A stretch of 64,000 nt of DNA. It comes from Tenacibaculum larymnensis (GTDB lineage: Bacteria; Bacteroidota; Bacteroidia; Flavobacteriales; Flavobacteriaceae). Location of the stretch: positions 62,001 to 126,000 of the forward strand of contig NZ_JAIWJY010000010.1 of the NCBI RefSeq assembly GCF_028829235.1, written 5' to 3'. Position 1 is the first letter of the stretch; each line of letters opens with the position of its first letter. The notes under the pieces are model-generated. The model saw only the letters and a program-made list of their open reading frames with translations, was not told where the DNA came from and made no database searches. Below are positions 1 through 64,000 of this stretch, piece after piece. A program made the position numbers and the translations under genes.

Positions 1-1
1 A

Positions 2-478
2 GCGTACGATAGCCCTGAAAAAATAAAGAACTTGGTGATTGTAAATAGTGGTCCAGATTTCAATAATATGGGAAAGATAGGAGAAGATCTATTGAATAAC
101 AGAACAGAGTTTTTAAAAACAAAAGGATTAGGCGCTTTAGCAAAAGAAATAGCATATAATATGTTTCCTGAAGATACTCAGGTTGATATGAGAAATCAAT
201 TTGAAGAACGATGTAAGGAGAATGATTATGATGCGTATTATAATTCATTTGTTACACTAATGAATTGGGGCTTGGGAGATAAATTAAAAGAAATTAAAAC
301 TAGAACACTAATTGTAGCTTCCGATATGGACTATACTCCTGTTTCGTTTAAAGAAGAATACGTTAAAAGAATGCCTAACGCAGAATTGAGTGTCATTAAA
401 AACTCAAGACACGGAACAGTTATAGATCAGCCAAAGGAATTTAATAAAATACTCGAAAATTTTTTAAACTATGAATAA
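2..478 (+). CDS. alpha/beta hydrolase, 5'-truncated by window edge
   Basis: The reading frame is open to the first codon of the window, so only the C-terminal part (about 158 residues) of an alpha/beta-fold hydrolase is present. A likely catalytic acid lies in SDMDYTP and a likely catalytic His in SRHGTVIDQP near the C-terminus, the usual order for this fold. The nucleophile elbow (GxSxG) must lie upstream of the window. A TTG at 32 is in frame, but codons before it continue the protein, so it is not taken as the start. The stop overlaps the start of the next gene by 8 nt, so the two are probably co-transcribed and translationally coupled. The substrate cannot be told from this fragment. Confidence 0.8.
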   Translation, partial: AYDSPEKIKNLVIVNSGPDFNNMGKIGEDLLNNRTEFLKTKGLGALAKEIAYNMFPEDTQVDMRNQFEERCKENDYDAYYNSFVTLMNWGLGDKLKEIKTRTLIVASDMDYTPVSFKEEYVKRMPNAELSVIKNSRHGTVIDQPKEFNKILENFLNYE

Positions 479-1241
479 AGTAGCATTAATAACGGGAAGT
501 ACTAGTGGTATCGGTTTAGGTATTGCAGAAGGTTTTGCCAAAGCAGGTTACAGTATTATGTTTCATGGCTTAGAGGCTAATGGGGCTAGCATAGCTAAAG
601 AAGTAGGAGGTAAGTATAATGTAGAAGTTTCTTTTTCAAATGCAAATTTACTCGTTGCAGATGAGGTTGAGAAATTAATTGAGCAAACAATAAAGAAGTT
701 CGGAATGTTGCATATACTTGTTAACAATGCAGGAATACAGTATGTTGCCCCAATAGAAGATTTTCCAAATAATAAGTACGAAAATATCATTGCTATTAAT
801 ATGAATGCTGCTTTCTATGCTTCTAAAAAAGCATGGGAATTTATGAAAAACCAGAATTTTGGTAGAATTATTAATGTCTCGTCTGTTCATGGTTTAAGAG
901 CATCCGAGTTTAAAACAGCGTATGTGGCTTCAAAACATGGTGTAATAGGTATGACTAAGGTATTAGCCTTAGAAGGAGCTGAATATAACATAACGTGTAA
1001 TGCAATTTGTCCAGGATATGTAAAAACGCCTTTAGTAGAAGGTCAAATAAAAGACCAAGCTAAAGCACATAATATGTCTGCCGAGGAAGTTGTAGAGAAA
1101 GTAATGCTAAAAAAACAAGCGGTAAAAGAATTTGTTTCGTTGGAAACAATTACAGATATGGCTTTGTTGTTAGCAAAAGACAGTTCTTCAACCATAACAG
1201 GAACCTCATTTGCCTTAGATGGGGGTTGGAGTGCTCAATAA
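471..1241 (+). CDS. SDR oxidoreductase, 3-hydroxybutyrate dehydrogenase-like
   Basis: A 256-residue classical short-chain dehydrogenase/reductase. The NAD(P) motif TGSTSGIG is at residues 8-15, NNAG at 85-88, and the catalytic Ser138, Tyr151 and Lys155 are all present. The segment KKQAVKEFVSLETI and the C-terminal end GTSFALDGGWSAQ resemble D-3-hydroxybutyrate dehydrogenases, which interconvert 3-hydroxybutyrate and acetoacetate in the cytoplasm. That substrate is inferred from family resemblance. The ATG overlaps the preceding hydrolase by 8 nt. A hydrolase plus this dehydrogenase would fit breakdown of a hydroxyacid ester or polymer. Another SDR substrate cannot be excluded. Confidence 0.82.
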   Translation: MNKVALITGSTSGIGLGIAEGFAKAGYSIMFHGLEANGASIAKEVGGKYNVEVSFSNANLLVADEVEKLIEQTIKKFGMLHILVNNAGIQYVAPIEDFPNNKYENIIAINMNAAFYASKKAWEFMKNQNFGRIINVSSVHGLRASEFKTAYVASKHGVIGMTKVLALEGAEYNITCNAICPGYVKTPLVEGQIKDQAKAHNMSAEEVVEKVMLKKQAVKEFVSLETITDMALLLAKDSSSTITGTSFALDGGWSAQ

Positions 1242-1351
1242 CATTAAAAACTATTGTTTCTTTAATTTTTGAATATGTAAGAACACAGCGGTCAAATTTA
1301 TTTTTTAAGTAGACAAGGCAGCTGCGTGAAGTTTAAGTTTAGTTAAAACAA

Positions 1352-1381
1352 AAAAGCCAATCTATAAATAGATTGGCTTTT
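1352..1381 (-). terminator. terminator after tRNA-Asn pair (bidirectional)
   Basis: Perfect 13-bp inverted repeat (1352-1364 with 1369-1381) around a TAAA loop, with A and T runs on either side. It lies just 3' of the tRNA genes on the - strand and also downstream of the SDR gene on the + strand, so it could serve both. Confidence 0.75.
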
Positions 1382-1390
1382 GCTTTTCAG

Positions 1391-1464
1391 CTCCCCCTCT
1401 TGGGCTCGAACCAAGGACCCTCTGATTAACAGTCAGATGCTCTAACCAACTGAGCTAAGGAGGA
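1391..1464 (-). tRNA. tRNA-Asn (anticodon GTT), copy 2
   Basis: A 74-nt cloverleaf on the reverse strand. The 7-bp acceptor TCCTCCT pairs with AGGGGGA (one T-G pair), followed by D arm GCTC/GAGC, an anticodon arm TCTGA-CTGTTAA-TCAGA with anticodon GTT, and a T arm with TTCGAGC. The discriminator base is G and CCA is not encoded. It is identical over its whole length to the copy at 1525-1598 and sits 60 nt downstream of it in the same transcription unit. Confidence 0.97.
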
Positions 1465-1524
1465 ATGTTCGTATAGAACAATATATATGTATTGTAGAAA
1501 TTATCGGCTTCTACGTTGCCTTTG

Positions 1525-1598
1525 CTCCCCCTCTTGGGCTCGAACCAAGGACCCTCTGATTAACAGTCAGATGCTCTAACCAACTGAGCTAAGGAGGA
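1525..1598 (-). tRNA. tRNA-Asn (anticodon GTT), copy 1
   Basis: First copy of the tandem tRNA-Asn pair: 74 nt, same sequence as the downstream copy, anticodon GTT, no encoded CCA. The spacer between the copies carries a small hairpin (GTTC-GTATA-GAAC, about 1467-1479) that may help processing. A consensus promoter lies about 30 nt upstream on the same strand. Confidence 0.97.
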
Positions 1599-1630
1599 AT
1601 TTAAAACATGCTTGTCTTAAAATGCGAGTG

Positions 1631-1660
1631 CAAATTTAAGTGCTTTTTTTATATCTGCAA
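1631..1660 (-). promoter_or_regulatory. promoter of tRNA-Asn pair
   Basis: On the - strand, TTG (1660-1658), a 19-nt spacer, then TAAATTTG (1638-1631). This matches the Bacteroidota consensus TTG-N17-23-TAnnTTTG. The predicted start is near 1627, about 29 nt before the first tRNA. Confidence 0.7.
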
Positions 1661-1820
1661 ATTATTTTTGATAAAAAGTACAAGTAAAATCTTTTATTTC
1701 TGAATTTCAGTAATTTATTTTTTAAAAATTATCCTTTTAACTGAAATTTAACAAAAAGCTAATACTCGTTAAAGAGTTTAAAATTAGACTAAAAAGGAAT
1801 GGTATTTTTCGTAAAAGTTG

Positions 1821-1828
1821 TACTTTTG
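1821..1828 (+). promoter_or_regulatory. putative -7 element of sucA
   Basis: TACTTTTG fits the Bacteroidota -7 consensus TAnnTTTG and lies 40 nt before the sucA ATG. No TTG is present at the right distance upstream, so the promoter may be weak or need an activator. Confidence 0.5.
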
Positions 1829-1868
1829 TCACCATTATTCTTATAGATAGAAAAGTATAACAAAATAT

Positions 1869-4595
1869 ATGGACAAGTTTTCGTTCTTAAACGCAGCACA
1901 TGCAGGTTTTATAGGTGATTTGTATGAACAATATCAAAAAAATCCTGATGCGATAGAACCAAGTTGGAGAAGTTTTTTTCAAGGATATGATTTGGCTAAC
2001 GAGAATTACTCATTAACAGATGAAGAAGTTTCGGTAGAAGTCCCTGAAGAAGTACGTAAAGAGTTTTTAGTAATCGATTTAATCAATGGTTACCGTACCC
2101 GTGGTCATTTGTTTACCAAAACAAACCCAGTACGAAATAGAAGAACATACACTCCAACATTAGATATTGAGAACTTTGGACTAAATCAATCAGATTTATC
2201 CACTGTTTTTAGTGCAGGAGAAATTTTAGGTATAGGGCCTAAAAGTTTAGCAGAAATTATAAATTATTTAAAATCTGTTTTCTGTGAAAGCATCGGAGTA
2301 GAGTACATGTATGTACGAAACCCTGAAGAGTTAAAATGGTGGAACGAGCGTTTGAATAAAAATGCAAACCACCCTAGTTATGATGTAGAGTCTAAGAAAT
2401 ACATTCTTACGAAGCTTAATCAAGCATCAACTTTCGAAAGCTTTTTACAAACTAAATATGTTGGGCAGAAACGATTCTCTGTAGAAGGAGGTGAAACGTT
2501 AATCCCAGGAGTAAGTGTAGCGTTAAGAGACGCAGCTGAAGAATACGGAGTAGAAGAGTGTGTGTTAGGAATGGCACACCGTGGACGCTTAAATACTTTG
2601 GTAAACATTTTCAAAAAGCCAATTCGCGATTTATTTAGTGAGTTTGAAGGGAAAGATTTTGAAGATCAAGAAATTGATGGAGATGTTAAATATCACTTAG
2701 GTTTAACTTTAAGCAAAGCATATCAAGGTGGACAAAAGATGAAGATGAATTTAGTTCCAAATCCATCTCACTTAGAAACAGTTGATGCAGTTGCAGAAGG
2801 AATTGTTAGGGCTAAAATAGATAAAGATTACGAAGGGAACGAAAATAAAGTACTTCCAATTTTAGTACATGGTGATGCGGCAGTAGCGGCTCAAGGAATA
2901 GTATATGAAGTTGTGCAAATGGCACAATTAAATGGTTACAAAACAGGAGGTACTATTCATATTGTGGTAAATAACCAAGTTGGTTTTACAACTAATTACT
3001 TAGACGCACGTTCAAGTACATATTGTACTGATGTAGCAAAAGTAACATTATCTCCAGTGCTACATGTAAATGCAGACGATGCAGAAGCAGTATGTCACGC
3101 AATGGAAATGGCAGTTGAATATCGTATGAAATTCAATAAAGATATTTTTATTGACTTATTAGGGTATCGAAAGTATGGTCATAACGAAGGTGATGAACCA
3201 CGTTTTACACAGCCAAAACTATATAAAGCAATTTCTAAGCACAAAAATGCAAGAGAAATTTATGCTAATAAATTAATTGAAGAAGGAAGTATAACAGCGG
3301 ACTACTTACAAAAGATTACAGATGAATTTAAGGCGCACTTAGAAGCTGAATTTACAGAGTCTAAAAAGAAAGAAACGTCTAAGATTCAAGAGTTCATGCC
3401 TGATGTATGGGAAGGGTTTGTACGCAAGCAATTGCAAGAAATGTTACAACCTGTAGATACAACTTATTCGGTAGAAGACTTAAAAGGAATTGCAAGAGTT
3501 ATTTCAAAAACACCAGAAGGACATAAATTTGTTCGTAAGGCAGAACGTATCTTAAAGGGACGTGAAAAAATGGTTTTTGAAGACAATTTGTTAGATTGGG
3601 GTACTGCTGAAAATTTAGCATATGGTACGTTATTAGAAGAAGGATATGATGTTCGTATTTCTGGAGAAGATGTAGAAAGAGGAACATTCTCTCACCGTCA
3701 TGCAATTATGCGTGATGAGGAAACCTTAGAACGTGTTAACTTATTAAACACAAACCCTAAGAATAAAGGAGAGATGACTATTTACAACTCTCATTTATCA
3801 GAATACGGAGTTTTAGGTTTCGACTATGGATATGCAATGGCAACTCCTAATACCTTAACAATTTGGGAAGCTCAGTTTGGTGATTTCGCTAATGGAGCAC
3901 AAATCATGTTCGACCAATATATTTCTTCGGCAGAAGACAAATGGAAGTTACAAAACGGATTGGTAATGTTATTACCTCACGGGTATGAAGGTCAGGGACC
4001 AGAGCACTCGTCAGGTAGGATAGAACGTTTCTTACAATCATCATCAACAGATAACTGGACAATAGCAAACTGTTCTACACCAGCGAATATGTATCACATT
4101 TTGCGTCGTCAGATGAAACGTGATTTTAGAAAACCATTAGTTGTTTTCACTCCAAAGAGTTTATTACGTTTACCAAAAGCTGTAAATTCTATTGAAGATT
4201 TAGCAAACGGAACTTTCCAAGAAGTAATTGATGATACTATCGATACCTCTAAAGCGAAGAAAATGGTGTTCTGTACAGGTAAATTCTATTACGATTTATT
4301 AGAAGAGCGTGAAAAGTTAGGTAGAGAAGATGTAGCTTTAATTCGTATAGAACAGTTATTCCCATTACACAACGATAAGATTAAGGAGGTAATGGATAAG
4401 TATCCAAATGTAGAACGTTACGTTTGGGCACAAGAAGAACCTAAAAATATGGGAGCTTGGAGTTATATGTTAGAGCGTTTTGAATTAGCAAGATTAGAAT
4501 GTGCTTCGGAAGAGTATCGTTCAGCACCTGCAGCAGGTTCAAGTGCACGTTTTAAAAGACGTCATCAAGCTATTATAGATAAGGTTTTTGATTAA
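1869..4595 (+). CDS. sucA: 2-oxoglutarate dehydrogenase E1 component
   Basis: A 908-residue, full-length thiamine-diphosphate-dependent E1 subunit. It decarboxylates 2-oxoglutarate and passes the succinyl group to the lipoyl arm of SucB, in the cytoplasmic TCA cycle. The N-terminus (FLNAAHAGFIGDLYEQYQ) is the E2-binding segment seen in OGDH E1 proteins. The ThDP/Mg2+ motif begins with GDA at 335-337 and ends with NN at 368-369. A transketolase-like pyrimidine domain follows at about 580-780. The ATG at 1869 is preceded by a TACTTTTG promoter element. sucB follows on the same strand after 118 nt that contain a structured element. No E3 (lpd) gene is nearby, so E3 must be elsewhere in the genome. 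Confidence 0.97.
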   Translation: MDKFSFLNAAHAGFIGDLYEQYQKNPDAIEPSWRSFFQGYDLANENYSLTDEEVSVEVPEEVRKEFLVIDLINGYRTRGHLFTKTNPVRNRRTYTPTLDIENFGLNQSDLSTVFSAGEILGIGPKSLAEIINYLKSVFCESIGVEYMYVRNPEELKWWNERLNKNANHPSYDVESKKYILTKLNQASTFESFLQTKYVGQKRFSVEGGETLIPGVSVALRDAAEEYGVEECVLGMAHRGRLNTLVNIFKKPIRDLFSEFEGKDFEDQEIDGDVKYHLGLTLSKAYQGGQKMKMNLVPNPSHLETVDAVAEGIVRAKIDKDYEGNENKVLPILVHGDAAVAAQGIVYEVVQMAQLNGYKTGGTIHIVVNNQVGFTTNYLDARSSTYCTDVAKVTLSPVLHVNADDAEAVCHAMEMAVEYRMKFNKDIFIDLLGYRKYGHNEGDEPRFTQPKLYKAISKHKNAREIYANKLIEEGSITADYLQKITDEFKAHLEAEFTESKKKETSKIQEFMPDVWEGFVRKQLQEMLQPVDTTYSVEDLKGIARVISKTPEGHKFVRKAERILKGREKMVFEDNLLDWGTAENLAYGTLLEEGYDVRISGEDVERGTFSHRHAIMRDEETLERVNLLNTNPKNKGEMTIYNSHLSEYGVLGFDYGYAMATPNTLTIWEAQFGDFANGAQIMFDQYISSAEDKWKLQNGLVMLLPHGYEGQGPEHSSGRIERFLQSSSTDNWTIANCSTPANMYHILRRQMKRDFRKPLVVFTPKSLLRLPKAVNSIEDLANGTFQEVIDDTIDTSKAKKMVFCTGKFYYDLLEEREKLGREDVALIRIEQLFPLHNDKIKEVMDKYPNVERYVWAQEEPKNMGAWSYMLERFELARLECASEEYRSAPAAGSSARFKRRHQAIIDKVFD

Positions 4596-4603
4596 AAATT
4601 AAA

Positions 4604-4668
4604 ATGCGTAAGGGATTGTAGCAAGCTGCCATGTAGCGCGAAAAGCCCGACCCGAAAGGGAAACGCCC
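4604..4668 (+). repeat. structured intergenic element between sucA and sucB
   Basis: This GC-richer island sits in an AT-rich spacer. Outer GCGT (4606-4609) can pair with ACGC (4663-4666). Inside is a CCC-GAAA-GGG hairpin (4651-4660) with a GNRA tetraloop, preceded by GCGAAAAGCCCGAC. I recognise the AAAGCCCGACCC...GGGAAACGCCC core as resembling a recurrent, unannotated intergenic element of flavobacterial genomes. Only one copy is in this window, so repetition is not shown here. Confidence 0.5.
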
Positions 4669-4713
4669 AAATAAAAGAAATAAAATAATTCAGATATATA
4701 AAATTTAGAACTG

Positions 4714-5922
4714 ATGGTTTTAGAAATGAAAGTTCCTTCTCCGGGGGAATCAATTACAGAAGTAGAAATTGCAACTTGGTTAGTTGAAGATGGTGATTAC
4801 GTTGAGAAAGATCAACCAATTGCTGAAGTAGATTCTGACAAAGCAACGTTAGAATTGCCTGCGGAAGAAAGCGGAATAATCACTTTAAAAGCTGAAGAAG
4901 GTGATGCAGTAGCAGTAGGTGCAGTAGTTTGTCATATTGATATGGATGCTGCAAAACCAGAAGGAACTGGAGCACCAAAAGCTGAGACGCCAAAAGCTGA
5001 AGAGAAAAAAGAAGCACCTAAAGCTGAACCAGCTAAAGAAACATATGCAACAGGTACAGCATCTCCAGCAGCTAAAAAAGTATTAGCTGAAAAAGGAATT
5101 AGTGCATCTGATGTTAAAGGAACAGGTAAAGACGGTCGTGTAACTAAAGAAGACGCTGTAAATGCAGTACCTTCAATGGGAACTCCAGGAATGGGGTCTC
5201 GTGGTACAGAGCGTAAAAAATTATCAATGTTACGTCGTAAGGTTGCTGAGCGTTTAGTTTCTGTAAAGAATGAAACAGCAATGTTAACTACGTTTAACGA
5301 AGTAAACATGCAGCCAATTTTCGATTTACGTAACGAGTATAAAGAAGAATTTAAAGCAAAACACGGAGTAGGTTTAGGTTTTATGTCTTTCTTTACAAAA
5401 GCAGTTGTACGTGCATTACAAATGTATCCAGCTGTTAACTCTATGATCGATGGTAAAGAAATGGTATCGTTTGATTTCCAAGATATTTCTATTGCAGTAT
5501 CAGGTCCTAAAGGATTAATGGTTCCTGTTATTAGAAATGCTGAAAACTTAACATTTAGAGGAGTTGAAAGTGAAGTAAAACGTTTGGCATTACGTGCACG
5601 TGATGGTCAAATTACTGTTGATGAAATGACAGGTGGTACGTTTACTATCACTAATGGTGGTGTATTTGGTTCTATGTTATCTACACCAATTATCAACCCT
5701 CCACAAAGTGGAATTTTAGGAATGCATAATATTGTAAATCGTCCAATGGCGGTGAATGGAGAAGTAGTGATTCAGCCAATTATGTATGTAGCATTATCTT
5801 ACGACCATAGAATTATCGATGGTAAAGAATCTGTTGGTTTCTTAGTAGCTGTAAAAGAAGCATTAGAAAACCCAGTAGAATTATTAATGGATAACAATCC
5901 TAAGAAAGCTTTAGAAATGTAA
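4714..5922 (+). CDS. sucB: dihydrolipoyllysine succinyltransferase (OGDH E2)
   Basis: A 402-residue E2 subunit with one lipoyl domain (about 1-78, lipoylated Lys43 in [10 protein letters not shown]), an Ala/Lys/Glu-rich flexible linker, a peripheral-subunit-binding domain (about 112-150, with [13 protein letters not shown]) and a C-terminal catalytic acyltransferase domain. The active-site His365 and Asp369 are in SYDHRIIDG. It transfers the succinyl group from the SucA reaction to CoA. It is encoded just downstream of sucA with the usual gene order. The ATG at 4714 gives a standard lipoyl N-terminus ([13 protein letters not shown]). A rho-independent terminator follows. Confidence 0.96.
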
Positions 5923-5947
5923 ACCAAAATTTGGTTTTATAGATATG

Positions 5948-5978
5948 AAATCCTGTACTAAAGTGCAGGATTTTTTTT
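5948..5978 (+). terminator. terminator of sucAB
   Basis: Hairpin ATCCTGTAC / GTGCAGGAT with a TAAA loop, followed by an 8-T run, 25 nt after the sucB stop. Confidence 0.85.
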
Positions 5979-6022
5979 GTTTAAATTTTTAGTAACTTTA
6001 ATAGCTATAAAATCAACTGATT

Positions 6023-6469
6023 ATGAAAGTTACTGAAGAAGGGTTTACTGTTTACCATAACTTTCCTATAAAAGAGTTATCTAATAAGGTTTTTAAAGCA
6101 ATTACTAACCCAGGTGATTTGGTTCATTGGTGGCCATTAAAATGTAGTGGAGTACCTGAGTTAGGAGCAGAATATAATTTTTTCTTTGGAGAACCATATA
6201 ATTGGTACGGAGAAGTAGTTAAGTATAAAAAAAATGAATCTTTTTATATAAAAATGACAAAGTCGGATGAAGACTGGAATCCAACAACTTTCGGTTTTGA
6301 CTTGTTTGAAAAAGATGAAGGAGTAACTTGGGTGCATTTTTTTCATAAAGGTTGGGTAGAACAAAACAATCATTTTAAGCATTCCTCTTATTGTTGGGCA
6401 TTGTTATTAAATGGACTTAAAAATTATGTGGAAAAAGGAATTATTATACCTTTTGAAGAGAGAAATTAA
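6023..6469 (+). CDS. SRPBCC (START-like) domain protein
   Basis: A 148-residue soluble protein. The fold resembles the SRPBCC/AHSA1-like superfamily: an N-terminal strand and helix (HNFPIKELSNKVFKAITNPGDLVHWWP), then a run of Trp/Phe-rich strands, and a long C-terminal helix (YCWALLLNGLKNYVEKG). This superfamily binds hydrophobic ligands in a deep pocket or stimulates chaperones. No specific ligand can be named. It sits 12 nt before a VOC-family gene, so the two are probably co-transcribed, and such pairs are frequent in Bacteroidota. No signal peptide is present, so it is cytoplasmic. Confidence 0.75.
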   Translation: MKVTEEGFTVYHNFPIKELSNKVFKAITNPGDLVHWWPLKCSGVPELGAEYNFFFGEPYNWYGEVVKYKKNESFYIKMTKSDEDWNPTTFGFDLFEKDEGVTWVHFFHKGWVEQNNHFKHSSYCWALLLNGLKNYVEKGIIIPFEERN

Positions 6470-6481
6470 AAATATAAGATT

Positions 6482-6853
6482 ATGAAATTAGGGGCTTTTT
6501 CAATCAGTCTATCAGTTAAAGACATAGATAAATCCAAAGATTTTTATGAAATGCTTGGGTTTACTGTTTTTGCAGGTGAGTTAGAGAAGAATTATTTGAT
6601 TATGAAAAACGGAAACTCATTAATTGGGTTGTTTCAAGGAATGTTTGAAAACAATATTCTCACTTTCAATCCGGGTTGGGATGAAAATGCAAACACGTTA
6701 GATGATTTTGATGATGTAAGAGACATTCAAAAGCATTTAAGAGAAAACCATATCAAGTTAAAAAGAGAAGTAGATAAAGATACTAAAGGGCCTGCAAGTA
6801 TCGTTTTCTTTGATCCTGATGGAAATACAATTTTAATAGACCAACATGTGTAA
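6482..6853 (+). CDS. VOC family (glyoxalase/bleomycin-resistance fold) protein
   Basis: A 123-residue protein with two beta-alpha-beta-beta-beta modules of the vicinal-oxygen-chelate fold: SISLSVKDIDKSKDFYEMLG at about 7-26 and KGPASIVFFDPDGNTILIDQ near the C-terminus. Members include glyoxalases, dioxygenases and antibiotic-binding proteins. Here the metal-ligand pattern is not clear enough to assign a reaction. It is the second gene of a two-gene unit with the SRPBCC gene. The stop codon runs into a strong bidirectional terminator. Confidence 0.8.
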   Translation: MKLGAFSISLSVKDIDKSKDFYEMLGFTVFAGELEKNYLIMKNGNSLIGLFQGMFENNILTFNPGWDENANTLDDFDDVRDIQKHLRENHIKLKREVDKDTKGPASIVFFDPDGNTILIDQHV

Positions 6854-6889
6854 AAAGCAACGAAAACAATTATTGTTTTCATTGCTTTT
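6853..6889. terminator. bidirectional terminator between convergent genes
   Basis: A long near-perfect hairpin, AAAAGCAA/TTGCTTTT plus GAAAACAAT/ATTGTTTTC, with a one-base loop and one mismatch. It is placed between the VOC gene (+) and the DUF547 gene (-) and has A/T tails for both directions. Confidence 0.85.
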
Positions 6890-6910
6890 AATATGTGTAA
6901 TAAGGGGAAA

Positions 6911-7633
6911 TTATTCTTTACTATTTAAGTTCCAATCGTATTCTAAATACACAACTTCAGCATTATCATTAGCTTTAATATCGGAATATTTATTAATATA
7001 ATCAACTAAGGTATTACGAGAAGTAAAATCTTCTTGGTACCATTGAAATATTTTTGATACTTCAACCTTGGTTAAGGTTATTTTATTTTTTGTAGAGTCA
7101 TTTATAAAAGCTTTCATTAGGTTTTTTAACTCATTTTCTACATTGTTTTTGGTAAAAGCAAAGTTTACAAACCTAGGACCAGATTTAGAAGCGGCGTTCA
7201 ACGCAACATGAATTCTAGGGTCGTCATACCATCTTCTAAGTATCTTATGTTCAATGTAGTCAAGTGAGTACAATTTTTTACCAACTGATGCAAATGGAAT
7301 TTTCCATGCATTTCTTCCTTTACGCTTTATGTCAGTGATTTTCTTTAAAGGATAACTATCTAAAATTAATTTAATAGTATATGCATTGTAGGCGTTTATC
7401 CAGAAAGCTTTAGCTTCATTTGAAGACCATTTGTCACTAGGTATAGTATTTTCTAAGTGCTTGATATAGATATCCAATAGAGCACGGTTTTTTCTCAGTC
7501 CTTTGTAATCTACATCTCCTTCAGAGCTAACGTAGGTTTTTAAAAGAGCATCATATACATCAGTCTGTGCATGTGATTGGATGCTTACGAAAAGTAGTAA
7601 ACATGTTAAAGTGAGGGTAATTGTTTTTCGCAT
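6911..7633 (-). CDS. DUF547 domain-containing exported protein
   Basis: A 240-residue protein with an N-terminal signal peptide (about 1-22, LTLTCLLLFVSIQSHAQ, with a likely cut after AHA). The rest matches DUF547: SNEAKAFWINAYNAYTIKLI, then LYSLDYIEHKILRRWYDDPRIHVALNAAS. The conserved Trp, Asn, His and Arg residues typical of the family are visible. The biochemical function of DUF547 is unknown, with a papain-like fold suggested in the literature. It is probably periplasmic. The gene is flanked by terminators on both sides, so it is likely its own transcription unit. Confidence 0.85.
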   Translation of the reverse strand: MRKTITLTLTCLLLFVSIQSHAQTDVYDALLKTYVSSEGDVDYKGLRKNRALLDIYIKHLENTIPSDKWSSNEAKAFWINAYNAYTIKLILDSYPLKKITDIKRKGRNAWKIPFASVGKKLYSLDYIEHKILRRWYDDPRIHVALNAASKSGPRFVNFAFTKNNVENELKNLMKAFINDSTKNKITLTKVEVSKIFQWYQEDFTSRNTLVDYINKYSDIKANDNAEVVYLEYDWNLNSKE

Positions 7634-7718
7634 TTTTTAAATTTTAAGTAAATAAATTAGTTTACGGTACTTTTGACGTAGACTGATTTAATTCATTACA
7701 TAAAATTTTATAGAAGTA

Positions 7719-7746
7719 AAAAACCACCTGAAAAAGGTGGTTTTTG
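7719..7746 (-). terminator. terminator downstream of the 67-aa membrane protein gene
   Basis: AAAAACCACC / GGTGGTTTTT hairpin with a TGAAAAA loop. It separates the small membrane protein gene from the DUF547 gene on the - strand. Confidence 0.8.
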
Positions 7747-7765
7747 ATTTAAGAAAATAGAAATT

Positions 7766-7969
7766 TTATTTTTTTCCTATAATTGAACTTAAAGCAATAA
7801 TAATAATACCAACAGCAATAGTAATATATGAGTTGGTGTTGTCTTGTGCTTCTATTAGATCTACATCACCGATAGAAATTTGAGTTTCAGGTTTAAAAAG
7901 AGTGTATACTCCGTATGCTAAAATTACTATTCCAGAAATAAAAGCAATTGTTTTAAGTGAGTTGTTCAT
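7766..7969 (-). CDS. small two-helix membrane protein, unknown
   Basis: A 67-residue protein with two predicted membrane helices (about 6-25 and 48-64), separated by a short polar segment (KPETQISIGDVDLIEAQDNTN). I do not recognise the family with certainty. Similar small 'helix - loop - helix - KK' proteins resembling DUF3185-type proteins occur in many bacteria. It stands alone between a terminator and a divergently transcribed esterase gene. The function is unknown. Confidence 0.6.
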   Translation of the reverse strand: MNNSLKTIAFISGIVILAYGVYTLFKPETQISIGDVDLIEAQDNTNSYITIAVGIIIIALSSIIGKK

Positions 7970-8101
7970 AATAGAATTGTTTCTTTTAAAGATAAGAAAA
8001 ACAAATTATACAGCTAAATGAATGATTTTAGTTAGTATTATTTGTCATAAAATAGTCCTTTTGTCACAAATAAGGAACATTTCATACCATAGGGGCTTTC
8101 A

Positions 8102-8135
8102 TTGTATGTGAGAGGATATGGGTCAGATATTTTTG
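8102..8135 (+). promoter_or_regulatory. putative promoter of esterase/outer-membrane pair
   Basis: TTG (8102-8104), a 23-nt spacer, then TATTTTTG (8128-8135), in accord with the Bacteroidota consensus. The predicted start is about 25 nt before the ATG at 8165. Confidence 0.5.
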
Positions 8136-8164
8136 ATGTGGATTAATAAATAAAAATATCAAAA

Positions 8165-8974
8165 ATGATTACGTATTCTTACACAAAAAGACCAATCTTA
8201 TTTTTAAGTTTTATACTCTTTTTCTTTGCTAGTTGTATTGAAGAGGATTTACCTTCTAACATAAAACAGCAAAACTTCACAATAAAATCAAAGTCAACAA
8301 ATTTTAAATATGATGTTAAAATAGGAAGCCTTAAAGAAGTTGATGTAAACAAAAATTATCATGTAGTTTATTTGCTAGATGGTGAGGATTATTATAATGA
8401 GTGTATGCAAATAATAAATTCAGAAAACAAAGAGAATATTATTATAGTAAGTATTGGTTATGCTGATGATAATGAAAGGGGAACTGACTATTCTTATCCG
8501 TATGATAGAGATTTTGATGGAGATTCAGGTGGAGCAAAGAGATTTATAGACTTTCTTAACTCTGAGTTAATACCTACAATTGAGGAAGATTACCAAATAA
8601 TGAGCTTAACAAAAACAATCTATGGACATTCCCTTGGAGGATATTTCGCTTTGTATGTAATGATGCAAGAGGAGCAAGAAAATCCTTTTAATAATGCTAT
8701 AGTGATAAGCCCAAATTTAATGTGGTATAACTCTTTTATTTTCGATTTAGAGAGCAATGCTAAGGAATTGAATTTATTAAACGGAAAAGGTATTTATATG
8801 TCTATGGGAGACTTAGAAGGAGTTGGTATGAATGCATCTTTTCAAGCTTTAACAAAACAACTTGAGCTTAGTAACTATAATGATTTTAATTTTAGTTATG
8901 AAAGGTTTGAAGATACTTCACATAGAAATAGCCCAATACAAGGATTTAAAAAAGGATTACAAATTATTGAATAA
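8165..8974 (+). CDS. esterase-like alpha/beta hydrolase lipoprotein
   Basis: A 269-residue protein of the putative-esterase (esterase D/IroE-like) family. The nucleophile elbow GHSLGG is at about 160-165, preceded by DFLNSELIPTIEEDY, a segment typical of this family. A candidate His lies in DTSHRNSPIQGF near the C-terminus. The N-terminus ends in a lipobox (FFASC at about 20-24) followed by IEED. Acidic residues just after the Cys resemble the Bacteroidota surface-export signal, so it may be a surface-exposed lipoprotein. An outer-membrane protein gene starts 4 nt after its stop. Family members cleave siderophore esters, formylglutathione or sugar esters, and the substrate here is unknown. 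Confidence 0.8.
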   Translation: MITYSYTKRPILFLSFILFFFASCIEEDLPSNIKQQNFTIKSKSTNFKYDVKIGSLKEVDVNKNYHVVYLLDGEDYYNECMQIINSENKENIIIVSIGYADDNERGTDYSYPYDRDFDGDSGGAKRFIDFLNSELIPTIEEDYQIMSLTKTIYGHSLGGYFALYVMMQEEQENPFNNAIVISPNLMWYNSFIFDLESNAKELNLLNGKGIYMSMGDLEGVGMNASFQALTKQLELSNYNDFNFSYERFEDTSHRNSPIQGFKKGLQIIE

Positions 8975-8978
8975 TAAA

Positions 8979-9581
8979 ATGAAGAATATCTTATATATAC
9001 TATTATTGAGTTGTTTTATGATGAATGCTCAAGAATCTAATACTACTAGAAAGTGGAAATTAGAATTAGGTTACACAACTGATATAATCAATGCAAGTTT
9101 TGGAGAACATTATGGTTTAGTTTTTAAGGCAAAAAGGAAGATTTTAGAAAGTAAAAAAATAACTTTAATGGTCGGTGCAGGGTATCAAAATAGTTTTATA
9201 AATGAAGATGAAAACATGTTCACAAACCATGTAGGTGGCTATACAAGAGATATATCTTTTGTTGGTTTGTTTGACTTTAGTTTTTATCCATTTAATAAAA
9301 GGAGGTTTTATATGTCGGTTCAACCTTTTTTAGGGTATACAAATTTAAAATCTAAAGGGAGTTTATATATAGACCATTTAAACGTTTATGAGAAGTTTAA
9401 AAACTCATATTCTTATTTTAATTACGGAATGGTAAATTCTTTAGGCTATACTTTTAATAGGGTAACAGTAACTTTTGATATTTGGAGCTCGTTAAAAGGA
9501 ATTACTGATAGTGGAAGGTTTAGACCTGGAGACTTTGATTCAAGGTTGTTTTTTGGTATGGGAGTAGGGTATATGTTATAA
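8979..9581 (+). CDS. outer-membrane beta-barrel protein, unknown
   Basis: A 200-residue protein starting at ATG 8979, giving a clean signal peptide (MKNILYILLLSCFMMNAQ). Longer in-frame starts inside the esterase gene are unlikely because they place polar sequence before the signal. The mature part has alternating aromatic/polar strands and ends in YML, preceded by FFGMGVGY, as in small outer-membrane barrels. It is co-transcribed with the esterase lipoprotein (4-nt gap). Converging from the other strand is a LytTR regulator gene whose stop is 8 nt away with no obvious terminator. The function is unknown; it may anchor or assist the esterase. Confidence 0.7.
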   Translation: MKNILYILLLSCFMMNAQESNTTRKWKLELGYTTDIINASFGEHYGLVFKAKRKILESKKITLMVGAGYQNSFINEDENMFTNHVGGYTRDISFVGLFDFSFYPFNKRRFYMSVQPFLGYTNLKSKGSLYIDHLNVYEKFKNSYSYFNYGMVNSLGYTFNRVTVTFDIWSSLKGITDSGRFRPGDFDSRLFFGMGVGYML

Positions 9582-9589
9582 AAACATAT

Positions 9590-10480
9590 CTATTTATAAT
9601 ACTTGTCAAACTCCTCTTTAAATAATTTAAACTTACTTCTTGATACAGGAACCTCATGTGAAACATCGGGAAATGAGATTTTATAGTTTCTTGCGTTTCC
9701 AGAGGTTCTTCTTATGTTTTTAATATTGATTATATAAGAACGATGCGTACTTAAAATAAAAGAGTAATCGGACAAACTATTAAGTAGTTTTTGAATAGAT
9801 ATTCTATAAGGTTTAACATCTACCGAATCAATATTTTTAGTGTAAATGTCTACATAGTTCCCCTCAGATTTAGCAAATAAGAAAGTAGTCAAATCAAGAA
9901 TTAATGTTTCATTTACATTATTCGTTTTTATCGATAAAACAACATTTTTGTCTTTCTGTTTTAATTCTTTTTCTAGCTCTTTATTGTATGCTTTAACACT
10001 TCTTAAATTCTCTTTTAAGATGATAACATAGTTTACCCAAATAATGATAAATATAGGTACGGTACCTATTAAAATAACATAAATAAAAGTATTAACTAAG
10101 CTTAAAAAAAAGTTACTATTAGAAACATTCTTTAAAGGATATAAAAAACTGTTTTGAAAAAGAGCGATAGAAATAAGTATTCCTAGCGTAAAGAAAAACT
10201 CTCTAACAGTGTTCCAGCTTTCTTTAATTTCAGCAGTAAAAAAAACTTTAGGGACAAATTCAGTAAAAAATAAGATGCTTAAAAAAGTAACGAAGCTAGC
10301 AGATAAACAAGCATAAAGTTTGTTTACTAAAAATACATTGCTAACACTTGTGTTTTGCGGCGAGTAATAATTAATTAAAAATATAATTATGCTTAATACA
10401 CAAGCAATAATAAGGTTTCTTTTGGTATGAAATAAATAAGGGTAGGGAATTGATAAGTTTTTAAAAAACTTAGATTTCAT
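9590..10480 (-). CDS. LytTR-family transcriptional regulator with membrane domain
   Basis: A 296-residue protein with about four predicted membrane helices in the first half (about 23-42, 57-78, 94-112, 128-150). A short coiled-coil follows (NYVIILKENLRSVKAYNKELEKELKQKD), then a C-terminal LytTR DNA-binding domain (about 195-294; LFAKSEGNYVDIYT, FILSTHRSYIINIKNIRR, VSRSKFKLFKEEF). LytTR proteins bind direct-repeat DNA sites. Direct fusion to a membrane domain without a response-regulator receiver is common in Bacteroidota and implies one-component membrane sensing. The signal and targets are unknown; the neighbouring esterase/outer-membrane pair is a candidate. Confidence 0.88.
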   Translation of the reverse strand: MKSKFFKNLSIPYPYLFHTKRNLIIACVLSIIIFLINYYSPQNTSVSNVFLVNKLYACLSASFVTFLSILFFTEFVPKVFFTAEIKESWNTVREFFFTLGILISIALFQNSFLYPLKNVSNSNFFLSLVNTFIYVILIGTVPIFIIIWVNYVIILKENLRSVKAYNKELEKELKQKDKNVVLSIKTNNVNETLILDLTTFLFAKSEGNYVDIYTKNIDSVDVKPYRISIQKLLNSLSDYSFILSTHRSYIINIKNIRRTSGNARNYKISFPDVSHEVPVSRSKFKLFKEEFDKYYK

Positions 10481-10495
10481 AACATTTAAAGAATT

Positions 10496-10525
10496 AAAAA
10501 GGCATTATGTTAATAATGCCTTTTT
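10496..10525 (-). terminator. terminator of suf operon
   Basis: AAAAAGGCATTAT / ATAATGCCTTTTT hairpin with a GTTA loop, 7 nt after the sufD stop on the - strand. It ends the operon right after sufD. Confidence 0.85.
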
Positions 10526-10532
10526 ATTTGTT

Positions 10533-11846
10533 TTATAGTTCAAAACCAATGTTAACGCCTAATTTGTTGGCAATTAATTTGGTAATTCTTTTCTTAACCT
10601 CTGGTATTTTAACACTTTCTAAAACGGTATTAGCAAAGGCATACATTAATAGCGCTTTTGCTTCTTTTTTAGGAATACCTCTTTGTTGCATATAAAATAA
10701 TGCTTGATCATCTAATTGACCGATAGTACAACCATGAGAACATTTTACGTCGTCAGCAAAAATTTCTAATTGAGGTTTTGCATTTATCGTTGCTTTATCA
10801 CTAATTAAAACATTATTGTTTTGCTGGTAAGCATTAGTTTTTTGAGCCTCTTTTTCAACGATAACTTTACCGTTAAATACTCCAGTAGAGCGATCAGCAT
10901 AAATGCCTTTGTAGTCTTGGTGGCTTTCACAGTTAGGCTCTATATGATTCACTAAAGTATGGTGGTCAACATGTTGTTTTCCTTCAATAATAGTAATCCC
11001 TTTTAAAATAGAGTTTATATGTTCTCCTTTTTGGTAGAAGTTTAAGTTGTTTCTAGTAATATTTCCACCAAAAGAAAATGTATGTACAGAACAAGTACTT
11101 TCTTTTTGTTGTTCAATATATGTATTGTCAACTAAAGAAGCATCATTATTGTCGTTTTGAATCTTATAATAATCTACTGTAGCATGTGTATCTGTATAAA
11201 TTTCAGTTACAGCATTTGTTAAAACAGCATTGTTATTAAGATTTTGGTGGCGTTCAATAATTTGAACATGTGCATTTTGTTCAACTATAATTAAGTTACG
11301 TGGTTGTAACATAGTTGCATGTTCTTTACCTGTAGTAAAGTTAATTATTTGAATAGGTTTTTCAACTTCAACATTTTTTGGAATGTGAATAAAAGCACCT
11401 TCAGTTGCAAATGCAGTATTTAATGATGTTAAATTATCTTGTTTTGCTATTTTGTTAAAATATTTTTCAACAACAGGCTTGTACTTTTCTTTTGAAAAAG
11501 CAGCAGATAATAAACAAACATCTTTTCCATCATGAGTAGTAGTTGATAAAAATGAGCTGTACTTTCCATCTACAAAAACTATTTTATAGCTGTCTATCTC
11601 GTGAATGAAATATTTTTTAACATCAGCAAACTCTACAGAAGCATCTCTATCAGGAAATATACTATAATCTTCTTTTAAAATTGAATTTAAAGAAGTGTAT
11701 TTCCAAGCTTCTAGCTTTTTAGTAGGAAAGCCTAGTTTTTCAAAATTTTGTAGTGCTTTTGTTCTTATTTCGTGTAAATCTGAATTGATGTTTACACTGT
11801 CTTCAAAAGCTACGTATGATGATAATATTTTTTCTCTCAACTCCAT
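10533..11846 (-). CDS. sufD: Fe-S cluster assembly protein SufD
   Basis: A 437-residue right-handed beta-helix subunit of the SufBC2D scaffold that builds Fe-S clusters in the cytoplasm. The C-terminal block CSHGCTIGQLDDQALFYMQQRGI is the SufB/SufD family signature. The N-terminal helical part (EKLGFPTKKLEAWKYTSL) is typical of SufD. It is the last gene of the operon and a terminator follows directly. It is separated from sufC by 97 nt of unusual low-complexity sequence. In many Flavobacteriaceae sufS and sufE come next, but they are absent here. Confidence 0.95.
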   Translation of the reverse strand: MELREKILSSYVAFEDSVNINSDLHEIRTKALQNFEKLGFPTKKLEAWKYTSLNSILKEDYSIFPDRDASVEFADVKKYFIHEIDSYKIVFVDGKYSSFLSTTTHDGKDVCLLSAAFSKEKYKPVVEKYFNKIAKQDNLTSLNTAFATEGAFIHIPKNVEVEKPIQIINFTTGKEHATMLQPRNLIIVEQNAHVQIIERHQNLNNNAVLTNAVTEIYTDTHATVDYYKIQNDNNDASLVDNTYIEQQKESTCSVHTFSFGGNITRNNLNFYQKGEHINSILKGITIIEGKQHVDHHTLVNHIEPNCESHQDYKGIYADRSTGVFNGKVIVEKEAQKTNAYQQNNNVLISDKATINAKPQLEIFADDVKCSHGCTIGQLDDQALFYMQQRGIPKKEAKALLMYAFANTVLESVKIPEVKKRITKLIANKLGVNIGFEL

Positions 11847-11943
11847 TGTTTTTAGTTGTAAAGTTTATAAAGTATAAAAGTTTGTAAAGCTGAAAAGAAG
11901 CTTGTTTTATAGGCAACTTTTCACTTTTTACTTTTCAACTTTT
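11847..11943 (-). repeat. low-complexity inverted-phrase spacer in suf operon
   Basis: This 97-nt spacer between sufC and sufD is made of variations of AAAGTTT/AAAAGTT on one side and AACTTTT/ACTTTTT on the other, so the two halves can pair imperfectly into a long AT-rich hairpin. No promoter consensus or ORF is seen. It resembles in style the spacer at 48314-48373. Confidence 0.45.
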
Positions 11944-12696
11944 CTAACTATTAGCCTCTTCTTTAATCCAATCGTATCCTTTTTCTTCTAGCTCTAAAGC
12001 AAGAGAAGCGTCACCAGTTTTAACGATTTTTCCATCGTGTAAAACATGTACATAATCAGGAACGATATAATCTAATAAACGTTGATAGTGAGTAATAACC
12101 ACTACAGCGTTATCTTTAGATTTTAATTTATTAACTCCATTAGCAACAATACGTAAAGCATCGATATCTAAACCAGAATCAGTTTCATCTAAAATAGCTA
12201 ATTTAGGTTCTAACATTGCCATTTGAAAAATCTCATTACGTTTTTTCTCTCCACCAGAAAATCCTTCGTTTAAAGAACGAGATAAGAATTTACGATCGAT
12301 TTCTAATAATTCTGATTTTTCACGAATCTTCTTAAGCATATCTTTAGCAGGCATTTCTTCTAAACCTTGAGCTTTACGTGATTCGTTAATTGCTGTTTTA
12401 ATAAAGTTTGTAACAGTAACACCAGGTATTTCTACTGGATATTGAAAAGATAAGAATACACCAGCATGAGCTCTTTCTTCAGGAGCTAATTCGCTAATAT
12501 CTTCACCTTCTAACTCAATAGAACCAGAAGTTACTTCATAAGTTTCATTACCAGCAATTACAGATGATAAGGTACTTTTACCTGCACCGTTTGGTCCCAT
12601 AATCGCATGAACCTCTCCTGCTTTTACTTCTAAGTTAATTCCTTTAAGAATATCTTTATCTTCTACCTGTGCGTGTAAGTTTTCTATTTTTAACAT
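11944..12696 (-). CDS. sufC: Fe-S cluster assembly ATPase SufC
   Basis: A 250-residue ABC-type ATPase of the Suf system. Walker A is GPNGAGKST (about 35-43), the signature is LNEGFSGGEKKRNEI, Walker B is LAILDETDSGLDIDAL, and the switch His is in VVVITHYQRLL. SufC dimerises on the SufB-SufD heterodimer and drives conformational change for cluster assembly. It starts 10 nt after the lactonase-like gene and lies in the same operon as sufB and sufD. Length and motifs are normal. Confidence 0.97.
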   Translation of the reverse strand: MLKIENLHAQVEDKDILKGINLEVKAGEVHAIMGPNGAGKSTLSSVIAGNETYEVTSGSIELEGEDISELAPEERAHAGVFLSFQYPVEIPGVTVTNFIKTAINESRKAQGLEEMPAKDMLKKIREKSELLEIDRKFLSRSLNEGFSGGEKKRNEIFQMAMLEPKLAILDETDSGLDIDALRIVANGVNKLKSKDNAVVVITHYQRLLDYIVPDYVHVLHDGKIVKTGDASLALELEEKGYDWIKEEANS

Positions 12697-12706
12697 TACT
12701 GTATAG

Positions 12707-13567
12707 TTACTTTTTTAATAGATTTTGTAATTTTTTGAAATCTTTTGGTGAGTGTTGAATAATCACCTCAGCATTCTTTTCTTTAGCGAAAGCTTCAAAT
12801 TTCTTCATGCTTTCTAGAGTTTGTTCAACATTGTAATTAAATGAAGGAACACCTTTAGTTTCTCTATTTTCTTCAAAGTGATATAAATCACCTGTTAATA
12901 AAATTGGTTTTTCCAAACCAGCTTCAATATATAAAGCTTGATGACCAATTGTATGACCTGGCATATATTTGATAACTACTGTACCATCTCCAAAAACATC
13001 ATAATCACCATTAATTTTTTCAACATTCTTTAATTCCTTAATAGAGTTATAGGTGTCAGGGTCTTTAACTTTTGCAGAGTCATTAGTTATAAAATCATAT
13101 TCATTCCCTTGAACCAACCACGTTGCATTTTTAAAGTAATTTGCATGACCAGTATGATCGAAATGAGGATGAGATAGTGCAAAGTATTTAAAATCGTTAA
13201 TAGTTAATCCTATAGATTTTAACTGGTTTTTTAATGAATCTTTACGTTGTAAAGTAAAAGTACCAGAAGGCTCTGTAAAAGGTTCGTCTACAATTAAGGT
13301 TTCAGGTAAACCAGCATCCCACATTAAATTTCCTTTAGGATGAGATATTACATAGTAAGCATCTGAAAATTGTTTAGACTGCCCTGTGTATGTTGTATCT
13401 TGAGAAAAAACTTCAAGTTTGTTAACTAAAATTGAACCACCATCTAAAACATGAAGTTTTACTTGAGGCTTTTCAACTGTTTTTTCTTCTGTGGTTTGTT
13501 CTTTTTTAGCATTTTTACAACTAAATGTAACAATAGTTATAAGAGCTAATAAAAATATTTTTTTCAT
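12707..13567 (-). CDS. MBL-fold lactonase-like lipoprotein inside suf operon
   Basis: A 286-residue metallo-beta-lactamase-fold hydrolase of the AHL-lactonase (AiiA-like) branch. The complete dinuclear metal set is visible: His133, His135, Asp137 and His138 in HPHFDH, His205 in PGHTIGH, Asp227 in TGD, and His272. The N-terminus is a lipoprotein signal (TFSC, Cys17), so it is exported and anchored. It resembles the wide-spectrum N-acyl-homoserine lactonases described from Tenacibaculum (Aii20J), which open the lactone ring of quorum-sensing signals; this is from memory of that family. It lies between sufB (16 nt) and sufC (10 nt), all on one strand, so it is co-transcribed with cytoplasmic Fe-S genes. 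Its substrate is not proven, and other lactones or esters are possible. Confidence 0.8.
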   Translation of the reverse strand: MKKIFLLALITIVTFSCKNAKKEQTTEEKTVEKPQVKLHVLDGGSILVNKLEVFSQDTTYTGQSKQFSDAYYVISHPKGNLMWDAGLPETLIVDEPFTEPSGTFTLQRKDSLKNQLKSIGLTINDFKYFALSHPHFDHTGHANYFKNATWLVQGNEYDFITNDSAKVKDPDTYNSIKELKNVEKINGDYDVFGDGTVVIKYMPGHTIGHQALYIEAGLEKPILLTGDLYHFEENRETKGVPSFNYNVEQTLESMKKFEAFAKEKNAEVIIQHSPKDFKKLQNLLKK

Positions 13568-13583
13568 TTTATTGCGGTTTTGG

Positions 13584-15032
13584 TTAGCCTACACTTCCTT
13601 CTAAACTAATTTCTAGTAGTTTTTGTGCTTCTACAGCAAATTCCATTGGTAACTTGTTTAGTACTTCTTTACTAAATCCGTTTACAATTAATGCAATAGC
13701 TTTTTCAGTATCAATACCACGTTGATTACAATAGAATAATTGGTCTTCACCAATTTTACTTGTAGTAGCTTCGTGTTCTATTTGAGCTGATTTATTTTTA
13801 GCTTCGATATAAGGGAAAGTATGTGCACCACACTCATTACCCATTAATAAAGAATCACATTGAGAGAAGTTACGAGCATTTTCAGCTCTAGTGTTTACTT
13901 GTACTAAACCACGGTAACTATTTTGTGATTTACCTGCTGAAATTCCTTTAGAAATAATGGTTGACTTAGTATTCTTTCCTAAGTGAATCATCTTGGTACC
14001 AGTATCGGCTTGTTGATGGTTGTTAGTTACTGCAATTGAATAAAATTCACCTACTGAATTATTTCCTTTAAGAATACAACTAGGGTATTTCCACGTAATT
14101 GCTGAACCTGTTTCAACTTGTGTCCAAGAAATCTTAGCGTTGGTTTCACATAAACCTCTCTTGGTTACAAAGTTAAAAACTCCACCTTTTCCTTCTGAAT
14201 CACCAGGGAACCAGTTTTGAACTGTTGAATATTTTATTTCAGCATCGTCTAAAGCAATTAGCTCTACTACTGCTGCGTGTAATTGGTTTTCGTCACGTTG
14301 CGGAGCAGTACATCCTTCTAAATAAGAAACATAACTGCTTTCATCAGCAACAACTAAGGTACGTTCGAATTGACCAGTTCCTCCTTCGTTGATACGGAAG
14401 TAAGTAGATAACTCCATTGGACAACGAACTCCTTTTGGAATGTAACAGAAAGATCCGTCAGAGAATACTGCTGAGTTTAGTGCAGCATAAAAGTTGTCTG
14501 TTGGAGGTACAACAGAACCTATATATTTTTTCACTAATTCTGGATGCTCTTGAATCGCTTCAGAAATAGGCATGAAAATAATTCCTTTTTCAGCTAACGT
14601 TTCTTTAAAAGTAGTAGCTACAGAAACAGAGTCCATTACAATATCAACTGCTACATTAGCTAATCTTTTTTGTTCTTCTAAAGAAATTCCTAATTTTTCA
14701 AAAGTGGCTAGTAAATCAGGATCAACCTCATCTAAGCTGTTTAATTTAGGTTTCTTTTTAGGAGCTGAGTAGTAAGAAATATCTTGAAAACTCGGTTTTT
14801 TATAGGTAACATTAGCCCACTCTGGTTCTTCCATTTGTTCCCAAATTCTAAAAGCTTCTAAACGCCATTCAGTCATCCATTCTGGCTCATTTTTCTTTTT
14901 AGAAATGGCACGAACGATATCTTCGTTTATCCCATTAGGAAACTTTTCACTTTCAATATCAGTATAAAAACCATATTCGTACTCTTTGGTTTTTAATTCT
15001 TCTCTTAAATCGTCCTCGGTGTATTTACTCAT
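13584..15032 (-). CDS. sufB: Fe-S cluster assembly protein SufB
   Basis: A 482-residue scaffold subunit of SufBCD, at the family's usual length. Features include [16 protein letters not shown], the central beta-helix with [20 protein letters not shown], and the C-terminal GECGAHT-like stretch [20 protein letters not shown] with [13 protein letters not shown]. It assembles Fe-S clusters from sulfur delivered by a SufS/SufE system that is not encoded here. It starts 33 nt downstream of the sufA-like gene. Confidence 0.97.
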
Positions 15033-15065
15033 CAGTTTTTTGTATTCTTTTTGTGATGTATAGGC

Positions 15066-15395
15066 TTATAGAGAGAAACTCTCTCCGCAACCACAAGTTC
15101 TGTTAGCATTAGGATTGTTAAATACAAATCCTTTACCATTTAAACCTCCAGAATATTCTAAAGTTGTTCCAACTAAGTATAAAAAACTCTTTTTGTCAAC
15201 AACAATTTTTACATCATTATCTTCAAAAACCTTATCGTTTTCTTGTTGGGTTTTGTCAAAAGTTAAGTCGTATGATAATCCTGAACAACCGCCACTTTTC
15301 ACTCCAACACGAACAAAGTCGGTTGTAGTATCAAATCCGTCATCAGTCATTAGTTCAATGACTTTCTTTTTTGCTGTGTCTGAAACTTTTATCAT
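15066..15395 (-). CDS. sufA: A-type Fe-S carrier (SufA/IscA/HesB family)
   Basis: A 109-residue A-type carrier with the three conserved cysteines Cys37 (GGCSGL), Cys101 and Cys103 (CGCGESF). It accepts clusters from SufBCD and delivers them to apoproteins. It is the first gene of the suf operon, with a TATCTTTG element 30 nt upstream of its ATG and no -33 TTG. No IscR-type regulator gene is visible nearby. Confidence 0.93.
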   Translation of the reverse strand: MIKVSDTAKKKVIELMTDDGFDTTTDFVRVGVKSGGCSGLSYDLTFDKTQQENDKVFEDNDVKIVVDKKSFLYLVGTTLEYSGGLNGKGFVFNNPNANRTCGCGESFSL

Positions 15396-15424
15396 CGTTT
15401 AAATAGATTAAATCTAAGTGACTG

Positions 15425-15432
15425 CAAAGATA
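15425..15432 (-). promoter_or_regulatory. putative -7 element of suf operon
   Basis: TATCTTTG on the - strand (15432 to 15425) exactly matches TAnnTTTG. The predicted start is about 25 nt before the sufA ATG. No TTG is found 17-23 nt upstream. Confidence 0.6.
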
Positions 15433-15530
15433 ATGACAAAATATGATTTATATCATTTTTTGAAATGAATATAGTTATTAAGCGATAAAAATTGTCTATA
15501 CTATAATTCTACTAACTGATTGTTAGAAGA

Positions 15531-16598
15531 TTATTGTTGGAAATCAGGATTGTTTACAAAATTAGCATCAGAAAGACTCAAAAGAAAAGCTTTTAAGTCT
15601 GCTTTATCTTTATCTGAAAGTTGTACTCCTCCCTGATTCGCTTTTTTCATTAGAGGGTCGATTGTAGAAGATATTTTTAACCCTTCAGAGTAGTGGTTAA
15701 TTACCTCTTCTAAAGTGGCAAATCGCCCATCATGCATATATGGTGCTGTGAATTTTAAGTTTCGTAAGGATGGACTCCTAAATTTTCCATTATCGTTAGG
15801 GTCACCGGTAACAGCGCCTAAACCTAAGTCGGCAAAAGTTTCGTCTAAACCGTTGTTATGGAAATTATTGTCTGTCCATAAAGGATTGTTATTACTTCCG
15901 TGACAATGAAAACAGTCACCTCTGGTTTCATCCATAAACACATTAAATCCATTTTGTTCATCAGGTGTTAGTTCTACTTTGCCTAAAAGGTATTGATCAA
16001 ACTTTGAGTTTCCTGAAATTAAGGTTCTTTCAAACTGAGAAATTGCTTTGGTGACTAAGGTTGAATCTATTTTAGATGTTCCAAAAGCTTGTTGAAAAAG
16101 TGTGGGGTATTCAGCGTGTTCTAGTAATTTTTTAGCTACATTTTTCCAATCGCTATGCATTTCAATTGGATTACGAACAGGTGAGAATGCTTGACGCTCT
16201 ATACTGAGTTCTTTTCCATCCCACATAAAACGTTCGTCAAAGTTCCAAGCTAAATTAAATAGCGGCATTGAGTTTCGTGTTCCAAATTTACCGTCAATCC
16301 CTTCACTAAAACGAGTGTCATCTGTAAAAGCATTTTTTGGATCGTGACAACTAGCACAAGACTGTGTGTTGTCTTTTGATAAAATTGGATCAAAAAATAG
16401 TTTTTTACCAAGTGCTATACCTTCTTCTGTTAAAGGGTTGTTAGTTGGAATAACTGGAGCGATTAATTTTTGTTGAAATAACTCAGGGACTTCTAAACTA
16501 ACAGGAACAGGCGTGTATATATTTTCTTCTTCTCCTTTTGAAGAACAACTGATTAAAAGGAGTAGTAATAAATAAAAATAGATACTTTTTTGTGTCAT
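15531..16598 (-). CDS. di-heme cytochrome c peroxidase/MauG-family lipoprotein
   Basis: A 355-residue protein with two c-type heme sites, CASCH (81-85) and CFHCH (229-233), and the downstream MHDGRFATL stretch with a likely axial Met288. These are hallmarks of the bacterial di-heme peroxidase/MauG family. The lipobox is LLLISC (Cys18) followed by SSKGEE, so it is a lipoprotein, possibly on the cell surface. It is the last gene of a tight four-gene operon, 8 nt after an MbnP-family gene. MbnP proteins are known partners of a MauG-like enzyme (MbnH) that oxidises a Trp of MbnP to kynurenine. I infer such a pair here, and plain H2O2 detoxification is the alternative. Confidence 0.88.
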   Translation of the reverse strand: MTQKSIYFYLLLLLLISCSSKGEEENIYTPVPVSLEVPELFQQKLIAPVIPTNNPLTEEGIALGKKLFFDPILSKDNTQSCASCHDPKNAFTDDTRFSEGIDGKFGTRNSMPLFNLAWNFDERFMWDGKELSIERQAFSPVRNPIEMHSDWKNVAKKLLEHAEYPTLFQQAFGTSKIDSTLVTKAISQFERTLISGNSKFDQYLLGKVELTPDEQNGFNVFMDETRGDCFHCHGSNNNPLWTDNNFHNNGLDETFADLGLGAVTGDPNDNGKFRSPSLRNLKFTAPYMHDGRFATLEEVINHYSEGLKISSTIDPLMKKANQGGVQLSDKDKADLKAFLLSLSDANFVNNPDFQQ

Positions 16599-16606
16599 TA
16601 TTATTT

Positions 16607-17365
16607 TTATTGAGAAATAGCTCCTAAACTAAATACACCGCTTTTACCGTTTTCTGATATTTCTTTCTGGGCTTCAAAATCTGGCATTAAATCAATGCTC
16701 TTTTCGTTTAAATCCCAGTCATTAGGACTTTTAAACCATCCGGCTACATTCATTTTAATTTCTATTGTAGCATTGTTTTTTAAGAGAATAGAACCAGTTT
16801 CAACACCAAAAGAAGTATCTAGAATAGAATCCTTTTCTTGGTCGTAAGCTCTTACAGCGTGAAAGTTGTATAGATTTTCTACTCCTAAAGTGTCTTTGTA
16901 TTTACCGTCTAATTGCATAAAGTGATATCCTCCACCCATCATATCAGGTACATTCCAATCAGCAGAGTTTAAATCTGGATATACTCCACTTTGGTTATCA
17001 CTATTATTAAAGCCGAAAGTAAAAAGTAGTTTATAGCTTCCTTCTGATACTTTTTTAGAAAGAGCATAGGTTAAACTGTCTGGTTTACTTACATCTATTA
17101 ATTTATAACTATCAAATTTGGTTGTATCTCCTGCTCCGTTAACAAGACTAATACGTGAGATTAAATAGCGTAGTCTACTTATAGAGAGTTTACTTCCTGT
17201 TTTGTTAGTAAATTCGGTGTTCTCTAAGTCAGATTTTTCAATTACAGTTCCATCCCAGTTTTGACTAAATTTTAGCTTTACTGAAACTTCTTTGATAGAT
17301 TCATCATTATCTGAACTACAAGAAAAAAGTAATGCACTAAGAAAGAAGGTTAAAAAATATTTCAT
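16607..17365 (-). CDS. MbnP-family copper-associated lipoprotein
   Basis: A 252-residue lipoprotein (LLFSC, Cys16, followed by SSDNDE). The body matches the MbnP family: early VSVKLKFSQNWDG, SRLRYLISRISLVN, FTFGFN, a central GGGYHFMQLDGKY (144-156), NFHAV with His169, and a late IEIKMNVAGWF. Four Trp (37, 137, 210, 217) and His148/His169 are candidate functional residues. In characterised MbnP proteins a Trp becomes kynurenine and copper is bound. Here the segment before GYHF reads DMMGG and lacks the Trp residues I expect there, with Trp137 slightly upstream. It starts with no gap after the propeller gene and is followed 8 nt later by the di-heme peroxidase gene. Confidence 0.8.
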   Translation of the reverse strand: MKYFLTFFLSALLFSCSSDNDESIKEVSVKLKFSQNWDGTVIEKSDLENTEFTNKTGSKLSISRLRYLISRISLVNGAGDTTKFDSYKLIDVSKPDSLTYALSKKVSEGSYKLLFTFGFNNSDNQSGVYPDLNSADWNVPDMMGGGYHFMQLDGKYKDTLGVENLYNFHAVRAYDQEKDSILDTSFGVETGSILLKNNATIEIKMNVAGWFKSPNDWDLNEKSIDLMPDFEAQKEISENGKSGVFSLGAISQ

Positions 17366-18694
17366 TTATTTTAGTTTGATAATTAATAGGTCTGAAAAAC
17401 CTTTGTTTGTTGTTATATCTTGATTATTGCTACTGCTTTCACCAACAGCAATAATATTTCCGTTTGTTAATTCAACAGCATCGTAACAAAAATCTATTTC
17501 TGTACCTCCTATTGTTTTTTGCCACAAAAGGTTCCCGTTTGTATCAATTTTCATAATTAATGCGTCATTTTGACCTTTATTGATAAAGTTGTTGTCAGCA
17601 CTTCTTGAACTTCCAGATATTAAAAAATCTCCGTTCAATGTTTTTTTAATTGATCGGCCAACATCAAAACTAGAACCTCCATAACTTCTTTGCCAAAGTA
17701 ATTCACCTTGACTAGTTATTTTGATTACCCATAAATCGGCACCACCATTGTTTTGGGAAATATCTTTGTCAGAACTACGTGTATCTCCAACAATAATAAA
17801 GTTCCCATCATTGGTTTTTGTTATTGCTCTAGCTTCATCAATTTCTGTACCACCAAAAGATTTTTCCCAAAGTAAATTTCCGCTTTTGTCAGTTTTAACA
17901 ATCCAAAAGTCGTAAGAACCTTTGTTGTTTTTTATGTCTACATCATTGCTGTCAGAAGAGCCAATTAATAGATAGCCGTTAGTAGCTTCTGCTACATCGT
18001 AGCAAGTATCAGTGTTTGTTCCTCCAAAATATTTTCTCCATTCAATATCTCCACTAGGATTAAGCTTAATCCCCCAGTAGTCTCCACCAGCATGCTTTGC
18101 TGCTTGTTTTGAATTTCCTAAACCTCCAGATGCTGTTACGTCTAGAATACTCCCGATAAAATAGCCTCCATCAGAAGTTTGAATGATTGAAAAACCTTGA
18201 TCAGCTCCAGAGAAACCAATAGTTTTTTGCCAAACTATTGTACCATTGCTATCTAGTTTTAAAATCCAAACATCATCAAACCCTTCGTTTGAATCTACGT
18301 CTCCGTCATCACTTTTTCCGTAGCCAACAATAGCAAAGCCATTATCATTTGTTTGAATAATTTTAAATGCTTTGTCGTCTTTTGAACCTCCGTAAGTCTT
18401 TTGCCATTGAAGGTTATCGCTTACATTGAATTTTAAAACCCAAAAATCATATTGAATTGTATTTTGGGTGGTTTCTATATTTCCATCAATACTCTGAGTA
18501 TATCCAGCGACAATATAACCGCCATCAGAAGTACTTATTACACTTCTACCACTTTCGTTTACAGAACCTCCAAGAGTTTTAATTAAGCTAACTTCAGGGG
18601 CTTTTGATGAGGAATTAAAATGTATACCATCATCTTTGCTACAACTACAAATAATGGTTAATACGAAAAGTAATACTGAAAGTTGCTTGAGCAT
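17366..18694 (-). CDS. repeat-built beta-propeller lipoprotein
   Basis: A 442-residue lipoprotein (CSC near 16-18, followed by SKDDG, a good match to the Bacteroidota surface-export pattern). Almost the whole mature protein is made of about seven repeats of 50-60 residues. Each contains a version of WQKTxGGxxxDxxxxIxxTxDGGxxxxG followed by DFWVxKxDxxG, which suggests a seven- or eight-bladed propeller. No catalytic residues are evident, and binding or scaffolding is likely. It sits second in the operon, with start and stop codons directly abutting both neighbours. The partner is unknown, but the di-heme peroxidase/MbnP pair is the natural candidate. Confidence 0.75.
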   Translation of the reverse strand: MLKQLSVLLFVLTIICSCSKDDGIHFNSSSKAPEVSLIKTLGGSVNESGRSVISTSDGGYIVAGYTQSIDGNIETTQNTIQYDFWVLKFNVSDNLQWQKTYGGSKDDKAFKIIQTNDNGFAIVGYGKSDDGDVDSNEGFDDVWILKLDSNGTIVWQKTIGFSGADQGFSIIQTSDGGYFIGSILDVTASGGLGNSKQAAKHAGGDYWGIKLNPSGDIEWRKYFGGTNTDTCYDVAEATNGYLLIGSSDSNDVDIKNNKGSYDFWIVKTDKSGNLLWEKSFGGTEIDEARAITKTNDGNFIIVGDTRSSDKDISQNNGGADLWVIKITSQGELLWQRSYGGSSFDVGRSIKKTLNGDFLISGSSRSADNNFINKGQNDALIMKIDTNGNLLWQKTIGGTEIDFCYDAVELTNGNIIAVGESSSNNQDITTNKGFSDLLIIKLK

Positions 18695-19912
18695 TTATTG
18701 TTTTTTAAGAATAAATAAACCTCTGTTGATATCACTTACAACAATTTTACCGCTTTTAAAGAAAGGGTATACATTCCAAGCTCCATTAAAATTAGCATTG
18801 TCATTTTCTGGATGGGTATCAAAATAAGCTACTTCAGTGATACTTTTACTTTCAATGTTTGAAATATCAATAAAACGAATACCCGAAGTGTAATTAGCTA
18901 AATAAAGAGTAGTTCCACTCACGTATAAATTATGGTCGATTGCTTTGGTAGGTCCGTTATAAGTAAAATGTTGTTTAGGGTTGTCTAAATCGGAAAAATC
19001 AAAAATAATTGTTCTTGTATTGTTACCAAATTTTTGTTCATCTAACTCATCTCCTAAGATAAAATACCGTTGATTTTCAGTAAACCAACCTTGATGGGTG
19101 TACCCTACATTTGCATATGAAATTTTAGAAATAGTTACGGGGTTTGATTTATCGGTAATGTTAACAATTACAACTTCATTTTCATTACTTCCTATCAAAA
19201 TTTCTTTACCAGTATAATCGGTATCAGGTCCATTATAAGTAATTACCTGAGCATCGTGACTATAATTATCAGTTCCCCAACCACCTTCACTTACAGGGTT
19301 TTTAGGGTCTTGGATATTGATGAATAAAGGGCCTCCTTTATACGTTCCAGTTCTATCAGTACCTACAGGATATGCATAACCAGTATTTTCATTAATTACA
19401 ATATTGTGCGCTTTTCCAAAATCGGTAAAATGCGTATCTGCTGTAAATGTGTTGGGAGGATTGGTAACGTTTCTTAATCTAGTTAAATCAAACACTTGCA
19501 TACCATGTCCAGTATCTCCTTGGTTATTGTCAGCAACGATAAACGCATGATTATTATATACTTTTACATCTCTCCAATCACTGCTAATAGTAGGAGTAGG
19601 AAGTTTGCCTAAATATACTGGGTTTTCAGTGTCAGTTATGTCAACAAAAGCAGTCCCATTATCTAAACCTACAATAGCGTATTCTTTATTACTTGTTGGG
19701 TCTGTCCACCCCCAGCTATCATTTACTTCTGCTGCATTAAACGTGTTTACAGGGATATTTAATAGGAGGTCGTAACCATTACAAGGGTAAATCCCAGCTT
19801 TACCATTAGAACAAGTATTTTTATTGGTCTCTATTGGATCTTCATTTGAAGAAGAACATGATGTTAAAAACAACATTCCAGCTAAAACAAATAGAATTTT
19901 AAAGTTTTTCAT
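18695..19912 (-). CDS. LVIVD-repeat 'choice-of-anchor B' lipoprotein
   Basis: A 405-residue lipoprotein (FLTSC, about Cys19, followed by SSSNED). The mature region is a propeller of LVIVD-type repeats: GTAFVDITDTENPVYLGKLP, MQVFDLTRLRNV, EVVIVNITDKSNPVTISKI and GIRFIDISNIES. It has the N-terminal NGYDLLLNIP and SWGWTDPTSNKEYAIVG signatures of 'choice-of-anchor B' proteins. It contains many His and Asp residues (SHDAQV, YTHQGWF, DHNLYV) that could bind metal. It is the first gene of the four-gene operon and abuts the next start. The function is unknown. It is exported and lipid-anchored, probably surface-exposed. Confidence 0.82.
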   Translation of the reverse strand: MKNFKILFVLAGMLFLTSCSSSNEDPIETNKNTCSNGKAGIYPCNGYDLLLNIPVNTFNAAEVNDSWGWTDPTSNKEYAIVGLDNGTAFVDITDTENPVYLGKLPTPTISSDWRDVKVYNNHAFIVADNNQGDTGHGMQVFDLTRLRNVTNPPNTFTADTHFTDFGKAHNIVINENTGYAYPVGTDRTGTYKGGPLFINIQDPKNPVSEGGWGTDNYSHDAQVITYNGPDTDYTGKEILIGSNENEVVIVNITDKSNPVTISKISYANVGYTHQGWFTENQRYFILGDELDEQKFGNNTRTIIFDFSDLDNPKQHFTYNGPTKAIDHNLYVSGTTLYLANYTSGIRFIDISNIESKSITEVAYFDTHPENDNANFNGAWNVYPFFKSGKIVVSDINRGLFILKKQ

Positions 19913-20039
19913 AAATCGGGGTTTAAAAACACTAAATTAAGTAATTAACTACTTATATAACATACAAAAACTGCAAAACCCTATTTTTATTTTGTATAGA
20001 TTACCTTAAGCAAAATAGTTCTTTTTGTTAGTTAGTCGT

Positions 20040-20047
20040 TATCTTTG
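20040..20047 (+). promoter_or_regulatory. -7 element giving a near-leaderless thiL mRNA
   Basis: TATCTTTG ends only 4 nt before the ATG at 20052, so transcription is predicted to begin at or next to the start codon. This also argues against the longer TTG start at 20025, which would lie upstream of the transcript. Confidence 0.6.
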
Positions 20048-20051
20048 CAGC

Positions 20052-21101
20052 ATGTTAGAAGATAAAAATCAAGAAAGAACTTCGTTAGCTGAGCTTGGAG
20101 AGTTTGGGTTAATTAACCATTTAACAAAGCATTTTAAAATGTATCATTCTTCAACAGTTAAAGGTGTGGGAGACGATGCAGCTGTAATTAGTGCGTCAGA
20201 TAAAGAAACTGTAATAACTACAGATTTATTAGTAGAAGGTGTACATTTCGATTTGAGTTATATGCCTTTGAAGCATTTAGGATACAAAGCGGTAATGGTC
20301 AATTTATCAGATGTGTATGCTATGAATGCTGATGCAGAACAAATTACAGTGTCAATAGCAGTTTCTAATCGTTTTCCATTAGAAGCTATAGAAGAATTAT
20401 ATGCAGGAATACAATTAGCGTGTGATACATATAAAGTAGATTTAGTTGGAGGAGATACTACATCTTCAACAAAAGGAATTTTAATTTCTATTACAGCTAT
20501 TGGTAAAGCGAACAAAGAAGATATTGTATATAGAAATGGAGCTAAGGCTACTGATTTAATTGTTGTTTCGGGTGATTTAGGAGGAGCGTATTTAGGTTTA
20601 CAAGTATTGGAGCGTGAAAAGCAAGTTTTCCAGGTAAACCCTCAAAATCAACCAGACTTAGATAAATATACCTATATAATAGAACGTCAGTTAAAGCCAG
20701 AGGCACGTAAAGATATTCCTAAGTTATTGGAGGAGTTAGAAGTAAAACCGACTTCTATGATTGATATTTCTGATGGATTATCTTCTGAAATTATGCATAT
20801 CTGTACACAGAGTAAAACAGGATGTAAGATTTATGAAGACAAGTTGCCATTAGACCCTCAAGTAATTTCTACCTCTGAAGAGTTTAATATGGATAGTACG
20901 ATGATAGCTTTAAGTGGTGGAGAAGATTATGAGTTATTATTTACGGTTTCTATAGATGATTATGACAAAATAAAAGGAAATCCGAATTTAACAGTTATTG
21001 GTCATATTACCGAAGAAAATGAAGGAATGAATTTGGTAACACGTGCTAATCAGGAAATTGAGTTAAAAGCACAAGGCTGGAATTCTTTTAATAAAGAATA
21101 G
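20052..21101 (+). CDS. thiL: thiamine-monophosphate kinase
   Basis: A 349-residue ThiL with the PurM-like fold. It phosphorylates thiamine monophosphate to thiamine diphosphate, the cofactor needed by SucA. Visible motifs are VKGVGDDAAVI (phosphate/Mg binding), TTDLLVEGVHFDLSY, NLSDVYAMNADAEQ, LVGGDTTSS, MIDISDGLSSEI and LSGGEDYELLF, all typical. I chose ATG 20052 rather than the in-frame TTG at 20025 because a TATCTTTG promoter element lies between them. The gene stands alone and ends with a strong terminator. No TPP riboswitch is present in the upstream 140 nt. Confidence 0.93.
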   Translation: MLEDKNQERTSLAELGEFGLINHLTKHFKMYHSSTVKGVGDDAAVISASDKETVITTDLLVEGVHFDLSYMPLKHLGYKAVMVNLSDVYAMNADAEQITVSIAVSNRFPLEAIEELYAGIQLACDTYKVDLVGGDTTSSTKGILISITAIGKANKEDIVYRNGAKATDLIVVSGDLGGAYLGLQVLEREKQVFQVNPQNQPDLDKYTYIIERQLKPEARKDIPKLLEELEVKPTSMIDISDGLSSEIMHICTQSKTGCKIYEDKLPLDPQVISTSEEFNMDSTMIALSGGEDYELLFTVSIDDYDKIKGNPNLTVIGHITEENEGMNLVTRANQEIELKAQGWNSFNKE

Positions 21102-21126
21102 AAATATCAACAAAGCATAATAGATT

Positions 21127-21152
21127 AAGCACCCAAATTTGGGTGCTTTTTT
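21127..21152 (+). terminator. terminator of thiL
   Basis: Perfect AAGCACCCAAA / TTTGGGTGCTT palindrome followed by a T run, 25 nt after the thiL stop. Confidence 0.9.
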
Positions 21153-21259
21153 AGTTTTAAAAAGACTCTTTTAAAATTATTGTAGAATAAAAAAGCTGGT
21201 ATAAAAATTGTATATTAGTCAGATAGTAAAAAGAATATTAACAAAAATCAAAAAAGAGA

Positions 21260-21730
21260 ATGGGAATTTTTTCATTTATTAAAAATGCCGGAGCAAAAGT
21301 TTTCGGTATCGGAAAAACAACTGAAGAAGAAGCAACAGAAAAAGCTGCAAAATTAGTAGACGCAGTAAATAAGCTAGAGCTTTCTGTTGAAAACTTAGCT
21401 GTTAATGTAGATGATGATAAAGCTACGGTAACAGGAGAAGCAGCAGATTTAGCTACTAAAGAAAAAGTAGTTTTAGTAGTAGGTAATACAGAAGGTATTG
21501 CTTCTGTAGAAGATAACATGACAGTTAAAGAGGTTGAGGTTATCGAAGAAGCTGCTATGGCTCAGTTTCATACAGTAGTAAGTGGAGATTCATTAAGTAA
21601 AATTGCAAAAGAGTTTTATGGAGATGCTATGAAGTACCCAGTAATTTTTGAAGCAAACAAACCAATGTTAACACATCCTGATAAAATTTATCCAGGACAA
21701 GTATTAAGAATACCACCTTTAGTGGACTAA
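21260..21730 (+). CDS. kbp: BON-LysM protein, potassium-binding protein Kbp-like
   Basis: A 156-residue protein strongly resembling E. coli Kbp (YgaU). The N-terminus MGIFSFIKNAGAKVFG parallels that protein. A BON domain (about 28-92; VNVDDDKATVTGEA, EKVVLVVGNTEGIASVEDN) is followed by a LysM domain (about 104-155; HTVVSGDSLSKIAKEFYGD, PDKIYPGQVLRIPPL). Kbp is a soluble cytoplasmic K+ sensor whose two domains fold together on binding potassium. That function is inferred from homology. There is no signal peptide even though LysM usually binds peptidoglycan, which supports the cytoplasmic Kbp role. It is a single-gene unit bounded by terminators. Confidence 0.87.
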   Translation: MGIFSFIKNAGAKVFGIGKTTEEEATEKAAKLVDAVNKLELSVENLAVNVDDDKATVTGEAADLATKEKVVLVVGNTEGIASVEDNMTVKEVEVIEEAAMAQFHTVVSGDSLSKIAKEFYGDAMKYPVIFEANKPMLTHPDKIYPGQVLRIPPLVD

Positions 21731-21753
21731 TCAAAAGTTAATCAACCAAAGGG

Positions 21754-21781
21754 AAAAGCACTGCATTTGTAGTGCTTTTTT
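21754..21781 (+). terminator. terminator of kbp
   Basis: AAAAGCACT / AGTGCTTTT stem with an 8-nt loop and a T run, 24 nt after the stop. Confidence 0.85.
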
Positions 21782-21884
21782 AGTTTATAAAAATGAGATA
21801 TTTTAAAATTGATATAGGGTAAAAAAGTAATAGAAAAGAAGAATATTATCATCACCTTTGCATTTGTTTTTAAAATAATTAAAA

Positions 21885-22784
21885 ATGAACCAAAGAGCGT
21901 TAGCACTTACTGCAGCATCTATCGCAACACTTATTTACGGAGTTACATTTACAGTAGCCAAAGAAGTAATGGAAGGGTATATTCAACCTTTTGGTTTTAT
22001 ATTACTTCGTGTTGGGGGGGCTGCTATAATTTTTTGGTTATTAGGGCTTTTTGTAAAAGCACCGTCTATTGAAAAAGAAGATTATAAAAGAGTGGCAATG
22101 GCTGCTTTTTTTGGAATTGCTTTTAATATGCTAACCTTTTTTAAAGGACTAAGTTATACTACACCAATCAATGCATCGGTAATGATGGTAACTACGCCTA
22201 TTTTAGTGCTAATTTTTGCGAGTATTCTTTTAAAAGAGAAACTTGTTTTAAGAAAAATTGTAGGTGTTGTTGTTGGTATGGTAGGAGCTATAATTTTAAT
22301 AGCTTATGGAAATCCACTTAAAGGTGATGCAACTAACATGATTTTAGGAAATTTTTTAGTATTTATTAATGCAGCATCGTATGGTATGTATTTAGTTGTT
22401 ACCAAAAAACTAATAGCAAAGTATAATCCAATTGTTTTTGTAAAGTGGTTATATCTTTTCGGGTTAATAATGGTACTTCCTTTTGGATTCTTTGAATTGT
22501 TAGAAGTACAATGGCAAACAATGCCAATATCAATTTTCTTAAAAGCAGGTTTTGTGGTATTATTTACAACTTGTATTACGTACTTGTTTAACTTATTTGC
22601 ATTATCAAAACTTAAACCAACTACAGTAAGTGTTTTTATGTATTTGCAACCTGTAGTAGCGGCTATTTATGCATTAATAGTAGGAAGCGATCATCTAGAT
22701 ATGGTTAAAATAGGGGCAGCACTATTAATCTTTTTAGGAGTGTTTTTAGTAACTAAACGCCCAACAGAAACTCCCAATAAATAA
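21885..22784 (+). CDS. EamA/DMT-family transporter
   Basis: A 299-residue integral membrane protein with about ten predicted helices arranged as two EamA repeats. The repeats start near ALALTAASIATLIYGVTFTVAK and NMILGNFLVFINAASYGMYLV. The conserved Pro/Gly-rich ends of the repeats (TTPILVLIFASILLKEKL and LQPVVAAIYALIVGSD) are visible. Drug/metabolite transporters of this group export or import amino acids, nucleotides and similar solutes across the inner membrane. The substrate cannot be assigned. A yicC-gmk-nadD group follows 31 nt later, with its own promoter element. Confidence 0.88.
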   Translation: MNQRALALTAASIATLIYGVTFTVAKEVMEGYIQPFGFILLRVGGAAIIFWLLGLFVKAPSIEKEDYKRVAMAAFFGIAFNMLTFFKGLSYTTPINASVMMVTTPILVLIFASILLKEKLVLRKIVGVVVGMVGAIILIAYGNPLKGDATNMILGNFLVFINAASYGMYLVVTKKLIAKYNPIVFVKWLYLFGLIMVLPFGFFELLEVQWQTMPISIFLKAGFVVLFTTCITYLFNLFALSKLKPTTVSVFMYLQPVVAAIYALIVGSDHLDMVKIGAALLIFLGVFLVTKRPTETPNK

Positions 22785-22787
22785 ACG

Positions 22788-22795
22788 TATCTTTG
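22788..22795 (+). promoter_or_regulatory. putative -7 element of yicC-gmk-nadD
   Basis: TATCTTTG starts 3 nt after the transporter stop and lies 20 nt before the yicC ATG. There is no clear -33 TTG. Confidence 0.5.
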
Positions 22796-22815
22796 CGGAT
22801 TATTAAACCGAAGTT

Positions 22816-23682
22816 ATGATACAGTCAATGACGGGTTACGGTAAATCCGTACTACATTTACCCTCTAAAAAAGTAACAATCGAAATTAAATCTTTAAACA
22901 GTAAAAATTTAGATTTAAATACAAGAATTCCTTCATATTACAGAGAAAAGGAGCTAAGTGTTCGAAAAAAACTAGCAAGCAATTTAGTACGAGGTAAAGT
23001 AGATTTTTCTATTTATGTAGAAATGACTGCAGATGAAACTTCAACTACTGTAAATACAGGTGTGGTACGAGAGTACATGCAACAATTAAGAAATGTAACT
23101 CAAGTAGGAACTTCTGATGATGTTGAGTTGATGAAAATGGCTGTTAGAATGCCAGACGCATTAAAAACTGAACGTGAAGAGTTAGATGAAGAAGAATGGA
23201 GGCAAATTGAAGCCCATATTGATGAAGCTTTAAAAGAAATTATTCAATATAGAACTGACGAAGCAAAATCGTTAGAAGAAGACTTTAAAACAAGAATATT
23301 AAATATTCAAACAGCTTTAGAAGAGGTTAAAAAGTTAGACGGTGATAGAATTGAGCATGTTAAGGAGCGTTTACAAAAAGCGTTGACTGATTTAAAAGTT
23401 GAGGTTGATGAAAATCGTTTTGAACAAGAATTAATCTACTATTTAGAAAAGTTAGATATTAACGAAGAAAAAGTTCGTTTAGCTAATCACTTAGAATATT
23501 TCTTACAACAATTAGCTACTCAAGATTCTAATGGGAAAAAGTTAGGATTTATTGTGCAGGAAATTGGAAGAGAAATCAATACAACAGGATCAAAAGCTAA
23601 TTTTGCACCAATGCAAAAATTAGTCATCCAAATGAAAGACGAGTTAGAAAAAATAAAAGAGCAAATTTTAAACGTTTTATAA
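22816..23682 (+). CDS. yicC: YicC-family endoribonuclease
   Basis: A 288-residue YicC/YloC protein. The N-terminal signature MIQSMTGYGKS is diagnostic, and the C-terminal DUF1732 part (REINTTGSKAN, MKDELEKIKEQILNVL) is complete. YicC proteins are ring-forming endoribonucleases that act on small RNAs and mRNAs in E. coli and B. subtilis. gmk starts 2 nt after its stop, the arrangement found very widely in bacteria, and nadD follows, so the three genes form an operon. Confidence 0.93.
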   Translation: MIQSMTGYGKSVLHLPSKKVTIEIKSLNSKNLDLNTRIPSYYREKELSVRKKLASNLVRGKVDFSIYVEMTADETSTTVNTGVVREYMQQLRNVTQVGTSDDVELMKMAVRMPDALKTEREELDEEEWRQIEAHIDEALKEIIQYRTDEAKSLEEDFKTRILNIQTALEEVKKLDGDRIEHVKERLQKALTDLKVEVDENRFEQELIYYLEKLDINEEKVRLANHLEYFLQQLATQDSNGKKLGFIVQEIGREINTTGSKANFAPMQKLVIQMKDELEKIKEQILNVL

Positions 23683-23684
23683 GA

Positions 23685-24287
23685 ATGTCGAAAGAGTTTA
23701 AAGGGAAATTATTTGTGTTTTCAGCACCATCAGGTTCAGGTAAAACCACTATTGTACGCCATTTGTTAGCACAAGAACGTTTTAATTTAGAGTTTTCTAT
23801 ATCTGCTACATCTAGAGCACCAAGAGGAGAAGAAGTAGATGGAAAAGATTATTATTTTATATCAGCAAAAGAGTTCAAGCAAAAAATAAAAAACGATGAG
23901 TTTTTAGAGTGGGAAGAAGTATATCGTGATAACTTTTATGGAACGTTAAAAACTGAAGTTGAACGAATTTGGTCACAAGGAAAACATGTAATTTTTGATA
24001 TTGATGTAGTTGGAGGTTTACGTATTAAGAAGAAATTTCCTGAAGAAACCTTAGCCGTTTTTGTAAAACCACCTAGTGTTGATGAATTGAAAATCCGTTT
24101 AAAGAAAAGAAGTACTGAAAGCGAAGATAAAATTAACATGCGTATTGCTAAAGCATCAGTAGAATTAGCAACAGCACCACAATTTGATAAAATCATCAAA
24201 AACTACGATTTACCTGTAGCTTTACAAGAAGCAGAAGATTTAGTAGATGATTTTTTAGGAATAGAAAAGGAAGTGAAAAACAGATAA
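23685..24287 (+). CDS. gmk: guanylate kinase
   Basis: A 200-residue guanylate kinase that converts GMP and ATP to GDP and ADP. The P-loop SAPSGSGKTT is at about residues 13-22. The GMP-binding stretch SATSRAPRGEEVDGKDYYF, then FLEWEEVYRDNFYGT and the lid region RLKKRSTESEDKINMRI, are all present. Its length is standard. It is translationally close to yicC (2-nt gap) and precedes nadD (24-nt gap). Confidence 0.97.
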   Translation: MSKEFKGKLFVFSAPSGSGKTTIVRHLLAQERFNLEFSISATSRAPRGEEVDGKDYYFISAKEFKQKIKNDEFLEWEEVYRDNFYGTLKTEVERIWSQGKHVIFDIDVVGGLRIKKKFPEETLAVFVKPPSVDELKIRLKKRSTESEDKINMRIAKASVELATAPQFDKIIKNYDLPVALQEAEDLVDDFLGIEKEVKNR

Positions 24288-24311
24288 AGAATAAGTCTAG
24301 TATCTATTAAT

Positions 24312-24896
24312 ATGAAAAACATCGGATTATACTTCGGAACTTTTAATCCAATTCATATTGGACACTTAATTATAGCCAATCACCTAGTTGAAAATTCAGA
24401 TTTAGATGAAATCTGGATGGTAGTGACGCCTCATAACCCTTTTAAAAAGAAAAGTTCTTTGTTAGATAATCATCATCGTTTAGAAATGGTGTATTTAGCA
24501 ACAGAGGAATATGAGAAAATTCAACCATCCGATATTGAGTTTAAGCTACCGCAACCAAACTATACGATAAATACGTTAGTTCATATTTCAGAGAAATTTC
24601 CTAATTATAAGTTCAGCTTAATTATGGGAGAAGACAATCTGAAAAGTTTACATAAATGGAAGAACTATGAAGTTATTTTAGAAGATTATGATATTTATGT
24701 TTACCCCAGAGTTTCAAACGGCGTGGTAGAAAATCAATTTAAAGATCACAAAAAAATTCATAGAGTAGAAGCTCCCATTGTACAAATATCTTCAACCATG
24801 ATTCGCAATGCTATAAATGAAGAGAAAAACTGCAAACCTTTGCTGTCTGATAAGGTGTGGAAGTATATAGATGAGATGAATTTTTATAAAAAATAG
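24312..24896 (+). CDS. nadD: nicotinate-nucleotide adenylyltransferase
   Basis: A 194-residue nucleotidyltransferase of NAD synthesis that joins nicotinate mononucleotide with ATP. The GTFNPIHIGHL motif (about 9-19) holds the (H/T)xGH nucleotide-binding site. ISSTMIRNAI near the C-terminus is the second signature. The start MKNIGLYFGTFNP is standard. It is the last gene of the yicC-gmk-nadD group. A separate promoter for the next gene lies just after its stop. Confidence 0.95.
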   Translation: MKNIGLYFGTFNPIHIGHLIIANHLVENSDLDEIWMVVTPHNPFKKKSSLLDNHHRLEMVYLATEEYEKIQPSDIEFKLPQPNYTINTLVHISEKFPNYKFSLIMGEDNLKSLHKWKNYEVILEDYDIYVYPRVSNGVVENQFKDHKKIHRVEAPIVQISSTMIRNAINEEKNCKPLLSDKVWKYIDEMNFYKK

Positions 24897-24915
24897 TTTC
24901 GCCGTTTTTTCGTTG

Positions 24916-24923
24916 TATATTTG
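24916..24923 (+). promoter_or_regulatory. putative -7 element of M23 peptidase operon
   Basis: TATATTTG, a perfect TAnnTTTG match, 21 nt before the GTG start of the M23 peptidase gene. No TTG is found at the expected spacing. Confidence 0.55.
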
Positions 24924-24944
24924 AAATCCAAACAAGTATAAAAC

Positions 24945-25808
24945 GTGGCAAAAAAAATAAAAAAGCGAAAGCTTAAACAAAAACTTACGGATAAATATCG
25001 CTTAGTAATTATAAATGAAGATACGTTTCAAGAACGGTTTTCTTTAAAATTATCACGATTAAACGTTTTTGTGTTTGGAGGAGTGTTTTCTATACTTCTT
25101 ATTGTACTTACTACTTTGTTAATTGCATTTACAGGTATACGAGAATATATACCAGGATATTCTTCAACAGCTTTAAAAAAGAAAGCCACTCGATTAACAT
25201 ATGAGACAGATTCGCTAAAAACTAGGTTATCAGTTCTTGAAGGTTATACTAAAGCTTTAAAACCTGTTTTAACAGGAGAAATAGAGCCGGAAAAAATAGA
25301 TTCTATAACAAAAGAAATGAAAACGATAGCTTTTGATGAAAGTAAATTACAAGCATCAAAGGAGGATTCTTTGTTTAGAGAAAAAGTTGAGAGTAAAGAC
25401 TTATTTCCTTTGTATAATGGAGGAGCAAATAGAGTTAAAAATGTATTCTTTTCCCCATTAACAGGAAGCATTTCGCAACCATTTGATGTTAATGATAAAC
25501 ATTATGCTATTGATATTGTAGCAAAAACAGGTACACCAGTAAAAGCAGTAGCAGATGGTACGGTTATTTTAGCAGAATGGACAGCTGAAACAGGATATGT
25601 AATAACCATACAACATTCTAACGAGTTTATTTCAGTTTATAAGCATAATGGAAGCTTATTAAAACAACAAGGAGATGTTGTAAAATCGGGAGAAGCAATC
25701 GCAAGCGTAGGTTCTACAGGAGAACTAACCACAGGCCCTCATTTACATTTTGAGTTGTGGAATAACGGGTTTCCAGTAAATCCAACAAACTATATAGATT
25801 TTCAGTAA
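24945..25808 (+). CDS. membrane-anchored M23 (LytM) peptidase
   Basis: A 287-residue protein starting at GTG. A basic cytoplasmic N-terminus (KKIKKRKLKQKL) is followed by one membrane helix (about 36-58), a coiled-coil (about 70-150) and a C-terminal M23 domain. The catalytic zinc ligands are intact: His186 and Asp190 in HYAID, and His268 in HLHFE with His266 beside it. It therefore should be an active peptidoglycan endopeptidase rather than a degenerate EnvC/NlpD-type activator. It acts in the periplasm. A GH3-family gene follows after 15 nt, and a MOSC gene after that, probably in one operon. Confidence 0.92.
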   Translation: MAKKIKKRKLKQKLTDKYRLVIINEDTFQERFSLKLSRLNVFVFGGVFSILLIVLTTLLIAFTGIREYIPGYSSTALKKKATRLTYETDSLKTRLSVLEGYTKALKPVLTGEIEPEKIDSITKEMKTIAFDESKLQASKEDSLFREKVESKDLFPLYNGGANRVKNVFFSPLTGSISQPFDVNDKHYAIDIVAKTGTPVKAVADGTVILAEWTAETGYVITIQHSNEFISVYKHNGSLLKQQGDVVKSGEAIASVGSTGELTTGPHLHFELWNNGFPVNPTNYIDFQ

Positions 25809-25823
25809 AAAAGAAAAAAGAGA

Positions 25824-27320
25824 ATGAGCATAAAATCAATACTAGCAATTCCATTTGCGAAAATTGTTCGTAAACAAGTATATAAATGGGCAAACAACCC
25901 ACACAAAACTCAAGAAAAAGTTTTTGAATATTTGGTTACTGAAGGGTGTAAAACAGCATTTGGGAAAGATCACGATTTTATATCAATCAATAATTACGAA
26001 GATTTTAAAAAAAGAGTTCCAATCAACGATTATGAAGGTTTACGTCATTATGTAGATAGAGTTGTAGCAGGAGAAGAAAATGTTTTGTGGAAGGGAAAGC
26101 CTTTATATTTTGCTAAAACTTCAGGAACAACTTCAGGAGCAAAATACATTCCTATAAGTAAAGAATCAATGCCAACACACATTAAAGCAGCTCGAAATGC
26201 TTTGTTGTTTTATATAACAGAAACAAACGACGCTAGTTTTGTTGATGGGAAGATGATTTTTTTACAAGGAAGTCCAGTTTTGAAAGATAAAAACGGAGTA
26301 AAATTAGGACGTTTAAGTGGAATAGCAGCACATTATGTTCCAAATTACCTCTTAAAAAACCGTTTACCGAGTTGGGAAACCAATTGTATTGAAGATTGGG
26401 ATACCAAAGTAGATAAAGTAGTTGAAGAAACGTTACCAGAGAATATGACGGTGATTAGCGGAATTCCGTCGTGGGTACAAATGTATTTTGAACGCTTGAA
26501 GGAGAAAACAGGTAAGAATGTTTCCGAACTCTTCCCAAACTTTAATTTCTTTGTGTATGGTGGAGTAAACTTTGAACCATACAAGAATAAGTTTGAAGCA
26601 TTGATAGGAAAAAAAATAGACTATGTAGAGTTATACCCTGCTTCCGAAGGATTTATTGCATATCAAGATTCGCAAACTGAAAAAGGTATGTTGCTACAAT
26701 TAAATTCAGGAATGTTTTATGAATTTATTCCAGCAAATGAATTTTTTGATGAAAACCCAACAAGAATATCGTTAAAAGACGTTCAGTTAGGAGTAAACTA
26801 TGTTATTATCTTAAACACTTCTGCTGGTTTATGGGGCTATAATATTGGTGATACTGTTGAATTTACTTCGTTAAAGCCTTACAGAATAAAAGTAACAGGA
26901 CGTATAAAACACTTTATTTCTGCTTTTGGGGAGCATGTAATAGGTAAAGAGGTTGAAAAAGCATTAAACGACGCTATAAAAGGAACAGAGGTTAATGTGA
27001 GTGAGTTTACAGTTGCTCCTCAAGTAAACCCTGAAAGTGGATTACCATATCATGAGTGGTTTATTGAGTTTGAAAATGAACCAGAGAATTTGGATGAGTT
27101 AGCATCTAAAATTGATGCTTCTATGCAAGAGCAAAATGTATATTACTTTGATTTAATTGAAGGTAAAATTTTACGTCCTCTTATCATTAGAAAAGTGAAA
27201 AAGGGAGGTTTTCACGAGTATATGAAATCCATAGGAAAGTTTGGAGGTCAGAATAAAATCCCACAGCTATCAGACAATAGAAAAATAGCGGATGTATTAG
27301 AGGATTTCTTAATTGAATAA
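25824..27320 (+). CDS. GH3-family acyl-adenylating enzyme
   Basis: A 498-residue member of the GH3 (auxin-responsive promoter) family. AMP-binding motifs are visible: TSGTTSGAKYIPIS (about 107-120), the YPASEGF segment and the ENVDYxxxxxGLWGYxxGDxxxF-like stretch (TSAGLWGYNIGDTVEFTSL). In plants GH3 enzymes conjugate amino acids to hormones through an acyl-adenylate. In bacteria the substrates are mostly unknown. It is full-length, with an N-terminal TFGKDHDF-like start (CKTAFGKDHDFISI). It is co-directional with and close to an M23 peptidase and a MOSC gene. An acyl or aryl acid conjugation role is inferred only at the level of chemistry. Confidence 0.88.
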   Translation: MSIKSILAIPFAKIVRKQVYKWANNPHKTQEKVFEYLVTEGCKTAFGKDHDFISINNYEDFKKRVPINDYEGLRHYVDRVVAGEENVLWKGKPLYFAKTSGTTSGAKYIPISKESMPTHIKAARNALLFYITETNDASFVDGKMIFLQGSPVLKDKNGVKLGRLSGIAAHYVPNYLLKNRLPSWETNCIEDWDTKVDKVVEETLPENMTVISGIPSWVQMYFERLKEKTGKNVSELFPNFNFFVYGGVNFEPYKNKFEALIGKKIDYVELYPASEGFIAYQDSQTEKGMLLQLNSGMFYEFIPANEFFDENPTRISLKDVQLGVNYVIILNTSAGLWGYNIGDTVEFTSLKPYRIKVTGRIKHFISAFGEHVIGKEVEKALNDAIKGTEVNVSEFTVAPQVNPESGLPYHEWFIEFENEPENLDELASKIDASMQEQNVYYFDLIEGKILRPLIIRKVKKGGFHEYMKSIGKFGGQNKIPQLSDNRKIADVLEDFLIE

Positions 27321-27330
27321 AAAAAATAAA

Positions 27331-27897
27331 ATGAAAATTGTAGCTACTAACATTGGAGAAAGAAAAGAAATTGATTGGAAAGGAAAAATTGTGACAACAG
27401 GTATTTTTAAATTCCCTGTTGAAACTCCTATTTTTTTAGATGTAGAAAAAGTAAAAGATGATGCTATTTGTGATAGAAAGTATCATGGAGGAATAGACCA
27501 AGCAGTGTATGCTTATTCAGAGAAACATTATGCATATTGGAAAGAGTTATACCCAAATTTAGATTGGGAACTTGGAATGTTTGGTGAAAACTTGACTGTT
27601 TCGGATTTAGAGGAAAGTCAATTGCACGTTGGAGATACTTTTAAAGTGGGAGAAGTTATTATTGAAGTTACGAAGCCGCGTCAACCATGCATGAAACTTG
27701 GTGTACGTTTCAACGACATGAAGATTGTAAAACAGTTTTGGCAACAAAATTTACCAGGAGTCTATTTTAAAATACTTCAAACAGGTTTTGTAAAAGCTGG
27801 AGATGAGTTTGAACAGGTTAAAAGCTGCCCTCAAAACCTAACCATTGAAGAAGTGTATAAGAGTAAGAGGGAAGCGAAGTTTAAACCTAAAAACTAA
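27331..27897 (+). CDS. MOSC domain protein (YiiM-like)
   Basis: A 188-residue MOSC protein. Typical features are CDRKYHGGIDQAVYAYSEKHYAYW, the GMFGENLTVSDL block and KPRQPCMKLG with the conserved Cys. MOSC domains bind molybdenum cofactor and occur in sulfurases and in YiiM-type proteins that help remove N-hydroxylated compounds. I chose ATG 27331 over the TTG 18 nt upstream because it gives the family N-terminus (MKIVATNIGERKEI). It lies 10 nt after the GH3 gene. Its 3' end overlaps by 11 nt the end of the converging HD-domain gene. Confidence 0.88.
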   Translation: MKIVATNIGERKEIDWKGKIVTTGIFKFPVETPIFLDVEKVKDDAICDRKYHGGIDQAVYAYSEKHYAYWKELYPNLDWELGMFGENLTVSDLEESQLHVGDTFKVGEVIIEVTKPRQPCMKLGVRFNDMKIVKQFWQQNLPGVYFKILQTGFVKAGDEFEQVKSCPQNLTIEEVYKSKREAKFKPKN

Positions 27898-28642
27898 ACT
27901 TTTTAGAATCTAAAATATTTTTTGAAGCCATAGAGGCAAACCCCATTTTGTACAAAATATCAGCTCTGGTATTTTCTTTATGATTCAGTGTTTCCATAGT
28001 TTCTATTATATCTTTTTTGAAACCATTTCTATGATAAGTTTTATGAACTTCTTTAATAAAAGGAGTGGGAACTTGGAAACAGTGTGAACCAATCACATCC
28101 ATAGCTGCCCCTTTTGATAGTAAATAAGCTTCATTACCAAACTTCTTTTTGTCTACTGAAGGATATAAGTGCATATCAATAGCCGTTTTAATAATAGTAG
28201 CTTTATTTTCAGTGTCATTTTTCTTTACAAAATCATCAGCATAAGAACCGCCATAATTAGCAAAACATTGTTGACTACATACATGGTTGTGAGAATCAGT
28301 CAAACCAATATCATGCAGCATTGATGATACAAAAAGTAATTCTTTATCATAGTGTAATTTTTCTGAAAGAGCAATTCCAGCCGACCAAAAAAAGGTTCTA
28401 TAAGAATGATATAAAAGTATCGGGTTACATAACTCATTTGCCTCTTCTAAAGCCAGTTTAGATAGTTTAGAGTCTGGAATTTCAATAGTGTTAATGTCAA
28501 AATCTAGTTTAGACTTAATGCCAGTTTTATATAAAAACTTAGCATAAGTTTCTTTTAATTTAGAAGTAATTAAGAGTTTTTTAAATTGTTGAACTTCTTT
28601 TCTGTTGAGTACAGAAGGACTATGGTTATTATGTATTTGCAT
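27887..28642 (-). CDS. HD-domain phosphohydrolase-like protein
   Basis: A 251-residue protein with an HD domain: HSYRTFFWSAG (first His), SSMLHDIGLTDSHN (HD pair), and later a stretch with TAIDMHLYPSV. This matches the plant/fungal-bacterial cyanamide-hydratase/HD-hydrolase type more than the (p)ppGpp type. The reaction is unknown. It is transcribed from a promoter overlapped by a perfect palindrome, directly downstream of a TetR-family gene on the same strand, so it is likely TetR-controlled. The final codons overlap the converging MOSC gene by 11 nt. Confidence 0.8.
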   Translation of the reverse strand: MQIHNNHSPSVLNRKEVQQFKKLLITSKLKETYAKFLYKTGIKSKLDFDINTIEIPDSKLSKLALEEANELCNPILLYHSYRTFFWSAGIALSEKLHYDKELLFVSSMLHDIGLTDSHNHVCSQQCFANYGGSYADDFVKKNDTENKATIIKTAIDMHLYPSVDKKKFGNEAYLLSKGAAMDVIGSHCFQVPTPFIKEVHKTYHRNGFKKDIIETMETLNHKENTRADILYKMGFASMASKNILDSKKFSF

Positions 28643-28664
28643 TGCTTATTTTTTTCGATCAAAG

Positions 28665-28672
28665 CAAATATA
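28665..28672 (-). promoter_or_regulatory. -7 element of HD-domain gene
   Basis: TATATTTG on the - strand (28672 to 28665), 22 nt before the ATG. The region where a -33 box would sit is occupied by the adjacent inverted repeat. Confidence 0.55.
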
Positions 28673-28676
28673 AAAC

Positions 28677-28700
28677 AAAACATACTAACCGGTATGTTTT
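28677..28700. promoter_or_regulatory. probable TetR operator
   Basis: Inverted repeat AAAACATAC-N6-GTATGTTTT. The ACATAC/GTATGT half-sites are characteristic of TetR-family operators. It begins 4 nt upstream of the -7 element of the HD-protein gene and lies just after the tetR stop, so a bound regulator would block that promoter. Confidence 0.65.
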
Positions 28701-28712
28701 TTAAATCTAATA

Positions 28713-29303
28713 TTATTTTAAACCAGTTAAGTAAAGTTTTAATTGCTTTAAATGATGGGTATAAGTATCTGTCTTATTGCTTAATTTTCCTAAAGCTCTA
28801 GCTCCCCAATAGCTAGCTATAATAAAATCAGCAACTTCTTCAGCGTTAATACTTGGGTTTAAGGTGTTATTTTGTTGTTCTTTGATTATAGAACTAGAAA
28901 TAGCATCTGTCCATAGCGATTTTACTTCGTTAAGAGCCTGTTTGAAGTCGTTGTCTAATGGAGACATTTCTTGAGTTAAGTTGGCTAGAGGACAACCATG
29001 CTCTATCTTTAAAAAAGAGTTGTGTAAAAGTAATTCTTCAATCATTGTGTATAAAGAATCACATAAACTATCGGGAGAAGAGAGAGAACTAATAGATAAG
29101 TCAATAGTTTTTGGTTGTATTATCTCTTTAATAACAGCAATTCCCATTTGCTTTTTGTTCTTAAAATGATAATAAAAAGCACCTTTAGTAACTTTAGTAG
29201 TAGCTATTATTTCATCTATACTGGTAGATTGATATCCCTTTTTATAAATAAGTTCAAAAGCTTGTTGTAAAATAGTTGCTCTTGTGTTCGCAGATTTTTT
29301 CAT
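28713..29303 (-). CDS. TetR/AcrR-family transcriptional regulator
   Basis: A 196-residue regulator with an N-terminal TetR helix-turn-helix (about 8-55; RATILQQAFELIYKKGYQSTSIDEIIA, KGAFYYHFKNKKQMG) and a C-terminal ligand domain containing HGCPLANLTQEMS, a signature of the TetR_C/YcdC-like group. It binds DNA as a dimer and releases on ligand binding. The likely operator is the palindrome directly downstream, in front of the HD-protein gene. The ligand is unknown. Confidence 0.9.
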   Translation of the reverse strand: MKKSANTRATILQQAFELIYKKGYQSTSIDEIIATTKVTKGAFYYHFKNKKQMGIAVIKEIIQPKTIDLSISSLSSPDSLCDSLYTMIEELLLHNSFLKIEHGCPLANLTQEMSPLDNDFKQALNEVKSLWTDAISSSIIKEQQNNTLNPSINAEEVADFIIASYWGARALGKLSNKTDTYTHHLKQLKLYLTGLK

Positions 29304-29340
29304 TCGTTATAGCGTACTCTTTATTAATTTACATGTAGTA

Positions 29341-29366
29341 CAAATTTACTATTATGTATATAACAA
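29341..29366 (-). promoter_or_regulatory. putative tetR promoter
   Basis: On the - strand TTG (29366-29364), a 15-nt spacer, then TAAATTTG (29348-29341). The spacer is slightly shorter than the consensus. Overlapping ACATGTAGTACA at 29331-29342 is partly palindromic. Confidence 0.4.
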
Positions 29367-29411
29367 AGTAATGCTAAAACTAAAATTTAGGTTAAAAAGA
29401 GATTTTAGCTA

Positions 29412-29490
29412 GGGGTATTCCATCCATGGATGAAGTTCTCTATAATAAAACTAAAGAATTCATAAGTCAATATTATTGAAGTAATACCCC
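29412..29490. repeat. inverted repeats between tetR and S41 protease gene
   Basis: GGGGTATT (29412-29419) is complementary to AATACCCC (29483-29490). Enclosed are a perfect 12-bp palindrome, CATCCATGGATG (29421-29432), and a smaller TCAATA-TTATTGA dyad. There is no ORF. It may form an RNA structure after the S41 gene or hold regulator sites for tetR. Confidence 0.4.
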
Positions 29491-29510
29491 CGATGAGTTT
29501 AAGTATATTT

Positions 29511-31082
29511 TTATTCATTTTGTTTTTGTTCTAACTCAAACACTTTTTGTAACATTTTATCATCTTGCTGATCTACTTTATATAAGCCTTCATCGCTAAA
29601 AAGTTCACGAGCTATTAATACTTTTAAGTTACTACGAAGCTGGTTTTTTGTTCTTTCAGAAAGTCTGAAGTCTTTAAGTTCTGCTAAGAATTTGTTAGAA
29701 ACTTTATTGTCTTTATCAAAATTGCTAATAAAATCTTCAACTGTTAGTGAAGCCAATTTTTTACGATTATCGTCCACATAAGAGAAGGCAAAATCATTTA
29801 AAGGACGGAAGAATATTGTAGGAATATATGCTGAGGTGTCGACTGCTACAAAATAATCAGGAATAATTCCACCACCACCATATACCACTTTTCCTTTAGG
29901 AGTTGTGTATTTTAAGCTATCAACAGTTTTAATACTATCCTTGGTAAATAACTCACCATTTTCTAATCGATGTTCAAAATCGTGACTGTATTCTTCTGAA
30001 TCTGCGTCTTTTTTATAAGGTTTTTGAATAGATCGCCCTGTTGGAGTATAATACCTAGCAGTAGTTAATCGCACGGCAGAACCATCACCTAAATCCATTT
30101 CTTGTTGCACCAATCCTTTTCCAAAAGAACGACGGCCAATAATAATACCTTTGTCATTATCTTGTAAAGCACCAGCTACAATTTCAGAAGCAGAAGCAGA
30201 GTTTTCATCTATCAATACATACAAACCTCCATTTTCAAAATCTCCTTTATCAGTAGCGAAAGACTCTACAATATCACCTTTATTATTTTTTGTAAATACA
30301 ATCAGCTTTTCATCTTCCAAAAACTCATCAACAATATCATTAGCAATATCTATAAAACCACCACCATTTCCACGAAGATCTAGAACTAAATCTGTCATTC
30401 CTTTAGTTAGTAATTTATTTAGAGAAGACTTAAACTCAATATAGGTGTTACGGGCAAAACGATCTAACTTTATATAACCAATACTATCGTTTAGCATATA
30501 TGCAACATCAACACTTTTAATATTTACCTTACCACGATTAATGGTAATGTCAAAAATACTATCGTTGGTTTTTCTGTAAACCTGTAAGTTTACTTTGGTG
30601 TTTGGCTTCCCTTTTAAAGCTTTCATTATTTGGGAAGTTTGTAATTTTTTTCCGTGCAGCGTATCCTTATCTGCAAGCAAAATTCTGTCACCTGCTTTAA
30701 TACCAGCCTCAATACTTGGTCCGCCTTTAATAGGTTCAATAACTGTTATGGTATCACCAATCATTCTAAATTGAACACCAATACCAACAAAATTACCTTG
30801 CATGTTTTCGGTAACCAATTGTAAGTTTTCCTTTGGAATATATACTGAATGTGGGTCTAATTTGCCTAACATTTCGGCAATCGCTCCATCTAGTAATTCA
30901 TCAGTATTTACATCATCAACATAATCACTTTGAATATAGTCTATCAAGCGTTTTATTTTACGTTCGCTTGATGAGCTTTTTCCAATAAGGTTACTTGAGT
31001 TTCCATTGCTAAAAAAAGTTCCGATAAGAATACCGAAAATTACAGCAATAGATAAATATATAGGTAAATTATTCTTGTTCAT
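29511..31082 (-). CDS. S41-family C-terminal processing protease
   Basis: A 523-residue protease with an N-terminal membrane or signal helix (about 5-24), a PDZ domain (about 85-170; GNFVGIGVQFRM, GIKAGDRILLADK) and an S41 serine-protease domain with VLDLRGNGGGFIDIA. The catalytic Ser is in NSASASE and the catalytic Lys in GRRSFGKGLVQ. It belongs to the CtpA/Prc group that trims C-termini of envelope proteins in the periplasm. The N-terminal codons overlap by 14 nt with the end of the deaminase gene upstream, so the two are translationally coupled. Confidence 0.93.
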   Translation of the reverse strand: MNKNNLPIYLSIAVIFGILIGTFFSNGNSSNLIGKSSSSERKIKRLIDYIQSDYVDDVNTDELLDGAIAEMLGKLDPHSVYIPKENLQLVTENMQGNFVGIGVQFRMIGDTITVIEPIKGGPSIEAGIKAGDRILLADKDTLHGKKLQTSQIMKALKGKPNTKVNLQVYRKTNDSIFDITINRGKVNIKSVDVAYMLNDSIGYIKLDRFARNTYIEFKSSLNKLLTKGMTDLVLDLRGNGGGFIDIANDIVDEFLEDEKLIVFTKNNKGDIVESFATDKGDFENGGLYVLIDENSASASEIVAGALQDNDKGIIIGRRSFGKGLVQQEMDLGDGSAVRLTTARYYTPTGRSIQKPYKKDADSEEYSHDFEHRLENGELFTKDSIKTVDSLKYTTPKGKVVYGGGGIIPDYFVAVDTSAYIPTIFFRPLNDFAFSYVDDNRKKLASLTVEDFISNFDKDNKVSNKFLAELKDFRLSERTKNQLRSNLKVLIARELFSDEGLYKVDQQDDKMLQKVFELEQKQNE

Positions 31083-31497
31083 AAGGTAAATACGTCAGTT
31101 CAACACCTGCTTTTTCTAAAAAATCCAATCCTGATCGATCTTTGTATGCTTGGGCGTATACTACACGTTTTATTCCTGCTTGATGTATTAATTTACTACA
31201 TTGTTGGCAAGGAGAAAGTGTAATATATAAAGTAGCACCTTTACACGATTGTGTTGAAGAAGCTACTTTTAAAATAGCATTGGCTTCGGCATGTAATACA
31301 TACCATTTGGTGTATCCTTCTTCATCTTCACAATAATTTTCAAAACCAGAAGGAGTACCATTATAACCATCAGAAATAATCATTCGATCTTTAACAATTA
31401 AGGCACCTACTTTTTTACGAATACAGTGAGAAAGTTGTCCCCATTCATTTGCCATTTTTAAATAGGCAATGTCGTATTTTAATTGTTTTTTCTTCAA
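31069..31497 (-). CDS. deoxycytidylate deaminase (ComEB-like)
   Basis: A 142-residue zinc-dependent deaminase of the CDA fold. HAEANAIL supplies the His ligand and catalytic Glu, and SPCQQC supplies two Cys ligands. The start KYDIAYLKMANEWGQLSHCIRKKVGALIV is typical of dCMP deaminases, which make dUMP for thymidylate synthesis. ComEB is the B. subtilis member. It shares 14 nt with the following S41 protease gene. It is cytoplasmic. Confidence 0.9.
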   Translation of the reverse strand: MKKKQLKYDIAYLKMANEWGQLSHCIRKKVGALIVKDRMIISDGYNGTPSGFENYCEDEEGYTKWYVLHAEANAILKVASSTQSCKGATLYITLSPCQQCSKLIHQAGIKRVVYAQAYKDRSGLDFLEKAGVELTYLPYEQE

Positions 31498-31565
31498 AAT
31501 TTTCAGTGTGGTTTTTCTTAGATAAGCTAAGGTAGTTAGATTTGAGTTAGTTAGGCGTTAATTTT

Positions 31566-32147
31566 TTACCAAAAAACTCGGTCAAACATCATTTGTAAGG
31601 CAAACCCGATAACGATAGAAGACATGATTAAAATCCAATCGCGACGGTTTACACTAAAGATTGATTGTACTAAAGCACCAATTAATAAAATTCCTAATAC
31701 AATAATAATTTGTGCTACTTCTACACCTAATGCAAATTCTAATAAAGGTAAAAATTTATCAGAAGTTTTTCCAATCATAATTTTAAAATAGTTGGAAAAA
31801 CCAAGTCCGTGAATTAATCCGAAAAATAAAGCAAAAAATAAATTCTGATTTTCTTTTCCTACTGATGCCTTTTTAGCAGTTAATACATTCATTAATCCAG
31901 TAATAAAAATGGTTAATGGAATTAAAAATTCAATTAAATCTGCTCGGACATTTAATATTCCATAAGCTGAAAGTGCTAAGGTTATCGAGTGTCCAATAGT
32001 AAATAAAGTGATTAACCATAAAACTTTTGTCCACTGCTTAAATTGATATACAACAGCTAATACAATTAAGAATAAAATATGGTCATAGGCTTTAAAATCT
32101 AGTACATGAAACAAGCCTGTTTTAAAGTAGAAGATAAAATCGTTCAT
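31566..32147 (-). CDS. HupE/UreJ-family membrane protein
   Basis: A 193-residue integral membrane protein with about six helices. The conserved features are FKAYDHILFLIVL near the N-terminus, the FTIGHSITLALS motif, FFGLIHGLGFS and EFALGVEVAQI, all with His residues characteristic of the HupE/UreJ family. HupE proteins transport nickel or cobalt, but members in Bacteroidota are not tied to hydrogenase or urease genes, and none are seen here. It lies 9 nt downstream of an Lrp-family regulator on the same strand. Confidence 0.87.
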   Translation of the reverse strand: MNDFIFYFKTGLFHVLDFKAYDHILFLIVLAVVYQFKQWTKVLWLITLFTIGHSITLALSAYGILNVRADLIEFLIPLTIFITGLMNVLTAKKASVGKENQNLFFALFFGLIHGLGFSNYFKIMIGKTSDKFLPLLEFALGVEVAQIIIVLGILLIGALVQSIFSVNRRDWILIMSSIVIGFALQMMFDRVFW

Positions 32148-32156
32148 TCGGGGTTT

Positions 32157-32618
32157 TTAAATTTTTATTTGTCGATCTATTTGTTGGTCTAAAGATATAA
32201 AAGTTTCGGTTCTCGAAACCCCTTTTATGGTTTGAATATCCTTATTTAACAAATGCATTAAGTCTTCATTGTTTTTACATAGTATTTTAATGAAAATAGC
32301 ATAGTTACCAGTAGTGTAGTGACTTTCTACAATCTCAGGAATTTCTTTTAAACGTTTAATTGCTGAAGAGTATAGGCTAGAAGAATCTAAAAAAACACCA
32401 ACAAAAGCGGTAGTAGTGTACCCTAATGCTTTTGGGTTTAATATCATTTTGTAACCATCAATTAAATCCGATTCGTCTAACTTTCGTAATCGTTGATGAA
32501 TGGCAGCACCAGATATACCCACTTCTCGAGCAATGCTTAAAATAGGAGTACGTGCGTCTTTAACAAGACGTTTGATAATGATTTTATCAATTCCGTCAAT
32601 TTTTAATTTTCTAACCAT
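32157..32618 (-). CDS. Lrp/AsnC-family transcriptional regulator
   Basis: A 153-residue regulator with an N-terminal helix-turn-helix (LVKDARTPILSIAREVGISGAAIHQRLRKL) and a C-terminal RAM ligand-binding domain (AFVGVFLDSSSLYSSAIKRLKEIPEIVESHYTTGNY is the beta-alpha-beta start). Lrp-type proteins sense amino acids and regulate their metabolism as oligomers. The start codon lies only about 4 nt after a TATTTTTG element, so its mRNA is predicted to be leaderless or nearly so. It is divergent from the DUF2975 gene. Confidence 0.92.
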   Translation of the reverse strand: MVRKLKIDGIDKIIIKRLVKDARTPILSIAREVGISGAAIHQRLRKLDESDLIDGYKMILNPKALGYTTTAFVGVFLDSSSLYSSAIKRLKEIPEIVESHYTTGNYAIFIKILCKNNEDLMHLLNKDIQTIKGVSRTETFISLDQQIDRQIKI

Positions 32619-32622
32619 GAAA

Positions 32623-32649
32623 CAAAAATAAGGAAAGTTTGATTATCAA
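32623..32649 (-). promoter_or_regulatory. promoter of Lrp-family gene
   Basis: - strand TTG (32649-32647), a 16-nt spacer, then TATTTTTG (32630-32623). The -7 element ends 4 nt before the ATG, predicting a leaderless transcript. Confidence 0.6.
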
Positions 32650-32666
32650 TAAAAAACAATAAATTA

Positions 32667-32694
32667 TTGTTTTTCGATAATTTTATTATATTTG
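32667..32694 (+). promoter_or_regulatory. promoter of DUF2975-HTH pair
   Basis: TTG (32667-32669), a 17-nt spacer, then TATATTTG (32687-32694), a full consensus match and one of the best in the window. The predicted start is near 32699. This shows that the TTG at 32667 is a promoter element and not a start codon. Confidence 0.75.
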
Positions 32695-32723
32695 CCTCCT
32701 CATTAATTAATCAAAAATTGAAT

Positions 32724-33284
32724 ATGAAATCAGTATTAAGTATTTTAAAGGTTTTTTGTACACTATTAGTAGTTAGTGTGTTTGTCGATTTTATAAAAAG
32801 GCTACATAAAATTTTCTATTACTTGTTTAATGGAGGAGAAAGATCTTTAGTTTTTAATATGCAAATACCAGATAATTGGCCAGATGGTGTGTATCACTTT
32901 TTATCAATTATTTCCTTAATTCTGATTGTTTATATGGTTCTTTTAACGGTTGATTTTAGACAAGTAATTTTTAATTTTTCAAAAGATGATGTTTTTACAA
33001 CTGAAAATAGTAAGCGATTAAGGAGGGTAGGAAAAGGGCTAATTATTTATGGGGTTGTAGTTTTAGGTTTTAAAATAATATTAGGTTTAGCAATTGATGG
33101 AAATTCGTCTTTAAGTACAAGTTCAGACCCAGCTTACAATGGCGGATATGTATTAGGATATACTGTAGGTACATCAATAAGTAAAATGCTACCAATATTT
33201 GCAATGGCTTTATTTATACAATTTATTTCTTTCATTGTAGGTAAAGGAAATGTATTGAAACAAGAAAACGACTTAACAATATAA
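32724..33284 (+). CDS. DUF2975 membrane protein
   Basis: A 186-residue protein with four predicted membrane helices (about 8-27, 58-78, 110-130, 150-175), matching DUF2975. I start it at ATG 32724 because the consensus promoter ends at 32694. The longer frame would begin inside that promoter. The VDFRQVIFNFSKDDVFTTENSKRLRRVG stretch between helices 2 and 3 is characteristic. DUF2975 genes are typically followed by a small Cro/CI-type regulator, as here (3-nt gap). The biochemical role is unknown. Confidence 0.87.
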   Translation: MKSVLSILKVFCTLLVVSVFVDFIKRLHKIFYYLFNGGERSLVFNMQIPDNWPDGVYHFLSIISLILIVYMVLLTVDFRQVIFNFSKDDVFTTENSKRLRRVGKGLIIYGVVVLGFKIILGLAIDGNSSLSTSSDPAYNGGYVLGYTVGTSISKMLPIFAMALFIQFISFIVGKGNVLKQENDLTI

Positions 33285-33287
33285 GGT

Positions 33288-33494
33288 ATGCCAATTATTG
33301 TAAACTTAGATGTAATGCTTGCTAAACGGAAGATGAAAAGCAAAGAGCTGGCAGAAATTGTGGGAATTACTACGGCAAATTTATCTATTCTAAAATCAGG
33401 AAAAGCCAAAGCTATTCGTTTTTCTACGTTAGAAGCTATTTGTAAAGCATTAGATTGTCAACCAGCAGATATTTTAGAATTTGTAGAGGAGTAA
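33288..33494 (+). CDS. small Cro/CI-type HTH regulator (YozG-like)
   Basis: A 68-residue one-domain helix-turn-helix protein: MPIIVNLDVMLAKRKMKSKE, then LAEIVGITTANLSILKSGKA and TLEAICKALDCQPADILEF. Proteins of this type regularly accompany DUF2975 proteins (as B. subtilis YozG with YoaS), where the membrane protein may control the regulator. It starts 3 nt after the DUF2975 stop. The umuC gene begins 28 nt after its stop, behind a palindrome that this or another regulator could bind. Confidence 0.9.
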   Translation: MPIIVNLDVMLAKRKMKSKELAEIVGITTANLSILKSGKAKAIRFSTLEAICKALDCQPADILEFVEE

Positions 33495-33506
33495 AAACAG
33501 AAGATT

Positions 33507-33520
33507 CTGTACCTTTACAG
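33507..33520. promoter_or_regulatory. LexA-like dyad in front of umuC
   Basis: Perfect inverted repeat CTGTA-CCTT-TACAG, 2 nt before the umuC ATG and overlapping a -7-like element TACCTTTA (33510-33517). The half-site CTGTA/TACAG is that of the E. coli-type SOS box. No lexA gene is in the window. Confidence 0.5.
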
Positions 33521-33522
33521 TT

Positions 33523-34779
33523 ATGTATGCGTTGGTAGATTGTAATAACTTTTATGCTTCTTGCGAACGGGTTTTTAATCCGAATTTGCAAGGAAAACCA
33601 GTAGCCATTTTAAGCAATAATGATGGTTGTGTTATTTCAATGAGTGATGAAGCAAAAAAGTTACAGCTTCCATTTGGGGCACCAATTTTTAAGTGGGATC
33701 AGTTCTGTAAAAACAACAATATCTCGGTACTGTCCTCAAACTATCCACTATATGGTGATATGAGTGCTAGGGTGATGAAGATTTTAGAACAATTTTCTCC
33801 AGATGTAGAAGTATACTCTATTGATGAAGCTTTTTTACAATTCAAAGGTTTTGATGAGTATGATTTTAATTCCTACGGGAAAGAAATTAGAGAAAGACTA
33901 TTGAAGTGGACGGGGATTCCAACCTGTGTAGGAATTGCACCAACAAAAGCGTTAAGTAAAGTAGCCAATAAAATAGCTCGTAAATTTCCAAAAGAAACAG
34001 GAGGAGTATATGTAATAAATTCCGAAGAAAAAAGAATCAAAGCATTACAGTGGACTCCTATAGAAAGTGTTTGGGGAATTGGAAGAGGTATACAGAAGAG
34101 GTTGCTCGCCAAAGGATGTAAAAAGGCATACGATTTTACCCAGTTAGATGATAATTGGGTATTGAAAAATCTTTCTATAACAGGCTGGAAGTTAAAAAAA
34201 GATTTAGAAGGAGAGTCTAAAATAGAATTAGATGAACCTACTAATAAGAAAGCAATAGCAACAACCCGAAGTTTTGAATATACATTTTCTGATATAGATA
34301 ATATTAAAGAAAGAATTTCAACCTTTGCGGTGAGTTGTGCAGAAAAATTACGCAAACAAAACTCTAGTTGTCATATGGTGATTGTTTTGCTACGAAGTGA
34401 TTATCATAAAAAAGATACTGAACAACATCGAGTGAGTAAAACAGTTGTGTTTCCATATCCAACAAACTCCACATTAACGATAAGTAAAAGTGCAGTACAA
34501 GCGGTAACAACTATATTTAAAGAAGGAATAAAGTATAAAAGAGCAGGAGTAATTGTAACAGGATTGGTTCCTTCAGATAATTATCAGATAGATATGTTTG
34601 CAAGAGAAAATCCGAAGCATGCCTCTTTAATGAGTGCGATTGATAAAATTAATCAGACTTATAAAGCAGATAAGATTAAATTAGCCAATCAAGATTTACA
34701 ACGTACTTGGAAGATGCGTCAAGAACGATTATCGCCCAAATACACTACAAATATTAACGATATTATTAAGGTAAAATAA
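33523..34779 (+). CDS. umuC: Y-family DNA polymerase UmuC (pol V catalytic subunit)
   Basis: A 418-residue translesion polymerase. The catalytic motifs are MYALVDCNNFYASCERVF with its Asp, and VYSIDEAFLQF with the Asp-Glu pair. The thumb helix-hairpin-helix region (WTPIESVWGIGRGIQKRLLAKG) and the little-finger domain follow. The C-terminal QRTWKMRQERLSPKYTT stretch is the UmuC-specific DUF4113 region. It copies past damaged bases when activated by cleaved UmuD. It precedes umuD by 25 nt, the reverse of the E. coli order. A LexA-like dyad abuts its start. Confidence 0.95.
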   Translation: MYALVDCNNFYASCERVFNPNLQGKPVAILSNNDGCVISMSDEAKKLQLPFGAPIFKWDQFCKNNNISVLSSNYPLYGDMSARVMKILEQFSPDVEVYSIDEAFLQFKGFDEYDFNSYGKEIRERLLKWTGIPTCVGIAPTKALSKVANKIARKFPKETGGVYVINSEEKRIKALQWTPIESVWGIGRGIQKRLLAKGCKKAYDFTQLDDNWVLKNLSITGWKLKKDLEGESKIELDEPTNKKAIATTRSFEYTFSDIDNIKERISTFAVSCAEKLRKQNSSCHMVIVLLRSDYHKKDTEQHRVSKTVVFPYPTNSTLTISKSAVQAVTTIFKEGIKYKRAGVIVTGLVPSDNYQIDMFARENPKHASLMSAIDKINQTYKADKIKLANQDLQRTWKMRQERLSPKYTTNINDIIKVK

Positions 34780-34804
34780 GTTTAGTTAAATAACAAACAA
34801 TAAG

Positions 34805-35263
34805 ATGTTACGAAAATTAAAGCCAGTAAAAGCATCAGAAGCATTGACTTTTTTCTTGCCAAAAGAGTTAAATGAAAGTGAAGGAGCTATTTTAATGGAT
34901 ACAGGTATTTCTGCAGGGTTTCCTTCTCCTGCTGATGATTTCAGGGAAACGCGTATTTCGTTAGATGAAGAACTTATTAGAAATAAAGAAGCTACTTTTT
35001 TTGCACGAGTAAGTGGACAGTCGATGATTGGTGCAGGGTTAGATGACAATGATTTATTGGTAATCGATAGAAGTATTCCTCCAACCAATAATAAAATTGC
35101 AGTATGTTTTTTAGATGGTGAGTTTACTGTAAAACGTCTGCGAGTTGAAGGTAGTGAAGTTTGGCTACAACCTGAAAATCCAGATTATCCAATTATAAAA
35201 ATCACTGAAGAAAACAACTTTATTATTTGGGGAGTTGTAACTAATGTGATTAAGAAGGTGTAG
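34805..35263 (+). CDS. umuD: UmuD-like S24 self-cleaving protein
   Basis: A 152-residue LexA/UmuD-type protein. The cleavage site SAG|FPSP context resembles the UmuD CG|FPSP site, and here cleavage is predicted between Ala37 and Gly38. The catalytic Ser73 (SGQSM) and Lys110 (FTVKRL) are 37 residues apart, as in E. coli UmuD. It has no helix-turn-helix, so it is not a LexA repressor. After RecA-stimulated cleavage it should activate UmuC as part of pol V. The gene is co-transcribed with umuC and ends before a bidirectional terminator. Confidence 0.93.
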   Translation: MLRKLKPVKASEALTFFLPKELNESEGAILMDTGISAGFPSPADDFRETRISLDEELIRNKEATFFARVSGQSMIGAGLDDNDLLVIDRSIPPTNNKIAVCFLDGEFTVKRLRVEGSEVWLQPENPDYPIIKITEENNFIIWGVVTNVIKKV

Positions 35264-35362
35264 CGGATAACCAAGACCGCTTTGCTGTTAGATAGAAGAA
35301 TCAAGACTTTTTTTAGAAAGATCAAAGAGTCAATCTGAATTTTGTGTGAAGAATCTCAAAAT

Positions 35363-35393
35363 AAAAAAATCCAGCAAATAGCTGGATTTTTTT
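35363..35393. terminator. bidirectional terminator, umuD / bacilliredoxin
   Basis: AAAAAAATCCAGC / GCTGGATTTTTTT hairpin with an AAATA loop between converging genes, with A/T runs on both sides. Confidence 0.9.
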
Positions 35394-35426
35394 ATTTATT
35401 CTAAAAATCTTGTGTCTTAAAAAAGA

Positions 35427-35837
35427 TTAACAAAACTCTTCGTAAGCAGCGGCTAAATTCTGAGCAATAGCTTGTGCAGAACGCCCTTCAATATGATGAC
35501 GCTCTAACATGTGTACTAAATTACCATCTTTAAATAAAGCAATTGCAGGAGATGATGGAGGGAAAGGAATCATATATTCTCTCGCCTTCGCTGTAGATTC
35601 TTTTTCTACACCTGCAAAAACTGTAGTTAAGTTCGTAGGAGTTTTATCTGCTCCTAAAGAAGCGATAGCACCAGGTCTTGCAGTACCTGCAGCACACCCA
35701 CAAACAGAGTTTACCATTACTAACGTAGTTCCTTCTTTGGCTAAAGCATTGTCAACATCTTCAGCAGTATATAAAGCTTCAAAACCGGCATCGATTAATT
35801 GATCGCGCATTGGTTTTACTAATTCTTCTGGATACAT
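35427..35837 (-). CDS. bacilliredoxin (BrxA/BrxB family)
   Basis: A 136-residue thioredoxin-like protein with the CGC motif (Cys46-Gly47-Cys48 in NSVCGCAAG) typical of BrxA/BrxB (YphP/YqiW). In Firmicutes these remove bacillithiol from protein cysteines. Many Bacteroidota also make bacillithiol, so the same role is likely in the cytoplasm here. The PFPPSSPAIALFKDGNLVHMLERHHIEG stretch is characteristic. It is a single-gene unit with a TATCTTTG promoter element 22 nt upstream. Confidence 0.92.
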   Translation of the reverse strand: MYPEELVKPMRDQLIDAGFEALYTAEDVDNALAKEGTTLVMVNSVCGCAAGTARPGAIASLGADKTPTNLTTVFAGVEKESTAKAREYMIPFPPSSPAIALFKDGNLVHMLERHHIEGRSAQAIAQNLAAAYEEFC

Positions 35838-35859
35838 ATTTTTGAATTAAAATTTAAGG

Positions 35860-35867
35860 CAAAGATA
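35860..35867 (-). promoter_or_regulatory. -7 element of bacilliredoxin gene
   Basis: TATCTTTG on the - strand, 22 nt before the ATG at 35837. No clear TTG upstream. Confidence 0.55.
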
Positions 35868-35925
35868 CTTCTTTTCGTGCCAACAATCAACTCGAAATAA
35901 GTATGGAGATAGATTGGTAATGTTT

Positions 35926-35933
35926 TATCTTTG
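35926..35933 (+). promoter_or_regulatory. -7 element of TerB-DnaJ gene
   Basis: TATCTTTG, 20 nt before the ATG at 35954. Divergent from the bacilliredoxin promoter, with 58 nt between the two elements. Confidence 0.55.
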
Positions 35934-35953
35934 TAGCCTCTAAAAAACAAACA

Positions 35954-36715
35954 ATGGGAAAATTTGCAAAATGGCTTGGAGCTGGAGCTGGCTTTACATT
36001 AGGAGGGCCAATAGGAGCAATAATTGGGTTTGCTGTAGGAAGTTTTATTGATGGAATTTCTGTAGAAGATTTTGTACAAGAACAGCAAGAATTTCAAAAA
36101 AAGACTGGAGGTCAACCAAGAAGAGGAAGAGCTACATCAGGTGATTTCGAAATAAGCTTGCTAATATTAGCATCAGTAGTTATAAAATCTGATGGAAAAA
36201 TAGATAAGAGAGAGTTAGATTATGTTCGTGCTTACTTTGTGAAAATGTATGGTAAAGAACGAGCAAATCACGCATTCAAGCTATTTAATGGAATAATAAA
36301 AAAACAAATATCTACACGCCAAGTTTGCTTACAAATACGTCAGTATATGTCTCATGCTACGCGATTACAATTGTTACATTTTTTGTTTGGAATAGCAAAA
36401 GCAGATGGGCAAGTAACTAGTGTAGAGGAAGAAGAAATTAGAAAAATAGCAAGCTATTTATATATCAATGAATATGATTACTCATCAATAAAAGCAATGT
36501 TTTATGATGAGTCTGATGGAGCTTATAAAATGCTAGAGATAACGAAAGAATCGACTAACGATGAAGTGAAAAAAGCCTACAGAAGAATGGCTAAAAAACA
36601 TCACCCAGATAAGTTACAAAACTTAGGAGAAGAGCATAAAAAAGGGGCTAACGAGAAATTTCAAAAAATTCAAGCAGCTTACGAACAAATTAAAAAAGAA
36701 CGTGGGATTAGTTAA
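35954..36715 (+). CDS. TerB-DnaJ co-chaperone (DjlA-like)
   Basis: A 253-residue protein with three parts. The N-terminal glycine-rich hydrophobic segment (about 8-35; AGAGFTLGGPIGAIIGFAVGS) may insert in a membrane. A TerB-like acidic helical domain (about 60-175; SVVIKSDGKIDKRELDYVR, AKADGQVTSVEEEEI) follows. The C-terminal J domain has the HPD motif in KKHHPDKLQN. This is the DjlA arrangement, in which the J domain recruits DnaK. The cargo is unknown. It is a single-gene unit that ends in a perfect palindromic terminator. Confidence 0.88.
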   Translation: MGKFAKWLGAGAGFTLGGPIGAIIGFAVGSFIDGISVEDFVQEQQEFQKKTGGQPRRGRATSGDFEISLLILASVVIKSDGKIDKRELDYVRAYFVKMYGKERANHAFKLFNGIIKKQISTRQVCLQIRQYMSHATRLQLLHFLFGIAKADGQVTSVEEEEIRKIASYLYINEYDYSSIKAMFYDESDGAYKMLEITKESTNDEVKKAYRRMAKKHHPDKLQNLGEEHKKGANEKFQKIQAAYEQIKKERGIS

Positions 36716-36744
36716 AATGTTCAGATAAAATTAAGAATTATGTG

Positions 36745-36774
36745 AAAAACACCTCAAATTTGAGGTGTTTTTTT
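36745..36774 (+). terminator. terminator of TerB-DnaJ gene
   Basis: Perfect 14-bp palindrome AAAAACACCTCAAA / TTTGAGGTGTTTTT, followed by further T, 29 nt after the stop. Confidence 0.9.
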
Positions 36775-36840
36775 ATGTCTCAAATTCAACAATTACAAGA
36801 AAATACGTAATTTCGCACATTCAATTAATAAACCGACAAA

Positions 36841-39800
36841 ATGAGTAAGAAGTTTACTGAATACAAAGGATTGGATTTACCAAAAGTAGCAGAAGAAATA
36901 TTAAACTATTGGGAGGAAAACAACATCTTTGAAAAAAGTATTACTACACGTGAAGGAAACGAACCATTTGTGTTTTTTGAAGGACCACCTTCAGCAAACG
37001 GTTTACCAGGAATTCACCACGTAATGGCACGTGCCATTAAAGATATTTTTTGTCGTTATAAAACCCAAAAAGGATACCAAGTTAAGCGTAAAGCAGGTTG
37101 GGATACACATGGTTTGCCTGTAGAATTGGGAGTTGAAAAAGAATTAGGAATCACCAAAGAAGATATTGGAACCAAAATTACGGTTGAAGAATATAACGAA
37201 GCATGTAAAAAAGCTGTAATGCGTTATACCGATATTTGGAACGACTTAACTCAAAAAATGGGATATTGGGTAGATATGGAAGATCCATATATAACCTATA
37301 AACCAAAATATATGGAATCGGTTTGGTGGTTGTTAAAACAAATCTACAATAAGGATTTGTTATACAAAGGGTATACAATTCAGCCATATTCACCAAAAGC
37401 AGGAACTGGATTAAGTTCGCATGAATTAAATCAACCAGGAACGTATCAAGATGTTACAGATACTACAGTAGTAGCTCAGTTTAAAACGATAAAAGAAACA
37501 TTACCAGACTTTTTACAAGTTGATGGAGATGTACACTTTTTAGCTTGGACAACTACACCATGGACACTTCCATCGAATACAGCATTAACGGTTGGACCAA
37601 AAATAGAATACGTTTTAGTTAAAACATTCAACCAATATACATTTGAGCCAATTCAAGTGGTGTTGGCTAAAAACTTAGTGTCAAAACAATTTGCTGGGAA
37701 GAAGTTTAATCAAGTAGAAGATGTAGCGGAATTAGCAAATTATGCAGAAGGAGATAAGCAAATTCCATATGCAGTTGTAAAAGAATTTATAGGAAAGGAC
37801 TTAGTAGGTATTAAATACGAGCAATTATTACCATTTGCTTTACCATATCAAAACCCAGAAAATGCTTTTAGAGTAATTTCAGGAGATTTTGTAACTACCG
37901 AAGATGGTACAGGTATCGTACATACAGCCCCAACATTTGGTGCTGATGATGCTTTAGTTGCAAAACAAGCAACTCCAGAAGTGCCGCCAATGTTAGTGTT
38001 AGATGAAAATGAAAACCCAGTTCCATTAGTAGATTTACAAGGGAAATTTCGACCAGAAATGGGAGAATATGCAGGTAAATATGTAAAGAATGAATACTAT
38101 ACAGATGGTGAGGCTCCAGAAAAATCGGTAGATGTAGAATTAGCAATTCAACTAAAAACAGAAAACAAAGCCTTTAAGGTTGAAAAATATGTACACAGTT
38201 ATCCTAACTGTTGGCGTACGGATAAACCAATTTTATACTATCCGTTAGATTCTTGGTTTATCAAGGTAACTGACGTTAAGGATAAAATGTTCGATTTAAA
38301 TGAAACTATTAACTGGAAACCAAAATCAACAGGAGAAGGACGTTTTGGTAACTGGTTAAAAAATGCGAATGATTGGAACTTATCACGTTCTCGTTTTTGG
38401 GGAATTCCATTACCAATTTGGCGTACTGAAGACGGAACAGAGCAAATCTGTATCGGTTCTGTAGCTGAATTAAAAGAAGAGATTCAAAAGTCAGTTGATG
38501 CAGGCGTAATGTGTGAAGACATTTTTGCTGATTTTGAAATAGGAAATATGTCAGAAGATAACTATGATAAAATCGATTTACACAAAAATGTAGTAGATAA
38601 AATTATCTTAGTTTCTGCTTCAGGAAAACCAATGAAGCGTGAAAGCGATTTAATTGATGTTTGGTTTGATTCTGGTTCTATGCCATATGCACAATGGCAT
38701 TATCCATTTGAAAACAAAGAATTAATTGATAATAAAGAAAGTTATCCAGCTAACTTTATTGCAGAGGGAGTAGACCAAACTCGTGGATGGTTCTATACAT
38801 TACATGCTATCGGAACAATGGTGTTCGATTCTGTAGCTTATAAAAATGTAGTGTCTAACGGATTAGTGTTAGATAAGAACGGGCAAAAAATGTCAAAGCG
38901 TTTAGGAAATGCAGTAGACCCATTTACTACATTATCTGAATATGGTCCAGATGCTACACGTTGGTATATGATATCAAATGCAAATCCTTGGGATAACTTA
39001 AAATTTGATTTAGCAGGAATAGAAGAAGTAAAACGTAAGTTCTTCGGAACTTTATATAATACCTATTCATTCTTCTCTTTATATGCAAACATTGATAACT
39101 TCACCTATAGTGAAGCTGAAATAGCTATTAATGAAAGACCGGAGATAGACCGTTGGATTTTATCTGAATTAAACACGTTAGTTCAAAAGGTAGATAAATT
39201 CTATGCAGAATACGAACCTACGAAAGCTACTAGAGCTATTTCTGATTTTGTACAAGATCATTTAAGTAACTGGTATGTACGTTTATGTAGAAGACGTTTC
39301 TGGAAAGGAGAATATGCACAAGATAAAATTTCAGCATATCAAACGTTATACACTTGTATGTTAACGGTAGCTAAATTAGGTTCTCCAGTAGCACCTTTCT
39401 TTATGGATCGTTTGTATAAAGATTTAATAAAAGCTACAGGAAAAGAAAGTTTTGAAAGCGTACATATAGCAGAGTTTCCTAAATATAATGCTGATTTAGT
39501 AGATAAGTCGTTAGAGCGTAAAATGGAAAATGCACAAACAATATCTTCGTTAGTATTATCTTTAAGAGCTAAAGAAAAAATTAAAGTACGTCAACCGTTA
39601 CAAAAAATTATGATTCCTGTATTGGATGCAACGCAGAAGGAAGAAATTTTAGCAGTAGCAGACTTAATAAAATCAGAAGTTAACGTTAAGGAGATAGAGT
39701 TATTAGACGATGCTTCAGGGATTTTAGTAAAACAAATCAAACCAAATTTTAAAGCTTTAGGGCCTAAGTTTGGTAAAGATATGAAGTTGATAGCTAATAA

Positions 39801-40248
39801 GATACAAGGGTTTACACAAGATGATATCATCAAAATAGAAAAAGAAGGTGAAATTTCTGTGGAAATTAACGATAAATTGATTACTTTAGGAACCGCTGAT
39901 GTGGAGATTTCATCGAAAGATATCGAAGGGTGGTTAGTAGCCAATGCAGAAGGGTTAACAGTTGCTTTAGATGTTACAATAAACGACGAATTACGCAAAG
40001 AAGGTGTGGCAAGAGAATTAGTTAATAGAATTCAAAACGCACGAAAAGACACAGGTTTAGAAGTAACCGATAAAATAAAATTAACCATTTTACAAGCTGA
40101 TGATTTAAGAGAATCGGTATTGGCAAATGAAAACTACATTAAAGCAGAAACATTAACAAATGAATTAGTTTTTGTTGATGATTTAAAAAATGGTACAGAA
40201 ATTGAGTTTGATGCCATTAAAAGTAGAATGTTAATTGAAAAAATATAG
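36841..40248 (+). CDS. ileS: isoleucyl-tRNA synthetase, type 2 (eukaryote-like)
   Basis: A 1135-residue class Ia synthetase charging tRNA-Ile. The HIGH-type motif is GIHH (residues 57-60, in NGLPGIHHVMARA) and KMSKR is at 683-687. The editing (CP1) domain carries WTTTPWTLPSNTALTVG. The length and the PGIHH form place it in the IleRS2 group found in eukaryotes and many Bacteroidota, which is typically insensitive to mupirocin. The ATG at 36841 gives the standard FTEYKGLDLPKVAEEIL start. A TraR/DksA-like gene follows, its ATG 4 nt after the ileS stop. Confidence 0.97.
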   Translation: MSKKFTEYKGLDLPKVAEEILNYWEENNIFEKSITTREGNEPFVFFEGPPSANGLPGIHHVMARAIKDIFCRYKTQKGYQVKRKAGWDTHGLPVELGVEKELGITKEDIGTKITVEEYNEACKKAVMRYTDIWNDLTQKMGYWVDMEDPYITYKPKYMESVWWLLKQIYNKDLLYKGYTIQPYSPKAGTGLSSHELNQPGTYQDVTDTTVVAQFKTIKETLPDFLQVDGDVHFLAWTTTPWTLPSNTALTVGPKIEYVLVKTFNQYTFEPIQVVLAKNLVSKQFAGKKFNQVEDVAELANYAEGDKQIPYAVVKEFIGKDLVGIKYEQLLPFALPYQNPENAFRVISGDFVTTEDGTGIVHTAPTFGADDALVAKQATPEVPPMLVLDENENPVPLVDLQGKFRPEMGEYAGKYVKNEYYTDGEAPEKSVDVELAIQLKTENKAFKVEKYVHSYPNCWRTDKPILYYPLDSWFIKVTDVKDKMFDLNETINWKPKSTGEGRFGNWLKNANDWNLSRSRFWGIPLPIWRTEDGTEQICIGSVAELKEEIQKSVDAGVMCEDIFADFEIGNMSEDNYDKIDLHKNVVDKIILVSASGKPMKRESDLIDVWFDSGSMPYAQWHYPFENKELIDNKESYPANFIAEGVDQTRGWFYTLHAIGTMVFDSVAYKNVVSNGLVLDKNGQKMSKRLGNAVDPFTTLSEYGPDATRWYMISNANPWDNLKFDLAGIEEVKRKFFGTLYNTYSFFSLYANIDNFTYSEAEIAINERPEIDRWILSELNTLVQKVDKFYAEYEPTKATRAISDFVQDHLSNWYVRLCRRRFWKGEYAQDKISAYQTLYTCMLTVAKLGSPVAPFFMDRLYKDLIKATGKESFESVHIAEFPKYNADLVDKSLERKMENAQTISSLVLSLRAKEKIKVRQPLQKIMIPVLDATQKEEILAVADLIKSEVNVKEIELLDDASGILVKQIKPNFKALGPKFGKDMKLIANKIQGFTQDDIIKIEKEGEISVEINDKLITLGTADVEISSKDIEGWLVANAEGLTVALDVTINDELRKEGVARELVNRIQNARKDTGLEVTDKIKLTILQADDLRESVLANENYIKAETLTNELVFVDDLKNGTEIEFDAIKSRMLIEKI

Positions 40249-40252
40249 CATT

Positions 40253-40630
40253 ATGGATGATGTTAAAATAAGATATTCAGATAGTGATTTACTAGAGTTT
40301 AAGGAAATCATTCAAAAGAAAATTGAAAAAGCTGAAGAAGACTTAAAACTGTTACAAGCATCGTATAAAAATGGTTCAGATAATGGAACCGATGATACAT
40401 CGCCAACATTTAAATCTTTTGAAGAAGGTTCAGATACAATGGCTAAAGAAGCAAATATGCAGCTAGCTATTCGTCAAGAAAAGTTTATTCGTGATTTAAA
40501 AAATGCCTTAGTTCGTATTGAAAATAAAACGTATGGTATTTGTAGAGTTACAGGTAAACTAATTCAAAAAGAACGCTTAAAGCTAGTGCCACACGCTACT
40601 TTAAGTATCGAAGCAAAACGAAAACAATAA
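40253..40630 (+). CDS. TraR/DksA-like protein with degenerate zinc finger
   Basis: A 125-residue protein of the TraR/DksA family, with a coiled-coil N-terminal half and a C-terminal region YGICRVTGKLIQKERLKLVPHATLSIEA. That region corresponds to the C4 zinc finger, but only Cys97 remains of the four cysteines, so it cannot bind zinc in the DksA manner. DksA-type proteins enter the RNA polymerase secondary channel and shape the ppGpp response. I chose ATG 40253, 4 nt after the ileS stop; the TTG 18 nt upstream lies inside ileS. It is probably co-transcribed with ileS and is followed by a terminator. Confidence 0.87.
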   Translation: MDDVKIRYSDSDLLEFKEIIQKKIEKAEEDLKLLQASYKNGSDNGTDDTSPTFKSFEEGSDTMAKEANMQLAIRQEKFIRDLKNALVRIENKTYGICRVTGKLIQKERLKLVPHATLSIEAKRKQ

Positions 40631-40651
40631 CTTTTAAAGTTAAAATAAATA

Positions 40652-40675
40652 GAGCCTCTTTTAGAGGCTTTTTTT
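40652..40675 (+). terminator. terminator after TraR/DksA-like gene
   Basis: AGCCTC / GAGGCT hairpin with a TTTTA loop and a 7-T run. The T run ends 2 nt before the ATG of the next gene. Confidence 0.85.
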
Positions 40676-40677
40676 GT

Positions 40678-41325
40678 ATGAAAAAATATCTATTATTATA
40701 TACTCTAATAAGTGTTCAACTTCTTTACTGTCAAGAAAAAATAATACAGAAGAGAAAAATGTTAGTAAACGAACTCGAAGTAGTTACTTACGGGTTAGAC
40801 GATATTGTAATAGAAAATTCAAAGAGTAACGAGCTAGAAGTAATTTTACTTGATGAAAACCCACATACACATAATATACTGTTCAAAAAAGAAGGAGAAG
40901 TCATTACAATAGCATTTGAGTTAAATATTCCAACACTAAAAAATGAAGTTTTTAGAAAATATATAACAAGAAGACTAGAAAGAGCTAGGGCTATTATAAA
41001 AGTTCCTAAAAACAAACATATAAGTATTTATGGAAAAACTATTGGAATTAATTCAAAAAGTTACGCTGGTGATTTAGATGTTTATATTGAAAGAGGGAAT
41101 ATAAAACTGAATACTATTGAAAGGAACGTAAATGTGCGTCTTTTTCAAGGAAATGTATTTGCGAAAACAACTTCAAAAAGTACGTTAAACTTAAAAACCA
41201 ATAACGGAACAATTCTTATAAATGGAGAGAAAAAAGAATCTCCGTTCTCTCAAGAAACTCCATCAACTTCTAAAAAACTTACCATAAACTCAATTCATGC
41301 CAACATAAACATAGAATTAGAGTAA
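40678..41325 (+). CDS. exported protein of unknown function, repeat-rich beta structure
   Basis: A 215-residue protein with a clear signal peptide (KKYLLLYTLISVQLLYC). The C-terminal half is a ladder of short strands (KSYAGDLDVYIERGNIKLNTIERNVNVRLFQGNV and on), resembling DUF4097-like right-handed beta-solenoids. I do not recognise the exact family. Its ATG comes 2 nt after the T run of the preceding terminator, so either it depends on read-through or its promoter overlaps that hairpin. It separates the ileS/TraR pair from the M61 peptidase and lspA. Confidence 0.6.
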   Translation: MKKYLLLYTLISVQLLYCQEKIIQKRKMLVNELEVVTYGLDDIVIENSKSNELEVILLDENPHTHNILFKKEGEVITIAFELNIPTLKNEVFRKYITRRLERARAIIKVPKNKHISIYGKTIGINSKSYAGDLDVYIERGNIKLNTIERNVNVRLFQGNVFAKTTSKSTLNLKTNNGTILINGEKKESPFSQETPSTSKKLTINSIHANINIELE

Positions 41326-41400
41326 TTAACAAAATTTTATAATAATTACACGTAACAAAACATAAGTTACTTTGTCTAATGGTTAATTAAAAACTAAGAA

Positions 41401-43293
41401 ATGAACAAAAGCATACTAACTGCAGCCATTGCAGCATTATTATTAATAAGCTGTAATTCCACAAAAAAAACAACAAACGATTTAGCAGTTCAAACCCCGA
41501 TAGTAACAACCTTAGGTTTAACAAAGGTTGACAATGATAAAGTACCTGTAACAGTCAATCCAGGTAGATTTACAGTTGAAAAAGTAACATATAGGTTACC
41601 AAGAGTAGTTCAAGGAACTTATTCTGTAAGTGATTTTGGTAAATATATAGATAGTTTCAAGGCTTTAGATTATGAAGGAAACGAATTAGAAACTACAAAA
41701 GTTGATACCAATACATGGGAAATTACCAATGCTCAAAAATTAGATAAAGTAACCTATTTGGTAAACGATACTTTTGATATGGAAGTTTCAGGAGGAATTG
41801 GAGGAGATACCCCATTTTCACCAGCAGGAACCAATATAGAATCTACTAATTATGTATTAAATCTTCACGGGTTTGTAGGGTATTTTGATTCTTTAAAAAA
41901 TAATCAATATAAGTTAGATGTTGTTTCGCCTACTAATTTTAAAAGAACTTCAGCATTACAAGAAGTAGGAACAAAAACAAGCGAAGATGGTTCAACTTTA
42001 ACTTCAAGCTATTTTGCTCCACGTTATTTTGATATTACAGACAACCCGATGTTTTACGGAGAACTAGATGTAGAAGAGTTTAAAGTAGGTGATATTAAAA
42101 TTGTATTAAGTGTATACTCTCCAAACAAAAAGCACTCAGCAGAAAAGCTTAAAAAAGTTATGGAGAAAATGATGCAAGCACAAAAAGCATACTTAGGAAG
42201 TGTTAACAGTACTGCTCGTTACGATATTTATTTATATCTATCTGATGGAACTGAAAAAGCACCTAAAGGATTTGGAGCTTTAGAACATCATACATCAACC
42301 GTAGTAGTATTACCAGAAGCAATGCCAGATGAAGCATTAGCAAAAAGTATGATAGATGTAGTATCTCATGAGTTTTTCCATATCGTAACTCCGTTAAGTG
42401 TGCATTCAGAAGACGTACATTATTTCGATTACAATCAACCAACATTCTCTAAACATTTATGGATGTATGAAGGAATTACAGAATACTTTGCTACATTATT
42501 TCAAGTAAATCAAGGTTTAGTAACAGAAGATGAATTTTACAGTAAAATTATGGGTAAAATTAAAACAGCATCTTCTATGAATGATTCTATGAGTTTTACT
42601 AAAATGAGTGAAAATGTATTAGATGAGCCTTATGCTTCTCAGTATTATAATGTTTACCAAAAGGGAGCTTTAATCGGTATGTGTATTGATATTTTAATGC
42701 GTGAAGAAAGTAATGGAAATAGAGGCGTGTTGTCATTAATGAAAGAATTATCATTAAAATATGGAAAAAATAAACCATTCGAGGATGATAAATTAATTGA
42801 AGAAATTACAGAAATGACATACCCTTCAATAGGAGCGTTTTTGAACACACACGTAGTAGAAGGCACACCAATTAATTATAATGAGTTTTTTGCAAAGGCA
42901 GGATTAGTGTTGAATGAATCAAAGGTAAAAACAAATTATATCCAAAATGATGGAGCTATGATTGTTAGAGCAGACCAAGCGACAAAAACAATCAGATTTT
43001 CAGAAGCAGTAAAAGATAATAGCTTTTGGGCTGAAAATGGAGCACAACCTAACGATGCAATTAAAGAGGTTGATGGAGTAGCAGTAACAAAGGAAAGTGC
43101 AAACCAGATTTTTACGAAAATGTTTATGTGGCAACCAGGAAACGAAGTTGAGGTAAAACTAGAAAGAGATGGTAAAGAGGTAATTATTAAAACAACTTTA
43201 ACTCAATCATACACCAAAGGAACTAGTTTAAAAGATGATCCTAATGCAACACAAAAGCAAAAAGAATTAAGAAAAGCTTGGTTAAAAGGGTAA
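41401..43293 (+). CDS. M61-family metallopeptidase with PDZ domain
   Basis: A 630-residue exported peptidase. The N-terminus is a lipoprotein signal (LLLISC, about Cys18, followed by NSTKK). An N-terminal beta-domain precedes the catalytic domain with the zinc motif HEFFH (His323, Glu324, His327). The downstream Glu357 in YEGITEYFA is the third ligand. A PDZ domain lies near the C-terminus (about 545-610; NGAQPNDAIKEVDGVAV). M61 enzymes are glycyl aminopeptidases acting on exported peptides. It is probably its own unit, ending in a strong terminator. Confidence 0.93.
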   Translation: MNKSILTAAIAALLLISCNSTKKTTNDLAVQTPIVTTLGLTKVDNDKVPVTVNPGRFTVEKVTYRLPRVVQGTYSVSDFGKYIDSFKALDYEGNELETTKVDTNTWEITNAQKLDKVTYLVNDTFDMEVSGGIGGDTPFSPAGTNIESTNYVLNLHGFVGYFDSLKNNQYKLDVVSPTNFKRTSALQEVGTKTSEDGSTLTSSYFAPRYFDITDNPMFYGELDVEEFKVGDIKIVLSVYSPNKKHSAEKLKKVMEKMMQAQKAYLGSVNSTARYDIYLYLSDGTEKAPKGFGALEHHTSTVVVLPEAMPDEALAKSMIDVVSHEFFHIVTPLSVHSEDVHYFDYNQPTFSKHLWMYEGITEYFATLFQVNQGLVTEDEFYSKIMGKIKTASSMNDSMSFTKMSENVLDEPYASQYYNVYQKGALIGMCIDILMREESNGNRGVLSLMKELSLKYGKNKPFEDDKLIEEITEMTYPSIGAFLNTHVVEGTPINYNEFFAKAGLVLNESKVKTNYIQNDGAMIVRADQATKTIRFSEAVKDNSFWAENGAQPNDAIKEVDGVAVTKESANQIFTKMFMWQPGNEVEVKLERDGKEVIIKTTLTQSYTKGTSLKDDPNATQKQKELRKAWLKG

Positions 43294-43317
43294 TTTCCTT
43301 TTTTAATGAATAAGTTT

Positions 43318-43352
43318 AAGACCAATATGTCTCAAAGACTATTGGTCTTTTT
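43318..43352 (+). terminator. terminator of M61 peptidase gene
   Basis: Two-tier hairpin: AAGACCAATA / TATTGGTCTT outer stem and GTCT / AGAC inner stem with a CAA loop, followed by a T run. Confidence 0.9.
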
Positions 43353-43392
43353 CTTTCTATAAATCAGAAGAAAAACATAAAAATAGTTTTCT

Positions 43393-43400
43393 TATTTTTG
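43393..43400 (+). promoter_or_regulatory. -7 element of lspA
   Basis: TATTTTTG, 19 nt before the lspA ATG. No TTG at standard spacing. Confidence 0.5.
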
Positions 43401-43419
43401 TTTCCATTAAATAAAAAAA

Positions 43420-44013
43420 ATGTCTAAAAAACACATCGCAATACTTACCGTAATTTTGGCAATTTTAATTGATCAAATCAGTAAAATTTATATCAAAACA
43501 CATTTCCAATTAGGAGAAGAAGTTATTGTTTTCAATGATTGGTTTAGAATTCATTTTACAGAAAATAACGGAATGGCGTGGGGCTTTGAATTTGGTGGTA
43601 AAGCAGGAAAATTATTTTTAACTTTATTTAGAGTTGTTGCCGTTACAGGTATTGTGTATTGGTTGTGGCAATCTATCAAGAAAAAAGCACATACAGCCGT
43701 TATTATTGCGATAGCGCTAATTTTAGCAGGAGCGGTAGGTAATATTATCGATTCTGTTTTTTATGGTGTAATTTTCGATTCTTCTTACCATAATGTTGCT
43801 TCACTTTTTTCAGATAACCCATATGGAGAATTGTTTCACGGAAAAGTAGTAGACATGCTATATTTTCCTATCTATGAAGGAGAAAGTTTTACCTTTTTCA
43901 ATGCTATTTTTAACGGAGCAGACTCTTGGATTACTATAGGAGTAGCTTTACTATTTTTATTTAATAAGCAAGCATTTCCTAAAGAAGAAAAAGAAACAAA
44001 ACAAGCTTCATAA
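43420..44013 (+). CDS. lspA: lipoprotein signal peptidase
   Basis: A 197-residue inner-membrane aspartic protease (signal peptidase II) with four helices. It removes signal peptides from lipoproteins after lipidation, and this window alone encodes at least six such lipoproteins. The catalytic Asp residues are in GNIIDSVFYG and GKVVDMLYFP. ILIDQISKIYIKTHF at the N-terminus and ENNGMAWGF are conserved. It is longer than E. coli LspA (164) because of an insertion around DSSYHNVASLFSDNPYGEL, usual in Bacteroidota. It is followed after 44 nt by a DUF4230 gene. Confidence 0.95.
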   Translation: MSKKHIAILTVILAILIDQISKIYIKTHFQLGEEVIVFNDWFRIHFTENNGMAWGFEFGGKAGKLFLTLFRVVAVTGIVYWLWQSIKKKAHTAVIIAIALILAGAVGNIIDSVFYGVIFDSSYHNVASLFSDNPYGELFHGKVVDMLYFPIYEGESFTFFNAIFNGADSWITIGVALLFLFNKQAFPKEEKETKQAS

Positions 44014-44057
44014 AAACACTTTAAATACTTTTCCTATATTTATAGAAAAAGAAATTA

Positions 44058-44660
44058 ATGCGTTTACTAAAATATCTTGCTGTTTTTGCACTAGGTTTTT
44101 TTATTGCTAAATTCTGGTACGAAAAAAAGGAAAAAAAATATGAGCAAGAAGAAATTCAGGTGGTTTTAAACGGAATTCAGAATCTAAGTAAGTTAGTGGT
44201 TTCAGAAGGGAATTTTTCTGAAATGTATAGCTTTACTGATGCAAAAAAGTATTTCTATGGATACGTTACCTTTGAAAAGAAAGCAATGCTCTCAGTAAAC
44301 GCTAAGGTTGAGGTGGGGTATGATTTATCGGAACTAGAAATTCAAATAGATAGTGTTGGTAAACAAATCATCATCAATAAAATTCCTAAAGAAGAAATTC
44401 TAATTTCTCCCGACATTAAATATTTCGATTTACAACAGAGTCAGTTCAATACCTTCTCTAAACAAGAGCTAAATAAACTGAATGCTAAAGCTATTGAAAA
44501 GATTAAATCGACAATAACAGTTTCTCAACTACAAGAAGATGCTAAAACTCGTTTGTTTGAAGAATTATCAAAGATTTACCAACTTTCTAAAATTTATAAT
44601 TGGAAAGTGGTGGATAATACTAATTCTGGTGTTTTTGAACCTTTACTATTGAAAAATTAA
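44058..44660 (+). CDS. DUF4230 membrane-anchored protein
   Basis: A 200-residue protein with one N-terminal membrane helix (about 3-18), followed by a charged stretch and the DUF4230 core (GIQNLSKLVVSEGNFSEMYSF, KAMLSVNAKVEVGYDLSELEI). The soluble part probably faces the periplasm. The function of DUF4230 is unknown. It ends 3 nt before the stop of the converging YeeE-like gene, with no terminator between. Confidence 0.85.
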   Translation: MRLLKYLAVFALGFFIAKFWYEKKEKKYEQEEIQVVLNGIQNLSKLVVSEGNFSEMYSFTDAKKYFYGYVTFEKKAMLSVNAKVEVGYDLSELEIQIDSVGKQIIINKIPKEEILISPDIKYFDLQQSQFNTFSKQELNKLNAKAIEKIKSTITVSQLQEDAKTRLFEELSKIYQLSKIYNWKVVDNTNSGVFEPLLLKN

Positions 44661-44663
44661 AGA

Positions 44664-45086
44664 TTAGTGAGGTAATTTCTTACTTAATACACCATAAATA
44701 AAAGCTCCTATAAGAGCTCCTAAGAGCACAATAATCATTGGGAGTATTCCTTGTCCAATCAAAACAAAAATAGGAGCAGGGCAAGCGCCTGCTAATGCCC
44801 AGCCTAAACCGAAGATAGTACCGCCAACTAAAGTTCTAATAAAACCTTTCTTTTTCTCTTTGATGTTAATTTGGTTTCCTAAGTAATCTTTAATTTTTCC
44901 ACTTTTAAAGAAATACATAAACACAGCAGAAATAGCTACAGCAGAACCAATAATACCATACATGTGGAAAGATTGGAATTTAAACATTTCATAAATTCGA
45001 TACCAAGAAACCGCTTCAGATTTAGACAAAATAATTCCGAAAACTATACCTATAACTAAAAATTTCAAATTCTTCATCTTAACCAA
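44664..45086 (-). CDS. YeeE/YedE-family membrane protein, small subunit
   Basis: A 140-residue membrane protein with about four helices, one half of a split YeeE/YedE transporter (DUF6691-like). The conserved motif GGTIFGLGWALAGACPAPIF contains the Cys thought to relay sulfur. YeeE of the TsuA type takes up thiosulfate; that function is inferred. Its start overlaps the end of the larger partner by 8 nt, which suggests translational coupling and a two-part transporter. Confidence 0.85.
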   Translation of the reverse strand: MVKMKNLKFLVIGIVFGIILSKSEAVSWYRIYEMFKFQSFHMYGIIGSAVAISAVFMYFFKSGKIKDYLGNQINIKEKKKGFIRTLVGGTIFGLGWALAGACPAPIFVLIGQGILPMIIVLLGALIGAFIYGVLSKKLPH

Positions 45087-45639
45087 ATATTAAAGGGAAT
45101 AGTACCCAAATCATAATTAAACCACCAATAAAAAAACCAATTACAGCAATTAAAGAAGGCAATTGAAAGCTGCTTAACCCTGTAATAGCATGTCCAGAAG
45201 TACAACCATCAGCATAACGAGTTCCCAAACCAATTAAAACTCCTGCAATTAATAAAATAGCAAAGCCTTTTAGGGTTAACATATTATCAATACTAAAGAT
45301 TTCATTTGGTACATAGGTTTTTCCTGCATCAGCAAACCCCAAATCAGCTAATTCATTTATAGTTGTTGGATTTAAGTCAACTCCTGATGCAGCAGATAAA
45401 AAGTTTATAGCGATATAACCTCCAATTAATAAACCAACTAAAAAGAAAATAGCCCAGTCACGCTCTTTCCAATCTTTCTTAAAATAATCAGAAACTTTAC
45501 CTGCACCAACCATGGTACAAATAGTTTCTAAATTCGTTGATACCCCAAAATTTTTTCCGAAGTAAAAAAACAAAAAAAGTACTATAGCAATAAGTGGCCC
45601 AGATACATACCAAGGCCATGGTTGTAATATAAAATCCAT
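45079..45639 (-). CDS. YeeE/YedE-family membrane protein, large subunit
   Basis: A 186-residue membrane protein with about five helices, the other half of the split YeeE/YedE transporter. The family motif LIGLGTRYADGCTSGHAITGL carries the conserved Cys. Together with the small subunit it probably moves a reduced sulfur compound across the inner membrane. The start codon shares a base with the stop of waaA upstream, so waaA and the transporter pair are one transcript. The link between lipid A assembly and sulfur uptake has no obvious functional explanation. Confidence 0.87.
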   Translation of the reverse strand: MDFILQPWPWYVSGPLIAIVLFLFFYFGKNFGVSTNLETICTMVGAGKVSDYFKKDWKERDWAIFFLVGLLIGGYIAINFLSAASGVDLNPTTINELADLGFADAGKTYVPNEIFSIDNMLTLKGFAILLIAGVLIGLGTRYADGCTSGHAITGLSSFQLPSLIAVIGFFIGGLIMIWVLFPLIFG

Positions 45640-46877
45640 TATAATATGTTTTTTAAATAAGTGATAATGGTCTTTGTTGCCCCCACATTTTTTAAAATGT
45701 AATTGTGGTTAACATTCCCCATTTGCTCTCTTAGTTTTTTGCCTGATTTCAATAAAGCAAAATTACTAGAAAATTCGTTAGTATTTGTAACGGTCTTTGC
45801 ACCTCCTATTTCAAGTAAATCAATTGCTTCTTGAAACTTATTGTATTTATTACCACCAAAAATAACAGGAACACCATATGTCGCTGGTTCTAAAATATTA
45901 TGTAAACCAGTAGCGAGTCCACCGCCAACGTAAGCTACATCAGCATAAGAGTAAATTTTGGTAAGCAACCCAATTGTGTCAATTATAAAAACTTGATAAT
46001 TGGATAGCAGTTTTCCTTCTTTTTCAGAAAAAAGAATCGTTTTCTTATTGATTAAGCTCTGTAGTTCTTTAATCTGTTTTTGGTTGATGTTGTGTGGAGC
46101 AATAATAAACTTTTCGTCATCAGTAGCGTTATTATTAATGTAATTGATAATCAATTCTTCATCTTCTTTCCAAGTGCTTCCTGCAATTACGGTATACTGA
46201 CTGTTTTTAAACTCAGAAATAAAATCTAAAGAGTTATCTTGTTGTAAAATATCATATACACGATCAAATCGAGTATCACCAGCAATGGTTACGTTGTGAA
46301 AATCAATAGAATTTAATAGGTTTTTAGAAGTTTCGTTTTGCACAAAAAAGTGATTAAACGCCGTCAATTTTTCACGCATAAAACCTCCGTACCATTTAAA
46401 GAAGGATTGTTTTTTTCTAAAAATTCCTGAAATTAAAATTGTAGGAGCACCATGCTTTTTTAATTCAGAAAGGAGGTTAGGCCAAAACTCATATTTAATC
46501 ATGATAGCTACATCAGGATGCACTAGTTTGATGAATTTTTTAACGTTCGATTTAGTGTCTAAAGGTAAATAGCAAATAACATCGGCTAATGGATAATTTT
46601 TTCTTATCTCATATCCTGAAGGAGAAAAAAATGTAACCACAATTTTATAGTCTGAATAGAGTTCTTTCAACTCCTCAATAATAGGTCTTCCTTGTTCAAA
46701 TTCTCCTAAAGAAGCGGCATGAAACCAAACTACTTTATCAGTTTTAGAAATACTTTCGAGTTTAGAAAATGTTTCCTTTCTCCCTTGGTAAAACAGCTTT
46801 ATTTTTTTGTTGAACAAAGCTACAATTGGAAGTAAGGTAGATACTAAGGCAAGAAGTAAATTGTATAAAAAATTCAT
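45639..46877 (-). CDS. waaA: Kdo transferase
   Basis: A 412-residue GT-B glycosyltransferase that adds Kdo to the lipid A precursor at the inner membrane. The N-terminal membrane helix is followed by VWFHAASLGEFEQGRPIIEEL with the catalytic Glu in LGEFEQG. KYEFWPNLLSELKK, then AGSTWKEDEELI and YVGGGLATGLHNILEPATYG in the nucleotide-sugar domain, are typical. It is the first gene of a three-gene unit with the YeeE/YedE pair. Upstream is the acc operon terminator. Confidence 0.94.
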   Translation of the reverse strand: MNFLYNLLLALVSTLLPIVALFNKKIKLFYQGRKETFSKLESISKTDKVVWFHAASLGEFEQGRPIIEELKELYSDYKIVVTFFSPSGYEIRKNYPLADVICYLPLDTKSNVKKFIKLVHPDVAIMIKYEFWPNLLSELKKHGAPTILISGIFRKKQSFFKWYGGFMREKLTAFNHFFVQNETSKNLLNSIDFHNVTIAGDTRFDRVYDILQQDNSLDFISEFKNSQYTVIAGSTWKEDEELIINYINNNATDDEKFIIAPHNINQKQIKELQSLINKKTILFSEKEGKLLSNYQVFIIDTIGLLTKIYSYADVAYVGGGLATGLHNILEPATYGVPVIFGGNKYNKFQEAIDLLEIGGAKTVTNTNEFSSNFALLKSGKKLREQMGNVNHNYILKNVGATKTIITYLKNIL

Positions 46878-46894
46878 TATGCGAATTTATGAAA

Positions 46895-46931
46895 TAAAAA
46901 AATCAGTGAAGTTACTCACTGATTTTTTTTA
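46895..46931 (-). terminator. terminator of acc operon
   Basis: AAAAAATCAGTGA / TCACTGATTTTTT hairpin with an AGTTAC loop, 18 nt beyond the accC stop on the - strand. Confidence 0.9.
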
Positions 46932-46948
46932 TTCTATGTTGAAATATG

Positions 46949-48289
46949 TTATGATTCCATTTCAAAATCTTCCATGAACTTAGTGGTATAATTACCAGCT
47001 ACATAATCTGGATGATCCATTAATTGTCTGTGGAAAGGAATAGTTGTTTTTACACCTTCAATAACATACTCATCTAATGCACGTTTCATTTTGTTAATCG
47101 CTTCTTCACGAGTTTGTGCAGTAACAATTAATTTAGAAATCATTGAATCATAGTTTGGTGGAATCATATACCCTGCATATACGTGAGTATCGATACGAAC
47201 ACCATGACCACCTGGTGCATGATAAGAGGTTATTTTTCCTGGTGCAGGTCTAAATCCGTTATAAGGATCTTCTGCATTAATTCTACATTCTATTGAGTGT
47301 AATTGTGGCTTGTAGTTTTTACCAGAAATTGGCACACCAGCTGCAACTAAAATTTGTTCACGAATTAAATCGTAATCAACAACTTCTTCAGTAATAGGAT
47401 GTTCTACCTGAATACGAGTATTCATTTCCATAAAGTAGAAATTACGATGTTTATCTACTAAGAACTCAACCGTACCAGCACCTTCGTATTTAATATACTC
47501 AGCAGCTTTAACAGCAGCAGCTCCCATAGCATCACGTAATTCTTCTGTCATGAATGGAGAAGGAGTTTCTTCAGTTAATTTTTGGTGACGACGTTGTACT
47601 GAACAATCTCTTTCAGATAAGTGACAAGCTTTACCGTAAGCATCACCTACTACTTGAATTTCGATATGGCGAGGCTCTTCAATTAACTTCTCCATATACA
47701 TATCATCGTTTCCAAATGCTGCTTTAGATTCTTGTCTCGCAGAATCCCAAGCATCTTTTAAATCTTCAGCTTTCCAAACAGCACGCATTCCTTTACCACC
47801 ACCACCAGCAGATGCTTTTAACATAACAGGATACCCTGTTTCTACAGCGATTTTTTCACACTCTTCAAAAGTAGTGATTACACCATCACTACCTGGTACA
47901 CATGGTACACCAGCAGCTTTCATGGTAGCTTTAGCGTTTGCTTTATCTCCCATTCTATCAATCATCTCAGGAGAAGCCCCGATAAATTTAATTTCGTGCT
48001 CTTCACATAATTTTGAGAATTTAGCATTTTCAGCTAAGAAACCATATCCTGGGTGAATTCCGTCAGCGTTTGTAATTTCTGCCGCAGCAATGATACGATC
48101 CATTTTTAAATAAGACTCGCTACTTGGAGCAGGTCCAATACAAACAGCTTCATCAGCAAATCGTACGTGTAAACTTTCAGCATCTGCTTTAGAATATACA
48201 GCTACTGTTTTAATACCCATCTCTTTACAGGTTCTAATTACACGTAGCGCGATTTCGCCTCTATTGGCAATTAATATCTTTTTAAACAT
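46949..48289 (-). CDS. accC: acetyl-CoA carboxylase, biotin carboxylase subunit
   Basis: A 446-residue ATP-grasp enzyme that carboxylates the biotin on AccB in the first step of fatty acid synthesis. The N-terminal [20 protein letters not shown] is diagnostic. The glycine-rich ATP lid [12 protein letters not shown], the HIEIQV strand, [12 protein letters not shown] and [14 protein letters not shown] with the catalytic residues are all intact. It is encoded downstream of accB in the same direction, separated by 89 nt with a nested inverted repeat. Confidence 0.96.
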
Positions 48290-48313
48290 GTCTTTTAGTT
48301 TATGAGTTTATTG

Positions 48314-48373
48314 GGTTTAGTTGTTTAAGAGTTTAGCATTTAACTAAACTTCTAAACTTAAAACTTCTAAACC
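48314..48373 (-). repeat. nested inverted repeats between accB and accC
   Basis: GGTTTAG (48314-48320) pairs with CTAAACC (48367-48373), enclosing AGTTTAG (48330-48336) that pairs with CTAAACT (48344-48350), plus further TAAAC-type phrases. This could fold into a two-tier hairpin in the accB-accC transcript. No ORF. Confidence 0.5.
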
Positions 48374-48378
48374 AAAAA

Positions 48379-48861
48379 TTATGATGGGTCTACTAAAAAT
48401 AATGGTTGATCAAATTCTACAGGAGAAGAATCATCCACTAATACTTTAACGATTTTACCAGATACTTCTGATTCAATTTCGTTAAATAACTTCATTGCTT
48501 CAATGATACAAACAGTATCACCAACTTTTACTTCTGTTCCTACTTCAGCAAAATTAGGCTTGTCTGGAGAAGGTTTTCTGTAGAAAGTACCAATGATAGG
48601 TGATTTTATAGTTACATATTTTGAGTCGTCTGTAGTTTCAGCTGCTATTGGGGCTGCAGCTGGAGTAGCTGGCTGTGCAGCAGGAGCAGGGGCTATCATT
48701 TGTGGAGCAGCTGCAGGAGCAGGAGCTTGAATAATAGTAGTTTCAGGAGTATCACTTCCAGTTTTAATGGTGATTTTAATATCTTCCATTTCTAGCTTTA
48801 CTTCACTTGCACCTGACTTAGCTACAAATTTTATAAGACTTTGAATTTCTTTAATGTCCAT
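48379..48861 (-). CDS. accB: acetyl-CoA carboxylase biotin carboxyl carrier protein
   Basis: A 160-residue carrier protein. A short N-terminal helical segment (IKEIQSLIKFVAKSGASEVKLE) is followed by an Ala/Pro-rich linker (about 45-75) and a C-terminal biotinyl domain. The biotinylated Lys124 is in the EAMKLFNEIE motif. AccC carboxylates it and the carboxyltransferase AccAD (not in this window) takes the carboxyl group. It starts 23 nt after fabH, with accC next. Confidence 0.95.
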   Translation of the reverse strand: MDIKEIQSLIKFVAKSGASEVKLEMEDIKITIKTGSDTPETTIIQAPAPAAAPQMIAPAPAAQPATPAAAPIAAETTDDSKYVTIKSPIIGTFYRKPSPDKPNFAEVGTEVKVGDTVCIIEAMKLFNEIESEVSGKIVKVLVDDSSPVEFDQPLFLVDPS

Positions 48862-48884
48862 TTTCCTAAATTTTAGTTGTTTAG

Positions 48885-49880
48885 TTATGAGTTATATGCC
48901 CATTTTAAGTAGATAGCTCCCCATGTGAAGCCACCACCAAATGCAGCAAAAATTAAATTATCTCCTTTTTTCAACTCTTTTTCATAGTCAGCAAGCAATA
49001 ACGGTAAAGTAGCAGAAGTAGTATTTCCGTACTTATGAATATTCATCATTACTTTATCATCTTCTAAGCCAACTCTATTTGCAGTAGCTTCGATGATTCT
49101 TTTATTAGCTTGATGTGGTACTAACCACTGAATGTCATCTTTTGTTAAGTTGTTTCTGGTTAACATTTTTTCAGAAACATCAGCCATGTTAGAAACAGCA
49201 AACTTAAATACAGTTCTCCCTTCTTGGTGAACAAAGTGTTGTTTATTTTTAACAGTGTCTTCTGATGCTGGCAAAATTGATCCACCTGCATCAATCTTTA
49301 AGAATTCACGACCAATTCCGTCGCTTCTTAAATACTCATCTTGTAACCCTAAACCGTCGTTATTAGGCTCAAATAAAACAGCACCTGCACCATCACCAAA
49401 TATGATACAAGTAGCTCTATCGCTATAATCAATAATTGATGACATTTTATCGGCACCAATTAACAATACTTTTTTATATCGACCACTTTCAATATAACTT
49501 GAGGCAGTAGACATACCATATAAAAAACTAGAACAAGCAGCTTGTAAATCGTAAGAAAAAGCATTTACGGCTCCTATCTTAGATGCAGTATAAGCAGCTG
49601 TTGAAGCTACAGGCATATCTGGAGTAGCGGTTGCTACAATTACCATGTCGATATCTTCAGGTTTTGTGTTTGATTTTTGAAGTAAATCTTCTGCTGCTTT
49701 TATAGCCATGAAAGAAGTTCCAAGACCTTCACCTTTTAAAATCCTTCTTTCTTTGATTCCTGTTCTGGTAGTTATCCATTCATCATTGGTGTCCACCATT
49801 GTTTCTAGCTCTTTATTGGTTAGAGCATATTCTGGAATATATTTTCCTACCGCTGTTATAGCTGCAGTTATTTTAGTCAT
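48885..49880 (-). CDS. fabH: 3-oxoacyl-ACP synthase III
   Basis: A 331-residue thiolase-fold enzyme that starts fatty acid synthesis by joining an acyl-CoA to malonyl-ACP. The catalytic triad is visible: Cys116 in AACSSF, His in VPHQANKRI and Asn in KYGNTTSATLP. I chose ATG at 49880 (MTKITAAITAVGKYIPEYAL) over one 33 nt upstream, which adds non-family residues. It lies downstream of rpmF but is separated from it by a strong terminator-like hairpin. accB and accC follow. Confidence 0.95.
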   Translation of the reverse strand: MTKITAAITAVGKYIPEYALTNKELETMVDTNDEWITTRTGIKERRILKGEGLGTSFMAIKAAEDLLQKSNTKPEDIDMVIVATATPDMPVASTAAYTASKIGAVNAFSYDLQAACSSFLYGMSTASSYIESGRYKKVLLIGADKMSSIIDYSDRATCIIFGDGAGAVLFEPNNDGLGLQDEYLRSDGIGREFLKIDAGGSILPASEDTVKNKQHFVHQEGRTVFKFAVSNMADVSEKMLTRNNLTKDDIQWLVPHQANKRIIEATANRVGLEDDKVMMNIHKYGNTTSATLPLLLADYEKELKKGDNLIFAAFGGGFTWGAIYLKWAYNS

Positions 49881-49983
49881 AGTTGTTTGTTTTGTAGTAA
49901 AACGAGTTTTCAAAGTAATGAAAATTATTTCACTTTTTTATAGAAAAAAACATCAAAAAGAGTATTTTTTGATGTAAAAACAT

Positions 49984-50012
49984 AAAAAAACCCTCAAAGT
50001 AGAGGGTTTTTT
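49984..50012 (-). terminator. terminator or attenuator between rpmF and fabH
   Basis: AAAAAACCCTC / GAGGGTTTTTT hairpin with an AAAGTA loop, 19 nt after the rpmF stop on the - strand and about 100 nt before fabH. It can limit read-through from the ribosomal protein gene into fatty acid genes. Confidence 0.85.
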
Positions 50013-50030
50013 AATTTTTTAAACTAGTTT

Positions 50031-50225
50031 TTAAGCCTCAGCAGCAGCACTTTCTAATACTACTTGACCTCTGTAATAAAGTTTTCCTTCATGCCAGTGA
50101 GCTCTGTGGTATAAATGAGCTTCTCCAGTTGTAGGATCAACAGCTATTTGAGGTACAGAAGCTTTATAGTGAGTTCTTCTCTTATCTCTTCTAGTTTTAG
50201 ATATTTTTCTCTTTGGATGTGCCAT
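50031..50225 (-). CDS. rpmF: 50S ribosomal protein L32
   Basis: A 64-residue ribosomal protein with the standard start [21 protein letters not shown]. It lacks the four zinc-binding cysteines of the C+ form, so it is the zinc-free type. It is preceded 8 nt upstream by a DUF177 gene and followed by fabH, the widely conserved yceD-rpmF-(plsX)-fabH order. plsX is missing here. Confidence 0.96.
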
Positions 50226-50233
50226 TTTATGTC

Positions 50234-50770
50234 TTATTTATCTGTTAGTAAATCCTTTAATTTATCCCATCTAGGGTCTGTTGATTCTTCCTCAACAGTT
50301 TTTTCTTCGTTTATTCTTAATTCTTCTAATTTTCTTAAAGCATCTGACTGCATAGTACCATCAACAACATCTGGATGTATCCTTTTGCTAGGTACTGATA
50401 ACACAATTAACTCATATATGTATTGAGATACATTTACTTGATAAGCTTCGTGTGGAAGTATCAAAATTTCATCGTGTTCATCATTAAACTCAGGTCCAAA
50501 CTTAACAACTAAATTTAAATTACCATTAATTGGTAAATCAAATAACTCGTTAGTAATATCACAAGGAACATTAACTGTTCCGTTTATGTTAAAAGATAGT
50601 TCCAATAAAGTACTTTTTTTAACAAATGTAATATCAGCTTTTACGTTGGTGTTGTTAAACTCGTCAAACTGAAATGCTTCAAAGAACGTTTTGTCAATTT
50701 GATATTCAAACAAATGACTTCCTTCTTTTAAACCTACAAAAGGTATGTTGAATTGTTTTAAGTCTTTCAT
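50234..50770 (-). CDS. DUF177/YceD-family protein
   Basis: A 178-residue protein of the YceD/DUF177 family, recognised from its core pattern ([45 protein letters not shown]) and from its fixed place before rpmF. The homologue in plants and bacteria is linked to 23S rRNA accumulation or large-subunit assembly. It is the first gene of the rpmF unit, with a TATCTTTG promoter element 23 nt upstream. The second half of the usual Cys pair is missing, leaving one Cys. Confidence 0.88.
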
Positions 50771-50793
50771 CTACAACTATCAATTTGAGCGTG

Positions 50794-50801
50794 CAAAGAT
50801 A
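50794..50801 (-). promoter_or_regulatory. -7 element of DUF177-rpmF unit
   Basis: TATCTTTG on the - strand (50801 to 50794), 23 nt before the ATG. No TTG at the standard distance. Confidence 0.6.
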
Positions 50802-50844
50802 TAAAAAATGTTTTTACTTTTATGTTTTGAGTAAAAAAAATGAA

Positions 50845-51879
50845 CTATTTTGCTTTTAATGCGTTTTTTGTAAGTTCTTGATACTCTTTTCTGTTCTTAA
50901 ATATTTGTAATGAGGTAAATAAGGCTTCTTTAAAAGACGTAGGGTTGGCTTTATTTTTACCAGCAATATCAAATCCAGTTCCATGGTCAGGAGAGGTTCT
51001 TATCTTGCTCAAACCAGCCGTGAAATTTACACCATTTCCAAATGATAAAGCTTTAAAAGGAGCTAAACCTTGATCGTGATACATGGCTAAAACTCCGTCA
51101 AATTGTTCATAGGTTTTTGAACCAAAAAAACCATCGGCTGCATACGGACCAAAAACTAATTTACCTGATTCTTTAATTTCTGTAATAGTTGGACGAATAA
51201 TTTCGTCGTCTTCAGTACCAATTATTCCATTATCACCACAGTGTGGATTTAATCCTAATACTGCAATTTTAGGTTTACTAATGTTGAAATCTTGTTTTAA
51301 TGAGTTGTACATAATCTCAACTTTAGACTTAATTAGTTCTGGAGTAATTGCTTCTGCGACTTTAGATACAGGGATATGACCCGTAATTAAACCAATACGT
51401 AATTCATCAGTCATTAAAATCATTAAGCTTTTTCCATCAAAGTTTTCTTCTAAATACTCTGTGTGACCTGGGAATTTAAATTCTTCAGATTGAATATTCT
51501 CTTTGTTAATAGGGGCGGTAATAATAAGATCTATTTGATTCTTTTTTAAAGCTCCAACAGCGGCTTGTAATGATTTTAAGGCGAATTTACCTCCATCTTC
51601 AGTAATCTTACCTAAATCTATTTTAACTTCTTCTTTCCAGCTATTTAATAAATTAACCTTTCCATGTACAAGTTTATCTAAAGAAGCAATTCCTTGGATA
51701 TTGGTATTAAGTCTTAAAGCCTTTTTATGATATGAAATTAGTTTATTTGAAGCGAATAAAACAGGAGTACAAAAATCAAGCATTCGTTTGTCTTCAAATG
51801 TTTTTAAGATAATTTCGATACCAATTCCGTTGATGTCCCCAACCGAAATTCCGACAATAATTTTGTTAGCTTTATCCAT
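50845..51879 (-). CDS. pdxA: 4-hydroxythreonine-4-phosphate dehydrogenase
   Basis: A 344-residue NAD-dependent, metal-binding dehydrogenase of the DXP-dependent pyridoxal phosphate pathway. The metal-binding His residues appear in KFPGHTEYLEE, LGLNPHCGDNG and AMYHDQGLAPFK, and the start VGISVGDINGIGIEI is characteristic. It is divergent from ribE with overlapping promoters, placing two vitamin-cofactor genes back to back. It is a single-gene unit as far as can be seen. Confidence 0.95.
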   Translation of the reverse strand: MDKANKIIVGISVGDINGIGIEIILKTFEDKRMLDFCTPVLFASNKLISYHKKALRLNTNIQGIASLDKLVHGKVNLLNSWKEEVKIDLGKITEDGGKFALKSLQAAVGALKKNQIDLIITAPINKENIQSEEFKFPGHTEYLEENFDGKSLMILMTDELRIGLITGHIPVSKVAEAITPELIKSKVEIMYNSLKQDFNISKPKIAVLGLNPHCGDNGIIGTEDDEIIRPTITEIKESGKLVFGPYAADGFFGSKTYEQFDGVLAMYHDQGLAPFKALSFGNGVNFTAGLSKIRTSPDHGTGFDIAGKNKANPTSFKEALFTSLQIFKNRKEYQELTKNALKAK

Positions 51880-51903
51880 AGTTTACTTTCGTAGGTAAAG
51901 TTG

Positions 51904-51926
51904 TATTTTTGATGCTAACAAAAGTA
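51904..51926. promoter_or_regulatory. divergent promoters of ribE (+) and pdxA (-)
   Basis: TATTTTTG (51904-51911) faces ribE and is 31 nt before its ATG. TACTTTTG on the - strand (51926 to 51919) faces pdxA, 39 nt before its ATG. The two -7 elements point away from each other's genes and lie only 7 nt apart, so polymerases would compete. No FMN riboswitch fits in the 63-nt gap. Confidence 0.5.
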
Positions 51927-51942
51927 ACTAAATTTTTATAGA

Positions 51943-52533
51943 ATGTTTACCGGAATAATAGAAACTCTTGGAATTGTTAAAGGTATTGAGCGTGAAAAAG
52001 AAAATTTACACCTCACAATAAAAAGTACAATAACCAATGAATTAAAAATAGATCAGAGTGTAGCACATAACGGTGTTTGTTTAACCGTTGTAGCAATTGA
52101 TAAGGATGAGTATACTGTTACAGCTATTAAAGAAACGTTAGACAAAACGAATATTGGTGATTTAAAAGTAGGAGATGAAGTAAATCTTGAGAGAGCAATG
52201 AAGTTAGGAGCTCGATTAGACGGACATATTGTACAAGGTCATGTAGATGGAACAGGTAGATGTAAAAGCATAGAAGATGCTGATGGTAGTACAGTATTTA
52301 CTTTTTCGTATGATTTTGATGGTACAAATGTTACTATTGAAAAAGGTTCAATTACAATTAATGGGGTGAGTTTAACGGTGGTAAATTCTAAAAAGGATGA
52401 ATTTAGTGTAGCTATTATTCCATATACATATGAACATACAACCTTTAAAACCTTTAAAATAGGTACTAAAGTTAATTTGGAATTTGATGTAATTGGTAAA
52501 TACGTTGCTAAACTTCATAGTTTAAGAGAATAG
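51943..52533 (+). CDS. ribE: riboflavin synthase (alpha subunit)
   Basis: A 196-residue enzyme made of two lumazine-binding repeats (1-97 and 98-190). It converts two 6,7-dimethyl-8-ribityllumazine molecules to riboflavin. The start MFTGIIETLG and SVAHNGVCLTVV in the first repeat, and GHIVQGHVDGTG then ITINGVSLTVV in the second, are standard. It has its own promoter and is 37 nt from the patatin gene on the same strand. Confidence 0.95.
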   Translation: MFTGIIETLGIVKGIEREKENLHLTIKSTITNELKIDQSVAHNGVCLTVVAIDKDEYTVTAIKETLDKTNIGDLKVGDEVNLERAMKLGARLDGHIVQGHVDGTGRCKSIEDADGSTVFTFSYDFDGTNVTIEKGSITINGVSLTVVNSKKDEFSVAIIPYTYEHTTFKTFKIGTKVNLEFDVIGKYVAKLHSLRE

Positions 52534-52570
52534 ATTGAAATTATAAAAAGAATAAAATTGCATTAAAACT

Positions 52571-54115
52571 ATGGAGGTATTTAAGTCTATAGCCTTATGT
52601 TTTTCTGGAGGAGGATATAGAGCAGCTTGTTTTTCTTTAGGAACATTATCGTTATTAGAAAAAGTAGGATTGTTAGAAAATGTAAAAGCAATTTCTACAG
52701 TTTCTGGAGGGACAATTACTGGGGTTAAGTACGCACAATCACAGATTGAAGGAAAAGATTTTCAAGTTTTTTTTGATGAATACTATAAATGGTTAGCAAA
52801 AGATGAGTTGACAAGTAATGCATTGAGTCATTTAAGATGGCAGTTAATTTGGAATCAGCCAGAGAATAAGCACAAGAGAAAGAATCCGATTAATGCCTTT
52901 GCTATAGAATATAATAAATTAACAAATCAAGCAACTCTAGGGCAAGTTCAAGATGTAATAAGTCAAGGTGAAACACACTTAGAAAGAGTCATTTTTAATG
53001 CTACGGATTTTGATAGTACACATCAGTTTAGATTTCAAAATATTAAAGGGAATCAAAAAAGGTTTGGAAACGGAAAGGTACATAGCAAATATAAAGGAGT
53101 AATAGATGATATAAAGTTAGGAGATGTAATCGCAGCTTCCACAGCTTTTCCAGGAGGATTTGAGCCGATGGGGTTTCCGTATGACTTTACTCCAAAGCAC
53201 AATGATTTAGAAGAAGTAGGTTTGATGGATGGAGGCATTGTAGATAATCAAGGAGCTTCTGTTTTTGTATCAGAAGCACAGAATCAATGTGAAGGGAAAC
53301 CCGAACGTCATGATTTATATTTCTTGTGCGATGTTTCTTCACCATATCCTGGAGAAGGCTTTAAGTTTGCTTCCGATTCATGGTTTAGTAAATATGTGTC
53401 TTATGTATCTAGTGCTTTTACTTTATTGTTTGTGTTGGTAGCTACTGTATTTTTTGGAGTGCAAAAAATGATGGTTTGGTATACGATAAGCGTTGTAATA
53501 TTAGCTTTTTTGGTATTTATTCATTTTTTGTTTTTTTCATTATCCAAATTAATGCAAAATGAAACAGGTGTAGATCAAAGATTGTATTTACCACCAAGAA
53601 GAGTAGGTTTTTATATACTTAACAGAGCGAAGTCTTTGGTTCGCATGGCAAGTGTGGTTTTTCTTAAAAATGATAGAAGACAACATGCAAACGCTATTTA
53701 TAGTACTTTTCCTAATAAAATAATCACATCTACAGTATATGAACTACGATGTAAAGACGCTTCAGGGAATCAAACAACTCGACCAGAGAATGAGAGAGGT
53801 TGGGAAGAGATAATGAAGCATACAGGAGAAATAAGTGAAGCAATTATTAAAAATTCACATAGAAGTACATCATTTGGTACTACTTTATGGTTTACGAAAA
53901 AAGATAAAGCAAATGATATGTTAAACACTGTTATTGCTTGTGGAGAGTATACAGCCTGTTATAACTTGTTGTCATATCTAATTATTCAATACGGAGATAG
54001 AGCTACTGAAATGCCTATTTTTAAAGAATTACTATCTCTATGGAAGAAATTTCAAGAAAACCCCAAGTTTTTAGTAGAAGAACGTCAAGGGAAAATAAAG
54101 ACCATGAACAAATAA
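52571..54115 (+). CDS. patatin-like phospholipase with internal membrane helices
   Basis: A 514-residue protein with a patatin catalytic domain. The oxyanion-hole motif GGGYRA is at 13-18, the nucleophile Ser45 is in STVSGGT, and the catalytic Asp220 is in DGG. The nucleophile elbow is TVSGG instead of the classic GxSxG. Two or three hydrophobic helices (about 275-325) split the protein, so it is likely membrane-bound. The domain past them (about 330-514) is of unknown type. It should cleave acyl groups from lipids. The terminator of the gene overlaps its final codons. Two small genes of unknown function converge on it. Confidence 0.87.
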   Translation: MEVFKSIALCFSGGGYRAACFSLGTLSLLEKVGLLENVKAISTVSGGTITGVKYAQSQIEGKDFQVFFDEYYKWLAKDELTSNALSHLRWQLIWNQPENKHKRKNPINAFAIEYNKLTNQATLGQVQDVISQGETHLERVIFNATDFDSTHQFRFQNIKGNQKRFGNGKVHSKYKGVIDDIKLGDVIAASTAFPGGFEPMGFPYDFTPKHNDLEEVGLMDGGIVDNQGASVFVSEAQNQCEGKPERHDLYFLCDVSSPYPGEGFKFASDSWFSKYVSYVSSAFTLLFVLVATVFFGVQKMMVWYTISVVILAFLVFIHFLFFSLSKLMQNETGVDQRLYLPPRRVGFYILNRAKSLVRMASVVFLKNDRRQHANAIYSTFPNKIITSTVYELRCKDASGNQTTRPENERGWEEIMKHTGEISEAIIKNSHRSTSFGTTLWFTKKDKANDMLNTVIACGEYTACYNLLSYLIIQYGDRATEMPIFKELLSLWKKFQENPKFLVEERQGKIKTMNK

Positions 54116-54132
54116 ATATTCATGGTCTTTTT
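54097..54132. terminator. terminator overlapping the end of the patatin gene
   Basis: AAAGACCATGAA / TTCATGGTCTTT hairpin with a T run. The left arm encodes the last codons of the patatin gene and the stop lies in the loop. It can also act on the converging strand. Confidence 0.85.
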
Positions 54133-54136
54133 ATGT

Positions 54137-54460
54137 TTAAAAAACTAAGACTTTTATCGTGTCAACAATAGTTTTAACAACTTTGTTTTTAAAATGCCCT
54201 AAACTTATTTTCGAAATACCAGCAGTTTGTAAGGCTTTCATTTTAAATAAATCTTTCTGACTTTCTACCAGCCATTCAAAATCTTCTAGGTTAAGCTTTC
54301 CCTGTGCTAGTAAAGAAGTCCACCTTTTTAGTTTGTCTTTTGATTCATTTAAAAATAGTTCAATGTCCTTTTTTGACTCTTTTGAAAATTCACTATACTT
54401 ATCATTGAATAAAAAAGTTAATGAATTTTTTAATTCTTGTAATATTTTTTCGAAATCCAT
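54137..54460 (-). CDS. small helical protein of unknown function
   Basis: A 107-residue, Lys/Glu/Leu-rich, almost fully helical protein without signal peptide. The C-terminal part (TAGISKISLGHFKNKVVKTIVDTIKVLVF) is amphipathic and hydrophobic, so it may touch membranes. I do not recognise the family. It follows the lipoprotein gene by 6 nt on the same strand and converges with the patatin gene. The pair looks functionally linked, but nothing indicates a reaction. Confidence 0.6.
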   Translation of the reverse strand: MDFEKILQELKNSLTFLFNDKYSEFSKESKKDIELFLNESKDKLKRWTSLLAQGKLNLEDFEWLVESQKDLFKMKALQTAGISKISLGHFKNKVVKTIVDTIKVLVF

Positions 54461-54466
54461 AGCAGA

Positions 54467-54928
54467 TTAATTGTTTGAAAGAAGTTGTAGTAACTGATTT
54501 TTAGAAGTAGGTTCTTTTTTACTTTCATACTCAAGTAACAGATTAAGAGCTTCAGTTATTTGTCCTTTAGCTTCTGTTATAAAAAATGGAGAAAGTTTGC
54601 CTTTTTCTTTCCATCGTTTCAAAAAACCAGCAAGTAATTTTTTGTCTTTATCAGCTAATAATAACCACATTTTATAGGTTATTTCGTTGTTAGGTTTATA
54701 CTTTTCATATTCAACAATTTTAGTAATCTCATTTTGCAACTCTTCAATCTCTTTAATGTTGTCTTGATAAGAGTTTTCAGCTTTTTCTATGAGTTGGTTT
54801 GCATCTATTTTTATTTCAATAGTTTTTTGAAATGAGTATTGATCATAAGGAGCTGTTTTAAGAGAGCTGCAAGAAAGAAAAAAGGAGGTAATAAAAATTA
54901 AAATAAAGAAAAGTTTACTAGTTTTCAT
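54467..54928 (-). CDS. small lipoprotein of unknown function
   Basis: A 153-residue protein with a lipobox (SFFLSC, about Cys20, followed by SSLKT). The mature part is helical, with a likely coiled-coil (about 45-75; AENSYQDNIKEIEELQNEITKIVEY) and a Lys-rich C-terminal half. The residues after Cys are not acidic, so it probably stays on the inner face. It is the first gene of a two-gene unit with the 107-residue helical protein. I do not recognise the family. Confidence 0.65.
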   Translation of the reverse strand: MKTSKLFFILIFITSFFLSCSSLKTAPYDQYSFQKTIEIKIDANQLIEKAENSYQDNIKEIEELQNEITKIVEYEKYKPNNEITYKMWLLLADKDKKLLAGFLKRWKEKGKLSPFFITEAKGQITEALNLLLEYESKKEPTSKNQLLQLLSNN

Positions 54929-55043
54929 AGTTAGGTTATTTTTTTGTAGGTAAATTTAATGAATTTAATTTAAGTAAAAAAAGTAGAAAAAAGAAGTGTT
55001 TTTCAGGAACAACTACTTTAATATATAGTTATTAGTTGTTTTT

Positions 55044-55057
55044 ATGATAAAAGTCAT
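55044..55057. promoter_or_regulatory. CRP/FNR-like dyad upstream of stress operon
   Basis: Inverted repeat ATGA-N6-TCAT, with the TGA-N6-TCA geometry of CRP/FNR-family sites. Its centre is about 41 nt before the start predicted from TATCTTTG at 55080-55087, the position of class II activators. The expected -33 TTG is absent. Confidence 0.45.
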
Positions 55058-55071
55058 GAAAATCAACAAGT

Positions 55072-55087
55072 TATATTTGTATCTTTG
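55072..55087 (+). promoter_or_regulatory. tandem -7 elements of stress operon
   Basis: TATATTTG (55072-55079) and TATCTTTG (55080-55087) directly abut. Both match TAnnTTTG. The second predicts a start near 55091, 20 nt before the first ATG. Confidence 0.55.
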
Positions 55088-55110
55088 GGTGAGGTGTAAA
55101 TTAATAAGTT

Positions 55111-55497
55111 ATGGATGTATCAGTCTTTTTACTAAAGTTCTGGGGATGGTACTGTATTATTTTCTTCTTTGTACTAAGTTTTAATCCTAAAAGAGTAAAA
55201 CAAATAGTTGATAATTTACAGGATGCTCGGTTTTTAATTATTCTTTCATTGTTTGCAATTATAATAGGCTTACTTAATGTATTGGCTCATAATATATGGG
55301 AGGCGAATATTAAATTGTTAGTAACTCTATTTGGTTGGTTGGCTTTAATTAAAGGTGTTATCCTATTTACTTTTCCTAAGCAAACTATTAAGCTGCTAAA
55401 ACAAACCAACTTAAAGTTTATACAGGCCATATATGTGTTGTTATTTTTCTTAGGCTTGTTTTTGTTAAATGAAGCTTATGGTATGGTTCCTTTTTAA
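55111..55497 (+). CDS. four-helix membrane protein of unknown function
   Basis: A 128-residue protein with four predicted membrane helices (about 8-24, 41-60, 66-85 and 101-121) and short loops rich in Lys (KRVKQI, KQTIKLLKQ). I do not recognise the family with certainty. It is the first gene of the stress operon; the universal stress protein starts 16 nt after its stop. A sensing or anchoring role in the operon is only a guess. Confidence 0.65.
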   Translation: MDVSVFLLKFWGWYCIIFFFVLSFNPKRVKQIVDNLQDARFLIILSLFAIIIGLLNVLAHNIWEANIKLLVTLFGWLALIKGVILFTFPKQTIKLLKQTNLKFIQAIYVLLFFLGLFLLNEAYGMVPF

Positions 55498-55513
55498 CTG
55501 AATTTTAATCGAA

Positions 55514-56371
55514 ATGAAAAAAAAGATTTTACTACTAACCGATTTTTCTGAAGCATCATATAATGCAATCGCATATGCTTTAGAGCTTTTTAGAACTGAA
55601 AGATGTAGCTTTTATGTGTTAAATGTTTTTAAAACAACATATAATTTAATAGAGGATTTGGTTCCTCCTCAGCCAGGAGAGAAAGGGTACGATGAGCCAA
55701 AGAAAAAATCATTAGAAGGACTGAATAAAATATCAAAATTAATAGCGTCAAAAGAAGAAGGAAATCCTTTTCATGAGTTTGATTATATCTCTCTGGAAAA
55801 TAAATCACTATTGAGTGCAACTGAGGAAATAGTAGAGCAAAAAGATATAGAAATGGTTGTAATGGCAACGAAAGGATTAACTAATGATAGTAGTTCTGTA
55901 TTTGGTAGTAATGCAATACAGGTAATGGAGAAGATTCGTAATTGTCCTGTTTTAGTAGTACCAAAAAAAGCTAGGAAGCAAATACCCAAAGAAATTGTTT
56001 TTCCTACGAGTTACAGAACACATTATAAAAAAAGAGAATTAGAGTATTTAATAGATATAGTTGGAGCTTGTAATGCATCTTTAAGAGTATTACATATTAC
56101 TAATAATGGAGATATAGATGAAAATCAAAAAGAACACAAAGAAATGTTGAATGAATATTTTGAAGGGTTAAAATTTTCATTTCATACATTATCTTGTGTA
56201 ACAGTGTCTACAGCAATAAAATGTTTTGTAGAAAGTAGAGAAAGCGATATAGTAGCTTTTATAAATAAAAAGCACGCATTTTTTGATACTATATTTTCTA
56301 AACCATTAGTAAAGGAAATAGGGTATAAGTTAAAGGTACCTGTGTTGGTGTTACATGATTTAAGAAACTAA
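55514..56371 (+). CDS. universal stress protein, two UspA domains
   Basis: A 285-residue protein of two tandem UspA domains (about 1-150 and 160-283). The first starts with KKILLLTDFSEASYNAIAYA and ends with FGSNAIQVMEKIRNCPVLVVP. The ATP-loop glycines (GxxGx9GS) are partly degenerate. The second domain lacks them and ends in IGYKLKVPVLVLHD. Double Usp proteins accumulate on starvation or hypoxia and often act as nucleotide-binding signalling proteins. It lies 11 nt before the eRF1-like gene, in the same operon. Confidence 0.88.
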   Translation: MKKKILLLTDFSEASYNAIAYALELFRTERCSFYVLNVFKTTYNLIEDLVPPQPGEKGYDEPKKKSLEGLNKISKLIASKEEGNPFHEFDYISLENKSLLSATEEIVEQKDIEMVVMATKGLTNDSSSVFGSNAIQVMEKIRNCPVLVVPKKARKQIPKEIVFPTSYRTHYKKRELEYLIDIVGACNASLRVLHITNNGDIDENQKEHKEMLNEYFEGLKFSFHTLSCVTVSTAIKCFVESRESDIVAFINKKHAFFDTIFSKPLVKEIGYKLKVPVLVLHDLRN

Positions 56372-56382
56372 AAAACAAAACA

Positions 56383-56793
56383 ATGAAAAACATAGGAGTT
56401 TGGTTAGATAAAGAGAAAGCTCTTGTTGTAACCATTGAAAATGGAACAGAAAACATGAAAACGATACCTTCTAATATAGAAACGTTTCGTATTCACGGAG
56501 GCTCTGGAACTCGATTTAAGGGAGGTCCGCAAGATGTGGTTCAGGATAGTAAGTATTTAGAAAGAGAAAAACATCAAACGAAAAGATATTTTAATGAGCT
56601 AGCAGAAGAGGTTAACAATGCTGATTCATTAGCCATTTTTGGTCCTGCTGAAACTTTTGAAAAATTTAAGAAAGAGTTGGAAAGCTCTCATAAAGAATTA
56701 AATGCAAAGGTTAAAAAAGTGCAAAGAGTTGATAGTATGACAGACAATCAAGTAAAGGCTTTAGTTAGAGATTTCTTTAAAAATGGAAACTAG
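56383..56793 (+). CDS. one-domain eRF1/Pelota middle-domain-like protein
   Basis: A 136-residue protein. The order of elements fits the middle domain of archaeal/eukaryotic release factors and their bacterial relatives: strand KNIGVWLDKEKALVVTIENG, a glycine-rich loop HGGSGTRFKGGPQD with GGPQ at 47-50 where eRF1 has GGQ, a helix (EREKHQTKRYFNELAEEV), strand ADSLAIFGPAETFEKF, then VKKVQRVDSMTDNQVKALVRDFF. Small stand-alone relatives are annotated as translational-machinery proteins, and Balon-like relatives hibernate ribosomes. A ribosome-binding stress role is inferred, not shown. It overlaps the nuclease gene by 11 nt. Confidence 0.65.
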   Translation: MKNIGVWLDKEKALVVTIENGTENMKTIPSNIETFRIHGGSGTRFKGGPQDVVQDSKYLEREKHQTKRYFNELAEEVNNADSLAIFGPAETFEKFKKELESSHKELNAKVKKVQRVDSMTDNQVKALVRDFFKNGN

Positions 56794-57631
56794 TCCGAAT
56801 AAAATAACAATAGTAAAAGCTTCTGGTGAAGTTGTACAGTTTTCTTTAGCTAAATTAAAAAAGTCACTTAAAAGAACTGGGGCAGATGATACTTTAGTGT
56901 CAGAAATTATAGAAATAGTTCAAGGTGAATTGTACGAAGGAATAACAACTAAAGAAATTTATAATAGAGCCTTTGCTTTACTAAAGAAAAAAAAGAATGT
57001 ATTTGCTTCAAAGTATAAACTTAAAAAAGCAATATACGAACTTGGACCTACAGGTTATCCCTTTGAATATTTTATAGCAGCAGTTTTAAAATACTCAGGG
57101 TATAAGGTAAAAGTAGGAGAAATTTTGCAAGGTGAGTGTGTACAACACGAGGTTGATGTGTTAGCTCATAAGAATAATGAAACTACTGTTGTAGAGTGTA
57201 AGTTTCATAGTGAACAAGGCTTTGTGTGTAATGTAAAAGTTCCTTTATATATACATTCCAGATATAATGATGTTAGAAATTATTGGAATACTTTTAATAA
57301 GCATAAAACAACGCTAACTCAAGGTTGGGTTGTAACAAATACTCGATTTACAGAAGACGCTACACAATATGGTAATTGTGCAGGGTTGTATCTGTTAAGT
57401 TGGGACTACCCGAAAGAAAATAGCCTAAAAGATATAATTGATAGGCTAGGATTATATCCAATAACAGTTTCTACACTCTTAACTAAAAGGGAGAAACAGT
57501 TTTTATTGAATAGAGATGTAGTGCTTTGTAGAGAGTTGATAAAAGATAGCTTTTATTTAGATCATTTAGGTGTTTCAGATACGAGAAAAACTAGAATTTT
57601 ATCTGAAATACAACAATTGTGTAGTGCTTAA
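56783..57631 (+). CDS. ATP-cone fused to Mrr-type restriction nuclease
   Basis: A 282-residue two-domain protein. Residues about 6-90 match the ATP-cone of ribonucleotide reductases and NrdR (ITIVKASGEVVQFSLAKLKKSLKRTGADD, then ITTKEIYNRAFALLKKK). Residues about 88-205 match an Mrr-like PD-(D/E)xK nuclease: GPTGYPFEYFIAAVLKYSGY with Glu95, HEVDVLAHKNNETTVVECKF with Asp125, Glu138 and Lys140. It may therefore cut DNA in response to nucleotide state. No methyltransferase lies nearby, so it is not a standard restriction system. It overlaps the eRF1-like gene by 11 nt and is followed by a beta-CASP RNase gene after 12 nt. Confidence 0.82.
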   Translation: METSPNKITIVKASGEVVQFSLAKLKKSLKRTGADDTLVSEIIEIVQGELYEGITTKEIYNRAFALLKKKKNVFASKYKLKKAIYELGPTGYPFEYFIAAVLKYSGYKVKVGEILQGECVQHEVDVLAHKNNETTVVECKFHSEQGFVCNVKVPLYIHSRYNDVRNYWNTFNKHKTTLTQGWVVTNTRFTEDATQYGNCAGLYLLSWDYPKENSLKDIIDRLGLYPITVSTLLTKREKQFLLNRDVVLCRELIKDSFYLDHLGVSDTRKTRILSEIQQLCSA

Positions 57632-57643
57632 AAAGGAAGTAAT

Positions 57644-59017
57644 ATGCTAAATTTTGCAAAAGTTCATTTTTTAGGGGCAGCAGGTACAGTTACAGGTTCA
57701 AAGTTTTTGATTGAAGCTTGCGGAAAGCAAATTATGATTGATTGCGGCATGTTTCAAGGTCTGAAAGAGCTTAGAGAATTAAACTGGGCGGAACTTCCTA
57801 TTGATGTTGAAAAAATAGATGTTGTGTTATTAACTCATGGACATTTAGATCATGTGGGGTTTTTACCACGGTTATATAAGCAAGGGTTTAGAGGTAGAAT
57901 TATAGGAACAGCTCCAACATTGGCTATTGCAGGAATTATTTTAAGAGATAGTGCTAAAATCCATGAAGAAGAAGCGCAAAAAGCTGCCGAAGAAAATTAT
58001 AGTAAACATAATCCAGTATTACCTTTTTACACAGTTACTGAAGCAGAAAACACCATGAGCTTATTTCAAGTTGAAGAAGAAGGGAAATGGGTTTCTTTTT
58101 CTGAAAAAATCTCTTACAGATTTCAATACAATGGGCATATTATAGGGGCTACTTTTATAGAATTAAATATCAATGAAAAAAGATTTGTGTTTTCTGGAGA
58201 TGTAGGAAGAGTGAATGATTATCTGCTAGAAGCTCCCAAAAAACCAGTATGGGCAGATTATCTTTTTATAGAGAGTACCTATGGTCATAAGTTACATCCA
58301 AAAGAAAATATAGAAGAAATTTTATCAGCGTTAATCAGAGAAACAATTGTAAATAAAGGAAATTTAATCATTCCTAGTTTTGCTGTTGAGCGATTACAAA
58401 TGCTAATATATGTTTTATGGAAGCTGTATAAGAAAAATAAAATACCAAGCATACCAATTTTTGTTGATAGCCCAATGGGAAATAATGTTTTGGAGGTTTT
58501 TAAAAGGTATCCACAATGGCATAAACTACCCATGAATGAATACGAAGCAATGTGTAACCATATAAATATTATTGAATCTTATAGAGAAACATGGGAAACT
58601 ATTGATGACCCTAGGTCGAAAATAATAATTGCTGGAAGTGGAATGGTAACAGGAGGTAGAGTTTTAACTTATTTACAACAACTAATAGATGAACCAACAA
58701 CAACAGTTTTATTAGTAGGGTATCAAGCAGAAGGAACAAGAGGAAGGCAGTTGCAAGAAGGATGTCATGAAATAAAGTTTTATGGAAGGTACTTTCCTGT
58801 TAAAGCAAGAGTAGAGAGCATAGAAAGTTTATCTGCACATGCAGACCAAGGAGACTTGTTAAATTGGTTAAGTGATATTAAAAACATACCTGAAGAAGTG
58901 TTTCTTATACATGGTGAACAAACGGCTTTAGATGCTTTTAGATTGAAAATACAAAGAGAAAACAATTGGAATGTATGTATTCCAAAACTACATGCTATAA
59001 AAGAGTTAATGATATAG
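57644..59017 (+). CDS. beta-CASP metallo-beta-lactamase RNase
   Basis: A 457-residue protein of the CPSF73/beta-CASP group. The zinc site is complete: THGHLDHVG (65-70 region), His164 and Asp186 (FSGD). The beta-CASP insertion follows (FIESTYGHKLHP, IPSFAVERLQML), and the RNA-specificity end has SLSAHADQGDLLNWL and a final LIHGEQ. These enzymes process or degrade RNA endo- or exonucleolytically. It is in the stress operon between the ATP-cone nuclease and the helical protein. Its co-expression with the release-factor-like protein suggests coupled RNA turnover and ribosome control. Confidence 0.92.
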   Translation: MLNFAKVHFLGAAGTVTGSKFLIEACGKQIMIDCGMFQGLKELRELNWAELPIDVEKIDVVLLTHGHLDHVGFLPRLYKQGFRGRIIGTAPTLAIAGIILRDSAKIHEEEAQKAAEENYSKHNPVLPFYTVTEAENTMSLFQVEEEGKWVSFSEKISYRFQYNGHIIGATFIELNINEKRFVFSGDVGRVNDYLLEAPKKPVWADYLFIESTYGHKLHPKENIEEILSALIRETIVNKGNLIIPSFAVERLQMLIYVLWKLYKKNKIPSIPIFVDSPMGNNVLEVFKRYPQWHKLPMNEYEAMCNHINIIESYRETWETIDDPRSKIIIAGSGMVTGGRVLTYLQQLIDEPTTTVLLVGYQAEGTRGRQLQEGCHEIKFYGRYFPVKARVESIESLSAHADQGDLLNWLSDIKNIPEEVFLIHGEQTALDAFRLKIQRENNWNVCIPKLHAIKELMI

Positions 59018-59041
59018 AAGTTTAACCTAAAAACTAACTCG

Positions 59042-59482
59042 ATGAAAACAACAAAAACACACTTAAAATATGTAGAATGGTTAAGTGCAGAAGATATGCA
59101 TTTAACGTCAAAACAATGGTTGTCTGAACTTTCATTTTTAAAAGATGAACAACTCTTTTTTGAGGACTTAATACGAAAATATATTTTTGAGCTTATAGCA
59201 CCAGACCAATTTAAAAAAACAACTAAAATAGTAGAACTGTTGAGTAGTTCAAGAAAAAAAACGGAAGAGTTAATCAAACTCGTTGAAGCTCATGAAAGAG
59301 GTTTAGAAGTAATGGTAGATGGAGTTGATGAAGTAGTAGAGGAAGAAGTGTACAAGAATGAACATAGAAGGTTAATAGTAATGTTTAGTGAATTTTTAAA
59401 AGAATATAAAAATTTAAAACAAACGCTTTTTACTACCGTAAAAAAGATAGCCAAGTCAGAAAAAAAAGGATTAAATCAATAA
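59042..59482 (+). CDS. helical protein of unknown function in stress operon
   Basis: A 146-residue, soluble, almost entirely helical protein. It reads like a four-helix bundle with long charged helices (WLSAEDMHLTSKQWLSELSFLKDE, KIVELLSSSRKKTEELIKLVEAHERG, NEHRRLIVMFSEFLKEYKNLKQTLFTTVKKI). I do not recognise the family. Its size and pattern recall ferritin/hemerythrin-like or RaiA-unrelated helical bundles, but the metal-ligand spacing is not convincing. It lies 24 nt after the beta-CASP gene and is the last gene of the operon, followed by a perfect terminator. Confidence 0.6.
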   Translation: MKTTKTHLKYVEWLSAEDMHLTSKQWLSELSFLKDEQLFFEDLIRKYIFELIAPDQFKKTTKIVELLSSSRKKTEELIKLVEAHERGLEVMVDGVDEVVEEEVYKNEHRRLIVMFSEFLKEYKNLKQTLFTTVKKIAKSEKKGLNQ

Positions 59483-59487
59483 TAAAT

Positions 59488-59520
59488 AAAAACGGAGTTC
59501 AATATTGAACTCCGTTTTTA
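59488..59520. terminator. bidirectional terminator between converging stress genes
   Basis: Perfect 16-bp palindrome AAAAACGGAGTTCAAT / ATTGAACTCCGTTTTT with A and T runs for both directions, between the + operon end and the - strand universal stress gene. Confidence 0.92.
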
Positions 59521-59529
59521 TTTTATAAT

Positions 59530-60393
59530 TTAAGCGATGTAACGCTTTACTACCCATAAAGGGACATGTAAATCATGAGTAAACAACTCTTCTGTAACAC
59601 TTCCTACTAAAAGAGAAGTAAAGTTGTTATGACCTTTGTCTGCAACAAACAAAATATCAGTTTTGTCTTTTTCAGCAATTGCCCTTATTTTTTCAGGGAT
59701 GCTATCTTCTCCTGCTGAAGCTTTAATAGTCTCTATATTTAATGCTTTTGTCTTGTTAAGTAGCTTTTCAAATTGTAAATCAACATGTTTTTCTACTTTT
59801 TCACGAGCCTTATCTACTTTTATGTAAGGGAAAAATAGCTGAGGAATTTTAAAAACATTTAATGCTTTTAAAATAGACTTTTTCTTATTGTTAATAGATG
59901 AAGCTGTATTAAAAGCTTTAAGAGAAGCTGAAGAAAAGTCGGTTGCAACCATTAGGTTTTCTGGATTAAGGTTTGCTTCCTTAGGAATAGAAAGAATATT
60001 GCATTTTGCCATTCGTAATAATTTTCCTGAAACAGAACCAGAACCTTTATAGGTGTTTTTATTGCCTAAAATAATTAAGTCAGCATGGTATTTATTGGCA
60101 ACATAACTAATTAAACTTTCTGTGTAAGCATCGTCAGAAACTAATAATTCGTAATTACAATCACTATCAAAGTGCTTGCTAATACTATTATCTAACTCTT
60201 CCTCAATAATGTCTTCAATACTTATGTTTTCTAACTGTTCAGAAAATAAATTACTTATTTCATACTTTTTTACATTATGAATAAAATATACATTTTCTGT
60301 TTCATGGTTTTTAGCGAGCATGCTACAGTACTTAATAAGTGTAACATCTAGTTCAGAAAGGTCTAAGGCTACTAGTATATTTTTAATTTTCAT
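59530..60393 (-). CDS. universal stress protein, two UspA domains
   Basis: A 287-residue double UspA protein. The first domain (about 1-138) starts with KNILVALDLSELDVTLIKYC and ends with GSGSVSGKLLRMAKCNILSIP. The second domain (about 145-285) starts with ENLMVATDFSSASLKAF and holds FVADKGHNNFTSLLVGSVTEELFTHDLHVPLWVV, where the ATP-loop is better preserved than in the copy at 55514-56371. It is the last gene of the porin-BCCT unit (3 nt after BCCT) and converges on the stress operon. The two Usp genes have distinct sequences, so they are not a recent duplication. Confidence 0.88.
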   Translation of the reverse strand: MKIKNILVALDLSELDVTLIKYCSMLAKNHETENVYFIHNVKKYEISNLFSEQLENISIEDIIEEELDNSISKHFDSDCNYELLVSDDAYTESLISYVANKYHADLIILGNKNTYKGSGSVSGKLLRMAKCNILSIPKEANLNPENLMVATDFSSASLKAFNTASSINNKKKSILKALNVFKIPQLFFPYIKVDKAREKVEKHVDLQFEKLLNKTKALNIETIKASAGEDSIPEKIRAIAEKDKTDILFVADKGHNNFTSLLVGSVTEELFTHDLHVPLWVVKRYIA

Positions 60394-60396
60394 AAT

Positions 60397-62013
60397 TTAA
60401 GATTTTTGTTTTTTCGAATCTATTAATCTTTTTACAGTTTCCTGGTATTCTTCCTTTTCTTTTTGGTTTAAGCGTTTAAGGTATTCCTTATAATCTTCCC
60501 TTAATCCTTTAAAAAGAGAGTAACACATTAATAACAAAAGTAAGGTAAAAGGAAGACCTGTAGCAATAGAAGCTGTTTGGAGAGCTTTTAAACCTCCGCC
60601 TAATAATAATACAGCGGCTACAGCACCTTCTGCAAGAGCCCAAAATATTCTTTGACCTACAGGAGCGTCAATTTTACCACCAGAAGTTAAACTGTCAACT
60701 ACCAAAGAACCAGAATCTGATGAGGTAACAAAGAAACTAGCAATAAGTATAATAGCGATAATATTTAAAGCCATTGAAAATGGGAAGTCTTCTAAAAACA
60801 CAAAAAGAGCGGTAGCAACATTATCATTCACCCCCTCTGCAATAGTAGGGTCTCCTCCTAAAATTTCATGTAACGAAGTTGCTCCAAAAGCCGTAATCCA
60901 AAATAAGGTAATTAATGTAGGAACAATCAATACTCCAAGAATAAATTCTCTAATAGTTCTTCCTTTAGATACACGAGCTATAAACATACCTACGAAAGGA
61001 GACCAAGCAATCCACCATCCCCAGTAAAAAATAGTCCATGAGTTTTGCCATTCCGTTCCAGTATAGGCTTCAGCCCATGTAGAAAGGTTAATTAAGTCGT
61101 TTGCATAACTACCAGTGTTTTGTACAAATGATTTTAAGATGAAAATAGTAGGACCTAAAATTACTACAGCAAGTAATAAAAGTACAGCGATACGCATATT
61201 CATTTCACTTAAAAACTTTACTCCTTTGTCAACTCCTGAAACTACTGAAATGGTGGCTATTAATGTAATTCCGACAATTAGCCATATTTGTAATGAAATA
61301 CCTGAATCTAAACCAAAAACATGCTCTAAACCAGCAGCAACTTGTTTAACACCTAGTCCAAGAGAAGTTGCTAGTCCAAAAACAGTAGCCAAAACAGCAA
61401 AAATATCTATAACATCACCAATTCTACCATAAATTCTATCTCCTAAGAAAGGGTAGAATACAGAGCGAATTGTTAATGGAAGTCCTCTAGAGTATGTAAA
61501 ATAAGCTAAAGACAAACCAACCAAAGCATAAATTCCCCAAGCATGTAGCCCCCAGTGTAAAAAAGTAACATTCATGGCTTCTTTAGCAGCAGCAGCGGTA
61601 TTAGGGTCAGCTAGAGGAGGTGAAGATAAATGATAAACAGGTTCAGCAATACTCCAAAAAAGTAACCCAATACCCATACCAGCACTAAAGAGCATAGAAA
61701 ACCAAGAGGTAGTTGAAAATTCAGGTTTTGCTTTAGCCCCACCAATACGTAAAGTTCCATATTTACTAAAAGCTAAATAAAGCATAAAGGCAACAAAGAT
61801 GTTAACGGCTAAGATAAATAACCAGCCAGTTTTGTTGGCTATAAAACTCTGCGCTGTATCAAAATATGATTGGGCTCTTTCTTTAAAAAGTAAAGTTAAA
61901 GCTACACTTAGTATTATTACTATAGAAGAAGTAAAGAATACAGGACCGTTAACCTCGAGTCCAAAGATTGATTTCCGCTCGTCACTTCTAATTATTTTTT
62001 TTGCTTTTTTCAT
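60397..62013 (-). CDS. BCCT-family transporter (betaine/carnitine/choline type)
   Basis: A 538-residue integral membrane protein with twelve predicted helices. The family signature WTIFYWGWWIAWSPFVGMFIARVSKGRTIREF is in helix 8. The N-terminal FTSSIVIILSVALTLLF and the aromatic-box Trp residues are also visible. BCCT carriers import quaternary ammonium compounds driven by Na+ or H+ for osmotic protection. The substrate cannot be fixed from sequence alone. The C-terminus is Lys/Glu-rich and long, as in osmoregulated BCCT proteins. It lies between the porin gene (19-nt gap) and the Usp gene. Confidence 0.93.
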   Translation of the reverse strand: MKKAKKIIRSDERKSIFGLEVNGPVFFTSSIVIILSVALTLLFKERAQSYFDTAQSFIANKTGWLFILAVNIFVAFMLYLAFSKYGTLRIGGAKAKPEFSTTSWFSMLFSAGMGIGLLFWSIAEPVYHLSSPPLADPNTAAAAKEAMNVTFLHWGLHAWGIYALVGLSLAYFTYSRGLPLTIRSVFYPFLGDRIYGRIGDVIDIFAVLATVFGLATSLGLGVKQVAAGLEHVFGLDSGISLQIWLIVGITLIATISVVSGVDKGVKFLSEMNMRIAVLLLLAVVILGPTIFILKSFVQNTGSYANDLINLSTWAEAYTGTEWQNSWTIFYWGWWIAWSPFVGMFIARVSKGRTIREFILGVLIVPTLITLFWITAFGATSLHEILGGDPTIAEGVNDNVATALFVFLEDFPFSMALNIIAIILIASFFVTSSDSGSLVVDSLTSGGKIDAPVGQRIFWALAEGAVAAVLLLGGGLKALQTASIATGLPFTLLLLLMCYSLFKGLREDYKEYLKRLNQKEKEEYQETVKRLIDSKKQKS

Positions 62014-62032
62014 GTGTTAATGTTTTATGCTA

Positions 62033-63190
62033 TTAAAAATAGTATCCGATATTTATGTTAAATCTCATGTCCCAATCAGCATTAGGTGTTCCGTTTGCTA
62101 AAGCATTTGTCCATACTGGTCCTAACCAAGGATGATCTTTTCCTGCTGCAAAATCTATATAAGTATAAACATTACCAGCAGTTACTAAGAAACCAAATAC
62201 ATTCATTAAACTGTCTTCAAAATCTACAGCTGCTTTATCCATGTAACCAAAGTCGTTATAAACTTGTATACTAGAAATAGGTTTCCATTTTACAGGGAAG
62301 GTATAAGCAGCGCCTAAAGTATATGTTGTTGCTTCTGTTGCAGTAAGGTAAGGAGCTCCATAAGCAGTTAAGGCTATAAGATCGTTATAAGTAGTATTCT
62401 TTGTATTGTATTTGTAGGTAGATACTTGTGCTTTAGCATCAAAGTTTTTTGCGTTTAGTTGATAGTGTAAGGCAAAAGCATGATGGCTAGATGTATCTTC
62501 AGTATCTAAATTATAAAGACCTCCATATTGTACAGAAAATCCTATTTTATGTTGAATACTTTTGTTACCGAAGTGATAATTTACCTTACCATTTAGTTGG
62601 TTTGTTTCCTTGTATCTTAAATCTAGATTCCCATCCCCATCAATGTCTATTGATGCAACATCGTATGAGTATCGGCTATCAGAAACATCAGAGTTGCTTC
62701 CAAAATTAAGTTCTTCAGCATTTTTAAAAAAAGCTAAGGCGTATTCCCATTTTTTTCCTTTATGGGTAAACTTTACCCCCATATCATGGTCATCTTCTAG
62801 TCCTAGGTAATAATTAATACCAAAAAACCAACTATGAGAATTGTATTGAGTAATACCAAAAGGCACTTGTGTTAATCCTAATTGAATGTTGTCTTTTTCG
62901 TTAAAGTCATACCCTAACCAGCCTTGTTTAAGCATGCCACCTCCAAAACTTTGTGAGTAAAAGCGATATTCAGCATTTAGCTTTATTCCTTTGTATTTTG
63001 CTTTAGCATTAATTCTAAAGACGTCGAAACCGAAATCGCCTCCACGTTTTTTTTGACCGTCTTTCCAAGAAGATAGGTTGTAGTTAAATCGAAGTGCTCC
63101 GCCAATTTTAACCTCAGGCTTTTCTTGTGAAAACATAACTGTAACAAAAGAAAAAGCAACTAAGACTAGGCTTTTTTTTGTGAAATTCAT
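62033..63190 (-). CDS. OprO/OprP-like outer-membrane porin
   Basis: A 385-residue protein with a signal peptide (LVLVAFSFVTVMFSQ) and a chain of amphipathic beta-strands ending in MRFNINIGYYF. The terminal Phe and alternating aromatic residues are typical for outer-membrane barrels. The pattern (GGALRFNYNLSSWKDGQKKRGGDFGFDVFRINAKAKYKGIKLNAEYRFY) resembles phosphate-selective-porin-like proteins of Bacteroidota. It is first in the porin-BCCT-Usp unit, which suggests that it feeds the BCCT substrate through the outer membrane. A leader of about 200 nt precedes it. Confidence 0.83.
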   Translation of the reverse strand: MNFTKKSLVLVAFSFVTVMFSQEKPEVKIGGALRFNYNLSSWKDGQKKRGGDFGFDVFRINAKAKYKGIKLNAEYRFYSQSFGGGMLKQGWLGYDFNEKDNIQLGLTQVPFGITQYNSHSWFFGINYYLGLEDDHDMGVKFTHKGKKWEYALAFFKNAEELNFGSNSDVSDSRYSYDVASIDIDGDGNLDLRYKETNQLNGKVNYHFGNKSIQHKIGFSVQYGGLYNLDTEDTSSHHAFALHYQLNAKNFDAKAQVSTYKYNTKNTTYNDLIALTAYGAPYLTATEATTYTLGAAYTFPVKWKPISSIQVYNDFGYMDKAAVDFEDSLMNVFGFLVTAGNVYTYIDFAAGKDHPWLGPVWTNALANGTPNADWDMRFNINIGYYF

Positions 63191-63396
63191 TGTTGATATT
63201 AATAAGTGTGAAGAAAGTGTACTCGTAAAAGCACATTTTCAAGTGAAAGGATAAGAGAAAACTCTTTCTAGCTTAAAAAAATGGTAATTATTTTGAAGGA
63301 GGAATGAATTTATCTGATTGATTCCTAAAAACTAAAAAGTTAAAACTGAATACTCGTTTATTCTTTTTGTCTTTGAGTTTTTTTATCATAAGACTG

Positions 63397-63426
63397 CAAA
63401 GTTACTGATTAAAATGGGGTTTTCAA
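63397..63426 (-). promoter_or_regulatory. promoter of porin-BCCT-Usp unit
   Basis: - strand TTG (63426-63424), a 19-nt spacer, then TAACTTTG (63404-63397), a full consensus match. The predicted start is near 63392. Confidence 0.65.
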
Positions 63427-63445
63427 AAAAAGAGAGTATTGGAGT

Positions 63446-63460
63446 GTTAAAATTTTTAAC
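63446..63460. promoter_or_regulatory. perfect dyad upstream of porin promoter
   Basis: GTTAAAA-T-TTTTAAC inverted repeat, centred about 61 nt upstream of the predicted start. This is a classic activator position, but it could also be a chance AT-rich palindrome. Confidence 0.35.
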
Positions 63461-63511
63461 TAAAATAAGAATTAGTGGTTCTCATACTTAATCCTATTTT
63501 TAGAATATGAT

Positions 63512-63555
63512 AAAAAAACAAAAGTAGTATTAATACTACTTTTGTTTTTTTTTTT
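63512..63555 (-). terminator. terminator of hsp20
   Basis: A long perfect palindrome whose core is AGTAGTATTAATACTACT, extended by ACAAA/TTTGT, with A and T runs of more than seven. It directly abuts and partly overlaps the Hsp20 stop codon region. Confidence 0.9.
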
Positions 63556-64000
63556 ATTGGATTTCAATAATTTTTTTAGGTTTTTGCTTTGTTCCTTCTT
63601 TTTTATGAAGGTTTAGTTTTAAAATACCATTTTCGTAACTAGCCTTAATATCTTGATCTGTGTTGATAGATTCAGGTAAGCTTAAAGATCTTTTAAATGA
63701 ATTGTAACTAAACTCTTTACGTGTAAAGTCTTCTTCTTTTTCTTCAACCTCATGTTTTTTCTCTCCGCAAACGTTAAGTACATTGTTATCAATAGTTATT
63801 TCAAAGTCTTTTTTTGAAAATCCTGGAGCGGCAAACTCGATTTCGAAGTTGTCATCCTGTTCCTTAACATTCATAGCGGGCATTAAACTATCTTCTTCAA
63901 AGAAGTTAGTGTTAAAAAAATCATCAATGTCTAGAAAGTTTCTTAAACCTCCGTTAGTCCATAAAGGTAACCCTCTTCTTTTTTCGTTAAATTTAATAAG
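63554..64000 (-). CDS. Hsp20/alpha-crystallin small heat-shock protein, 5'-truncated
   Basis: 148 residues of a small heat-shock protein are present. The frame stays open to the window end (LIKFNEKRRGLPLWTNGGLRN... is the typical N-terminus), so only a few N-terminal residues are missing. I therefore reject the internal ATG at 63883 as start. The alpha-crystallin domain (NFEIEFAAPGFSKKDFEITI, FSYNSFKRSLSLPES, ASYENGILKLNLHKK) is complete, with the Ile-x-Ile-like IIEIQ tail. It holds unfolding proteins in the cytoplasm. It stands next to the Usp/BCCT and stress operons. Confidence 0.93.
   Translation of the reverse strand, partial: LIKFNEKRRGLPLWTNGGLRNFLDIDDFFNTNFFEEDSLMPAMNVKEQDDNFEIEFAAPGFSKKDFEITIDNNVLNVCGEKKHEVEEKEEDFTRKEFSYNSFKRSLSLPESINTDQDIKASYENGILKLNLHKKEGTKQKPKKIIEIQ

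Follow-up and report, generated by a model that had tools for sequence, protein, structure and literature searches.

A conserved flavobacterial stress cluster with a predicted oxygen-limitation switch and a standalone eRF1-type middle domain

The described systems closest to the cluster reported here are the DosR regulon of Mycobacterium tuberculosis and the lxa locus of Burkholderia cenocepacia. DosR is a LuxR-type regulator, and its sensor is of the GAF type. The regulon shares with our cluster the logic of an oxygen-sensing kinase and response regulator and the presence of many universal stress proteins (Usps). M. tuberculosis also encodes Rv2629, a hypoxia-induced eRF1 homologue of the Balon type (PMC10901736), and work cited in that paper offers a further parallel in the control of ribosome state in hypoxia. 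The lxa locus is low-oxygen-activated, and a link to FixLJ and FixK/FNR has been proposed for it (PMC6127331, PMC9733578); features in common with our genome, according to the cited passages, are a Usp array, a metallo-beta-lactamase protein (BCAM0300), a short-chain dehydrogenase, and a phosphofructokinase. Two further comparisons concern single components. Balon (PMC10901736) and the baeRF clade (PMC6514570) share the eRF1/Pelota middle-domain fold and likewise occur within stress operons, in some cases next to RaiA/HPF, and the FixL-FixJ-FixK and FNR oxygen regulators share a FixL-like PAS domain with its histidine, a CRP/FNR output domain, and a TGAT-N4-ATCA site at about -41.5.

We analyzed a 64,000-nucleotide stretch of a Tenacibaculum larymnensis contig (hereafter the window), the right end of which carries a gene cluster that is best read, as far as sequence can indicate, as a DosR/lxa-type oxygen-limitation dormancy regulon with differing parts. 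Unlike in the DosR system, the regulator is a receiver-CRP/FNR protein and the sensor a PAS protein, the eRF1 homologue consists of the middle domain only, and ATP-cone/Mrr and beta-CASP genes lie inside the operon. Compared with lxa, both phylum and gene order differ, the metabolic half (PFK, SDR, and AMP phosphorylase) is found here at a separate locus, C23, and the cited lxa passages report no eRF1-domain protein. Relative to FixL-FixJ-FixK, a single receiver-CRP protein here unites the FixJ-like and the FixK-like part. Among the main degraders of marine particles, flavobacteria encounter steep gradients of oxygen, yet no description of a DosR- or lxa-like dormancy regulon in them was found in the literature searched; with this cluster, many genera would have a sensor, a regulator, a site, and a set of genes that are defined.

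The core of the cluster is a forward-strand operon at 55111–59482, with intergenic gaps of 16, 11, -11, 12, and 24 nt. All open reading frames of the first-pass annotation were found at its coordinates, and its family assignments were mostly backed by Pfam and NCBIfam; the tight spacing it described is likewise real, whereas the overlaps it mentioned in the plural come down to a single one of 11 nt. The operon begins with a small membrane protein of 128 aa without known family (55111..55497, +), followed by a tandem-type Usp with a divergent second half (55514..56371, +; PF00582, E 3.8e-16), in which the match to PF00582 is one stretch (residues 2–150), i.e., only the N-terminal half scores.

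The third gene (56383..56793, +) encodes a 136-aa protein without any Pfam match above cut-off, which had been called eRF1-middle-domain-like, a call that the predicted fold bears out. In its AF2 model (pLDDT 77), this protein is an RNase H-like middle-domain fold of the eRF1/Pelota/Balon kind without the outer domains, i.e., a standalone, baeRF-like protein. The first 33 matches of the model on the DALI scale were all eRF1, aRF1, Pelota, or Balon, with a best Z of 12.4 over 121–123 residues to eRF1 144–277, whereas YqgF, the best RNase H fold outside this group, reached 9.4. Foldseek gave an E of 1e-6, and the sequence profile matched Pelota 3j15 (E 0.004). The three-domain architecture of Balon with its EF-Tu-binding C-domain is absent, the model comprising the middle domain alone. 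Neither does any baeRF Pfam model reach its cut-off: none of families 2, 5, 10, and 12 scored above the curated threshold across 27 members scanned (best E 0.001–0.014), and the window protein reached 14.2 bits to family 5, for which the cut-off is 27. A PF03464 search of the own genome gave no match. The GGQ motif of release factors is absent from the protein, the loop reading GGSGTRFKGGPQ; across the family, a GGSG...GPQ loop is strongly conserved where the GGQ loop would lie, with GPQ nearly invariant, in contrast to Balon, which is without GGQ. By eye, loop position and Q-to-H spacing liken GPQ to GGQ, and this equivalence stays a by-eye lead because hhalign gave no match between the baeRF-like profile and the middle domain of human eRF1, the sequence of which was verified with 2hst. 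One possible but unlikely reading is that the protein, with its GPQ loop, would be an oxygen-controlled factor entering the peptidyl-transferase centre without codon reading, which might free or park stalled ribosomes at the oxic-anoxic switch together with the RNase and the ATP-gated nuclease of the operon, and would thus form an undescribed single-domain silencing or rescue module.

These two partners are encoded directly downstream. The first is an ATP-cone protein with an Mrr-type PD-(D/E)XK nuclease domain (56783..57631, +; PF03477 and PF04471, Mrr_cat). Its D...ExK motif is intact, with PF04471 above cut-off and D125, E138, and K140 conserved; among 82 relatives, the residues H122-E123-D125...E138-C139-K140 are each kept in 95% or more. 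The second is a beta-CASP metallo-beta-lactamase ribonuclease with an aCPSF1/Cas14-like core (57644..59017, +; PF10996 and PF07521), composed of MBL, beta-CASP, and RMMBL domains with a conserved HxHxDH motif, and 54% identical to a paralogue elsewhere in the genome. The same three-domain core is found in aCPSF1 and type VII Cas14. Compared to aCPSF1, however, the window protein is missing the N-terminal part and scores 280 bits to the aCPSF1 model, below cut-off; compared to type VII Cas14, the CRISPR context is missing. An anti-phage or CRISPR-like defence operon built on these two proteins would draw on the 371.8 bits of the beta-CASP protein to the Cas14 model and on weak partial matches of the Mrr protein to CARF-PDDEXK models. 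Nevertheless, we give this reading almost no credence: the Cas14 score lies far under the cut-off of 800 bits, PADLOC matches were partial only, and an array and direct repeats were looked for and not found. The partner genes encode a Usp, an Hsp20, and an eRF1-type domain, the operon is single-copy in nearly all family genomes having it, and it is conserved from genus to genus together with a promoter site of the stress type.

We then compared the neighbourhood of the eRF1-like gene among 40 Flavobacteriaceae loci, one per genus. A Usp gene lies directly upstream in 34/40 genera, the ATP-cone/Mrr and beta-CASP pair directly downstream in 25, and a membrane protein gene upstream in 11. The prediction that the six-gene order would recur well beyond close relatives thus fails in its strict form, the contiguous order being confined to Tenacibaculum, and holds in a relaxed form, in which a membrane protein precedes, not always directly, the Usp–eRF1M–ATPcone/Mrr–betaCASP–helical series in 11/40 genera and the eRF1M–ATPcone/Mrr–betaCASP core recurs in 25/40. 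Outside Flavobacteriaceae, the eRF1-like gene is present in other neighbourhoods at the loci examined.

Upstream of the operon lies an FNR-like palindrome, TTATGATAAAAGTCATGA (55042..55059, +), its predicted activator site, which is centred about 61 nt ahead of the ATG. An initial search for the FNR pattern TTGA-N6-TCAA yielded nothing useful; the spacing was found by unbiased palindrome enumeration, which gave the consensus TGAT-N4-ATCA at ~60 nt before start codons. The copy in the window is weak (11.1 bits with a matrix trained on other genomes); it is identical in T. discolor and reaches 18.7 bits in T. caenipelagi, in both at the same place. At 29 nt past the palindrome centre stands a predicted -7 box, TATCTTTG (55080..55087, +), of the flavobacterial sigma-A type, TAnnTTTG being the sigma-A -7 box in Flavobacterium (PMC9723704), so that the region matches the composite pattern of site plus -7 box. 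The same spacing recurs in 201 of 337 sites, where TAnnTTT follows exactly 29 nt after the centre, and this places the palindrome at about -41.5 from the promoter box, the geometry predicted for a CRP/FNR class-II activator. Among held-out loci, the palindrome was found upstream of 39/40 Hsp20 genes and 132/162 Usp genes, compared to 31/241 other flanking genes (Fisher p 3e-47, for loci that share descent, such that these counts, like those of the neighbourhoods, are not independent events), and permuted matrices gave a mean of 1.7/404. Within the T. larymnensis genome, the composite site is found ahead of the operon and also of three Usps, of NrdJ, and of several neighbours; the HPF gene lies elsewhere, without the palindrome. 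Several Usps and stress chaperones thus stand under one regulator site, as is the case for members of a DosR/lxa-type regulon. An E. coli-type promoter scan gave results at shuffle level, and an Rfam scan of 54000–64000 returned no match.

Just right of the window are the genes of a PAS kinase resembling FixL and of a regulator of the receiver-CRP/FNR type (window-equivalent 67808–70089). More Usps and a B12-type ribonucleotide reductase are likewise encoded just outside the window. The kinase-regulator pair opens the cluster in 23/40 genera. Of the 14 PDB matches to the kinase PAS domain, 13 were heme oxygen sensors (including FixL 1d06, E 3e-10, and EcDosP); another PAS protein encoded in this region, taken as a control, matched none of these sensors. 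The proximal heme-ligand histidine of the FixL PAS F-helix aligns with H34, which is nearly invariant in 21 kinases. The kinase is therefore a predicted oxygen sensor encoded with the regulon, although a histidine at the FixL position is no proof of heme binding. The regulator combines a receiver with a conserved phosphorylatable Asp, a cNMP domain, and HTH_Crp_2, and its best solved relatives are FNR and FixK2.

Genomes without the receiver-CRP regulator keep the site (before the Usp in 4/4 of those with the eRF1-like gene), and we thus do not claim the receiver-CRP protein as the sole binder; where examined, these genomes encode an FNR-like protein that stands alone, has four conserved Cys, and carries the palindrome upstream of its gene. 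In T. larymnensis, this FNR-like protein (C47:155461, 228 aa, Cys 4, 7, 53, and 106) is encoded beside the cbb3 oxidase region. That it is the binder, while the kinase and the receiver-CRP protein just modulate it or address other targets, is a serious contender, to which we assign somewhat less than an even chance. The two proteins have a common recognition-helix pattern (TE..IR), and OmpW, which represents a known type of FNR target, is among the additional targets predicted. The kinase-regulator pair, however, sits in the cluster in more than half of the genera, its own promoter carries the palindrome in 17/23 held-out loci, and the eRF1-like gene strongly co-occurs with the receiver-CRP regulator (41/50 vs 45/149 genomes, p 1.7e-10).

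The block thus has a shared promoter switch and adjoins a predicted oxygen-sensor pair, and we therefore consider it probable that the operon and Hsp20 belong to a dormancy regulon for oxygen limitation. Computed support comes from the conserved cluster, the promoter element with its fixed geometry, the folds, and the intact catalytic residues; a common promoter is no proof that the products act together. The same genes could form a general stress or starvation cluster, kept by general stress selection, with oxygen as one input or none, given that stress operons of many kinds contain Balon and baeRF genes (PMC10901736, PMC6514570) and that the neighbours, which include Hsp20, Usp, MscS, DnaJ, RaiA, and DUF2267, count as broad stress genes. 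We regard this as improbable, since the cluster has specific features in its single FNR-like site of fixed geometry and its kinase of the oxygen-sensor type, and since its core stays while its flanks vary. In the oxygen-limitation scheme that we infer, from signal and binder to every product activity, the soluble kinase and the response regulator would sense oxygen loss, and the regulator, perhaps with the standalone FNR-like protein, would bind TGAT-N4-ATCA centred at about -41.5 and switch on the promoter set as a class-II activator. The several tandem Usps may then hold an ATP-linked stress state, the middle-domain-only protein may act on idle ribosomes by occupying or processing their peptidyl-transferase centre, and the beta-CASP RNase and ATP-cone/Mrr nuclease may cut RNA and DNA under nucleotide control, while Hsp20 would hold unfolded protein and the B12-type reductase would supply dNTPs without oxygen. 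Translational shutdown and nucleic-acid surveillance, proposed at first pass, may be among the outcomes. One predicted oxygen programme would thereby join an eRF1 homologue pared down to a single domain with an ATP-cone nuclease and a beta-CASP RNase, which makes the action of middle-domain-only eRF1 homologues on ribosomes directly testable.

The original proposal of one programme also took in the genes facing the operon, namely a porin, a BCCT carrier, a second double Usp, and an Hsp20. The BCCT carrier (60397–62013), the Usp (59530–60393, with two Usp stretches), and Hsp20 (63554..64000, -, running past the window end; PF00011, E 9.6e-24) were supported by family matches; the name porin stays conjectural because it has none. 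A bidirectional terminator hairpin between the converging units (59484..59523) and a terminator-like one where the Hsp20 unit ends (63512..63551), both perfect over 18 bp, divide the region into three units, i.e., the operon, porin-BCCT-Usp, and Hsp20. The likely ATG of Hsp20 lies at about 64006 and its palindrome, at 20 bits, just outside the window (64070–64087), so that the single-programme idea finds support for the operon and Hsp20 in a common, precisely placed promoter element. The osmotic unit does not share in this: among 79 named loci, it accompanies the operon in 4, which all belong to Tenacibaculum, and no palindrome above 4 bits was matched upstream of the porin. While the unit is adjacent and convergent and includes a Usp, its terminators on both sides also set it apart, and a functional part for it in the programme seems very unlikely. 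The last gene of the operon encodes a 146-aa protein of three long helices (59042..59482, +), for which fold comparison returned generic helical bundles without a significant match, and two paralogues of it per cluster are common.

All genes of the stress block proposed in the first-pass annotation were found where it had placed them, and most of its family assignments agreed with family searches, except that the "porin" had no family support and that, in the plus-strand protein read as a double Usp, the Usp score was confined to the first half. The plus-strand operon (55111–59482) encodes a membrane protein, a Usp, a 136-aa eRF1-like protein (95% identical to its T. discolor counterpart), an ATP-cone/Mrr nuclease, a beta-CASP RNase, and a helical protein, with intergenic gaps of 16, 11, −11, 12, and 24 nt. 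Two perfect hairpins (59484–59523 and 63512–63551) divide the region into this operon, a facing porin-BCCT-Usp unit, and an Hsp20 unit running past the window end. Immediately to the right, the minus strand encodes two further tandem Usps, a B12-type ribonucleotide reductase, a response regulator (receiver, cNMP-binding, and HTH_Crp_2 domains; hereafter receiver-CRP), and a PAS histidine kinase.

This gene set is both real and conserved. The eRF1-like gene was detected in 50 of 199 Flavobacteriaceae genomes (essentially one per genus), and we compared 40 neighborhoods, each from a different genus, along with 79 named loci. Across these, flanking genes vary around a standard arrangement in which every gene has the same orientation: kinase, receiver-CRP regulator, Usp(s), small membrane protein, Usps, eRF1-like, ATP-cone/Mrr, beta-CASP, helical protein, Hsp20, helical protein, and lipoprotein-like protein. 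Among the 40 genus representatives, a Usp lies directly upstream of the eRF1-like gene in 34, ATP-cone/Mrr then beta-CASP directly downstream in 25, and the kinase-regulator pair upstream in 23. The regulator (E below 1e-60) was present in 41/50 genomes with the eRF1-like gene versus 45/149 without (p 1.7e-10). The expectation that the six-gene order recurs beyond close relatives held for a relaxed set (11/40 representatives), while the contiguous order was restricted to Tenacibaculum (this genome and, among named loci, T. discolor, T. lutimaris, and T. caenipelagi). Beyond Flavobacteriaceae, the eRF1-like gene also turns up in further classes of the phylum, but this neighborhood was absent from all loci examined. 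We found no prior description of the flavobacterial cluster in the open-licence literature searched. Two families without known function (c1 and c7) track the cluster: one is a 146-aa three-helix protein, of which a pair of paralogues often surrounds Hsp20, and the other is a 222-aa lipoprotein-like protein that sits at the cluster end. Aquimarina clusters (L113–L167) have no kinase-regulator pair within 10 kb, and their first gene is a Ca-type P-ATPase, which is preceded by the palindrome described below in 19 of 21 cases.

An unbiased gapped-palindrome search upstream of cluster genes recovered TGAT-N4-ATCA, a pattern typical of FNR/FixK-type sites. This site is well supported: with a weight matrix trained without our genome and tested on loci outside the training set, it was predicted before Hsp20 (39/40), Usp (132/162), Ca-ATPase (19/21), a ~137-aa c10 protein (13/15), DUF2267 (4/4), and kinase (17/23) genes, versus 31/241 other flanking genes, while permuted matrices gave a mean of 1.7/404 (maximum 29). 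The flavobacterial −7 element, TAnnTTT, follows the site center at a distance of exactly 29 nt in 201 of 337 cases and seldom at any other offset. Since the Flavobacterium psychrophilum −7 box spans −12 to −5 (PMC9723704), this offset puts the palindrome center near −41, a predicted class-II activator geometry. The "one programme" originally suggested is supported at the level of a shared predicted promoter site, and the gene set is very probably co-regulated.

Our genome (3.66 Mb) contains 23 strict sites, 6 of them within 13 kb beside the cluster. The plus-strand operon has a weak palindrome (TTATGATAAAAGTCATGA, 55042–55059, 11.1 bits) with a −7 box (TATCTTTG) at the correct offset; the site is kept in T. 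discolor and stronger in T. caenipelagi (18.7 bits). Further sites precede Hsp20 (64070, 20.0 bits), two Usps (65022 and 67779), NrdJ (66818), and a Usp adjoining cbb3 oxidase genes on contig C47 (13.2 bits). The porin-BCCT-Usp unit, initially included in the joint programme, has no site >4 bits, and its BCCT and porin genes were found only in Tenacibaculum loci; this osmotic unit is a local neighbor. Elsewhere in the window, a strong palindrome (ATATGATTTATATCATTT, 15441–15458, 19.0 bits) lies 54 nt upstream of a minus-strand 109-aa gene of iron-sulphur assembly type (Fe-S_biosyn/HesB), likely a further regulon member. Predicted targets right of the cluster (L203–L205, contig C2, 137950–138901), namely a patatin-like phospholipase, an MlaE/ABC (mce-type) operon, and an L,D-transpeptidase, suggest envelope remodeling in the same regulon. 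On contig C34 (L218/L214), composite sites accompany OmpW (15.8 bits) and, weakly (9.9 bits), a 137-aa protein without Pfam match, which we take to resemble a group-3 truncated globin.

The signal is most likely oxygen limitation. The kinase has a single N-terminal PAS domain. Of its 14 PDB matches, 13 belong to heme oxygen sensors, among them FixL of S. meliloti (E 3e-10), DosP of E. coli, and FixL of B. japonicum. The His that binds heme in FixL has an aligned counterpart that hardly varies across 21 kinases; a control PAS protein from the same region matched a diguanylate cyclase instead. Two oxygen-type regulators are candidate binders of the site. For the output half of the receiver-CRP protein, the nearest structures are those of FNR and FixK2, and its recognition helix has conserved Glu and Arg. 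A standalone FNR-like protein (L242, contig C47, 155461) shares this helix pattern, has Cys 4, 7, 53, and 106 conserved in relatives, is encoded near cbb3 oxidase genes with the same palindrome upstream, and occurs in genomes that keep sites without the receiver-CRP protein. The Usp neighboring its gene carries a site in two other genomes too.

According to its AF2 model (pLDDT 77), the 136-aa protein consists of an eRF1-type middle domain alone: eRF1, aRF1, Pelota, and Balon account for all of the top 33 DALI-scale matches, at Z 12.4 to 9.4, and the best unrelated RNase H fold is YqgF (Z 9.4). Because it lacks the two further domains of Balon and no baeRF Pfam model reaches cut-off, we consider it divergent baeRF-like rather than Balon. 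Its nearly invariant GGSG...GPQ loop sits at the eRF1 GGQ position, although equivalence of GPQ and GGQ is a lead only. Standalone middle-domain baeRFs, their gene links to HPF, and a proposed non-catalytic ribosome inhibition have been described (Burroughs and Aravind, PMC6514570); here, RaiA/HPF (c20) occurs near the cluster at six named loci and in a few genus representatives. Catalytic residues are intact in both nucleases, and a role for these and the eRF1-like protein in the response may be envisaged.

In proposed function and in layout, the cluster resembles the DosR regulon, for which hypoxic induction of the Balon homologue Rv2629 and a link to ribosome state have been reported (PMC10901736). 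It also resembles the Burkholderia lxa locus, which comprises six Usps, a metallo-beta-lactamase protein, PFK, and SDR, and has been compared with FixLJ/FixK and DosR (PMC6127331, PMC9733578). At a second locus in our genome (contig C23, L012, 2906–15843), the beta-CASP (54% identical) and ATP-cone/Mrr genes have paralogues, accompanied by a Usp; no palindrome there exceeds 8 bits. With PRPP synthetase, AMP/thymidine-phosphorylase-like, PFK, class-I aldolase (FbaB), and type-II GAPDH genes (PFK, aldolase, and phosphorylase named from reading the sequence, not from family search), this second locus resembles the metabolic half of the lxa locus.

Follow-up and report, generated by a model that had tools for sequence, protein, structure and literature searches.

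Stand-alone proteins made of an aeRF1 domain are a known kind in bacteria. Burroughs and Aravind reported three stand-alone baeRF-1 families in 2019, and several baeRF-1 families were linked with HPF (PMC6514570). According to the available text of that paper, baeRFs without flanking domains usually lack the loop Gln, loop length is unconstrained where the Gln is absent, and the absence of Gln together with loop divergence was read as lost catalysis. The same text describes VLRF-1 factors with GGxSQ or GxuQ instead of GGQ, and Dom34 without the catalytic Gln and with an Sm-like N domain (PMC6514570). Balon, which lacks GGQ, has its genes in stress operons alongside those for Hsp20 and RaiA, and the available text of the Balon study states that matches shorter than 300 aa were dropped, 806 sequences from one search and 1,422 from another (PMC10901736). 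As far as these two texts go, the kind of protein described below is already known, both from the stand-alone baeRF domains and from the short homologues set aside in the Balon work. Two further entries with related-sounding names occur in the available Bradyrhizobium microoxic expression tables: a 'Translational machinery protein' (bll4412) and a 'Host attachment protein' (bll4645), the latter numbered beside the universal stress protein (Usp) bll4644 (PMC6515984).

We analyzed a 64,000-nucleotide stretch of Tenacibaculum larymnensis DNA (the window), in which a gene encoding a single eRF1-like domain lies within a compact run of genes:

55111–55497, + strand: 128-aa hydrophobic protein, presumed operon start, found in 22 of 80 loci
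55514–56371, + strand: universal stress protein (Usp), 285 aa, PF00582 at 60.3 bits
56383–56793, + strand: stand-alone eRF1 middle-domain-like protein, 136 aa, ATG-to-TAG ORF
56494–56532, + strand: its loop HGGSGTRFKGGPQ, residues 38–50, with G39 kept in 92, G40 in 88 and Q50 in 90 of 96 members
56783–57631, + strand: ATP-cone and Mrr-type (restriction-endonuclease fold) protein, 282 aa, PF04471 and PF03477
57644–59017, + strand: beta-CASP RNase resembling TTHA0252, 457 aa, PF10996 and PF07521
59042–59482, + strand: three-helix protein (ORF146), 146 aa, model pLDDT 85.7 with long helices
59484–59523, no strand assigned: symmetric terminator-like stem of 18 pairs between convergent genes, taken as the operon end

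The structure of the 136-aa protein was modeled with AlphaFold2 (96 sequences in; pLDDT 81.4, pTM 0.71). In the model, strands at residues 2–8, 12–19 and 22–29 are followed by a loop (30–48) and a helix (49–77, DSSP helix from 49), then by a strand (82–87), helices, a strand (110–115) and a final helix (121–134); loop 30–48 is the least certain part (block means 53–66). A Foldseek search against PDB returned eRF1/aRF1, Pelota or Balon for 34 of 34 chains at E ≤ 0.001, with general RNase H folds ranking below this group. VIA aligned the model with residues 144–276 of human eRF1 (Z 12.9, 122 aligned, rmsd 3.1), Pelota 3oby (Z 12.7, 101 aligned, rmsd 2.3) and Rv2629/Balon (Z 11.4, 118 aligned, rmsd 2.8), the top chain outside the aeRF1 superfamily being YqgF 7w89 (Z 9.5, 97 aligned, rmsd 2.7). 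The predicted topology is that of the eRF1/Pelota middle domain, ahead of other RNase H folds. A preliminary description of this DNA had proposed an eRF1/Pelota-like domain, encoded without the codon-reading N domain, in which a strand-loop-helix arrangement places a Gly-rich loop at the eRF1 GGQ site. These proposals were borne out: eRF1, Pelota and Balon head the Foldseek and VIA results, the matched range of 1–136 spans the whole ORF with neither an N nor a C domain, and GGPQ lies at the modeled loop/helix boundary.

Sequence support for kinship with the eRF1 group is weak but convergent with the fold. Identity to eRF1-group chains was 8–17% in the VIA rows, and hmmsearch with the family profile against PDB gave archaeal Pelota 3j15 as the top match (E = 0.0031). 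The PF03464 (eRF1_2) model matched 13 of 96 members at E ≤ 0.1 (best E 4.1e-4), and the baeRF10, baeRF5 and baeRF2 models matched 8, 6 and 3; single HMM matches at this level are no proof, because the unrelated-looking Arb2 model also matched 31 of 96 members (best E 4.1e-5). The family stayed under every Pfam or NCBIfam cut-off where tested: member L089 scored 20.9 bits with PF03464 (curated cut-off 27.1), and the T. larymnensis protein scored 14.2 bits with baeRF_family5 (cut-off 27). No match was found in its own genome to PF03464 up to E = 10, to the Pfam baeRF models PF18854 and PF18846, or to PF18826, and phmmer searches of the single 136-aa sequence against PDB and NCBIfam gave nothing useful. 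Aligned by hhalign with 11 Bacteroidota baeRF10 domains, a set that omitted L169 (one of 12 over-cut-off places) and four baeRF5 loci, the family reached a probability of 79 over 61 columns, with the loop outside the alignment.

To examine the distribution of the protein, genomes were searched for relatives, which were encoded in 80 of 395 genomes in a phylum-level set and 108 of 397 in a family-level set; this spread marks the ORF as a genuine gene, one that belongs to a Bacteroidota family of proteins. The closest relatives were in Tenacibaculum, with 95% identity in T. discolor, and many of the phylum matches came from a single family (f18, genus g59), which we take to be Chlorobium-like. 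A tree resolved a Flavobacteriaceae-centered group with GPQ, an f18 group with VAQ (support 98/93) and divergent or short-loop members; a true PQ was present in 85 tree members, L101 and L102 carrying PQ elsewhere in the sequence. No phage relative was matched, and the single plasmid match was a Nostoc record at 31%. In its own 3.66-Mb genome, where the window occupies C2:62001–126000, a family profile search found a single copy of the gene. The same genome encodes two long RF-1-domain ORFs, taken as RF1 and RF2, and extra RF-1-domain ORFs at C34:221462–221710 and C23:20366–20725 (open frames of 233 and 151 aa).

We then examined the gene neighborhood. Relatives were encoded in 159 of 217 pattern-matched genomic stretches, 80 of which were kept as loci; these were chosen as best matches, so the set is mostly Flavobacteriaceae, and several end at contig edges. 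Usp was present in 76 of the 80, mostly immediately upstream of the eRF1-like gene, ORF146 in 63, the ATP-cone/Mrr protein in 56, the beta-CASP protein in 55, Hsp20 in 47, and BCCT, OMP and a second Usp in 4 each. Clustering of neighbors brought out a further ORF, about 221 aa long, in 59 loci. The window has its Hsp20 gene outside the operon (63554–63883, − strand). Successive intergenic gaps over 55111–59482 are 16, 11, −11, 12 and 24 nt, placing the eRF1-like gene 11 nt from Usp and in an 11-nt overlap with the ATP-cone/Mrr gene. The 128-aa hydrophobic protein had no Pfam match up to E = 1, and ORF146, duplicated in a number of loci, has no Pfam family. An Rfam search of 54000–64000 gave no match, and promoter-like sites were no commoner than in shuffled sequence. 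A response regulator/CRP-type DNA-binding fusion, which 22 of the 80 loci carry close to the operon (for example L051:361–1398), is a candidate regulator. Eight of the loci also have a short HPF-type gene close by (L037, L042, L059, L017, L033, L026, L018 and L011); the one copy checked, L037:731–1030, matched PF02482 (Ribosomal_S30AE) at 53 bits. This conserved gene order, with Usp and often Hsp20, suggests that marine flavobacteria share a conserved stress operon, presumably co-transcribed and expressed under stress, and the comparison with Balon made in the preliminary description holds to the extent that the conserved neighbor genes point to a similar stress setting. The surroundings of the gene are varied in f18 and other distant genomes, where no Usp, Hsp20 or HPF gene stood beside it among the matches listed.

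The two genes that follow the eRF1-like gene in the window likely encode nucleases. The ATP-cone/Mrr protein matched PF04471 and PF03477 at 29.4 and 27.2 bits, each above its cut-off, and resembles AF1548 (1y88, E = 1.1e-29); D125, E138, C139 and K140 are each conserved in 97% or more of 52 sequences, and an ECK or EAK motif is present in 51 of 51. The beta-CASP protein matched the TTHA0252 structure 2dkf (E = 2.3e-67), and HxHxDH was found in all 54 homologues examined. The two genes (56783–59017) co-occur as a pair with the active-site motifs kept in both, and are possibly an energy-sensing, nucleic-acid-cutting pair. The eRF1-like protein might be an RNase H-fold RNA-binding adaptor for this pair, directed at mRNA or rRNA outside the ribosome, a reading we hold to be unlikely but worth weighing. 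The order of the three genes in most loci and the overlap in the window would fit such an adaptor, as would the general RNase H folds that Foldseek also lists, though below the eRF1 group. Against it, the eRF1-like gene is retained where the nuclease genes were not found (24 and 25 of the 80, counting loci cut at contig ends), such loci often still have Usp and Hsp20, and eRF1-group matches outrank those to YqgF/RuvC in VIA.

The loop was compared across 110 extracted members, 96 of which were aligned after 14, mostly near-duplicates, had been removed by hand. Among the 110, KGGPQ occurred in 65, KGGPE in 1, VAQ in 16 and other types in 8, while KWGPQ, RWGPQ, PWGPQ, KWAPQ and KGSPQ together accounted for 20; the 96 rows have GPQ in 69 and VAQ in 16, with exact GGQ absent. 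The residue preceding Gln50 is Pro in 71 and Ala in 19, R61 is kept in 89, and W7, D9, G87 and P88 alone are invariant. In the first 71 alignment rows, residues 38–65 form the lowest-entropy 28-residue stretch of the protein (mean entropy 0.43 vs 1.52 elsewhere). Between S30 and the Gln column the length is 19 in 66 rows, 20 in 26, 12 in 3 and 18 in 1 (of the first 71 rows, 65 have 19 and 6 have 20). The conserved unit is the Gly pair 39–40 with (Pro/Ala)49–Gln50, set in a loop whose length hardly varies. The GGPQ proposed earlier as a replacement of GGQ is present here, but as an exact motif it is not what is conserved; likewise, the extra Pro is there as Pro49, but instead of interrupting GGQ it may simply begin the helix. 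The further proposal that this Pro would disrupt release chemistry is not borne out by the conserved Gln, the near-fixed loop length and the GGxSQ or GxuQ of VLRF-1 (available text of PMC6514570).

Stand-alone baeRF-1 proteins share with this family an aeRF1 RNase H-fold domain alone, in bacteria, but are reported usually to lack the Gln and, where it is absent, a constrained loop length, whereas here 90 of 96 members retain Gln and 92 of 96 have a length of 19 or 20; judged by the marks used in the available text of PMC6514570, this family looks constrained. With eRF1/aRF1 domain 2 (PF03464) the protein shares its fold and, joining strand 3 to a long helix, a Gly-rich loop that ends in Gln, but it has (G/W)GPQ in place of GGQ and is missing the codon-reading and GTPase-binding domains. 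Pelota/Dom34 is alike in fold and gave the best profile match, while Dom34 differs in its missing catalytic Gln and its Sm-like N domain (available text of PMC6514570). The bVLRF1/Vms1 clade (PF18826) likewise has a Gln without a preceding Gly-Gly; the two Bacteroidota bVLRF1 sequences examined have KSQ well before the helix, with the Gln further from it than that of eRF1.

The register of the loop was examined by ungapped alignment of five eRF1/aRF1 post-GGQ helix fragments, whose Gln fell best at column 53 in 5 of 5 (mean score 5.2, vs −10.9 at column 50). The helix profile was fitted as well by only 13 and 15 of 2000 shuffles for two aRF1 fragments, a result that also counts as sequence support for kinship with the eRF1 group, while the eukaryotic eRF1 fragments fit weakly (102–396 of 2000 shuffles as good). 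The best fit, weak for the eukaryotic fragments, would put Gln50 on the N-terminal side of the GGQ glutamine, three residues away. A match of Gln50 to the GGQ Gln, made by eye from the Q50–E60/H64 spacing, was not supported by this fit, and we therefore claim no positional equivalence for the two. The Gln–helix distance alone does not settle activity, because the bVLRF1 Gln lies further from the helix.

A putative active stand-alone peptidyl-tRNA hydrolase is a rather improbable reading: Gln50 of (G/V)(P/A)Q would place water at the peptidyl-transferase center, by chemistry as with eRF1 GGQ and VLRF-1 GxuQ, and stalled chains would, with similarly low probability, be rescued under stress. The Gln after Pro or Ala, the near-fixed loop length and R61 speak for it, these being the marks used for possibly catalytic families in the available text of PMC6514570, and the two bVLRF1 sequences indicate that the Gln–helix distance can exceed that of eRF1. 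It is countered by the register fit at column 53, by the Pro that precedes Gln where GxuQ has a tiny residue, and by the four RF-1-domain ORFs already in the genome. Loop losses weigh in the same direction: L053 has PE in place of PQ, and the long-branched L087 (L155 / L087) has lost both GG and PQ, yet its operon is intact, with Usp, ATP-cone/Mrr, beta-CASP, Hsp20 and ORF146 all present. More doubtful is the composite in which a single-domain aeRF1-type hydrolase with a (P/A)Q motif, together with the ATP-sensing Mrr-fold nuclease and the CPSF73/TTHA0252-like RNase, forms a flavobacterial stress operon in which the removal of stalled chains is linked to RNA decay. That the protein is an RNase H-fold nuclease or NTPase in its own right is very improbable: RuvX, YqgF and RuvC do appear lower down in the VIA results and the invariant D9 ends strand 1, but the four invariant residues include no second acid, and the D-x3-A pattern of the strand 1 region occurs in eRF1 too.

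Taken with the fold, sequence, loop and gene context and the Balon analogue, we consider that the eRF1-like protein probably acts on ribosomes during stress. We put at about even chances the fuller reading of a stress-operon factor, leaning non-catalytic, that inserts a GG...GPQ loop into the active center of the large subunit. Such a baeRF-like protein, pared down to the aeRF1-superfamily middle domain with its RNase H fold, would be produced in cells that are stressed or short of energy, together with Usp, the nuclease partners and, in many relatives, Hsp20. The protein would enter the large subunit from the A-site side and position the loop at the peptidyl-transferase center, where idle or stalled ribosomes may be blocked or cleared without codon reading. 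Balon (Rv2629, Msmeg1130) is alike in its middle-domain fold and, as far as the available text of PMC10901736 describes, in its stress-operon setting, matched here by Hsp20 and HPF genes near relatives of the eRF1-like gene, but it has three domains where the GPQ-loop protein has one. The low identity, the uncertain loop model and the varied gene surroundings in distant genomes count against the stress-factor reading, as does a Gln kept more strictly than a mere plug would require.

Searches of the literature, with supplements outside their scope, returned nothing on this family or on stand-alone aeRF1 proteins beyond PMC6514570, the available text of which describes the kind. As far as these searches show, a Gln-keeping stand-alone family claimed by no Pfam model is new, as is an operon joining an eRF1-like gene with two likely nucleases. 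With one domain, a single genomic copy, a highly conserved Gln-keeping loop and an operon that names candidate partners, the GPQ-loop protein is a clean test case, which would tell if a lone middle domain can find the ribosome and if peptide release is still within reach of a GPQ loop. If the composite reading were true, the operon of hydrolase and nucleases would amount to a bacterial equivalent of no-go decay, assembled from parts of archaeal type.
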